This document shows positions 1 to 32,890 of a stretch of DNA of 32,890 nt, piece after piece. The notes below the pieces were generated by a model that did no database searches, was not told the origin of the DNA, and was given only the letters and a program-made list of their open reading frames with translations. Position numbers and translations under genes: made by a program. Origin of the DNA: a virus; IMG/VR virus record IMGVR_UViG_3300034684_000438, positions 1-32,890 of that record; one strand, given 5' to 3'. The stretch's first letter is position 1. The number at the start of each line of letters is the position of its first letter.

Positions 1-486
1 CTAATTGTTTTTGCGCTCCCGCCTCCAGTCCCACGGTGGTTGCGGCATCCCTGCGGCCCACAGGCCGCGTTGCGCGAGCGCTGCGCGAATCGTCACCACC
101 ACCCACTCGGCACATGGGATGACGGAGCGGCAATACTGCGGGTACACCCACGCCTGACCAGCATCGAGCAGGGCCGCGTTGATGTCGACGTCTCCATGCT
201 GCACGCGCCCGACCACGCGCCCGTAACGGTCGGTGTCCATCGTTCGCACGTCGACGGTCTCCTCATCCGCGAGCATCTCGCGCAAGTAGTCTCGCGCCTC
301 TGTCCCGCCGGGCTGTGCAAGCTCTGGAGCATCCACCCCGTAGAGCCTCACCTTGACGACGTCACCGCTCGTGCGCCGCACGGTGAGCGTGTCGCCATCG
401 TGGACGTCGAGCACGACAGCGGGCCACGCGACGGCCAACGAGGGGCACGCGAGCAAGGCGCAAAGAAAGACGCTAATCCTAATCAT
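1..486 (-). CDS. Secreted thermonuclease homologue (SNase fold)
   Basis: A 161-residue protein of the staphylococcal nuclease family, which cleaves DNA and RNA with Ca2+. Residues 1-20 form a signal peptide (MIRISVFL..., hydrophobic core, small residues before the cut near A20), so it should act outside the cytoplasm. The active-site set of the family is present: D30 and D32 in DGDT, R47, D52 and E55 in the VRLYGVDAPE block, and R90 in DRYGR. The start at 486 is preferred over 510 and 498 because AAGGA lies about 5 bases upstream and the protein then begins with the signal peptide. It is the last visible gene of the accessory operon and overlaps the HTH gene by 8 bases. Its role in a phage is inferred: degrading extracellular or incoming DNA, or a trait for the lysogen. 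Confidence 0.88.
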   Translation of the reverse strand: MIRISVFLCALLACPSLAVAWPAVVLDVHDGDTLTVRRTSGDVVKVRLYGVDAPELAQPGGTEARDYLREMLADEETVDVRTMDTDRYGRVVGRVQHGDVDINAALLDAGQAWVYPQYCRSVIPCAEWVVVTIRAALAQRGLWAAGMPQPPWDWRRERKNN

Positions 487-688
487 CGAGTCCTTCATCA
501 AGTCCAGCACGTATAGCCAGGCAAGCGAGTACCGTTCTGCGGTCTATAATGACACGCCGTTCTGTGGCGAACCTAAAACCTCGCTCCCACTCCTGGTAGG
601 TTTTAAGGTTGACGTCGAGCCTCTCTGCAGCCTCACGCTGTGACAACCCCATGGCGTTACGCCACGTCTTGATGTCAAACTGTGTCAT
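479..688 (-). CDS. Small XRE-type HTH protein, candidate anti-CRISPR-associated (Aca) repressor
   Basis: A 69-residue protein that is little more than one helix-turn-helix. Residues 8-36 (WRNAMGLSQREAAERLDV..., then the recognition segment TYQEWERG) match the lambda-repressor/XRE pattern, and the rest is a short C-terminal helix. The start at 688 is chosen over 694 because GAGG sits 7 bases upstream of it. The gene overlaps the 3' end of the AcrVA2-like gene, exactly where Aca proteins lie relative to acr genes; known Aca proteins are small HTH repressors that bind inverted repeats in the acr promoter. A perfect 17-bp palindrome in the promoter of this operon (6949-6965) is an obvious candidate site. 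Calling it an Aca is inference from size, fold and position; it could be a generic phage regulator. Confidence 0.8.
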   Translation of the reverse strand: MTQFDIKTWRNAMGLSQREAAERLDVNLKTYQEWERGFRFATERRVIIDRRTVLACLAIRAGLDEGLDD

Positions 689-1646
689 CGTCATCCCTCA
701 TGGCCACAGCGATGGGTGCTAGCCAGCGATATGTGAACCTCTGTGCTGCCTTCGGCCCCGTCCAGTATCCGTGCCAGTGCGCACGCCTGATGTGCGGACG
801 CGGGCCACTATGGGCGTGTGAGGCCTGTACCCGTCTCCCCGCTGCGATGGCCTCTCCGAGCGTTTCCCCAACGTTCCACACACGGGGGGAGTCTGGCGGG
901 AACAGCCGCCATCCATTCTTTGTGCGTTTCGGCGCTGGACGCGACGGCACAGCAGTTCCATTGCCGCCCACTTCTGCTTCATCACTGCAGAGGTAGAGGA
1001 GCATTGACACTAACGGACTGGCGAACTCCGCCAATTCTTCAACCTTGTCCCTGTAGTTATTACCGAGATCTATCCCAAACGTCTGGCCTTGGCGACATGC
1101 CTCCTCTGCAAATCGCTGGACACCATCGACAATGGACCAGTCACCAAGATGGATGATAATCGGCGAAAGGGAGTCCTCACCGTTGAGCAGTAATCGAAGC
1201 TCTTTTCTCCCGGTGTTCGCATCACTTTCAAGATGCGCCCAAAATCCATCTAGCGGCCCATACAGGGATCCCGCATTGAGCTGTGGCGTTTCAATGTAGA
1301 CGCACCACTCTTTGAGACGAAGCATCACCTCACATGGTATCGGGCCAGCGACTGGGGTTGAGGCCAGCGCTGCGAGCACGTCAGGATGAAACTTGTATAT
1401 CCCCTGCGAGACGCGCCACGCGCCTAGAGCACCTAGACGTGAAACATCCGCTGCAAGTTCTGGCCGAAGGGTCTGAACACCAAGATCTTGGCAAACAATG
1501 GCGTGCCACCCACCCAGCGGGAGGAAGCACCATGCTGGCCATGGCGTCAGCCCCTTACCCATCTCGGCGCGCAACTCATCTGCTAGCCTCCATGCGTTAG
1601 GATACACTCGCCCGGCGCATACAAGATGCTCTACTGGCGAAAACAT
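675..1646 (-). CDS. AcrVA2-family anti-CRISPR homologue
   Basis: A 323-residue protein that I recognise as a homologue of AcrVA2 (Moraxella bovoculi, about 322 residues). Shared blocks, from memory of the family, are GAWR...GIY at 75-84, the LKEWCVYIE block at 111-119, a hydrophobic LLYLC helix in the middle, and the signature PHIRRAHWHGYW at 284-295 followed by an Arg/Trp-rich strand. AcrVA2 blocks type V-A immunity by causing loss of Cas12a mRNA, recognising the conserved Cas12a N-terminus during translation. Homologues occur on many mobile elements, including in hosts not known for Cas12a, so the target here is open. The ATG at 1646 overlaps the stop of the IbrB-like gene, and the 3' end overlaps the HTH gene, giving an acr-aca arrangement. 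Confidence 0.8.
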   Translation of the reverse strand: MFSPVEHLVCAGRVYPNAWRLADELRAEMGKGLTPWPAWCFLPLGGWHAIVCQDLGVQTLRPELAADVSRLGALGAWRVSQGIYKFHPDVLAALASTPVAGPIPCEVMLRLKEWCVYIETPQLNAGSLYGPLDGFWAHLESDANTGRKELRLLLNGEDSLSPIIIHLGDWSIVDGVQRFAEEACRQGQTFGIDLGNNYRDKVEELAEFASPLVSMLLYLCSDEAEVGGNGTAVPSRPAPKRTKNGWRLFPPDSPRVWNVGETLGEAIAAGRRVQASHAHSGPRPHIRRAHWHGYWTGPKAAQRFTYRWLAPIAVAMRDDDDTV

Positions 1647-2188
1647 TACTGCTCACCCGCTTCGTAGAATTGTTCATCTTGCGTGTTTGCAGCCCATGCC
1701 CTGCTGAACTCTCGATCTTTGAATAACGCGGCGAGGCCGCTGATCTGCTTGAGGCGTAAAAGTTCGTCCGCGTCCATGCCTATGTTTTTCACTATCCACT
1801 CGTCGCTCATACCAGCAGCAACGAGTTCAGCCACGATGTTAACCATGAGGTCGATCGAGTGAGTACCTCGCGCCCTATTGTGGCGGATGGTGCTTGCCAT
1901 GCGGTTGCTGATGTCCTTGTCGATGACAACGACAGGCATCATCCCGGCTTCACGTTCTCTGACATCCGCACAAGTGAGCATGACGGTGTACCGGTGGAAT
2001 CCGTCTACTATCTCGTAAACATCCTCGTCGGGGAGGTGGTAGCAGACGATGGGCATTGTGTACCCATCCTCACGGATGCTCTTCTCAAGAAGCCGCATTT
2101 CGGGAGGGGCAACAGCATTGGGGTTATAGACGTTGGCTCGTATCTTTTCGATTGGCACAGGGCGCACGTCGTAGACAGGACTCTTCAT
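1646..2188 (-). CDS. IbrB-like ParB/sulfiredoxin-fold protein
   Basis: A 180-residue ParB-N-domain protein. The motif DGFHR (62-66) replaces the GERR/GxHR motif of ParB and resembles the DGQHR motif of DndB-type proteins. RHNRARGTH (102-110) is the second conserved block, and residues 127-155 look like a helix-turn-helix. The start at 2188 is preferred to the longer frame because GGAGAAGAG stands directly upstream and overlaps the end of the GNAT gene (stop and start share TAATG). Pairing with a PAPS-reductase-family protein two genes upstream matches IbrA-IbrB, described in E. coli as activators of prophage-borne eib genes. ParB-fold proteins can be CTPases, nucleases or kinases, so the reaction here is unknown. 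Confidence 0.82.
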   Translation of the reverse strand: MKSPVYDVRPVPIEKIRANVYNPNAVAPPEMRLLEKSIREDGYTMPIVCYHLPDEDVYEIVDGFHRYTVMLTCADVREREAGMMPVVVIDKDISNRMASTIRHNRARGTHSIDLMVNIVAELVAAGMSDEWIVKNIGMDADELLRLKQISGLAALFKDREFSRAWAANTQDEQFYEAGEQ

Positions 2189-2613
2189 TATCTCTTCTCC
2201 ATCTTCAGTTCCCAACGCACAAACTCGCCACGCCGAGCAGACTCGGACATGATGAACCCGTTGTCCTTCCACAGGGTGTTCGTCTTCCGGTCATTGCTGT
2301 GAACGGCAATCGCCCCCCTTTCGCGGAGGGTATCAAGCGCAGCAAGAAGCAAATTGCGTTCTGCATCTGCATCTCCAAATGCGTATATGAATCGGATATG
2401 GGCGGCTTTTCCCGTCGAAAGGATGCGCGAAAGAGCAAACCCTACAACCTTTCTGCCTGACATGCCCACATGCCAAAGGTCTCCGGGCCTGCTGGTAATC
2501 GCCATGCCAAGCTTCTTATGCACGGTGACGTCTGTCAGCATATGACCGATGGCCCCGAAAAGCGCCTTGTCGCTTGATGCCTTTTCACCCTGTGTGTACG
2601 CAGTGATGTCCAT
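2188..2613 (-). CDS. GNAT-family acyltransferase
   Basis: A 141-residue single-domain protein with the GNAT layout: a beta strand with GRKVVGFALSRI (53-64), a central IRFIYAF strand, then DADAERNLLLAALDTLRERGA, where an acyl-CoA-binding turn and helix are expected, and a C-terminal LWKDNGFI strand typical of the fold. The Q/RxxGxG/A loop is degenerate, so acyl-CoA binding is likely but not proven. AGGAG lies 8 bases before the ATG, and the gene starts one base after the PP-loop gene ends. It lies between the IbrA-like and IbrB-like genes, which suggests it works with them, for example by acylating a protein or a modified base. That role is inference; phage Mu Mom, a GNAT-related DNA modifier, is a precedent only. 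Confidence 0.75.
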   Translation of the reverse strand: MDITAYTQGEKASSDKALFGAIGHMLTDVTVHKKLGMAITSRPGDLWHVGMSGRKVVGFALSRILSTGKAAHIRFIYAFGDADAERNLLLAALDTLRERGAIAVHSNDRKTNTLWKDNGFIMSESARRGEFVRWELKMEKR

Positions 2614-2614
2614 G

Positions 2615-3907
2615 TTACAGACTCCTGTACTTTTCGAGAGCAGCTTGCCGTCGTTCCATCTCCGCCTTGTTCAAGCTAAAGCCCATGTACTTACCGACAT
2701 GGTCATTTTTCAGGATGCAGACGCATAGACGTTTCCATGTCGGTATCAGCCTAAAGTCCTTACTGTCGACGTCGTCAGCATATTCCATCCGCACGGGCGT
2801 CTTCTGTGTCCTGTAGTTCGTTCCGCCTCCAGCGTCGAACGTGATACCTGCACGACGCAAATCCTCTATGGCATCCTCCCCAAGGCAACCGCCTTTCTCA
2901 CGCCAAAACTTGATGCTTGTTGCCAGCTTCTGCCTGAAACCATCCGCCGTCTCTTGGGGGAGGGTGTCCAAGAGGAACATGGCATATTGCTTCCATGTCA
3001 TGTGGTCTGGCTTTGAGATCTGCCGCCAGCCCATGGCCTTTGTATCTCCGTAAATGGCAGTGAAATTCACACCATTCACGCGGCTGACCATACGTCCCCA
3101 CACGTGAGGGTCTAGTGCGCGGTAAAGCCCGAGGCTTGCCTTGGCTGCGTTGTGGAACGGGCTTGCCACACGCATGGCATGGAGGGGCAAGCCTGCGTAG
3201 TGCATGAGATTGTACAGATCATTATATGCCCATCCATTTCGAGCGTTGGCCGTCCATATATCTTCGGTGCTCCAGTCATAGATGGGATATGCGTTGTACA
3301 CGCCATCTGAAACTCGAGTTGTCCATGGTTTTCCACGATACTTATTGATGTTTCGTTCGCTCATGATAGTGCGCCATCTATCAAGGCTTTCTTGGGCACG
3401 TATTCCGACGAGAACACACGTGCTTTTTGCACCTGTCGCCTTACGATGCCATAGCGCAAAGCTCTCTTGAAATTCATAGTCGCTCATTTCAGGTGTTATG
3501 AAGTCGAATGCCTCCACCCCGACATGGTCCGCGGGGAGAGGTCTCACCCACAAATCTCGCTTTGATTCCTCCCACGGCCTCCAGAATGTTTCAAACATAC
3601 TCGTACAGGTCGGGCATTTGACAGGCACACAGCACCGGTATCTCCCCACTCCGTGGGGAAGTGATGCAAACGTGTTGTCGACGAAGTCTGTTGTAGCGGT
3701 GTACTGCGCCTCATAATCAAGGTGAAAAACATCAACTCTGTCTAGAGCGTTGAGTTCGCTGGCGAGGCCCAGCGTCAGGTTGAGAAGCACTCCAGAATCT
3801 TTGCCGCCGCTGAACGCGACGACCACACGGTCGACCTCATCGAACACAAACCGCAGCCTCATTCGGGCTGCATCCCATACACTGACGTTGAGAGTATGCT
3901 GTATCAC
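2615..3907 (-). CDS. IbrA-like PAPS-reductase-family PP-loop enzyme (DUF3440-type)
   Basis: A 430-residue protein with an N-terminal adenine-nucleotide alpha-hydrolase domain. The PP-loop SGGKDS is at 33-38, after the strand DRVVVAF. Four cysteines at 92, 93, 98 and 101 (CC...CPTC) could bind metal or an Fe-S cluster, and the C-terminal half resembles the DUF3440 extension of IbrA. True PAPS reductases are about 240 residues and reduce sulfate for assimilation; this longer type is found on mobile elements with a ParB-like partner. DndC of DNA phosphorothioation is a related enzyme. The start is GTG (3907) with GAGG 5 bases upstream, overlapping the SNF2 stop by 4 bases. The substrate is unknown; activation of a nucleobase, backbone or tRNA by adenylation is plausible. 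Confidence 0.85.
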   Translation of the reverse strand: MIQHTLNVSVWDAARMRLRFVFDEVDRVVVAFSGGKDSGVLLNLTLGLASELNALDRVDVFHLDYEAQYTATTDFVDNTFASLPHGVGRYRCCVPVKCPTCTSMFETFWRPWEESKRDLWVRPLPADHVGVEAFDFITPEMSDYEFQESFALWHRKATGAKSTCVLVGIRAQESLDRWRTIMSERNINKYRGKPWTTRVSDGVYNAYPIYDWSTEDIWTANARNGWAYNDLYNLMHYAGLPLHAMRVASPFHNAAKASLGLYRALDPHVWGRMVSRVNGVNFTAIYGDTKAMGWRQISKPDHMTWKQYAMFLLDTLPQETADGFRQKLATSIKFWREKGGCLGEDAIEDLRRAGITFDAGGGTNYRTQKTPVRMEYADDVDSKDFRLIPTWKRLCVCILKNDHVGKYMGFSLNKAEMERRQAALEKYRSL

Positions 3908-5346
3908 AACGACCTCACTAGCTGCATCGCGCGTTCACGCAATCCCTTGTTCCTGCACTCCTCGATCTGCTGCTGAAATTCTTCGAGCGCATTACCCTTG
4001 CGAGCCAAAGCTGATGAAATCCTGTCATCAATGCTCCGCGAGCAGTGCAGCGAAACGTACACAGGCCGCCGCGTCTGGCCTATCCTGTGATTCCTGTCTT
4101 CGGCCTGCGCCCGTTCCATATGCTTGAAGCTGTCCGCGTAGAATATGGTATACGCGGCCTCGTTGAGCGTGAGGCCATGCCCTCCGGTGCTCTGTGTCGC
4201 AACGAGAAAACGGGCACCAGCCCGCCACCGTGACAGATGGGCGGCGCGGGCAGGATCCGTCTGCTCCCCGTAGTAGAGGCAAACGGAGTCCTCACCGTAC
4301 TCCTCTGCCAGCTCCTGATGTATCTCGCGCACGGAATGCCGGTATTTTGCCCATATGATGACCTGCTCATCCTCTGGGATCTCACCTATTGTGGAGCGCA
4401 ATATGCGAGTCCGTGGATGCCCGATGGCCTCTACGGTTCCATCTGGCCTGCGCCAGAATCCACATACGATACTCTGCAGACTGGTGAACAAATGAAATAA
4501 CCGGATGGGACTCCAGTCATCATAATCAAGAGAGAGGATGGCGAGCTTTGCCTCTTCGTAAAGATCTCGCTGTTCGGCTGTCATGCTGAAATAGCGTGTC
4601 TCGTAGAGCTTCTCCGGCAGATCGAGGCACTCGTCCTTGCGAACCTGATATGTGTACGGCGCGATCTTTGCCGCGAGGTACTCGGCATTATGGCTTCTGA
4701 TGATGCGACCTGTTTTCCGCTTTCTCCCGTCAGGGCCACGGCGCTCCTCGTATTCGAGATGATTGGCAGCGAAGCTCCAGAAAGAGCGGTATCCGAGTAT
4801 GTTCGGACTCAAGAAGAACATCTGGCTATACAGATCCACAGGCCCCTGCGAAAACGGAGTGCCCGTCATGATGGCCCGATAACGACAGCACGAACTCATG
4901 TGCGTGATACGCTGCGACCGCTTTGACCTGTTGCCCTTGATGTATGCGGATTCGTCAACGGCAACAAAACTATTCTTTGTTACACAAGAGTTGTAGGCCA
5001 ATACAGTTCTATCGCTGGAACTCATGCTCTCGATGCCAACGACATGAACACGCGCTTCGTGACGGACACCCCTATCCATGGTGCGCGAATCCCACAATTC
5101 GATGTCTTCGTATTCGAGGTCGGTATGGATCAACAACTGTTCACGCACATTGTCCCGCAACGAACACGGGGTGAACCAGAACAGCTTGTCCCACTTCTCC
5201 TGTCGGATACGCGCCAGTTCAATGAGTGTACGGCTTTTGCCTGTGCCCATGTCCATGAACAAGGCCCCCACTCTGGGCGGCAGCAGCTTTGCCACCGCCC
5301 GTTCCTGATGGGGCATGAGGGAGCTACGAGTCGAGAAGTGACGCAT
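3904..5346 (-). CDS. SNF2-family DEAD/H-box DNA translocase
   Basis: A 480-residue superfamily 2 ATPase with both RecA lobes. Motif I MDMGTGKS is at 31-38, motif II DESA at 131-134, motif III TGTP at 161-164, and motif VI EDRNHRIGQ at 416-424. The RNHRIGQ signature is specific to the SNF2 class, which pump along duplex DNA and remodel protein-DNA or fork structures rather than unwind. No nuclease domain is fused. The start at 5346 has GAGGAG about 10 bases upstream inside the preceding gene, which it overlaps by 23 bases. Upstream is a HARP-like protein, so the two may form a split version of a HARP-SNF2 fork-remodelling enzyme. It is followed directly by the IbrA-like gene. Confidence 0.92.
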   Translation of the reverse strand: MRHFSTRSSLMPHQERAVAKLLPPRVGALFMDMGTGKSRTLIELARIRQEKWDKLFWFTPCSLRDNVREQLLIHTDLEYEDIELWDSRTMDRGVRHEARVHVVGIESMSSSDRTVLAYNSCVTKNSFVAVDESAYIKGNRSKRSQRITHMSSCCRYRAIMTGTPFSQGPVDLYSQMFFLSPNILGYRSFWSFAANHLEYEERRGPDGRKRKTGRIIRSHNAEYLAAKIAPYTYQVRKDECLDLPEKLYETRYFSMTAEQRDLYEEAKLAILSLDYDDWSPIRLFHLFTSLQSIVCGFWRRPDGTVEAIGHPRTRILRSTIGEIPEDEQVIIWAKYRHSVREIHQELAEEYGEDSVCLYYGEQTDPARAAHLSRWRAGARFLVATQSTGGHGLTLNEAAYTIFYADSFKHMERAQAEDRNHRIGQTRRPVYVSLHCSRSIDDRISSALARKGNALEEFQQQIEECRNKGLRERAMQLVRSL

Positions 5347-5644
5347 CGACTGACGTCTCCTCGATCAGGGGAGTGAAATGACCCGGCTTGGGTGGCACGG
5401 CCACGGCTTTGCATCGTACATAACGGCCCTTGTCATCGAACTGGCCAACGACCTTGCGGTGGCGATCACTATACCCAGACCGTGTATGCCCGAATGCGCT
5501 TGACAGGTAGTCATATTGCGCAGCCGTGAGCCAGTGTACCGATTTACTTTCGCCCACAATTTCCAACTCGACTCGCCACTTTTCGAACCTTGTCCACGTT
5601 GCTGCCGCAACCGTATGGATGGTCTTCTCTGTCAAATCACCCAC
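5324..5644 (-). CDS. Hypothetical protein, 106 residues
   Basis: I do not recognise the family. The GTG start at 5644 is well supported: GAGGAGG lies 6 bases upstream, inside the end of the preceding gene, and the reading frame overlaps both neighbours (8 bases upstream, 23 bases into the SNF2 gene). The protein is soluble with no membrane segment. It has a central basic stretch (SGYSDRHRKVVGQF) and a C-terminal acidic tail, consistent with a nucleic-acid-associated accessory protein, but nothing specific can be said. Being locked between the zinc-ribbon/HARP-like gene and the SNF2 gene suggests it belongs to the same complex. Confidence 0.72.
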   Translation of the reverse strand: MGDLTEKTIHTVAAATWTRFEKWRVELEIVGESKSVHWLTAAQYDYLSSAFGHTRSGYSDRHRKVVGQFDDKGRYVRCKAVAVPPKPGHFTPLIEETSVDASLLDS

Positions 5645-6896
5645 GCGACGCCTCCTCATCCATGAGATCGTCAGCGATGGCGACATTGTCGGGGACGTCC
5701 AGCTTCGGTGGGACAAGAGAGATCTCGGGGCGTACAGGCGTCGGCACGTCCTTGATGTCTGTGACCACGGCACCGTGCTCAAGAGCCGCCCTGTGGGCAA
5801 CCAAGATGTTGCGCACATCATCGGTCATCGAAAAATCGTAACGCTCTGCGAACTCGAGCACAGCTTCGATGGCTCCAGGGGGGACAACAACCTTGCCGTC
5901 GTTGTATCTCGAACCGGGCAGGCTTCGGGCAGCGGCATAAAGATTGTCGGCCTTTGGCCACAAGATCGCGAGCCATCCCTTGTATTTCTCACCCGCATGG
6001 ACTGTCACCCAACGGCGGTGCTCTGGTTTGAAGCAACCGTCGATGGCCATTTGTCTGGCGGTCTCATCGTGGATGGAAACGATGAACCCCGAGCTTACGA
6101 TGCGATGCGCCACCTCAGCGGCCCTGTCGATAGGGTCTCCAGTCCGCGAATTGAGACGCTTTGACCAATACCCATCAGCCCATTTGTAGCCGAGCATTTT
6201 GACGGCGGAGCGAAAGTCGTTGTTTACCTCTGCGAACGTGACACGAACGTCATTGGCGTGCAGCGAGACCTCTGCAACGATTTTGCTCGCAGGCTCACCT
6301 TCTGGCATGATGTAGGATTCGCTTACCGCTTCTTCGGCCTCATCTTGCGCATGTGGCAAAAGCAAGGCTTCGGAAATTTGTGCTGAAAGCTCTTCTGCCA
6401 TCGCCGGGTAGTACGGAGACCTGTGGTCGATCCACCATGACGCACGAGTCTGCGCCCGCAGCACAGAAAGAAAAGCTGCGCAACGCTCCGGCCCTCCGCA
6501 GATTTCCTTCAACCCACGCGCCATCTGCGCACAGGTGTGTATATCCATGCGGGACTTCGACAGGATAGCCTCAACCTCTGCCGAATCGCGTGCAAGGCCA
6601 CGAGCACTGGCGTCAACAATCGCGCACAACACCTCGATGTCAGCCAAGGCTGTGGCGCGTATCTGTTCTGCCCATGCAATCTGCTTAGGGCTGCCTGACA
6701 ACTCGGGTAGGCCCGCCTCTGAATTGGCAATGGCTGCCTTTGCACCCTGTTCTGCATATGCTGCACGCTGACAGTCGTCACAAATCGCGTGCTGTGATTC
6801 GCGATACTTCGCGTGCCTCTCTGCCTCCTTACGGGAGCGTGCAACCACCGTGACCACTGCCCCGCACTCCGCACAATCATAATAAGCTTTTGCCAT
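5637..6896 (-). CDS. Zinc-ribbon protein with HARP-like C-terminal region; first gene of the accessory operon
   Basis: A 419-residue protein. The N-terminus carries two Cys pairs (CAEC at about 8-11, CDDC at about 39-42) that look like a zinc ribbon. Next come a helical region containing the block GSPKQIAWAEQIR, common in phage proteins, and an acidic linker. The C-terminal part holds two strand-rich segments (about 225-285 with KMLGYKWADGYWSKRL; about 295-360 with RYNDGKVVVPPG...FAERYDF) that resemble the HARP region preceding the ATPase in SMARCAL1-like SNF2 enzymes. The start at 6896 is chosen over 6908 because GAGG lies 6 bases upstream. I infer a DNA-junction recognition subunit for the nearby SNF2 translocase; the HARP assignment is tentative. 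Confidence 0.75.
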   Translation of the reverse strand: MAKAYYDCAECGAVVTVVARSRKEAERHAKYRESQHAICDDCQRAAYAEQGAKAAIANSEAGLPELSGSPKQIAWAEQIRATALADIEVLCAIVDASARGLARDSAEVEAILSKSRMDIHTCAQMARGLKEICGGPERCAAFLSVLRAQTRASWWIDHRSPYYPAMAEELSAQISEALLLPHAQDEAEEAVSESYIMPEGEPASKIVAEVSLHANDVRVTFAEVNNDFRSAVKMLGYKWADGYWSKRLNSRTGDPIDRAAEVAHRIVSSGFIVSIHDETARQMAIDGCFKPEHRRWVTVHAGEKYKGWLAILWPKADNLYAAARSLPGSRYNDGKVVVPPGAIEAVLEFAERYDFSMTDDVRNILVAHRAALEHGAVVTDIKDVPTPVRPEISLVPPKLDVPDNVAIADDLMDEEASRG

Positions 6897-6938
6897 GAAG
6901 AACCTCACCTATCGGGTCGTGAGTTATTGTTGAAGCTA

Positions 6939-6967
6939 GTTCTATCACGACTGCATAATGCAGTCAA
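6939..6967 (-). promoter_or_regulatory. Sigma70-type promoter of the accessory operon
   Basis: On the minus strand, TTGACT (6967-6962) and TAGAAC (6944-6939) are separated by exactly 17 bases. This gives a good -35 (5/6) and an acceptable -10 (4/6), with transcription expected to start near 6932 and a leader of about 35 bases before the ATG at 6896. It stands directly downstream of the terminator that closes the virion operon, so the nine accessory genes form their own transcription unit. Confidence 0.7.
6949..6965. promoter_or_regulatory. Palindromic operator in the accessory promoter, with flanking CACGAC boxes
   Basis: GACTGCAT-A-ATGCAGTC is a perfect 8-bp inverted repeat with a one-base centre. 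It covers half of the -35 box and most of the spacer, so a bound protein would block RNA polymerase. A second inverted repeat, GTCGTGA (6916-6922) with TCACGAC (6945-6951), brackets the -10 element, and CACGAC recurs at 6970-6975. The obvious candidate ligand is the Aca-like HTH protein encoded at 479-688; a host or prophage repressor is the alternative. Confidence 0.65.
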
Positions 6968-6977
6968 CACACGACAA

Positions 6978-7001
6978 CAAAAAAGGCCGGTTCCCCGGCC
7001 T
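6978..7001 (-). terminator. Rho-independent terminator closing the virion operon
   Basis: On the minus strand a perfect 7-bp GC-rich stem AGGCCGG/CCGGCCT with a GGAA tetraloop is followed by six T residues. It begins 7 bases after the stop codon of the TraR-like gene. It separates late structural genes from the accessory operon. Confidence 0.9.
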
Positions 7002-7007
7002 GTATTC

Positions 7008-7217
7008 CTACTCCGCACAGTCGACGCACAACCCCACGCCGGGGATAGCCGCCAGCCGCGCTACGGGTATCGGCTCGCCACACTCGGCACAACAATGGAT
7101 GCCGCAGACCACATCTGGCGGCGGTCCAGTCCAGTGGCTACGCCCGGCGGCGACGCTGATGGCGGCCTCTCGTTCCCGCGATTCGAGATCTGATGCCTGG
7201 TCAAAAATATCGGGCAT
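7008..7217 (-). CDS. TraR/DksA-type C4 zinc-finger protein
   Basis: A 69-residue protein close in length to TraR (73). A short N-terminal helix is followed by CAECGEPIPVARLAAIPGVG and CVDC near the C-terminus, the C4 zinc-finger with the GxPIPxxR...PG signature of TraR and phage DksA-like proteins. TraR enters the RNA polymerase secondary channel and shifts promoter choice without ppGpp; phage members are thought to do the same for host transcription. The start at 7217 is set by AGGAG 7 bases upstream. It is the last gene before the terminator. Confidence 0.88.
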   Translation of the reverse strand: MPDIFDQASDLESREREAAISVAAGRSHWTGPPPDVVCGIHCCAECGEPIPVARLAAIPGVGLCVDCAE

Positions 7218-7227
7218 ATCCCTACTC

Positions 7228-7479
7228 CTATACTTCAATAGTCACACGCCGCTTTTCGCCGTCATGGACGCGCACCAGTTCCGCACGCTGCACCCCGAGG
7301 GTGCGCAAGGCCGTCAGCACAGCCTGACGTTGCTGCATCCATGCTCCATACCCGGCAGAGAGATAGGCCACCCCGTCGAAGATTTGCACCTGCACGGAGA
7401 ACTCCCACGGGTCGCCATAGCATTTGTGCTCCGGCCCGCAGCGGATGGTGCAGCCGGTGATTTCGACTGTCGCGGGCAT
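7228..7479 (-). CDS. Hypothetical phage protein, 83 residues
   Basis: No family is recognised. The protein is predicted soluble, with strands in the first half (TVEITGC; FSVQVQIFDGVAYLSAGYG) and a helix in the middle (QRQAVLTALRTLGV). Its ATG at 7479 overlaps the stop of the small membrane protein gene (TGATG), so it is translationally coupled and part of the late operon. A longer frame exists upstream but lies over the membrane-protein gene in another frame. Cysteines at 10, 14 and 20 might bind metal. Confidence 0.65.
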   Translation of the reverse strand: MPATVEITGCTIRCGPEHKCYGDPWEFSVQVQIFDGVAYLSAGYGAWMQQRQAVLTALRTLGVQRAELVRVHDGEKRRVTIEV

Positions 7480-7628
7480 CACAGGCTCCAGCGGCTGGCC
7501 ACGGCCAGCACAGCCGTGGCAGCGGCAACCGCGTAGAGTGGCCACCAGCAGTCCATCGCGACCAGCGCAGGGGCCGCAACTATCCACAGCGCGGCGATAC
7601 CAAGTGCCGCCCATGTCAGCCTGTCCAT
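7479..7628 (-). CDS. Small two-helix membrane protein, 49 residues
   Basis: A short reading frame begins at the ATG at 7628, 5 bases after a strong GAGGAGG. Translation gives MDRLTWAALGIAALW..., with two hydrophobic segments (about 5-22 and 27-43) joined by a short turn containing DCWWP, and a short polar end (SRWSL). It overlaps the next start by TGATG. The tight spacing between the tail-tip gene and the 83-residue gene supports it being real. The function is unknown; a holin-like or superinfection-exclusion peptide is possible but not shown. Confidence 0.65.
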   Translation of the reverse strand: MDRLTWAALGIAALWIVAAPALVAMDCWWPLYAVAAATAVLAVASRWSL

Positions 7629-7638
7629 ACGCGCCTCC

Positions 7639-9804
7639 TCACGCCCGCGTGGTGCTCACGCTCCACGTCGTCCAACTGGTGTAGCCGTCCCGCACGGACT
7701 CGACCTCAATACGCAGACTCGTGTTGAGCCTGCCGAGGGCACAATCCGCGGTCTCCGTATCCCATGTCCATGAGGTGCCGGTCAGACCGGTGACGGTCCG
7801 GCGCAATACTCCCCCCTCACCATAGACCCGCACGGTGTAGGTGGTGCCCGCTTCCGGGCCGATGTCCGCCGCCCCCTGCTCTACGAGCGTGCCGCCCGTC
7901 TGCTGTTTGCGGTCACGATGCGCCCACGAGACTGTCAGCGGGCCGGTGATGACATCCGGGAAGTATGCGCCGTTCAGCCGCACGTTGCCGGGTGGATACG
8001 GACGGAAGGCCCGCGCCCGCAGCGTGACCGTGTCCAGCGGGGCAGCAGCCTCAAAAAGCTCGCCTCGCGCCGTGCGCGTGAGTGCCTTGACCTTGACCGT
8101 CTCGCCTTCGAGGTATTCGGTGCCGTCGTAACCCGTGTCGTCCAGCCCATCTACGCCACAGAACCACAGCCGTGTGCCGGCGGGATGTCCCTGCGGCACG
8201 GTGTCGAGCACCCCGCGAGCGACTGTCACCAGCCCACCGTTGATGAGGGCCTTGACCATCACCAGCTCGTCACCGAGGTAGGCGATGCAGCCGATATGCA
8301 CGAGGTGCGTGTCCAGCTCGGTGTCGAGCATAAACTCGGTCGTCTGTGGCCCGATGTTTGCCCGCAGCGTGCCCGTGGGCGTCCAGTCGCCTGACCCACG
8401 CGAGACATACTCGCTGCCCTCCTGCGCGACGAGGTTGTAGCTCATGGCGTCGGGAGTGGGCTTGGCGGCGAGCAGCGCGACCACCCCCGCCTTCGGGTCG
8501 TAGGCGTCCTGTATGGCGGGGATGTCGCCCGTGATGGCCTTGACGAGCACATAGTACGGAATCTCCGTGAGCCTCCGCAGAGCGGCGGCCTGTGGGATGC
8601 TGACCGGGTTTTCCCACCCGGTGGGGGTTGCCGAGGTGATGACCGACGCGGCCAGCGCGTACACGTCTTCGATGGCCTCGACAGTCACCTTGCGGTCGGT
8701 GGGGGTGCCGTAGTCAATGGTAACGGCCCGCATGTAGATGGCGTCGAGACCGTACTCGGGCCAGTGCAGCTTGAACACATCGCCGGGCAACAGGTCTGTG
8801 AGGTGCCGCTTGCCCACGATGGTGGCCTTGGCCAGCACCGCCGACCTCTGGCGCAGGTCGCGTGTGGCCACTTTGGATGCCACACTGCTGCGAGTGATTG
8901 CGGGATACTCCACCGTCTCCGCAACGGTCTGTCCCTGCGCCGCACGCGCCGCCGGGTTGCGGATAGTGATACAGCGCTCGACCGGGCCGACGTCGGTCAC
9001 TTCGCTGAACTTGACCACCAGTTGGTTGACGCGCTCGGCATACCCGAGACGGGCGAAGCTGCGCAGTTCCGATATTTCCGCAGGGCCGAAGACCGGGACC
9101 GTCGCCGGGTCGTAGTCGCCGCGCATAAGGCGCAGCATCCACAGCCCGGTGCGGGGGTGGGTGTAGAGCACCGCGTCGATGTGGCGGTTGATGTCGCCGA
9201 TGAAGTCCTCCATGGGGTCCTGCGAACTCCATGTGGTGGAGAGGCCGAAGTCCTCCGCATACAACTGGTCGGCGACAGCACGGAAAGAGGCGTCGTCGAT
9301 GGTCTGCGGTGGATAGCCGAGGCCCCATTCAGTGTTCGTAAGGCACTCGTAGATGATGTGCGCCGGGTTGCGGTCAAGGCCAATGGCACACCGCGTGGGG
9401 TACCAATCGCAGGAGGTGCGCCGTACCAACATGGACCACGGCTTGATGTACGGGTTCATGCTGGCGAGATACATCTGGCGCATGACTAGCGAGACCACGC
9501 CCCGGAACGCCGGAACCAGCGAACCGAGGTTGCGGACGAGGTAGTCGTTCTGCCCCTGCGACGGCCCGCCCATCAGCACGTCGACGGCACCCACGATGCC
9601 GCCCTCGCGCTTCTCGCCGCCGAACAGTTCAGGCTGATTGATGTCGATACGCCCGCCGTAGCACGAACCCTTCCACGCCTCGCGCTCGCCCACGCGGATG
9701 GCGCGGACCTCATCGAGGCCGTGACACAGGGCCACATGCAGCCCGAGAAAATACTTGTAGCCAATCGTCGTGGACTTCGAGCCACCACCGCCTCCCCCGC
9801 CCAT
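7639..9804 (-). CDS. Tail tip / baseplate hub protein (Phage-tail_3-like)
   Basis: A 721-residue structural protein. It opens with a Gly-rich run (MGGGGGGGSK) typical of the tail-tip proteins of lambda-gpJ-like and gene-transfer-agent-like tails. The first 400 residues carry tip-hub blocks (IRVGEREAW near 37-45, GYPPQTIDD, DPMEDFIGDINRHIDAVLY, YAERVNQLVVKFSEV). The C-terminal third, with the end of a repeated beta pattern (FRPYPPGNVRLNG..., YTVRVYGEGGVLRRTVTGL), looks like fibronectin-III-type modules as in gpJ. It should form the distal end of the tail and contribute to host recognition. GGAGG lies 6 bases before the start, and the start overlaps the previous stop (ATGA). Confidence 0.85.
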   Translation of the reverse strand: MGGGGGGGSKSTTIGYKYFLGLHVALCHGLDEVRAIRVGEREAWKGSCYGGRIDINQPELFGGEKREGGIVGAVDVLMGGPSQGQNDYLVRNLGSLVPAFRGVVSLVMRQMYLASMNPYIKPWSMLVRRTSCDWYPTRCAIGLDRNPAHIIYECLTNTEWGLGYPPQTIDDASFRAVADQLYAEDFGLSTTWSSQDPMEDFIGDINRHIDAVLYTHPRTGLWMLRLMRGDYDPATVPVFGPAEISELRSFARLGYAERVNQLVVKFSEVTDVGPVERCITIRNPAARAAQGQTVAETVEYPAITRSSVASKVATRDLRQRSAVLAKATIVGKRHLTDLLPGDVFKLHWPEYGLDAIYMRAVTIDYGTPTDRKVTVEAIEDVYALAASVITSATPTGWENPVSIPQAAALRRLTEIPYYVLVKAITGDIPAIQDAYDPKAGVVALLAAKPTPDAMSYNLVAQEGSEYVSRGSGDWTPTGTLRANIGPQTTEFMLDTELDTHLVHIGCIAYLGDELVMVKALINGGLVTVARGVLDTVPQGHPAGTRLWFCGVDGLDDTGYDGTEYLEGETVKVKALTRTARGELFEAAAPLDTVTLRARAFRPYPPGNVRLNGAYFPDVITGPLTVSWAHRDRKQQTGGTLVEQGAADIGPEAGTTYTVRVYGEGGVLRRTVTGLTGTSWTWDTETADCALGRLNTSLRIEVESVRDGYTSWTTWSVSTTRA

Positions 9805-10070
9805 CAGGCACCTCCACCCTTACGAACGCGCCACGGGGTGCGTTTCGGCTTGGCGGCCTCTGCTTCCGCTGCGCGGCGTTCACGGGCGCGCTCCAAGGCT
9901 TGCAGGGCCATGCCGTCGCCTATTTCCTCCAGCCGCACAGAGGAGACGCCCTCGTGCAAAAACGTAGGCCAGTCGATGCCATAACGGGCACAGAACTCGC
10001 GGCACCCCCGGCTGCACATATGCGCGGCGCGGACATCGTCCATTCGCACCATGATGACGTCGTCGCTCAT
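9804..10070 (-). CDS. Small tail-module protein, 88 residues
   Basis: The sequence has the block CSRGCREFCARYGIDWPTFL followed by a helix ending in a basic tail (KPKRTPWRVRKGG). Equivalent small proteins sit at the same place, just before the tail-tip gene, in many siphophages and Mu-like phages with non-contractile tails. The ATG at 10070 shares bases with the stop of the upstream gene (TAATG) and its stop overlaps the tip gene start, so the three genes are translationally coupled. Its role is probably tail-tip assembly, inferred from position only. Confidence 0.75.
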   Translation of the reverse strand: MSDDVIMVRMDDVRAAHMCSRGCREFCARYGIDWPTFLHEGVSSVRLEEIGDGMALQALERARERRAAEAEAAKPKRTPWRVRKGGGA

Positions 10071-10345
10071 TACTTGCCTCCGCGACTCTTGCCGCTCTTC
10101 TCTTTGACGGGTTCCGTGCGCAGGTCTCCGTACCAGACCACGTTGGGCGACTCGTGCCAGACAGTGCCGAACACGACGGGAATAGACCGCCCCTCTTCGG
10201 CTGTCGGCACATCGAACTGGTCGAGGGTCGCTGGCTTGGGCGTGTCCGGGCGGGGTGGTTTCCGCTGCAAGAGGTAGGATGCCGCCGACACCACGGTGGA
10301 GATGGCGACATAGACAAAGAATGCAGTCCAAGAGAACGGCTCCAT
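10070..10345 (-). CDS. Tail-module protein with N-terminal transmembrane helix
   Basis: A 91-residue protein starting MEPFSWTAFFVYVAIS, with one hydrophobic segment (about 5-24), then RKPPRPDTPKPATLDQFDVPTA, an extended Pro-rich linker, and a globular piece with EGRSIPVVFGTVW. The EGRxIPVVFGT pattern is the one found at the start of tail-assembly/tip proteins, here as a stand-alone gene. The start at 10345 follows GAGG by 5 bases and avoids the longer frame that runs into the upstream gene. It may tether tip assembly to the membrane or be a minor virion component. Confidence 0.75.
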   Translation of the reverse strand: MEPFSWTAFFVYVAISTVVSAASYLLQRKPPRPDTPKPATLDQFDVPTAEEGRSIPVVFGTVWHESPNVVWYGDLRTEPVKEKSGKSRGGK

Positions 10346-10352
10346 GTTCGCC

Positions 10353-11150
10353 TCACATGATGGGGTCGCCCGCGAAGGGGTTTTTGTACGGTACCCAAGG
10401 GAAGCCACCGAAGTTCAAGATATTTCCGAACTTCGCGTTGCAGGTCTCGCGGGTGCAATCGCAACCGGCGTAGACGGTGACAGGCTCGTCGACATTCAGG
10501 TCGATGATGGCGTTGTTCAGCGTGAGCACCGCGCCGTTCTGCGCCAGCACCCACCGCTTCGCCCCTCTGGATGTCGTCAGCAACCCGCCCGTGGCCCAGC
10601 CCGCCGCCAGCGGCACGGGCAGGGTGAGAGTCACGCCGCTGTAGGAGACCACTCCGGCATAGACCACCTTGTAGCTCTCGCTCTGGACACCGCACGCCGA
10701 ACTGTACAGCTCATGGCGGCATAGCCGCTGATACATGGCCCGCAGGCCGGGGCGGCGCAGCGAGGTGAAGACAGGCTCGCAGGTGATGGACGCCGTCGAG
10801 CCAGCGAACATCACCGAGGTGACACGCCCCTGCCACAACACCACGAAATCACCGTCGCCCTTGTGGTAGCTGAATACGGTGAGACTGATGACGTCGTCTG
10901 GCGGCGGCCCCACATACAGCGCTGCGAGCTTGTTATCGCGGGGCACGGTGATGGTGATGTCGGCCTTGCTGATGTCGTGGGCGATGGAGATGCCGGTGCG
11001 TTCCATGGGCGTGGCCTTGTAGCTTTCGCCCTGATAGCTCACGTCCGCATCCGAGGACGTGAAACAGTAGCGGTTTACGCCGTACACGAAGCGGAAAAGC
11101 TCCACGGGCCGACCGCCGAAAATGGAGAGGTCTGTCAGCCTCCACGTCAT
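10353..11150 (-). CDS. Tail hub component, DUF2163 / phage BR0599 family, possible Fe-S protein
   Basis: A 265-residue protein of the DUF2163 / Phage_BR0599 family. The N-terminal half carries DUF2163 features (a GxxVELFRF start, ISKADITITVPRDN) and the C-terminus has the diagnostic CDCTRETCNAKFGN...NFGGFPWVPYKNPF block. Cysteines at 144, 153, 230, 232 and 237 provide a ligand set; lambda tail-tip protein gpL and related hub proteins carry an iron-sulfur cluster on such conserved cysteines. It should sit in the tail tip between the distal tail protein and the tip protein. AAGGAG lies 8 bases before the ATG, and the start overlaps the previous stop (ATGA). Confidence 0.87.
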   Translation of the reverse strand: MTWRLTDLSIFGGRPVELFRFVYGVNRYCFTSSDADVSYQGESYKATPMERTGISIAHDISKADITITVPRDNKLAALYVGPPPDDVISLTVFSYHKGDGDFVVLWQGRVTSVMFAGSTASITCEPVFTSLRRPGLRAMYQRLCRHELYSSACGVQSESYKVVYAGVVSYSGVTLTLPVPLAAGWATGGLLTTSRGAKRWVLAQNGAVLTLNNAIIDLNVDEPVTVYAGCDCTRETCNAKFGNILNFGGFPWVPYKNPFAGDPIM

Positions 11151-12829
11151 TGCGCTATCTCCTTGACGGGAACGGCCAGCCGCGCCACTCCCGCCCTGTC
11201 GTGCTGCAACTGGACGGCGTCGGTGTTGAGGCGGTGCAGCGACAGCCACGAGATGCGCCGCACGTCTGCTGGTGTCGTCACCCTGCCGATGAACCCGTCT
11301 ATGGTGAGCACATCCTCGCCCGGGTTGCCGGTCACGGCTCCAAGCACCTCGAAGAAGAACTGTGCGCCATCTGTCAGCTCGACCATGATATGACGCCGCA
11401 CCGGGCAGCCGTAGAGCAACCGCGAAAAGGATACGTCGCGCACCCGGATGGACTTCTCGGCTGCGCCCACGGTGGCCATAAGCTCAAGGTCGCCACGCCA
11501 CGAGGGCATCCAGAACGGCGCGACCCTGCCCGCCCTGCGGTGCAGCCACTTGCGCATGGCCCACACCTCGGCCTGTGTCCGCAGCCGCCAGCGCATCTCA
11601 TACCCGGCAGTGCTATACGTGCGCGGCGCGTCGATGGTGCAGGTGCCCACGCCGTAGTCGAGCACCGTCATGGGACGTTCGATTTGCCGCTGCACCATGT
11701 CTCCCTCCGCAAGCAGCGGGTCGAGCAACACGTCATAGCCCTTGTACTGCACCGGTGCGGGGTCGCCCACGAACTCCACGTTGTCGACGACGAGGAAGCG
11801 AGCACCGAACTCCGCCGGGCCGCTCACATGGTCGTCGCGCCGGGCTGCGCCCACGATGCGCGTGGTGCGCACCGGCATGACCAGTATCGGCCCCGGCCCG
11901 AAGGCCACCGAGGTGGGCAGCACGAAGTCGAGACGCCCGGAAGAGACACCGGACACCTGCAAGGTCTCGTTGACCTGCGGCGACTGCCACAGCATCACCA
12001 GCCCGGCGGGGCGATGGTCGGCGCGGGTGGTATCCACATTCACGCCGGTGGCCCCTACCGCCAGCGGCCCCTGCATCTCAACCTGCTCGGGCCATACCGG
12101 CATGGCCCAGCTACGCCCCTGCCAGCCGTACAGGGCCGTTTCGATGGCAGCGCTTTCCATAGGTGTGCGGGCCAGCACCGTGACCTCCCACGACTGACGC
12201 GGGGCGTTGCGCAGCCGCGCCCGCTGTTCGCTTCCGTCACGGGCCTCGATGATGTCGGTGAGCCATTCCAGCAGTTCGTTCTGGGGCGACTTGGGCAGCC
12301 ACACCCACGCCACGATGCGGCGACCCACAACCACCACGGTCAACACAACGGCTGACCCGAAGTCGAGGTCGAGATGCCCCTCGATGATGGGCGGGCCGTC
12401 CATCTGGATGGTCAGGTTGAACGTGCGCGACTGGAGAGCACCAAGGGTGAAGCCTGTTTCCTCCACGTCCACGTCGATGCCGTCCATGCCGTCCTTGCCG
12501 ACAGCTTGGCAGACCTTCGGCACCCGGTAGGCGTTCCAAAGCTCGACCTCGCGGGTGATGGTGCCTGTGAGGTTGCCCACGTCAATCTTGGTGGGGTTGA
12601 GGTAGAACTTGTCGTAGAGGTCGTCGGCAAAGCTGTAGGTGCGCACGCCAGCACGTTGAACAGGCAAGGCTGGACGCGCCAGCGGATGGGAGACTGCCCC
12701 TGCCCCCATTCCCCCGACCGGTACAGGGCCTCCGCCATCTATACCGGAAAACGCGCTTATAGATGCTGAAATGTCAGCTACGATTGCGGCCTTCAGTCCG
12801 CTGATGATGACCCCGGCAAACGTACCCAC
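11147..12829 (-). CDS. Distal-tail / tail-hub protein, 560 residues
   Basis: A large beta-rich tail protein. After a Gly/Ala-rich, probably helical N-terminus (1-50), the region YSFADDLYDKFYLNPTKIDV starts the body. The central block WEVTVLARTP...ALYGWQGRSWAMPVWP and a later repeat-like block (YEMRWRLRTQAEVWAMRKWLHRRAGRVAPFWMPSW) look like two related modules, each ending in an xPxW motif. Such proteins follow the tape measure and side fibre genes in siphophages of the JBD/B3 and YuA types. GTG is the likely start (12829), 2 bases after the previous stop. I am sure it is a tail protein but not of the exact equivalence to gpM or gpL. Confidence 0.75.
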   Translation of the reverse strand: MGTFAGVIISGLKAAIVADISASISAFSGIDGGGPVPVGGMGAGAVSHPLARPALPVQRAGVRTYSFADDLYDKFYLNPTKIDVGNLTGTITREVELWNAYRVPKVCQAVGKDGMDGIDVDVEETGFTLGALQSRTFNLTIQMDGPPIIEGHLDLDFGSAVVLTVVVVGRRIVAWVWLPKSPQNELLEWLTDIIEARDGSEQRARLRNAPRQSWEVTVLARTPMESAAIETALYGWQGRSWAMPVWPEQVEMQGPLAVGATGVNVDTTRADHRPAGLVMLWQSPQVNETLQVSGVSSGRLDFVLPTSVAFGPGPILVMPVRTTRIVGAARRDDHVSGPAEFGARFLVVDNVEFVGDPAPVQYKGYDVLLDPLLAEGDMVQRQIERPMTVLDYGVGTCTIDAPRTYSTAGYEMRWRLRTQAEVWAMRKWLHRRAGRVAPFWMPSWRGDLELMATVGAAEKSIRVRDVSFSRLLYGCPVRRHIMVELTDGAQFFFEVLGAVTGNPGEDVLTIDGFIGRVTTPADVRRISWLSLHRLNTDAVQLQHDRAGVARLAVPVKEIAQ

Positions 12830-12831
12830 AG

Positions 12832-13881
12832 CTACACCCCATCATACGGGATGGCAAAGCCCGCGCAGACCTTGCCCGTCTCTTTGTATGTAAGCGGCAA
12901 GATCATCCAGCGTTCGGCACCCATGGTGATGATGTCACCCGGTGAGTAGCCGTCCATCCTGACAATGCGAAGTCCCGTCACCTCTCCGAGCAGTTGGTAC
13001 GCATAAGGTGATGACGAGAGAATAAGCCCAAGCCTGATGGGGATGAGCGGGACAATGGATGTGTACGCAGATGGTTCTGACGCGAGCAAGTTCACATCCA
13101 TATTGCCGCTGTTCAGGTAATCGACCTCGCCTGTTCTGTTGTCTATGGACTGCAAACCCGTCAGCCGATACCCCTCACCACCAGCGGTTGTAGGCCCCAT
13201 CGCCCAGCCGGTCGTGCCTACGCCATCGACCTTTGCAAATGCAGCCATCGGCTGGACAAAGGGGTCTGAGTTGAAAGGAATCAGATTGAAGTCTGACCGT
13301 GGGGAGTACATGTCGGTGCATCCCGCACAGAACGCGCCTCCATCAAAAGAGCCATATTTACGCATTGTCCCAAGAATGAGGTGTCGCCACTTCCCGACTT
13401 CGTGCTCAATGGATATGCACATCTCCATCGCCACAAGGTCGAGGAAGAACCGATAACTGGGTATTGCGCCGAGACATTTCGCCCCGGCAGCTAACGACTG
13501 GCTAGCGTCCGCCGGGAGAGTCGGGGCACCCGGTTGTTTATCCCACGTCCTTGCCCCGTCAAAGCCTGTGGATGGGCACCCAGCAAGCCCGGTGAACTGG
13601 CTTCTATATTGCGTGAAACCATCAACAGCTCCAGCCCCCGAAGATGTCGGAACGCTCCCGCTGACGACCGAGGCACGAACAGCAGAGCGAAAGTTCCAGT
13701 AGACGCTGCCTCGTTGCACATGCAGCCGTTTGCCTTCCGATGAGGCAGAACCTGAATACGTTCTATAAGATGAGGCGTCATCAGCCCATAAGTTCACCGT
13801 AAAGCCATTCGCTAACAGAAACTCACGCAACTTCCCAAGCAAGTCATCCGCGTTGTTAGCCGTGCCGTATTCGTATGGCAT
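12832..13881 (-). CDS. Virion structural protein, paralogue of its upstream neighbour
   Basis: A 349-residue protein that shares its layout with the 309-residue product of 13885-14814. It begins M-x-YExGTA followed by DLLGKLREFL, then has a beta-rich middle (YRFFLDLVAMEMCISIEHE...WRHLILGTMRKYG) and a C-terminal LGEVTGLRIVRMDGYSPGDIITMGAERWMILP block. This arrangement fits a siphophage family of minor tail proteins coded after the tape measure, often linked to receptor binding. The start is set by GGAG 6 bases upstream. The DNA is visibly less GC-rich than the tape measure or hub genes, suggesting more recent exchange. Confidence 0.72.
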   Translation of the reverse strand: MPYEYGTANNADDLLGKLREFLLANGFTVNLWADDASSYRTYSGSASSEGKRLHVQRGSVYWNFRSAVRASVVSGSVPTSSGAGAVDGFTQYRSQFTGLAGCPSTGFDGARTWDKQPGAPTLPADASQSLAAGAKCLGAIPSYRFFLDLVAMEMCISIEHEVGKWRHLILGTMRKYGSFDGGAFCAGCTDMYSPRSDFNLIPFNSDPFVQPMAAFAKVDGVGTTGWAMGPTTAGGEGYRLTGLQSIDNRTGEVDYLNSGNMDVNLLASEPSAYTSIVPLIPIRLGLILSSSPYAYQLLGEVTGLRIVRMDGYSPGDIITMGAERWMILPLTYKETGKVCAGFAIPYDGV

Positions 13882-13884
13882 CGC

Positions 13885-14814
13885 CTACTCCATCCTGATG
13901 GCTACAAAGTTATCTGGTGCAGCGAGTGAACCGCCATTAAATACAGTGTGGGGCACGCCATCGCTGGTCACGGTGTCTTCGCCAACAAGTCCGAAGCCAG
14001 GCAAGGCGAACAGACCTTCAAACTCGCCATAGATGTTTCTCGATGAGCCTTGAGAGCAAAGTAGCATTGGAAGCAACGGGTACGTCCCATCCCTGTTGGG
14101 TCGCATCTGTGTCAATGAGCAGGAAAGATATGCGGCTGGCCTTGTTGCATAAGGAAGGATACAAAGGTCTGTATATACTGTAGAGCTTGCCTTGAACAAT
14201 ACAGGATACCATTGCGTACCCAAGAAATAGCCTTGGCTTACAGTAGGCTTACCAGATGATGGATGGCGTGGATAATAAAAAGGACTATGCGCAGCAGAGG
14301 AATCAGTCCACACAAGCGCATCGTAGCAACAGCCCCCGATGAAGAGCGGATAGGGCAAATTCTTCGGGGGGCCATAAGGCATAATGAGGCCAAGGTAGGC
14401 AATCTGGTACGTCGTGCCTGCCCTTGCTACAACGATAATGCGTCGACCGCTGGCAACGAACCAGTAGTTCATGGGCGAGTTGACAAGCAGCAATCGCGGC
14501 TGGTTCGTGCCGCCCATCGCCCCCGGTTGTGCGTCAAAAGTGACATTTGCAAACGCGGTGAAGCCTTGGAGTTTCCAGTTGTAACCGCTTATGGCTGGGG
14601 CATCTTCCGTTTTGATGCCCACATAAATCTGGTCTACCCCGGCAAGCCCCGGCCCGCGCAGGATGAGTTCGTGGTCGCCGCTAGCAGGTGCGGTGTGGCG
14701 CATGACCGTCCACTGCTGGCCCGCAGCCACAAGTGCGGCGTTGGTGGTGACGAAGGTCTTGAGCTTGGCGATAAGGTCTTTGTAGTCCGTCGCCGTGCCG
14801 ATTTCATAGGCCAT
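13885..14814 (-). CDS. Virion structural protein with conserved EGL...DT C-terminal block
   Basis: A 309-residue protein encoded immediately downstream of the tape measure gene. MAYEIGTATDYKDLIAKLKTF opens a conserved N-terminal helix, and the middle holds MNYWFVASGRRIIVVAR...YQIAYLGLIMPYG. The end carries YGEFEGLFALPGFGLVGED and a final NFVAIRME strand, a pattern I associate with minor tail proteins of siphophages. It aligns segment by segment with its downstream paralogue. GGAGG lies 6 bases before the ATG. The middle of the gene (about 14030-14300) is AT-richer than its ends, compatible with a swapped variable section. Confidence 0.72.
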   Translation of the reverse strand: MAYEIGTATDYKDLIAKLKTFVTTNAALVAAGQQWTVMRHTAPASGDHELILRGPGLAGVDQIYVGIKTEDAPAISGYNWKLQGFTAFANVTFDAQPGAMGGTNQPRLLLVNSPMNYWFVASGRRIIVVARAGTTYQIAYLGLIMPYGPPKNLPYPLFIGGCCYDALVWTDSSAAHSPFYYPRHPSSGKPTVSQGYFLGTQWYPVLFKASSTVYTDLCILPYATRPAAYLSCSLTQMRPNRDGTYPLLPMLLCSQGSSRNIYGEFEGLFALPGFGLVGEDTVTSDGVPHTVFNGGSLAAPDNFVAIRME

Positions 14815-14817
14815 GGT

Positions 14818-17751
14818 CTACCTCCGGGTCATCTGGCCGATGGCCGCCGAGTTTTTGCGAATGACATTGAGGATGACGCGCTCGCCGCCCGGTGACGACA
14901 GCGCCCCGTGAACCACCGATTCGTCGACGACGTTGACAATGCGGACGTCGTCGCGCTTCTCTGCAAGCTTTTCCAGAGCAGAGGCGATGCGCGTGTCTGA
15001 AGCGGACGAACCACCCTGCCGCGAAGACAGCGAGGTAAGCGTCTGATTGGGATGGATGGCACCGGTTGCGCCGGGCTGGAAGAGTTCCGGGCCACGCTCG
15101 CCCACGAGGTAGGTCTTGCCCGCGAACACGGGGCCGCCCTCGGCACGCGTGCCAGCGATGCCCACGACACGGTCGGCGTAGCTGCCCCACGCCCCGCTTG
15201 CTGCACCGCCTGTGCCGCCCGCGCCGCCGCTGAATCCGGCCATGATGCCGCTGAACAGCCCGCCAAAAAGACCGCCACCACTACCGCCACCGCCCATGCC
15301 GAACATACCCATGGCTTGCGTCACCATCCCCTTGGCCGCGATGCGGGCGAGGATGTCGAGCACGAGGTTGCCGTAGTCCTCCCAAGCGTTGCCGCTACGA
15401 CGCAACGTGCCCACGATGCCGTCCTCAATGCCCGAAATGACCTTCGAGGAGGCGTCACCCATGATGGCCGCAGCATTGGTGGAGGCCTCGTAGTATTCGA
15501 TGGTGACGCGCCTCATGCCGCTGTAGGCATCGGTGGCCGATTGCAGGCGCTTGCGGTCAAGCCATCGCTGTATGTCTGCTTCGGCGACTCCGGCCGCGCG
15601 GAAATCTTCAAGCCGCTTGTTCAGCGACCGCATCTGCAGGGCCTCGTCGTTGCGGTAGAGTTGGGCCAGCTCGTCGTAGAAGGCGATGCGTGCCTGCAGG
15701 TTTTCCTGCACCACGGCGGCGTGCGCCGCCTCCACCGTCAGTTCGCGTTTGCGGGCCGCCACCGTCTCGTCGATGCCCTTCAAGAGGTCTGCCCGGTACT
15801 CGCGTTCGGCAGCCGCCGTGGTGGTGAGCATCGACAACTTCTGCTGGTCGATGGTGCCGTCATCGCGTGTCGCGGCCCGGATGGCCTCTGCCCTGTCTTC
15901 AAGGGCTTGCGTCTCAAGCTCTACCGCACGGGTGGACTTGGCCACCTCTTCGGGCGTGAACCCGTTGTGCTGCTTGGCGTACTCCATGACATCGGCAAAG
16001 GCCCGCACCTGCGGATTCGTCGCGCCAAGCACCTTGGCGAAGGCATCATATTCCTTCGTCAGCCTGGCTATGCGGCCCTGCCCTTCGGTGCCCGTGTCGC
16101 CATAGCGGGCGAGCTTCTCGGTGATGGATTCGGTGGCCGAAGCGATCTTCGACGCACCCTTGGTGTCGGTCGAGGTGCGCGTCGGCCCCGTGATGACGAG
16201 ACCGGCCGTCGTGGATGCCTTGAACGCCGCATCCATGGCCCTGTCGCGGGCAGAGAGATCGCCGTACTGGCTCTGCCATGACCGCACCGAGTATTCCATT
16301 TCGGCGCGGTCGATGTTCTCTTGCATGGCCTTCCAGCCAGCAGAACCTTTGATGTGTGTACGCTGCTTACGGCGCATCATCTCAAGGTTGCGCTGCGCAT
16401 TGGCCGGATCATGGGTTGAGGAGAGCTTGCCTTCCAGCTCGTCCTTGCCGGAGAAGACGAGATCACCCCATGAAATTGTTCCCTTGTTGATGCCTTCGAG
16501 CGCACGGTCCCACCGGTCACCAAGGTTGTAGAGCGTGGACACGCCGGCGGTGATGGCAAAGCCCTTCTTTCCTCCAAGCAGGGCGGCGAGAAGGCCAGCC
16601 TCGCGGATAGGTTCGGGCAGCTTGTTCCAGCCCTCGACCACGTTGGAGAGCACGCTGCCGATAGCCGTCCCCACACCACCCAGCACCGTCAATGCGGTCT
16701 GCCCGGTATGCGCCACATTGCCCAGCGTGGTCTCGATGGACTGGAGCGTATTCGGGTCGTTCAACTCATGCAGCTTTTCGATGAACTCACGCGTGAGGGT
16801 GATGACGCCCCCGCCAAGCACATCATTCAGACGCCGCAGGCTGTCGACGATGTTATCGACGCCCGAACCGGCCCGCAGGTTTTGCGCATCGACCAGTTCT
16901 CCCAACAGCTCGCGGTACGACTGCTTGACGCCCGTGAACAGGCCCCGCCCAGCCTGGCCTGACAGAAAGCCAAGGGCATCTTGCATGTTGGACGACAGGC
17001 CAGACCATGTGTCGGCGACATCCTTACCCGCGAGTTTGAACGATTCGAGCCGCTTGTTCAGTTCTGCGACCAGTGTGCCCTGCTGCTTCCACGTCTTCAC
17101 CATCTCGCCCGTGATGCCGAGGGCCACGGCGAGGCGGTCTTGCGTGGGAACGATGGTGCCATCAAGCAGGCTGCGGGCCTCTGCTGAAAGCTGGTTGAGG
17201 GGAATGCCAAGCGCACCAAGAGACTGCACCACCGCCAGCGTGAAATCCGCCGTCTGATCCAGCGTCATACCCACGGCGGACGCTGGGCCGATGAGGGCCT
17301 GAAAGCCCTCCACCAGCTGGTCGGTGGTGGCCGTCGTCTCAAGACCCATCACCTGAATGCGGCGCATGGACTGTTCGGCCAGTTGCTGGGCGGCGTTGTA
17401 CTTATCCATGCCCACGAGGGTGCGTCCCTGCGCCGTGGTCAGGGTGTTGACCGCTGCGATGACCGACCCGATGCCGATACGCGATTCTTCCCACTGTGCG
17501 TTGAAGTCGAAGCCGCGCCGCCCGAAGTCCACAGCCGCTTCGAGCGCTTTGTAGCCAGACACTGCTGCCGCAAGCTGCATGGCCAGACGCTCGACAGATG
17601 CGCCGATGGCCTCTGTACCGGCGCGGGCACGCGGCCCCACGCCTTCGGCACTTGTACCCAGCGCCCCAAGCTCCATGGCGATGCGCCGGATGGAGGTCGA
17701 TGCCCTGTCATCCGTTTCGATGGTGATGCGCGTTACCGGATTTACCGCCAT
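14818..17751 (-). CDS. Tape measure protein
   Basis: A 977-residue tail length ruler and the longest gene in the window. The N-terminal part is a helix-rich, Ala-rich region with TMP motifs (SIRRIAMELGALGTSAEG; QALIGPASAVGMTLDQTADF; LNQLSAEARSLLDGTI). A short hydrophobic section (about 355-400) is followed by long coiled-coil stretches (ARKRELTVEAAHAAVVQENL...). The C-terminus has a Gly-rich hydrophobic run (GMGGGGSGGGLFGGLFSGIM) and the lambda gpH-type block GGPVFAGKTYLVGERGPELF. The ATG at 17751 with GGGAG 5 bases upstream is preferred to the in-frame GTG at 17757. Tail length would be roughly 145 nm at about 1.5 angstrom per residue, an inference from the ruler rule. Confidence 0.95.
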   Translation of the reverse strand: MAVNPVTRITIETDDRASTSIRRIAMELGALGTSAEGVGPRARAGTEAIGASVERLAMQLAAAVSGYKALEAAVDFGRRGFDFNAQWEESRIGIGSVIAAVNTLTTAQGRTLVGMDKYNAAQQLAEQSMRRIQVMGLETTATTDQLVEGFQALIGPASAVGMTLDQTADFTLAVVQSLGALGIPLNQLSAEARSLLDGTIVPTQDRLAVALGITGEMVKTWKQQGTLVAELNKRLESFKLAGKDVADTWSGLSSNMQDALGFLSGQAGRGLFTGVKQSYRELLGELVDAQNLRAGSGVDNIVDSLRRLNDVLGGGVITLTREFIEKLHELNDPNTLQSIETTLGNVAHTGQTALTVLGGVGTAIGSVLSNVVEGWNKLPEPIREAGLLAALLGGKKGFAITAGVSTLYNLGDRWDRALEGINKGTISWGDLVFSGKDELEGKLSSTHDPANAQRNLEMMRRKQRTHIKGSAGWKAMQENIDRAEMEYSVRSWQSQYGDLSARDRAMDAAFKASTTAGLVITGPTRTSTDTKGASKIASATESITEKLARYGDTGTEGQGRIARLTKEYDAFAKVLGATNPQVRAFADVMEYAKQHNGFTPEEVAKSTRAVELETQALEDRAEAIRAATRDDGTIDQQKLSMLTTTAAAEREYRADLLKGIDETVAARKRELTVEAAHAAVVQENLQARIAFYDELAQLYRNDEALQMRSLNKRLEDFRAAGVAEADIQRWLDRKRLQSATDAYSGMRRVTIEYYEASTNAAAIMGDASSKVISGIEDGIVGTLRRSGNAWEDYGNLVLDILARIAAKGMVTQAMGMFGMGGGGSGGGLFGGLFSGIMAGFSGGAGGTGGAASGAWGSYADRVVGIAGTRAEGGPVFAGKTYLVGERGPELFQPGATGAIHPNQTLTSLSSRQGGSSASDTRIASALEKLAEKRDDVRIVNVVDESVVHGALSSPGGERVILNVIRKNSAAIGQMTRR

Positions 17752-17753
17752 GT

Positions 17754-18400
17754 TCACTCCCGCTTCTGTGCTTCCCTGTCTCGACGGAGCGTCTCAGACT
17801 CAAGGGCTGCGAGCTTGTGGTAGTCGTGCCACGTAAGCTCGGTTCCGAAGAACTCCGCCATCTGGAACACCGCTGGCCAATCGAGTGCCACCCGGCCGTT
17901 GAAACCGATGCGCCACTGGCCGTTCACACTCACCCAGAACCCCCATATGGCCATGTTCGAGGGCATCAGCTCCGGGCCTTGGCCGTATTCGCAGTCGGCG
18001 CAATCGGGAGTTTCCGACTGCGCCGACGCGCGGCACGTTTCGCAGTAGGCTAGTCGGTCTGGGTCGGCTGCGAACCGCCAGACCTCAACAAGTTTTTTAT
18101 CTCTTCCTCGGGGTAGCCGAGGCTGTAGAGCCACGTCTCATTGATGAGCTGCAGCACGTCGCGGTTGGGCAGGTCGTCCCACGGTTCCAGCTCGGGGTGC
18201 ATCTCACGCACAAGCGCCTCACGCATGGTCACGAACTCGTCGTTGACGATCCGGCTCAGGGCCTCGTCATCGCCGCGTGCGGCCTTGGCTGCGGAAGCGG
18301 CCCGCTGCTTCTCCATGCCGAGAAGCGACACGCAATCACTGCGCTTGAGCGAATGCAGCTCGGCCTCTTTGCCTGAAACGGTCAGCATGACCTTGGGCAT
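17754..18400 (-). CDS. Tail assembly chaperone, long form (gpG-T-like) made by -1 frameshift
   Basis: The downstream frame 17754-18092 has no good start of its own. It is in the -1 frame relative to the short chaperone and overlaps its 3' end. If ribosomes slip at A AAA AAC (18098-18092), residues 1-103 of the short form join to LVEVWRFAADPDRLAYCETC..., giving a 215-residue fusion. This is the lambda gpG-T arrangement, in which the T extension binds the tube protein and the G part coats the tape measure protein. The T-part carries CETC and CADC pairs that may bind zinc, followed by a helical tail domain. The long form ends at 17754, overlapping the tape measure start region. Confidence 0.85.
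18050..18400 (-). CDS. Tail assembly chaperone, short form (gpG-like)
   Basis: A 116-residue protein, MPKVMLTVSGKEAELHSLKRSD..., mainly helical, encoded between the tube protein and the tape measure protein, as in lambda. The N-terminal strand and the helix with MEKQRAASAAKAA look like the GpG/gp24 chaperones of many siphophages. The ATG at 18400 follows AGGAG by 5 bases. It would bind the tape measure protein during tail assembly and is absent from the finished virion. The frameshift site lies 14 codons before its stop. Confidence 0.83.
   Translation of the reverse strand: MPKVMLTVSGKEAELHSLKRSDCVSLLGMEKQRAASAAKAARGDDEALSRIVNDEFVTMREALVREMHPELEPWDDLPNRDVLQLINETWLYSLGYPEEEIKNLLRSGGSQPTQTD
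18056..18098 (-). other. Programmed -1 ribosomal frameshift site with stimulatory stem-loop
   Basis: On the minus strand the in-frame heptamer A AAA AAC occupies 18098-18092. A 7-base spacer follows, then GGTCTGG (18084-18078) pairs perfectly with CCAGACC (18062-18056). Inside it, CGGTT (18077-18073) pairs with AGCCG (18069-18065, one G.U), leaving a 3-base loop and a 2-base bulge (AC). Slippery sequence, spacer length and a 12-bp structure all match the classical stimulated -1 site. Confidence 0.9.
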
Positions 18401-18408
18401 GGTGTCTC

Positions 18409-19353
18409 CTAGTAGGTGGCGATGGTGTTGGTGAGCGTGGCCACGACCACCGAACTGGCGGCATGGTCGGCATGGTAGGCAGCCCAGGCGAACTCGCAGC
18501 GCATCCCCTTGGGGCCGTCGATGGTGGGACCCGTCAGCTCGAACTGCAGCTCGTTGAACGTGAAGGTGAGGATGTTCGTCCCGGCAGTGAAGGAAAGCTC
18601 CAGCGAGGTCTCCGTAGAGTTCATCGCCTTGTCGAGCAGTGCGGCGTCTTTGAGCAGGGCCGTGAGACTGCCGCTCACCGTCATCAGACCTTCGGAGATG
18701 TCGCCCCGAGCACCGCCCTCGCCGATGCAGAAGGCGTCACCATCAAGTCCGGCATCGAGGGAGAAGTTGAAGGATGGGCACACGCCGATGGCCTGCCCGC
18801 CCTCCTTGAGCGTTGCCTGAAAGTTGCTGAACCGCGCAAACTTCACAGCTTCGGGGGTGCTATCGCATGAGGTCGCTCCCTTGAGCTGCTTCGACCCCAT
18901 GAGATCGACTGTGGCCAGCAATTCACCGTCGCCCCCCACGTCCATGGAGAACTTCGAGACCTTGCACCCCTTGTTCAGCAGGTAGAACGGCACATCGGTG
19001 GGCACGCGGGTTTCGAGGAACAGGCTCGGCTGTTCATCGCCCACCTTGAAGGTGTGGACATACGGCCCGGTGCCGGTGGTCACAGGTGCGCCGAACATCG
19101 CCTTGAGCCAATAACCCATGGACAGCGCGTCGACGGGCACCACGGCGGCACCGCCAAGGTCGGTGTAGCCGTCGAACGGCTGTGCCGGGTTGCGGGTGCC
19201 GAGCAGCGTGCCGCCCGTGTTCTTCTTGCGGCTGGGCTTCAGGTTGCAGGTGTTGATGGGCATCATCACCCCCACGGGGGTCGCCGTCACACCGTAGCTG
19301 TCTTCAAAACCCAGCATGAGCGTGGCCTTGTAGCCTCTGGCCTGCTTCGTCAT
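18409..19353 (-). CDS. Tail tube (major tail) protein
   Basis: A 314-residue protein. The opening TKQARGYKATLMLGFEDSYGV and the beta-rich repeats are those of the tail tube family. Residues 25-60 give the conserved MPINTCNLKPSRKKNTGGTLLGTRNPAQPF segment in part, followed by VPVDALSMGYWLKAMFG. The second half repeats a related fold (FNFSLDAGLDGDAFCIGEGG; LELSFTAGTNILTFTFNELQ). The start at 19353 is favoured over 19359 since AAGGAG is then 7 bases away. It polymerises as rings around the tape measure protein. Position before the chaperone genes is the usual one. Confidence 0.9.
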   Translation of the reverse strand: MTKQARGYKATLMLGFEDSYGVTATPVGVMMPINTCNLKPSRKKNTGGTLLGTRNPAQPFDGYTDLGGAAVVPVDALSMGYWLKAMFGAPVTTGTGPYVHTFKVGDEQPSLFLETRVPTDVPFYLLNKGCKVSKFSMDVGGDGELLATVDLMGSKQLKGATSCDSTPEAVKFARFSNFQATLKEGGQAIGVCPSFNFSLDAGLDGDAFCIGEGGARGDISEGLMTVSGSLTALLKDAALLDKAMNSTETSLELSFTAGTNILTFTFNELQFELTGPTIDGPKGMRCEFAWAAYHADHAASSVVVATLTNTIATY

Positions 19354-19370
19354 GTTCATTCTCCTTGTGG

Positions 19371-19838
19371 TTACTGCCAGCCGTCGGAACCGATGCCGAT
19401 GACATTCGGCTCACGCACGGTCACCACCATGTCGCGTTCGGCATAGCCGCCCTTTGCCGGATGCGTCGTACCCTCGCCCACCACAGGCGGGCAGGTGGTG
19501 CCTGCCAGCACGCGCATGACGGCAGGGGCGAATTGACGTTCCATGGCCACGATGGCCGGTTCGGTGACGATGTTCGCTGTCTTGTCGGGCTTCGCCTGCA
19601 CATGCACGCCGAAGTAGATGATGATGCCCCAGCGGTGTTCTTCGGCCTCCGGGCCGCGCTCGTCGCCTGCGGGTTGCAGGCACACGTAGGGGGCGTCCTT
19701 CTTCTCCGGCTCGTGGGCCACGTCCAGCCCCACGAAGACCTTGAGCGGTGCGCCGAAGGTCGCGCTGCACAGCGTGCCGAGTTCGGCGTCGGTGACGAGG
19801 GCCTGCGCCCACGTTTCCATGATGTCGAAGGTGTTCAT
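19371..19838 (-). CDS. Tail completion / terminator-like protein
   Basis: A 155-residue protein located just before the tail tube gene, where siphophages encode the tail terminator (gpU-like). It starts with a helix (TFDIMETWAQALVTDAEL), followed by APLKVFVGLDVAHEPEKKDAPYVCLQP and HRWGIIIYFGVHVQ, which look like the alternating strands of gpU folds. Remaining sequence includes a helix (AIVAMERQFAPAVMRVLAG) and a C-terminal strand. GGAG lies 6 bases before the ATG. Function is inferred from position and secondary structure pattern. Confidence 0.7.
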   Translation of the reverse strand: MNTFDIMETWAQALVTDAELGTLCSATFGAPLKVFVGLDVAHEPEKKDAPYVCLQPAGDERGPEAEEHRWGIIIYFGVHVQAKPDKTANIVTEPAIVAMERQFAPAVMRVLAGTTCPPVVGEGTTHPAKGGYAERDMVVTVREPNVIGIGSDGWQ

Positions 19839-20545
19839 GCGCTTCTCCCCGAGGCTCGCTGTGCAGCGTTCGACCGGGTGTTACGCATCCACTCCGCACC
19901 GCGCTCCACATACCTGGCCACTTTGCTCTGAAAAAGATCCACAAGTTCAGCCTGGCGCGACTCATAGGCCTCGCGCATCAGCGGACGAGCGGGGATCTCG
20001 ATAGAGAGTGGCAGCTTGCGTTTTGCGACTGCGTAAAGACGACGTGTCTTTCCGGTCACTGGCACGTTTGCGCCGCGCTGCACCATGTAGCCGAGACGCT
20101 GGGCAGAGGCCGAAAGCCAGCCCACGTCCACCCGCATCTGCGGCAAGGGGTAGCGGAAATAACCGATAGGACCGTATAGCTGCCCGAAAAACCGCCCGCG
20201 TCGACGCGGGCGCGGCCTGCCTTGCAGTTCGTCAAGAACCCCTGTGCGGGTAATGGGCGAAAGCTTGGGCCATGACGTGCCGTCGGGACCGCCGCGCACG
20301 ATGTCCGCACGGATGCCCTTCTGCATGGCGTAGCCGAGGGCCGAAAGAGCCTTATGGGCTTCCTTCGGCAGCATGTCGGCAAGGTCGCGCAACCACGGCC
20401 CGGCATCGGCGGTGACGGATGCCGAAAGCAGCGAGGCTCCACGGTCAGAGAAGAACGGGTCGCGCCGGTAGCCCACGCGCACCTTGCCGTTCTTGTCCAC
20501 CCTATCCTGCCGGGTGTAGATGAACCCAACCTGCCCCGTAGCCAT
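19835..20545 (-). CDS. Virion morphogenesis / tail completion protein
   Basis: A 236-residue basic protein with patterns of the phage virion morphogenesis family (P2 gpS / Mu gpG-like). These include DPFFSDRGASLL near the start, LPKEAHKALSALGYAMQKGI, and the C-terminal ARPLMREAYESRQAELVDLF, which sits where the conserved 'RPFL' block is normally found. The real start is 20545; a longer frame lies over the upstream gene. GAGG lies 8 bases upstream and the ATG overlaps the upstream stop. It should act in head-tail joining or tail capping. Confidence 0.72.
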   Translation of the reverse strand: MATGQVGFIYTRQDRVDKNGKVRVGYRRDPFFSDRGASLLSASVTADAGPWLRDLADMLPKEAHKALSALGYAMQKGIRADIVRGGPDGTSWPKLSPITRTGVLDELQGRPRPRRRGRFFGQLYGPIGYFRYPLPQMRVDVGWLSASAQRLGYMVQRGANVPVTGKTRRLYAVAKRKLPLSIEIPARPLMREAYESRQAELVDLFQSKVARYVERGAEWMRNTRSNAAQRASGRSA

Positions 20546-20895
20546 CAGCGCAACCTCGCCCGCTCTTCGCTCACGCAATGCAACAGCAGCAGTCCGGCCC
20601 CGGCCAGACCCAGCGGCTTGCAATAACGCAGCTGCCATACGCCGCCGAGCATGGCGACCTCATCACCACGTTCAGGAAGGGCTGGCAGGTCTCCAGACAC
20701 CACATACGCCAGGGCGAGACGCCCGCGCTCGCCGGAGTATCCGGCCACCTGCGAGTCGAGCAGGCACACCCCACGGTCGACGACCATGGCCTGCACCGCG
20801 TGGGCTGCGCCCGAGACCGAAACGGTGATCGTCTCGGCCCCGAGCGAGCTGCACAGCGAGCGCAGTGTCTTCACGAGCGTCTCGTTCAGGCTCAT
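20545..20895 (-). CDS. Head-tail connector region protein, 116 residues
   Basis: I do not recognise the family firmly. The protein starts MSLNETLVKTLRSL and contains strands AETITVSVSGAAHAVQAMVVDRG, then YVVSGDLPALPERGDEVAMLGGVW, then LGLAGAGLLLLHCV. The PxxGDxV-x-GxxW arrangement resembles small beta-barrel head-tail joining proteins encoded between capsid and tail genes (the lambda gpFII-like position). The start at 20895 has AAGGA 6 bases upstream and overlaps the previous stop. Function is inferred from location. Confidence 0.65.
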   Translation of the reverse strand: MSLNETLVKTLRSLCSSLGAETITVSVSGAAHAVQAMVVDRGVCLLDSQVAGYSGERGRLALAYVVSGDLPALPERGDEVAMLGGVWQLRYCKPLGLAGAGLLLLHCVSEERARLR

Positions 20896-21059
20896 TACGC
20901 TTCCTTGTCGTAAGCGTCGGGGTCGCGCACGAGATCGACGAGCGAACGCACCTTCTCCTCGGTGACTTCGCCCTGACAACGGTTCACCGCATCGAGCACC
21001 GCCGGGATGCCATGACGTGCCGCCAGTTCGAGGACGGCGACAAGCAACGCCTTACCCAT
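20895..21059 (-). CDS. Small conserved-type phage protein, 54 residues
   Basis: A short frame read directly from the sequence: MGKALLVAVLELAARHGIPAV..., ending VRDPDAYDKEA. It is helical. A very strong AAGGAGG lies 7 bases before the ATG, inside the end of the lipoprotein gene, and its stop shares bases with the next ATG (TAATG). This coupling on both sides supports translation. No function can be assigned; the position is just before the head-tail joining genes. Confidence 0.7.
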   Translation of the reverse strand: MGKALLVAVLELAARHGIPAVLDAVNRCQGEVTEEKVRSLVDLVRDPDAYDKEA

Positions 21060-21462
21060 TCTGCACCTCCTTCGCGCCCTGCTCGGGCACGCCTATCTGC
21101 CGCAGGTAATCGGTGAGTTCCGCAAGCCGCAGGGCCATGGACGACAGCGTGGCGAGGATGCGCTCGCGCTGTGCCTCAGAGTCTGTGGCCTCGCGCCCGC
21201 TGGCGACATACTCCTCAAGGGCGATGCGGGCTGCGTGATACAGGGCGTAGAAGTTGCGGGCCACGACCTTGCCCTTGGCGTACTGTTCCGCCGTGATGAG
21301 GCCCTCGGAGCGGGCATCGGCCATGCTGTGCATGGTGACGTCGTAGGCTGCCCCGGCAGCCACGAGGGTGCGGTAGGTGTTGGTCTCGAACTCGGCAGGC
21401 TGGCAGCCGAGGCAGAGCGTCGCCAACAACGCTACCAGTGCAAAGATGGAAAGACGTTTCAT
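21052..21462 (-). CDS. Lipoprotein in the lysis cassette
   Basis: A 136-residue predicted lipoprotein. MKRLSIFALVALLATLCLGC carries a type II signal peptide with lipobox LCLGC, so the mature protein starts at C20 and is anchored in a membrane. The remainder is helical (TYRTLVAAGAAYDVTMHSMADARSEG; ARNFYALYHAARIALEEYV). Position after holin and transglycosylase suggests a spanin-like role in outer membrane disruption, but it is much longer than Rz1 and has no Pro-rich tail. It could instead be a periplasmic accessory or exclusion protein. GGAG lies 6 bases before the ATG. Confidence 0.75.
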   Translation of the reverse strand: MKRLSIFALVALLATLCLGCQPAEFETNTYRTLVAAGAAYDVTMHSMADARSEGLITAEQYAKGKVVARNFYALYHAARIALEEYVASGREATDSEAQRERILATLSSMALRLAELTDYLRQIGVPEQGAKEVQNG

Positions 21463-21608
21463 GCGCTTCTCCGGTAGAGGATGGGGTGGACAATGCGCTC
21501 CCACAGACGGGAGACCCATGACGCCAGAGGCCGAGGCAACCCGAGACCGCGCAGCCGACAACGCACATGCAGGGCGTTGAAGCGATGCTGCGCCGTGCTG
21601 CGGTTCAT
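21459..21608 (-). CDS. Possible small basic protein, 49 residues
   Basis: A frame bridging the gap between the transglycosylase and the lipoprotein. Its ATG at 21608 overlaps the transglycosylase stop (ACATGA) and its TGA overlaps the lipoprotein start (GCATGA). The product (MNRSTAQHRFNALHV..., ending ILYRRSA) is rich in Arg and has a weak amphipathic helix with LASWVSRLWERIVHPIL. There is no convincing ribosome binding site, so translation would depend on coupling. The exact overlaps argue for it, the weak composition argues against. Confidence 0.45.
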   Translation of the reverse strand: MNRSTAQHRFNALHVRCRLRGLGLPRPLASWVSRLWERIVHPILYRRSA

Positions 21609-22120
21609 GTCAGCACGTCCCACGACCCGCCGAGCGCCGTGCGCACCTTCGCCGGGTATTCGGGGTTACTCACCCGTCCGTCATTGAACACGGCCCCGAC
21701 ACCGCCGTTGTAGGCGGCGCACAGGGCGGCATAGCCGGTGATCCGCTTGGCTGCGAGCCGCTTGGCTGTCCATGCGAGATGGCGACAACCATATTCGATG
21801 CCGAGTTCAGGGTCACAAAGCTGTGTGAGGAATGGGCCTTTGAACCCCCTCTCACGCGCCACCTGCCCCATGACCTGCATCAGGCCAAAGCTGGTGGCGC
21901 ACAGGCGGCGTTCCGTGGCCTTGGTGCATGGGATGACCGTGAAGGGTTCGGCGATGCGCACATAGCGGTCATAAAAGCCTTCTTCGTATCGCACAGCCCA
22001 TGTGTCACCGCCGGACTCGACTTCTATGATGCCAGCCACCAGTACGGGGGGCAGGTCATAACGCATCGCGCACCGTTCGATGAGAGCGCTATGGGGGCTT
22101 TCGATCACAAGAGTACGCAT
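21605..22120 (-). CDS. Lytic transglycosylase endolysin (SLT fold)
   Basis: A 171-residue muramidase of the lytic transglycosylase class. The catalytic Glu stands in IIEVESGGDTWAVRYE (about residues 31-46). The family blocks SFGLMQVMGQVARERGF, DPELGIEYGCRHLAW and AALCAAYNGG follow in the standard order. It cleaves peptidoglycan to lyse the host. There is no clear signal peptide, so release would depend on the holin encoded just upstream. The start at 22120 follows GAGG by 5 bases. Confidence 0.92.
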   Translation of the reverse strand: MRTLVIESPHSALIERCAMRYDLPPVLVAGIIEVESGGDTWAVRYEEGFYDRYVRIAEPFTVIPCTKATERRLCATSFGLMQVMGQVARERGFKGPFLTQLCDPELGIEYGCRHLAWTAKRLAAKRITGYAALCAAYNGGVGAVFNDGRVSNPEYPAKVRTALGGSWDVLT

Positions 22121-22127
22121 AACCACC

Positions 22128-22583
22128 TCACTTCGATGTGCAGAGGTTGTCGCGGTAGGCCCGAAGCCTTTCACGTATCTTCTCGGGGACGGGCACGCCG
22201 AAGTACGAGAGGTGCTCCAGGCATGAAAGCCCCTCGTTGACGCAAAGGTAGGCCACGAACACGTCGCGCAGCGGGATGGTCATGCCAGTGGACTGGCTTG
22301 TGGCGGCCTGCACGGCAGCCATGACCACGATGGAGAGGAAGTAGAACACGAACTTGAGTCCACCGCCCCTCATCTTCGACGAGCTGACACGACCAGCTCT
22401 CCATGCCCGGCAGAACCCGAGCGCGAAGTCGATGAGCAGCAGCAGGAACAGCAGCGAGATCATCATTCCCACACCGCCGAGGAGCGTGCCGACAAACGCC
22501 GCGCATGTGCCGATGCTTGCTTTCACGGGGAACTCCTCGCAGAGCGTTCTTGCGTAGCTGCCTATCTGGTCGAGAGTGTGCAT
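22128..22583 (-). CDS. Holin (phage holin family 4 / Cph1-type)
   Basis: A 151-residue membrane protein. The block LLLIDFALGFCRAWRAGRVSSSKMRGGGLKF (given here in part, about 48-78) is the signature of the Cph1/holin-4 family. Hydrophobic segments are at about 30-55, 76-95 and weaker at about 108-125, and the end is charged. It should form lesions in the inner membrane that release the transglycosylase encoded 7 bases downstream. The start at 22583 has GGAGG 4 bases upstream; the in-frame ATG at 22601 has none. Confidence 0.88.
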   Translation of the reverse strand: MHTLDQIGSYARTLCEEFPVKASIGTCAAFVGTLLGGVGMMISLLFLLLLIDFALGFCRAWRAGRVSSSKMRGGGLKFVFYFLSIVVMAAVQAATSQSTGMTIPLRDVFVAYLCVNEGLSCLEHLSYFGVPVPEKIRERLRAYRDNLCTSK

Positions 22584-22624
22584 CGTGCCTCCGCTGGACA
22601 TGCCCTCGGGCCGGGGCTGTTAGA

Positions 22625-22649
22625 CGGGCGGGAGACTAACCCCCGCCCG
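22625..22649 (-). terminator. Stem-loop between head and lysis genes (possible attenuator)
   Basis: CGGGCGGG and CCCGCCCG form an 8-bp perfect GC stem with a 9-base loop just downstream of the stop at 22656. On the minus strand no T-run follows, so it is not a standard intrinsic terminator. It may slow or protect transcripts at the head/lysis boundary. Confidence 0.35.
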
Positions 22650-22655
22650 CTTTGT

Positions 22656-22865
22656 TCACTGGTCGCCGCCCTGCCCGCCCTGGTCGCTGACATCTTCGGG
22701 GGCATCCTCGGAGGCTTCGGGCACGGGGGGCTTGCAGGCCGCGCCATCTGCCACGAGCTGCTTCGCCAGTTTCACTTCCAGTTCCAGTTCAACGCCCGGG
22801 AAGTGCAGCGTCCCACGGTGTTTCACCGACTGCAGCAGCAGAACGGTCATGGTCTTGGCGGCCAT
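22656..22865 (-). CDS. Small head-module protein, 69 residues
   Basis: MAAKTMTVLLLQSVKHRGTLHF... has a short beta motif (V-x-H-x-G-x-x-x-F-PG) followed by a helix (AKQLVADGAA) and an acidic tail rich in Glu, Asp, Gly and Gln. Small proteins with the same layout follow the major capsid gene in many lambda-like phages. It occupies the lambda FI position; FI is acidic and helps DNA packaging, but similarity is not evident. The start at 22865 lies 2 bases after the capsid stop. Confidence 0.65.
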   Translation of the reverse strand: MAAKTMTVLLLQSVKHRGTLHFPGVELELEVKLAKQLVADGAACKPPVPEASEDAPEDVSDQGGQGGDQ

Positions 22866-22867
22866 GG

Positions 22868-23893
22868 CTAGGCATCCACCACGGTGGCGATGACGATGCC
22901 GTTGGGGATCTTGGGCCAGGGCATCGGACGCGATTCGGCGAGCAGGAAGAGACCGCTCGGGTCGTCCTCCATCTTCGACTTCGAGAAGATATCCACGGGG
23001 CCGCTGCATTCGAGGTCAGCGGGCAGGCCGAAGTCCAGCGAGGTGGGCAGTTCGGTGCTGGTGAACAGCACCTTGTTGGGCGCAAGCAGCTTCTGCGACA
23101 CCCCGGCACCGTCGGTGTAGGTCGTACCGCAATGGTAGATGTCGATGCCGTTGACGCGGCCCTTGTACATGCGCTGCACGTTGGGGCCGAGCTGGCCGAG
23201 TTCGATGCGCTTGTTATCCAGCTCTTCCTTGATGGCCGGGTTCTTGCGGAACGCCGTCCATGCCTTGTCACCCATGACGCACACGTTGGCCGGGAATCCG
23301 CTCTCCTGCACCAGCGCGTTCCACTCCTCGAAGTCGCCGGAGGGGTCGCTCGCGGACTCGGTCCACCTGTCGGTGCCGGTCAGGGTGACCTTGTTCGACG
23401 CGGGAATGAGAAAGTCGATCTGCCGCTGGATGTTGTCCTGGCTGATGACGATACCGCCCTGCATGGCCTGCGACGCCATCCACTCAAGGCTCTTGGCGAT
23501 GCGGTCCTTGAGGTCGTCGAGTTCGCGCGTGACGGCTTCGAGGATGCGGTCGCGCGGTGCGCCGGGGTTGTAGGGGTCGCGCCCCAGCTGCGGGGCCTTG
23601 AGCAGGTCGGCGGCGCGGAACTGCTTCTTGGGCCGCATACGCGTTGTCTTGATGGCCTGCACTTCGCGCTTGGTGTTCTCCACGAGAGTGCCGCCCTCGT
23701 AGTCGGTCACGAAGGGGGCCAGTTCCTTGCCGTACATCTCAAGTTCGACGGCGGCGGTGTCGGTGAGCAACGTGTTGCGACGCGACTCCGGGAAGAACAA
23801 CGAGAGGAACAGCGAGTTGAACCACGGCCGCACCGTGATGATGCCCGTAAGCGTCCGCGCCTCGAAGTGGTCGGTCAGTACGATCTTGCCCAT
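22868..23893 (-). CDS. Major capsid protein (lambda gpE family)
   Basis: 341 residues, the same length as lambda gpE. Family blocks seen are the opening ...LTGIITVRPWFNSLFLSLFF, PESRRNTLLTDTAAVELE near 36-53, FVTDYEGGTLVENTKREVQA, KTTRMRPKKQFRAADLL, and the C-terminal ...DPSGLFLLAESRPMPW. It forms the HK97-fold icosahedral shell. AAGGAG lies 6 bases before the ATG. Decoration protein upstream and protease/scaffold before that complete the lambda-type order. Confidence 0.94.
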   Translation of the reverse strand: MGKIVLTDHFEARTLTGIITVRPWFNSLFLSLFFPESRRNTLLTDTAAVELEMYGKELAPFVTDYEGGTLVENTKREVQAIKTTRMRPKKQFRAADLLKAPQLGRDPYNPGAPRDRILEAVTRELDDLKDRIAKSLEWMASQAMQGGIVISQDNIQRQIDFLIPASNKVTLTGTDRWTESASDPSGDFEEWNALVQESGFPANVCVMGDKAWTAFRKNPAIKEELDNKRIELGQLGPNVQRMYKGRVNGIDIYHCGTTYTDGAGVSQKLLAPNKVLFTSTELPTSLDFGLPADLECSGPVDIFSKSKMEDDPSGLFLLAESRPMPWPKIPNGIVIATVVDA

Positions 23894-23903
23894 GGTGCGC
23901 TCC

Positions 23904-24272
23904 TTACTTCACGAACAGCCCGGCATCGGCGAGGCTGTCGATGGCCGTGTTCTTCTGGGTGGTGGTGATGCCCGAGGCCCACGTCAGACCAGCCGCGCGG
24001 AACTCACCGTGGGAATAGGCCACGGTCTTGGCCTCGCCGCTGGCGGGGATGGTCACATCCTCCACGAGGATGCGACGTGCGCTTTCGCTGCCGTCGGTGG
24101 CTGCGGGCGCGTGGGCCGCATACTTGCGGCTGGCGGTGATGCGCCCGAGCACCGTACCGGCCAGCAACGTGACCTCGGCTGCCGTGGCGTTGACCAGCGT
24201 GATCGGCTCCTGCACGACAGGATGCCCGCCCACGAACGCGGGAATGGTGTAGCTTTTTCTTGCGTCAGCCAT
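23904..24272 (-). CDS. Head decoration protein (lambda gpD family)
   Basis: A 122-residue protein (lambda gpD 110). Beta-rich sequence with VNATAAEVTLLAGTVLGRITASRKY and a C-terminal ASGITTTQKNTAIDSLADAGLFVK block, typical of gpD homologues where a late helix precedes a final strand. It binds the three-fold sites of the expanded capsid and stabilises it. AAGGGG stands 6 bases before the ATG. Confidence 0.9.
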   Translation of the reverse strand: MADARKSYTIPAFVGGHPVVQEPITLVNATAAEVTLLAGTVLGRITASRKYAAHAPAATDGSESARRILVEDVTIPASGEAKTVAYSHGEFRAAGLTWASGITTTQKNTAIDSLADAGLFVK

Positions 24273-24275
24273 GAC

Positions 24276-24704
24276 TTACCCCTTGGCGATGGCCTTGGAC
24301 TGTTCGATGAGCGCAGCGTAGCGGTCGCCTTTCGCTTCGGTCTTCTGCTGCGTGGACAGGGGCGTGGCCCCGGCCTGCATCAACCCTTCGAGAATGGCCT
24401 TCTGCGACGGGCTATCCTGCGCAGCCGTGGTCGTGGTCGCTTCGTCGCCCTTCGAGGCGGCCGCGACTTGCAGCACATTCATCGAAGCCAGCGATGCGAT
24501 CTGCTCGGTGCTGAGGTTCAACGCGGCCAGTTCGCCCACTTTGGCGGCGGCTTCAGGCCCGCACACGAGGGTGACGATGGCGGACACGCTTTGTGCGGCC
24601 TGCGCCGTTTCCTTCGAGGCTGCAGTGCGGGCGTTCTCTTCACCCTCTTTGCGAATCGCTGCCGCGGCCTCCGGGTATTTGGCGGCCAGTTCCTTTGCGT
24701 CCAT
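24276..24704 (-). CDS. Nested scaffolding protein from internal start (Nu3-like)
   Basis: Within the protease gene, the codon for M286 is preceded by AGGAGG and 5 bases, a near-perfect ribosome binding site (24715-24710). Translation from 24704 gives a 142-residue, highly helical, Ala/Glu/Lys-rich protein (MDAKELAAKYPEAAAAIRKE...) in the same frame. This is the lambda C/Nu3 arrangement, where the C-terminal part of the protease gene is also made alone as the scaffold. A conserved-looking Leu/Lys-rich end (RYAALIEQSKAIAKG) could bind the capsid protein. Confidence 0.8.
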   Translation of the reverse strand: MDAKELAAKYPEAAAAIRKEGEENARTAASKETAQAAQSVSAIVTLVCGPEAAAKVGELAALNLSTEQIASLASMNVLQVAAASKGDEATTTTAAQDSPSQKAILEGLMQAGATPLSTQQKTEAKGDRYAALIEQSKAIAKG

Positions 24705-25559
24705 ATGGACCTCCTGACTGAGTGCTGCCACGGCTCCGGCGAGGTCGGGCACGATGGCTGTTACGAGACCGAGTGCAAGGGCCTCGGTAGCCCTGAATAC
24801 CTGCCCGTCGGCCCATGCTGCCGGGTTGGCCCGGTCAAGGCCCATGGGCGCAGACACGCCGTCGAGAAACTGCGTGTAGGCGGTGTCGATGAGATGCTGG
24901 AAATACGCCTTGTCGTTGTCCGACAGCGGGGCTTCGGGAGCACCTGCGGCCTTGCGCGAACCGGCGGTGATGTAGGTGGCGCGAATGCCGTTGGTCTCAA
25001 GGTACTGCGACCAGTCATAGTGCATCCAAAGCACGCCGACGCTGCCCACGAGGGCCGCAGCCGGAGCGAACACCCTGCCCGTGGAACCGCCTATCCAGTA
25101 AGCGGCACTGCACATGGTGCCGTCGGCGTAGCTGGCGATGGGCTTGCCCCCGTCCGCAACGCGGGCCGCTATCCAGTCTGCAAGCTCGCGTGTGCCGTCC
25201 ACCGTGCCGCCGGGGCTGTCGATGGCCAGCAGAACGGCCCGCACTGCGGGGTCGTCCAGTGCCTGCTGCACCGTGGTGCGCACGCCCTCCATGCCCGTCG
25301 TCCACCACGAACCACGCTTGGTCAGCGTGCCGCGCATGTTGACCACAGCCACATCGCCGTGCAGTTCATAGGGCCTGTCGTCGCGGTCACGAAGCAGGTC
25401 GGCAAACGACATCGCGGCACCCTCTGCGCCGGAGGCGAAGCGGGCCACATGCTCGCGCAGGGCTTCGGGCATGATGGCCAGAGGCCCCGCCAACAGCTGC
25501 ATGGGTGCAGCCGCGTCGTCAGCTGGCTTTCTGGTCTGAGGCTGTGGCATCTTGGGCAT
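24276..25559 (-). CDS. S49-family head maturation protease fused to scaffold (lambda gpC-like)
   Basis: A 427-residue protein. Residues 65-270 form a ClpP/SppA-like fold with LLAIDSPGGTVDG at 110-122, the nucleophile Ser151 in MCSAAYW, and Lys203 in GSRKAAG. The 52-residue Ser-Lys spacing equals that of lambda gpC (S166/K218). Residues 286-427 are the scaffold part with their own internal start. It enters the procapsid through the scaffold domain and processes portal and scaffold. The start at 25559 overlaps the portal gene 3' end by 41 bases; GAGG is 9 bases upstream. Confidence 0.92.
   Translation of the reverse strand: MPKMPQPQTRKPADDAAAPMQLLAGPLAIMPEALREHVARFASGAEGAAMSFADLLRDRDDRPYELHGDVAVVNMRGTLTKRGSWWTTGMEGVRTTVQQALDDPAVRAVLLAIDSPGGTVDGTRELADWIAARVADGGKPIASYADGTMCSAAYWIGGSTGRVFAPAAALVGSVGVLWMHYDWSQYLETNGIRATYITAGSRKAAGAPEAPLSDNDKAYFQHLIDTAYTQFLDGVSAPMGLDRANPAAWADGQVFRATEALALGLVTAIVPDLAGAVAALSQEVHMDAKELAAKYPEAAAAIRKEGEENARTAASKETAQAAQSVSAIVTLVCGPEAAAKVGELAALNLSTEQIASLASMNVLQVAAASKGDEATTTTAAQDSPSQKAILEGLMQAGATPLSTQQKTEAKGDRYAALIEQSKAIAKG
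24710..24715 (-). promoter_or_regulatory. Internal Shine-Dalgarno for the nested scaffold
   Basis: AGGAGG on the minus strand ends 5 bases before the in-frame ATG at 24704, inside the protease coding sequence. Its strength compared with the protease's own site fits the need for far more scaffold than protease. Confidence 0.8.
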
Positions 25560-27072
25560 CGTCTCTTTCCTCTGTCTTCTTTCCGGTGGTGAGCGCGGGC
25601 GTGACGCCCTCGCGCTGCATGAATCTGGCTTCGCGTGCGGACTGGCGGATGCTGTCGCGCCAGTCGCGCCCCTGTTCGGCGTGCGTCTCGGCCTGTGTCC
25701 GCAGTAGCCCGCCAATGGCGGCAAGGTTCGACTCGACCTCTTTCACCGGGTCGATGTAGCCACGAGCCGGACCCATCCACGAAGCCGCCGTCCACAGATG
25801 CTGGGCCTCGTAGAAGTCACGCGCACCGGGGGGAATGGGCAGCAGGTTGCGAAGCCATGCCTCTTCCCACACCATGGCCCACAGCGGCTGGCAGTAATGA
25901 CGGGTGAGAAAGTCGCGGTAGTAGAGGATGGTGCGCCACGCCTCCAGCAGGGCGGCGCGGGCCGACGAGTAGTTGGTCTTGCTGAAGTCCTTGGTGAGCA
26001 CTTCGTAGGGCATACCCGTTGAGGCCGACATGGCCCGCAGCACCAATTCGAGAAAGGCGTTGAAGTTGCCGCCAGGCCGGTTGCTTTGCAGCACATGCGG
26101 GCGGTCGCCCATCTGCCCGAACATGACGCCGCCCGGCTCCACGCCGTAGTCGGGCTTGAAGCCCTGCGGCGCGGCGTTGGGTTCGATGTTGCCAGCGCCC
26201 CCTCCCGCCAGACCGCCAAGGCGCAGGTTGTTGACCGCAGGCGTGCCGCCCATGGTGCGCTCGATGAACAGCGGGAAGGCCGCCGTGACGATCTGCGCCA
26301 CAAGCTCGTAGTCCAGCGCGTCGTCGAGCTGGCGGAAGAGCTTCATGCCGGGTTCGAGAAGTGACCGTCCCCGCACCTGCTCATCGAAGAGCGGGCGGAA
26401 GCAGTGGAACACCGCCTGACGGTGGGCCACGCGGGCCGGTTGCCTGACGAAGCGTTCGTGCAGTCCGGGCATGTACGGGGACGGGTCGGAGATATGGTAG
26501 AAGCAGGGCCGCCCGCGTTCGTCGAGTTCGACGCCGTCGCGGATGTCACCCCCCGTCATTCCGGGCGGCGTTCCGAGGCGGTGCGGGTGGATGTTCTGTA
26601 TCTGCAGGGCCAGCAGGCTTGTGGCGTCCTTCTCCATGATGGCGAGGTGCAGCAGTTCGCCATGCACCAGTACAGAGCGCAGCCCGAGCAGCTGCATGTC
26701 CTCGAAGTGGAGGCGGGCCGACCAGTCGCATTCACGGCACCACCGCGCCCAGACCCACTCCATGGATTCTTCGATGGCGGTGGCCTCGTCCTCTGTGATG
26801 CCGAGCAGCGCATAGGGAAGTGCCGCCTGCGGTTGCAGGCCGCAACCCACAGCCGAGACGGTGATGGAGTCGACAACCGAAGACGCGGCCCAATCGTTGG
26901 CCACGAGGTCTTCTGCGCGGGTCTGCGCCAGCCTGCGCTCCATGTCCTCGCGGATGTCGGAGGCACGCATGGGGCCGTAGCCGGACAACACACCACGATG
27001 GCTACCAGCCTGGCGCGATACCAGGGGCTGACGCGCCGCGCGTGACCGTATGGACTGACCCGGGAAGCGCAT
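25519..27072 (-). CDS. Portal protein (lambda gpB family)
   Basis: A 517-residue portal (lambda gpB 533). Lambda-family blocks are LSGYGPMRASDIREDMERRL, DLVANDWAASSVVDSITVSAVG, GELLHLAIMEKD, and ALQIQNIHPHRLGTPPG. Later come SASTGMPYEVLTKDFSKTNYSSARAALLEAWR in part, and the C-terminal ...GYIDPVKEVES. It forms the dodecameric ring through which DNA is packaged and to which the connector binds. The ATG overlaps the gpW-like stop. The C-terminus is basic/polar and overlaps the protease gene. Confidence 0.94.
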   Translation of the reverse strand: MRFPGQSIRSRAARQPLVSRQAGSHRGVLSGYGPMRASDIREDMERRLAQTRAEDLVANDWAASSVVDSITVSAVGCGLQPQAALPYALLGITEDEATAIEESMEWVWARWCRECDWSARLHFEDMQLLGLRSVLVHGELLHLAIMEKDATSLLALQIQNIHPHRLGTPPGMTGGDIRDGVELDERGRPCFYHISDPSPYMPGLHERFVRQPARVAHRQAVFHCFRPLFDEQVRGRSLLEPGMKLFRQLDDALDYELVAQIVTAAFPLFIERTMGGTPAVNNLRLGGLAGGGAGNIEPNAAPQGFKPDYGVEPGGVMFGQMGDRPHVLQSNRPGGNFNAFLELVLRAMSASTGMPYEVLTKDFSKTNYSSARAALLEAWRTILYYRDFLTRHYCQPLWAMVWEEAWLRNLLPIPPGARDFYEAQHLWTAASWMGPARGYIDPVKEVESNLAAIGGLLRTQAETHAEQGRDWRDSIRQSAREARFMQREGVTPALTTGKKTEERDDAQDATASDQKAS

Positions 27073-27293
27073 CAGCGCACGCTCCCGAAGTTGACCACAT
27101 GTATGGCATGGCCACCGCGCAGCCGTTCAAGTTCGCCCTCGTAATACTGAAGCTGCTTCCGCACCTCCGGCAGTTGCGAACGGCGCAGGGTGATGCCCTC
27201 GAACGTCGTCTGCTCGGCGGTGGCGAGGTCTTCAAGGGCCGACTTGTAAAGCCCGATATGGCGGAGGAGTTCCTCCTCGGTCCAGATGCTCAT
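27072..27293 (-). CDS. Head-tail connector protein, gpW-like
   Basis: A 73-residue helical protein (lambda gpW 68) directly before the portal gene, as in lambda. Features are an N-terminal helix pair (WTEEELLRHIGLYKSALEDL) and the strand-turn FEGITLRRSQLPEVRKQLQYYEGELERL, which gpW homologues use as their beta hairpin and second helix. It fills the portal channel and allows tail joining. The ribosome binding site is weak (no good purine run before 27293), so expression may depend on read-through from upstream. Confidence 0.83.
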   Translation of the reverse strand: MSIWTEEELLRHIGLYKSALEDLATAEQTTFEGITLRRSQLPEVRKQLQYYEGELERLRGGHAIHVVNFGSVR

Positions 27294-27334
27294 GCGCCAC
27301 GGTTACGACGCGGCGCGGCTTCATGTCGTGGAGG

Positions 27335-27368
27335 ATTTGGAAAATTTGGAGGATTTGGAGAATTTGGA
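27335..27368. repeat. Four tandem 9-bp repeats (ATTTGGA core)
   Basis: ATTTGGA occurs at 27335, 27344, 27353 and 27362 with an exact 9-base period, the two remaining bases alternating between purine pairs. As an 18-base unit it is present nearly twice. It lies in the 230-base AT-rich gap (27294-27524) between the gpW-like gene and the plus-strand gene. The rest of that gap holds a hairpin (27425-27440) and no gene that I trust. Confidence 0.8.
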
Positions 27369-27420
27369 CAAAAAATTCTGTAACGCTTTGGTGCCGCCTG
27401 CAGCCTGCGCGTTCTCAGGC

Positions 27421-27440
27421 AAAAACGGTATTTTTACCGT
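27421..27440 (-). terminator. Weak hairpin with T-run upstream of the connector gene
   Basis: ACGGTA (27425-27430) and TACCGT (27435-27440) form a 6-bp stem with a 4-base loop, and on the minus strand five T residues follow. It would end leftward transcripts between the large terminase and the connector genes, or sit as a hairpin in the leader of the plus-strand gene. The short stem makes efficient termination doubtful. Confidence 0.35.
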
Positions 27441-27524
27441 GCGTAAATTGCCTCAACACGAAGGCAAACGGGATTGCGGAGAATCACGGTTGTCTGATAA
27501 CGGCGGGCCGAAAAGGAGGCAGAC

Positions 27525-27788
27525 ATGTTCGGCATGAGCTTTGTAGATTTAGTGCTTCTACTTATCCCCATCACGGGGGCCATTCTGGGCGCTACATGGG
27601 CCGGGAGGCTCGGTCGCAATAGATTTGGATGGGGTGTGTTCGGATTGTTCATTCCCATCTCCGTTGTCATTCTGCTTTTTCTTCGCCCGGCTGGAGAAGT
27701 TGCCGGTCGCTGGAAGCGTTGCCCGGCTTGTATGGAGCTTATCAACTGGAACGCCAATCGTTGTAAGTACTGCCAGACAAGTTTCTAG
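27525..27788 (+). CDS. Membrane protein with C-terminal zinc ribbon; reversed 'moron' gene
   Basis: The only credible plus-strand gene in the window. The 87-residue product has two hydrophobic segments (about 6-24 and 36-53), a polar link, and a cytoplasmic C4 zinc ribbon, CPACMELINWNANRCKYC (about 67-84). The layout resembles small bacterial zinc-ribbon membrane proteins. AAGGAGG lies 5 bases before the ATG, so translation should be strong. It points against all phage genes, lies in AT-rich DNA and ends in a CTAG shared with the convergent HTH gene stop, all marks of an inserted moron expressed in the lysogen. Its function is unknown; envelope alteration or superinfection exclusion is a guess. 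Confidence 0.8.
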   Translation: MFGMSFVDLVLLLIPITGAILGATWAGRLGRNRFGWGVFGLFIPISVVILLFLRPAGEVAGRWKRCPACMELINWNANRCKYCQTSF

Positions 27789-27994
27789 GCCTCGACACAC
27801 GCCGTGCTGAGATAGGCGCGAAGAGAATCGACACGCACCTTGATGCCTGCACGAGGGCCTGTCCGCAACGCGGGAATCTGGCCCATGTTCACCAAGTTAT
27901 AGAACGTGCTCTTGCTGACGCCGAGCACGGCGCAGCACTGTTCCCAATTGAGCAGCTGCGTGCCGGGCAGCTTGTCGATGTCTGGAGTCTGCAT
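27785..27994 (-). CDS. Small HTH protein, excisionase/MerR-like fold
   Basis: A 69-residue protein. LLNWEQCCAVLGVSKSTFYNLVNMGQIPALR is a winged HTH of the HTH_17 (AlpA/excisionase-like) class, completed by a wing (GIKVRVDSLRAYL). The start at 27994 follows AAGGAG by 6 bases and lies 2 bases after the large terminase stop. Similar genes appear between terminase and portal genes in several prophages of this type. It might bind phage DNA in packaging or regulate the late operon; its C-terminal stop overlaps the plus-strand gene. Confidence 0.8.
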   Translation of the reverse strand: MQTPDIDKLPGTQLLNWEQCCAVLGVSKSTFYNLVNMGQIPALRTGPRAGIKVRVDSLRAYLSTACVEA

Positions 27995-27996
27995 GG

Positions 27997-29976
27997 CTAT
28001 CTCCTTGCCCGCCCCCACCAGCCGGGGCGCTTCGTGTTGTCGTTACCCTGCGAATAGGGGCGCGGTTGCTGCTCCTCTTCAGGTTTGGGGATGAAACGGA
28101 TCTGCAACATGTCCGCAAGGGCCAGCAGGTTGTAGCTCACGTCCCACGCGTGGTTCGGCCTGTTTTTGGGGCACTGCCACATGCCGTGGGTGTCGCGGTA
28201 TTCGGCCACCATCTGCTTGGCCCAGTCTTCGGTCAGTTCACCGTTGTACAGCCACGCGCCGGGGTCCGTGGGTGCAACCTGTAACAGGCCGTGCAGTCGG
28301 TTCTTGAAGTGCGTTGAATGAACATGCAGACGCTGCAGCCCGCCAGGGATGGCGCGACTCGACCCCGGATAGGTGTCCACCGTGCGGAAGGTGTGCGGCG
28401 TGGCCATCCGCTGTTCACCCTTCGCGGGAATGAACAGCGGATGCAGCCGGCACCAGTCATAGACCTCACTGGTACGGTGGCCCATCGCGTCAATCACTCC
28501 GGCCTGAACCGGGTAGACCAGCCCCTGTGCATCTTCATAGACCGTATTGAACAGCACATCTTCAAGGTTCGAGAAGTCGTCGGGTGAGGCCGACGGCACG
28601 AAGCCGTTGCGGATGCTCCACGACGTGGCCGAAAGCCCCCACCCGAAGGCACGAATCTCGTACCAGAATCCGTTATCCTGCGTATCCACGGCAGCCAGCA
28701 GACACGCGACCTGCCCGCCACCGGGCACAAGACCTGCGGGCCTGTCGTCGCGCAACCGCATGACCGCCCCTGCATCGCCCTCTTCCGTGCCGTCCACCCA
28801 CGGTTCGGCGAGGTAGCCGTTCATGAAGTCCTTTAGCGTTTGCAGGTCACCCAGCTTGCGGTCGCGGTCGGCCTGGATGAACTTGGCCGCCGTCTCGGAG
28901 AGCGACACGTCGCGCGAGATGAGCGTGGAGTATTGGAACGCCACATGGCGCGGGCGGCGTTCGAGCATCCAGCTCATGGCCTCTATGCCTGTCTCCGGGT
29001 CGCGCCACTCACCACGCTCGACGGCAACGTCACGGTCGTGGTCGTTCCACAGCGCACCGCAGCCCCGGCAGCGATAACGGGCCAGCATCTGGTCATTGAC
29101 CTTGGCATAGTCGCGCTCGCCCTCGGGCCACACCACGCCCACCTCGCCGTCGTCGTGCGTGAAGCGCATCTCCTGATAGACGCCGCACTTCGGACAACGC
29201 ACGAAGTAGTGGAAGATGACCCGCGCCTCAGCCAGGCACAGCATGATCTCCCCACGCGGCGTGGATGGCGACGACAGCAACATGCACTTGTGCGTGTGCT
29301 TGAAGGTGCGCACGCGCTTCATCGCCAGCGACACCGGCCCGGCCTCGCGCTTGCCGTCATGATCGTACTTGTCCACCTCATCGAGCAGGAGGTGCTTCAC
29401 CGGCTTGTTGGCGAGGCGCGACACGCTGCCCGCCCAGCCGAAGTGGAGGGTCATGTGCCGCAGGTTGATGCTCTTGCTCGTCTCGTCGTCGGCAAGCCCG
29501 GTGATGTACTGCTCAAGCGGTGGCGACGCCTTGAGAAGGGGGATAACCCTATCCTTGGCCATTTCGCGGGCGGTATCCTGTTGGTCGAGCACCATCAGCA
29601 CCGGGCCGGGGTCACGGTCGATGGCCCACGCAAGACAGCCCAATTCAAGGGCCGTCTTGCCCGTCTGTGGCGGCCCGCAGATGCCGATGACGCGGATGAA
29701 CGGCAGCGAGTAGGCATCCATGATGGTGCAGGTGTACGGGAAGACTTCACGACGCCAGCGCCCAGGGCGCTGGCCACCGATAATGCGGAAGTGACGCTCG
29801 CACCACTCCGTGACGCTGATGCGCTTCGGACGTCGGAAGGCGCGACGCACAGCGGCTGGCCAGCGGAAGACGAAACGCTGCGGACAGTCGTCGTCATCAT
29901 GCGGACGCCTGATTTTCACCACGGGAAGGGTCTCTCGTGTGGGGGGCACCAGTTGCAGTTGCTGTTCATGCGTCAT
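27997..29976 (-). CDS. Terminase large subunit (lambda GpA family)
   Basis: A 659-residue packaging motor. The ATPase domain has Walker A GPPQTGKT at 101-108 and Walker B LLLDEVDKY at 196-204 with the DE pair at 199-200. A four-Cys zinc knuckle (CPKC ... CRGC) follows. The C-terminal nuclease part has acidic centres in AAVDTQDNGFWYE, GVIDAMGHRTSEVYDW and NHAWDVSYN. It cuts concatemers and translocates DNA into the procapsid. The start at 29976 overlaps the small terminase gene by 11 bases. The GpA type predicts cohesive ends, by family analogy. Confidence 0.95.
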   Translation of the reverse strand: MTHEQQLQLVPPTRETLPVVKIRRPHDDDDCPQRFVFRWPAAVRRAFRRPKRISVTEWCERHFRIIGGQRPGRWRREVFPYTCTIMDAYSLPFIRVIGICGPPQTGKTALELGCLAWAIDRDPGPVLMVLDQQDTAREMAKDRVIPLLKASPPLEQYITGLADDETSKSINLRHMTLHFGWAGSVSRLANKPVKHLLLDEVDKYDHDGKREAGPVSLAMKRVRTFKHTHKCMLLSSPSTPRGEIMLCLAEARVIFHYFVRCPKCGVYQEMRFTHDDGEVGVVWPEGERDYAKVNDQMLARYRCRGCGALWNDHDRDVAVERGEWRDPETGIEAMSWMLERRPRHVAFQYSTLISRDVSLSETAAKFIQADRDRKLGDLQTLKDFMNGYLAEPWVDGTEEGDAGAVMRLRDDRPAGLVPGGGQVACLLAAVDTQDNGFWYEIRAFGWGLSATSWSIRNGFVPSASPDDFSNLEDVLFNTVYEDAQGLVYPVQAGVIDAMGHRTSEVYDWCRLHPLFIPAKGEQRMATPHTFRTVDTYPGSSRAIPGGLQRLHVHSTHFKNRLHGLLQVAPTDPGAWLYNGELTEDWAKQMVAEYRDTHGMWQCPKNRPNHAWDVSYNLLALADMLQIRFIPKPEEEQQPRPYSQGNDNTKRPGWWGRARR

Positions 29977-30658
29977 GGCCACCGTCCCCGGGGAGCACTT
30001 GAATCCTACCTGCTGTTGCAGCTTCCGTTTCGTCGTCGAGGACCTCGACCTCATACGCGCGATCTACGGCGAATCCATTCAGAAACACACGGCTACGCTC
30101 ACGCAACAAATCTATGAGCGCGGCCTCGTGCTTCGGGTTACCGTCGACCAGGCTGATAATTTTGAGGGCCTCCGAGTGAATCCAGTTGAGTATTTCGGAC
30201 TCCAGAACCGCCACCCCGGCAGCCATCATCCGCTCCATCTCACCGCGCGATACCAACTCTCCGCGTTTTTTACGGAGTTCAAGTTCTTCGAGATCTCCCC
30301 GTATGCACTCACGCCTTAATCTTTGCTCAAGTAGCGTTATGCCTACGTCCTTCGCCGCTGCTCCCCCCTCCCCCCCCTGTGGGACCAGCCCGACAGTCCC
30401 CCGAGGAGACCAGCCCGCAGCGGTGGCAAACTTAACAATATCGTCAGCATGATAGAGGCCGTCGCGCCGGGGGCGGCAATCCTTCCGGGTGCCAACATAG
30501 TTGTAAAACGTGCGGCGAGAGATGGCCCACTTGTGCTGGGCGAAGTCGGTCCATGCAGCCCCAGGGGTCTCCCACGTCTGCCCGCCCTTCGCGGTGACAG
30601 ATCCAGCCCGCAGCGCCGTCGTGCCTGTCGTCTCCATCATGGTGTTACGCCGCTCCAT
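29966..30658 (-). CDS. Terminase small subunit (Nu1-like)
   Basis: A protein of about 230 residues. The N-terminal region holds an HTH-like segment (WAISRRTFYNYV...GLYHADDIVKFATAAG) as in DNA-recognition domains of Nu1-type small terminases. A central helical part with LEQRLRRECIRGDLEELELRKKRGELVSRGEM resembles the 'KKRGELV' helix common to small terminases. It recognises the packaging site and recruits the large subunit. The start is unclear: ATG codons at 30658, 30640 and 30637 and a GTG at 30673 all lack a well placed ribosome binding site. Confidence 0.82.
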   Translation of the reverse strand: MERRNTMMETTGTTALRAGSVTAKGGQTWETPGAAWTDFAQHKWAISRRTFYNYVGTRKDCRPRRDGLYHADDIVKFATAAGWSPRGTVGLVPQGGEGGAAAKDVGITLLEQRLRRECIRGDLEELELRKKRGELVSRGEMERMMAAGVAVLESEILNWIHSEALKIISLVDGNPKHEAALIDLLRERSRVFLNGFAVDRAYEVEVLDDETEAATAGRIQVLPGDGGHDA

Positions 30659-30690
30659 CCCGGTGGCACGCACCGTGCTGATTGGCTAAG

Positions 30691-30704
30691 TGTGCAATGT
30701 GCAA
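30691..30704. repeat. Direct repeat TGTGCAA x2 upstream of the small terminase
   Basis: TGTGCAA occurs twice in a row immediately upstream of the small terminase reading frame, near where a late promoter or a packaging (cos-like) site would be expected. No clear sigma70 promoter is visible nearby. Confidence 0.5.
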
Positions 30705-30757
30705 CAGTTTTGAAATTTGAGTGCGCTCGCAGCGCAGGTGTTCCACGACCCCTGCAG

Positions 30758-30798
30758 GGGGACCGGGGGGGAAGGACCCGTGCGACGCCCCGGTCCCC
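30758..30798. repeat. 11-bp perfect inverted repeat in the 350-base gap before the terminase genes
   Basis: GGGGACCGGGG (30758-30768) pairs with CCCCGGTCCCC (30788-30798) around a 19-base loop. A smaller hairpin CCCTTG/CAAGGG follows at about 30796-30812 and a TGCGA/TCGCA palindrome at about 30816-30827. The gap 30659-31011 contains no convincing gene. Such structure next to the terminase genes could be part of a packaging site or a late-operon leader. Confidence 0.6.
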
Positions 30799-31011
30799 TT
30801 GTGCCCCAAGGGTTTTGCGACTTCGCACAACAAATCAGGGGCATAAGCCTTGTCGGTGGATGGATGGGCACGCCTTTCGAGGCGCACCCTGTGCATCACG
30901 CCCAGCTGCACGAGAGAGGTCAGCGGTCTTGCACAGGGAAGTGAAGGCTGCGCCATGCGGCTCGGCCCTCGCCACGAATGCGCCGGGCAACGCTCAAGGA
31001 TGAACAAGGAT

Positions 31012-31461
31012 CTACACATGGGCGCACCTCCTCAATCCGCCTTGCTCGTCGTGCTCCATCACGGGGATTTCCGAGCGATGGCGTTCGAGGTAGACGTCCC
31101 CGGCCTCAGACCAGAAGAGGTCATGGAACTCCATGATTCGATCCCAGTTGTCCCGTGCCCATCCCTGGGAGAAGCCGAAGCCGCATCCGGCGGGCCAGAT
31201 CCGGTAAACGTGGAGCGGATACATACGCAGCATCTTGGTCATTCTGTCCGCTCCAGCCTCCGGGGCCTCGCAGCGGGGAGCGATACCGAGCTTCGCACTG
31301 TAGCCCGAGGGCATATACTCGACTTTGCCTCTTCGCTTAGCCATCTCCACCACCGCAGACCGACCGGGAGACACCAGCGTAGCATCGACAGCCTCGCGCT
31401 CAGGGCCTGATGCCTGAGCGTATTTCGCTGCGAGCCTTTCGAGCTGTTTGTTCTTCTGCAT
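31012..31461 (-). CDS. Hypothetical phage protein, 149 residues
   Basis: No family recognised. The N-terminal 40 residues form a polar helix (MQKNKQLERLAAKYAQASG...), and the middle is basic (VVEMAKRRGKVEYMPSGY). The C-terminal half contains a Trp/Phe-rich stretch (RIWPAGCGFGFSQGWARDNWDRIMEFHDLFW). GGGAG lies 6 bases before the ATG, giving a clean start. It stands alone between two non-coding regions upstream of the terminase genes, where phages often keep HNH nucleases or late activators, but it has no HNH motif. Confidence 0.7.
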   Translation of the reverse strand: MQKNKQLERLAAKYAQASGPEREAVDATLVSPGRSAVVEMAKRRGKVEYMPSGYSAKLGIAPRCEAPEAGADRMTKMLRMYPLHVYRIWPAGCGFGFSQGWARDNWDRIMEFHDLFWSEAGDVYLERHRSEIPVMEHDEQGGLRRCAHV

Positions 31462-31493
31462 GTCTATCTCCCGGTCGGTGGTGGGCTAGGTTT

Positions 31494-31703
31494 GGTCTGT
31501 GTCTAACACACTGTTTTTTCTATCTGGTCTCTGGGTCTGGTGGTCTAGGGGTAAAAAGAGTTTGGGCTACGCACGCATACACCCACGCGCACCCCCACAC
31601 GCGCATATATTGCGCAGACCACGGACCATGTCAGCTTTTTGCCAGCAACGCACCGCAATTGCTTGCCTTTCGCGGTCTGTGAATCCACGGACCAACACGG
31701 ACC
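31494..31703. repeat. Cluster of CAC(A/G)GACC 8-mers in the 400-base gap downstream of the primase
   Basis: CACGGACC lies at 31620-31627, 31686-31693 and 31696-31703. The opposite-strand form GGTCTGTG (complement CACAGACC) lies at 31494-31501 and 31674-31681, the last forming an inverted pair with 31686-31693. Several extra GGTCT cores occur at 31525-31545. The gap 31462-31867 holds no credible gene. Iteron-like sites beside a primase-helicase gene suggest an origin or operator region. Confidence 0.6.
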
Positions 31704-31867
31704 GCCTTTGCCACGACCGGCTGCAATCGCTTGGATTGTCAGGGTGTAGCCTCTATGGCGGTGGTCTGCGCTTTGCGCACCATGAACCAGAGCACGGGCC
31801 GATACGTTGGCGCCGTAGGACGGGTGGGGTGCGGGGAGAGCGCGCGAAAAACAGCAACACATGGGCG

Positions 31868-32890
31868 TCACACGGTCTCAGTGACGGCTTTGATGACGAT
31901 GTTCTCGACGAGGTAGGGCCGCGCCCCGTTCGCCGACCGTGGCCGCGTTACACGCACGGCGGCGTCTTCACGCACCTTGCGTGCCGCCGTCTCAAGCTCA
32001 CGCATGAAGTTCTCACGATTCAGCTGCTTGAAGCCGTTCTCGCTCGCGTAGCGCTTGAACTGCGCATAAAGGTCTTTGATGTCGGTGCGGGTGTTCTCGG
32101 TGATGCAGCACCAGTCCTGTACGAACCCCAGAACGGGGTTGTTGAATCTGCGATAGTCCATGAGGATGTCGCGGGTTTCGTCGCACATGGTGAACCGGCC
32201 TTGCGCCAGCAACCGATGCAGCCCGACAAGTGACCACTCGAAGATGCCATCCAGCTCGGCCATGAGCTTGCTTTCAAGGTCGGGATCCATGGCCGGGTCG
32301 TTCTCAAGGAACTGCCGTTTGAACTGGATGGGCAGGATGCGCCGGAAGTAGCCGTCGCTGTTGTCCATGACGCGGGGCAGCTTGTTGGCCGCGTAGACGA
32401 GCTTGACGCACGGGGTGAACTCGAACGAGTCCTTGTGCTTGAACGACGCCTGTATGGGGTCACCCGTGACGATGGCCTTGAAATACTCGCTCTCAAGGGC
32501 TGCCGTGGTGACTTCCGTACCCACGTTCAGCAGCTTGCCGAACAGCGCACTGCGCTGGAACTGGTCTTCGAGGCCCGTCATGCTCACAGCCGAGCAGTTG
32601 GCCTCGCCCACCATGGCCCGCAGCACCTTGATGACCTTCGACTTGCCGTCCGACCCCGGCCCCAGAAGCAGCAGGCACTTGTCGAACTTCGTTTGCCGGG
32701 TGAGGCAATAGCCCATGAACTCCTGCAGCTGGGCGATGGGGCCTTCCGTCTGGATGGTCTCCCCAAGGAAGGTCAGCCACCGTTCCGGCTTGGGCGTCGC
32801 CTCGCTGTCGTACCTGACAGGCAGCATGATGGTGGCGAGGTAGTCACGGTCGTGCGGTTCAAGCTCCAGCGTGGACACGTTGAGCATCCC
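31868..32890 (-). CDS. Primase-helicase, P4 alpha / D5 type (C-terminal part, cut at window edge)
   Basis: The frame is open to the window end, so the N-terminal primase part lies outside. The visible part, about 340 residues, is a superfamily 3 helicase with Walker A GPGSDGKS (about 77-84). It also has the NKLPRVMDNSDGYFRRILPIQF block, holding the SF3 motif C Asn and the arginine finger. The Arg/Phe spacing is as in the D5_N-helicase pairs of phage P4-type primases. A C-terminal winged-helix tail (about 255-315; DLYAQFKRYASENGFKQL) probably binds DNA. It should open and prime replication from an iteron-type origin. Confidence 0.92.
   Translation of the reverse strand, partial: GMLNVSTLELEPHDRDYLATIMLPVRYDSEATPKPERWLTFLGETIQTEGPIAQLQEFMGYCLTRQTKFDKCLLLLGPGSDGKSKVIKVLRAMVGEANCSAVSMTGLEDQFQRSALFGKLLNVGTEVTTAALESEYFKAIVTGDPIQASFKHKDSFEFTPCVKLVYAANKLPRVMDNSDGYFRRILPIQFKRQFLENDPAMDPDLESKLMAELDGIFEWSLVGLHRLLAQGRFTMCDETRDILMDYRRFNNPVLGFVQDWCCITENTRTDIKDLYAQFKRYASENGFKQLNRENFMRELETAARKVREDAAVRVTRPRSANGARPYLVENIVIKAVTETV

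Follow-up and report, generated by a model that had tools for sequence, protein, structure and literature searches.

Which nascent protein would a homologue of AcrVA2 recognise in a phage whose host lacks Cas12a? The preliminary description of this locus raised that question, and our analysis indicates that it was the right one. The window, i.e. the whole virus record of 32,890 bases, is that of a tailed phage with genes for terminase, portal, head protease, major head, tape measure and tail proteins, and the genes of this 33-kb record lie on the minus strand. The open reading frames for the 323-aa AcrVA2-like protein and for a small HTH protein were found where the preliminary description had placed them (Table 1). 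They belong to an apparent second operon that encodes, in this order, the 423-aa protein, SNF2 helicase, DUF3440 PAPS reductase, the 141-aa protein, ParB, the 323-aa protein, the HTH protein and the SNase-family nuclease, which reaches its stop codon at the end of the record. The 423-aa gene is the first after a terminator-like hairpin and is therefore probably the start of the operon. The ParB stop codon and the start codon of the 323-aa gene share one base (TAATG at 1648-1644), and the HTH gene starts inside the 3' end of the 323-aa gene. Given the overlap with ParB and the reading of the genes on the minus strand, the two genes form the 3' part of a longer operon and not a stand-alone acr-aca pair. 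Besides the window, SNase-family genes, some with apparent signal peptides, are found near AcrVA2-like genes in four other loci (L070:5067-5549, L119:5243-5683, L052:2361-2744 and L068:5424-5050).

Table 1. Features of the second operon and of the region upstream of it in the window
Feature	Coordinates	Strand	Remarks
SNase-family nuclease	1..510	-	apparent signal peptide; downstream of HTH gene
Small XRE-type HTH protein	479..694	-	71 aa (69 aa from second ATG, 688)
AcrVA2/FinQ-superfamily protein	675..1646	-	323 aa; invariant W77 and C-terminal H285-x-R287-R288-x-H290-W291-H292
ParB/IbrB-like protein	1646..2272	-	widespread phage gene
141-aa protein	2188..2613	-	GNAT-like by eye only; flanked by the PAPS reductase and ParB genes
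PAPS-reductase-like protein	2615..3907	-	with DUF3440 (IbrA-like)
SNF2-family helicase	3904..5346	-	first gene of the cassette
423-aa protein	5637..6908	-	phrog_16123; first gene past the terminator
Candidate operator	6949..6965		17-bp perfect palindrome GACTGCAT-N-ATGCAGTC upstream of the operon
Intrinsic-terminator-like hairpin	6984..7001	-	between the tail genes and the operon of 675-1646

In the Desulfatitalea class, 37 of 291 genomes contain a match to the terminase of the phage, with up to 45% identity over long alignments; in gammaproteobacteria, 15 of 274 genomes do, with no more than 32%, and the best isolated phages reach about 28%. The nearest relatives of the AcrVA2-like protein on the tree come from Geoalkalibacter, Desulfovibrio and Desulfatitalea. 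On the strength of both similarities, the host is likely to be a member of Thermodesulfobacteriota; the sulfate-reducing host proposed earlier is supported indirectly, through the terminase.

Sequence, profile and fold all give firm support to the homology of the 323-aa protein to AcrVA2 over its full length. In a phmmer search of the PDB, AcrVA2 was its only strong match (E 3.1e-20); designed repeat proteins were also listed, but only by the summing of many weak stretches, none of which passed singly. A profile built from 121 sequences retrieved AcrVA2 with E 1.1e-46 over profile positions 9-320, and nothing else in the PDB below 0.1. In the alignment, the PHIRRAHWHGYW block of the 323-aa protein pairs with RPHIRRGHWHGYW of AcrVA2. 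An AF2 model (pLDDT 91.9, pTM 0.90) matched 7ci2/7ci1 in Foldseek (E 4.3e-18) and AcrVA2 by VIA (Z 24.8, 281 residues aligned, rmsd 3.3); neither program found a second fold neighbour, the next unrelated Foldseek match being at 0.05, and we draw no conclusion from this absence. Pfam, NCBIfam and PADLOC contain no model for this protein, and PHROG 6160 matches it at 5.6e-51. Two of the checks that the preliminary description had proposed, the profile search and the comparison of predicted structures, lead to AcrVA2, and the C-terminal signature that it had noticed is present in both proteins as HxRRxHWHG.

FinQ, AcrVA2 and the window protein belong to one superfamily. When FinQ of an IncI-type plasmid (L005) was used as the query, AcrVA2 was retrieved from the PDB with a phmmer E of 2.3e-17; in pairwise BLASTP, the same FinQ matched AcrVA2 of Moraxella phage at 2e-19 and the window protein at 1e-25, and the family profile scored it at 198 bits (E 1.8e-57). 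FinQ is a common annotation among the plasmid records that carry homologs, and equating annotated finQ with the genetically tested finQ of R820a depends on that annotation. The finQ gene was reportedly sequenced in 1989. Among the papers searched, none names both AcrVA2 and FinQ. FinQ is a weapon of IncI plasmids against F-plasmid transfer (PMC8744291, PMC5696584) and lowers F-plasmid tra mRNA, an effect reported as Rho-independent termination at several sites (PMC8744291). The RefSeq FinQ protein (259 aa; L005:3731-4819, NZ_CP011333.1) appears to lack part of its N-terminus: roughly 100 further codons of open frame precede its annotated start, which is probably placed too far downstream.

Among 141 family sequences, W77 is invariant, P104, G134, H285, R287, R288, H290, H292, G297 and W308 are 96-99% conserved, and the C-terminal H-x-RR-x-H-W-H signature is 94-99% conserved. 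AcrVA2 of Mcat5, FinQ and the window protein each possess all of these residues, although the window protein departs from the family at two other conserved positions (K112 in place of P and A268 in place of R). Most ionisable residues that are nearly invariant across the family fall within the His/Arg cluster, a concentration that suggests one activity common to AcrVA2, FinQ and the window protein; we infer that this activity is the mRNA-depleting step. The RRAHWHG string was also considered as a module shared with unrelated proteins; however, of 80 frames with the motif that a DNA pattern retrieved, 54 were from outside the family, and these look like chance occurrences, mostly out-of-frame reads.

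The family extends far beyond Moraxella. A tblastn search matched 596 plasmid records, 559 of them predicted to be conjugative, and 67 phage records. By record titles, the genome matches span many phyla, among them Pseudomonadota, Thermodesulfobacteriota, Bacillota, Planctomycetota, Spirochaetota and Bacteroidota, several of these assignments being those of MAG contigs that are possibly misbinned; homologs also occur on Thermus and Nocardia plasmids. Cas12a (TIGR04330) was detected in none of the 50 genomes that carry a homolog and in none of the 291 genomes of the Desulfatitalea class, the likely host class (genomes of either set may be incomplete), while the positive control for this search recovered a full-length Cas12a in one of 274 gammaproteobacteria. 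Because Cas12a is rare everywhere, these counts point to a lack of association and not to the absence of Cas12a from the actual host. The tree places the window protein far from the validated AcrVA2 clade. As for CRISPR systems in general, Cas1-family matches, low-score ones included, were found in 29 of the 50 carrier genomes, a fraction that has no matched background.

These data do not sustain the anti-CRISPR label of the preliminary description, as the family includes FinQ and hundreds of plasmid and phage proteins from hosts with no Cas12a match, and the target of the window protein is probably a protein other than Cas12a. We advise against the annotation of AcrVA2 relatives as anti-CRISPRs and propose 'AcrVA2/FinQ superfamily, probable target-mRNA silencer' as the label in its place. 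Nor is the wider range of AcrVA2 new in itself, since relatives outside Cas12a hosts have already been reported from Shewanella phage Y11 (PMC10846135) and huge phages (PMC7162821); a 2019 survey found AcrVA2 homologs in two phyla, none of them adjoining a known Aca (PMC6739104). Large phages of Erwinia, Dickeya and Salmonella encode a diverged protein of the family, annotated in one case, probably wrongly, as 'putative mycothiosynthase'; the Erwinia phage records matched are mostly those of large phages of about 235-267 kb. A Blastocatellia contig (JAJTWZ010000024.1) carries two AcrVA2-like genes a few kb apart (L058 and L073), which suggests a paralogous pair.

Upstream of the 323-aa gene, the SNF2-DUF3440 PAPS reductase-ParB genes (IbrA/IbrB-like; window 1646-5346) are a standard, common phage cassette. 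Among 80 relatives of the ParB gene, the PAPS reductase accompanies 79 and the SNF2 gene 72, and an AcrVA2-like gene none of them. Conversely, an AcrVA2-like gene lies 3' of ParB in five loci (the window, L111, L103, L027 and L028), which are apart on the tree, where the ParB-linked label requires three changes. The 323-aa gene is therefore accessory cargo inserted directly behind the cassette, at a position where such genes have settled repeatedly, and the cassette was rejected as its functional partner. Apart from integrases and the cassette, no conserved neighbour was seen in at least four loci, one small cluster excepted.

The HTH protein belongs to Pfam HTH_3 (E 8e-8). Its best PDB match is Aca10 (E 4e-4), over a generic HTH stretch only. 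Homologs with 43-47% identity are encoded directly 3' of AcrVA2-like genes in L123 and L076/L154, and other HTH-type small genes occupy this position in L109, L113 and L124. Among 73 small downstream ORFs, HTH_31 was found in six and HTH_3 in five, as compared to two for the DNA-binding family found most often in 145 ORFs that follow other genes of the same loci, a comparison that counts by family, not by members, and carries no exact p-value. Most AcrVA2-like relatives have no HTH neighbour, so the recurrence concerns a minority. A ribbon-helix-helix class for many of the coupled small proteins was also considered from by-eye likeness, which is the basis of the RHH label on the tree; individually scanned representatives matched no Pfam RHH family, and HTH is the only class that we claim for these genes. 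The small size of the HTH protein and its overlapping downstream position are those of an Aca protein; the match to Aca10 is weak, and the recurrence is limited to a minority of relatives. An Aca-like role, as autorepressor of the operon, is plausible but weakly supported.

The palindrome upstream of the operon overlaps a promoter-like TTGACT-17-TAGAAC (read by eye). It is a candidate operator only, because shuffled sequence contains about as many palindromes of the 17-bp size as the window does. Across the loci, upstream palindromes were not significantly enriched where a small gene is coupled (8 of 21, versus 36 of 118). In L124, a 23-bp palindrome, GCGTACTCGCC-T-GGCGAGTACGC, precedes the AcrVA2-like gene (at 3440), about 20-42 bases upstream of its start codon, and an HTH gene overlaps the 3' end; this palindrome is a good candidate for an acr-aca-like operator.

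AcrVA2 lowers cas12a mRNA through the nascent N-terminus of Cas12a in a translation-dependent manner and was described as the first prokaryotic example of mRNA decay set off by a nascent peptide (PMC13131331). Both characterised members of the superfamily, AcrVA2 and FinQ, lower the mRNA of a specific target; decay triggered by a nascent peptide is demonstrated for AcrVA2 only. We give an even chance to the view that the window protein is an accessory member of the superfamily that depletes the mRNA of a chosen target, with the HTH protein as repressor. It would recognise a peptide of one particular protein during the synthesis of the latter, and this recognition would lead to loss of the corresponding mRNA, as published for AcrVA2. 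The shared core around H-x-RR-x-H-W-H would carry out the common step, by engaging the ribosome or mRNA, by cutting or by recruiting a nuclease, and the variable remainder would pick the target, Cas12a being that of the Moraxella branch only. In the window phage, whose host is probably Desulfobacteria-like, the most likely target would be either a host defence protein or some gene of a competing mobile element. The overlapping HTH gene would probably act like an Aca gene and repress the operon in which both genes lie. For the window protein, we infer all four elements: mRNA depletion, nascent-peptide recognition, the class of target and repression by the HTH protein. The broader proposal, that AcrVA2, FinQ and the window protein are part of one large superfamily of mobile-element silencers, each of which would recognise a different target by its nascent peptide and eliminate the mRNA that encodes it, falls somewhat short of an even chance in our estimate. 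We put forward the mechanism shared by AcrVA2 and FinQ as a hypothesis, because the effect of FinQ has been reported as transcription termination. A Cas12a-like LSKT peptide as the target of FinQ can be discarded, as it is absent from 33 F Tra/Trb proteins; FinQ must therefore recognise a different feature if the model holds.

Several other readings differ in the target. A true type V-A anti-CRISPR that depletes the Cas12a mRNA of the host, like Moraxella AcrVA2, would agree with the full-length homology and fold, the phage origin and the small HTH gene downstream. It is nevertheless very improbable, in view of the missing Cas12a matches in carriers and likely host class, the distance from the validated clade and the different target of FinQ within the same family. 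The same mRNA-depleting mechanism might be directed at a Cas effector of another type (I, III or II), in keeping with phage origin, an Aca-like neighbour and the Cas1-family matches; those matches, however, are not clearly above bacteria generally, and plasmid members such as FinQ act on conjugation, so we consider this reading improbable. Somewhat better placed, though still unlikely, is a weapon between elements that, as FinQ does, silences transfer, replication or defence genes of a rival plasmid or phage in the same cell. The prevalence of conjugative plasmids among the matches and the homology to FinQ, itself such a weapon, speak for it, whereas the window is phage DNA, prophages are among its immediate relatives, and no rival gene can be named.

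Two further readings concern the mode of action. A role in regulating the genes of the phage itself, in partnership with the ParB/PAPS-reductase cassette, could be read from the overlap of the start codon with the ParB stop and from the repetition of this order in four other loci; we regard it as quite improbable, since the ParB relatives keep their cassette without an AcrVA2-like gene and most AcrVA2 relatives lack the cassette. Alternatively, the protein could be a steric inhibitor that binds its target after translation and has no action on mRNA. The crystal structure of AcrVA2 with the Cas12a 618-634 peptide (7CI2; PMC13131331), at a site distinct from the LSKT region, is consistent with such binding. 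Set against it are the translation-dependent loss of cas12a mRNA, the lower tra transcripts caused by FinQ and an invariant basic/His motif that exceeds the needs of a variable peptide groove, and we find a purely steric role improbable as well.

Should target-mRNA depletion triggered by a nascent peptide prove common to the superfamily, Cas12a inhibition would be one specialisation of a general bacterial mRNA decay coupled to nascent chains, and the 'transcription termination' attributed to FinQ would be co-translational loss of mRNA. If FinQ and its relatives share the degradation step of AcrVA2, fertility inhibition would gain a testable molecular explanation, E. coli carrying F and IncI plasmids would offer an easy system for studying the mechanism, and the family would provide a natural collection of silencers directed at different targets.

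Among known systems, Aca10 (PDB 7XI5, PMC9410881) resembles the window HTH protein as a 65-aa HTH protein encoded downstream in its operon, and its operator is a palindrome with a 1-bp spacer inside the promoter, like the candidate at 6949-6965; the similarity of the two proteins is weak and confined to the generic HTH. ORF43 of Shewanella phage vB_SbaS_Y11 (PMC10846135) is likewise an AcrVA2-like protein borne by a phage whose host has not been reported with type V-A, but it falls into the Moraxella AcrVA2 clade (99% SH-aLRT) and the window protein into another. The closest named relatives, encoded on plasmids of Geoalkalibacter (pGSUB1) and Methylotuvimicrobium alcaliphilum 20Z, are 45-47% identical over the full length; in contrast to the window gene, theirs lie outside the SNF2-PAPSR-ParB cassette and have no coupled HTH gene. 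Moraxella AcrVA2 (PDB 7CI1, 7CI2) differs in its clade, its neighbours, an identity of about 23% and the lack of a Cas12a match in the likely hosts of the window protein; the two agree in their length of 323 aa, fold, full-length profile match, C-terminal HxRRxHWHGYW signature and location on a mobile element. FinQ, about 25% identical with a diverged N-terminal third, is encoded by a conjugative plasmid, blocks F-plasmid transfer and is reported to act by terminating tra transcription, whereas the window protein is encoded in a tailed-phage record; yet it shares with the window protein the superfamily, the invariant residues, a mobile-element gene and hosts in which Cas12a is unexpected.
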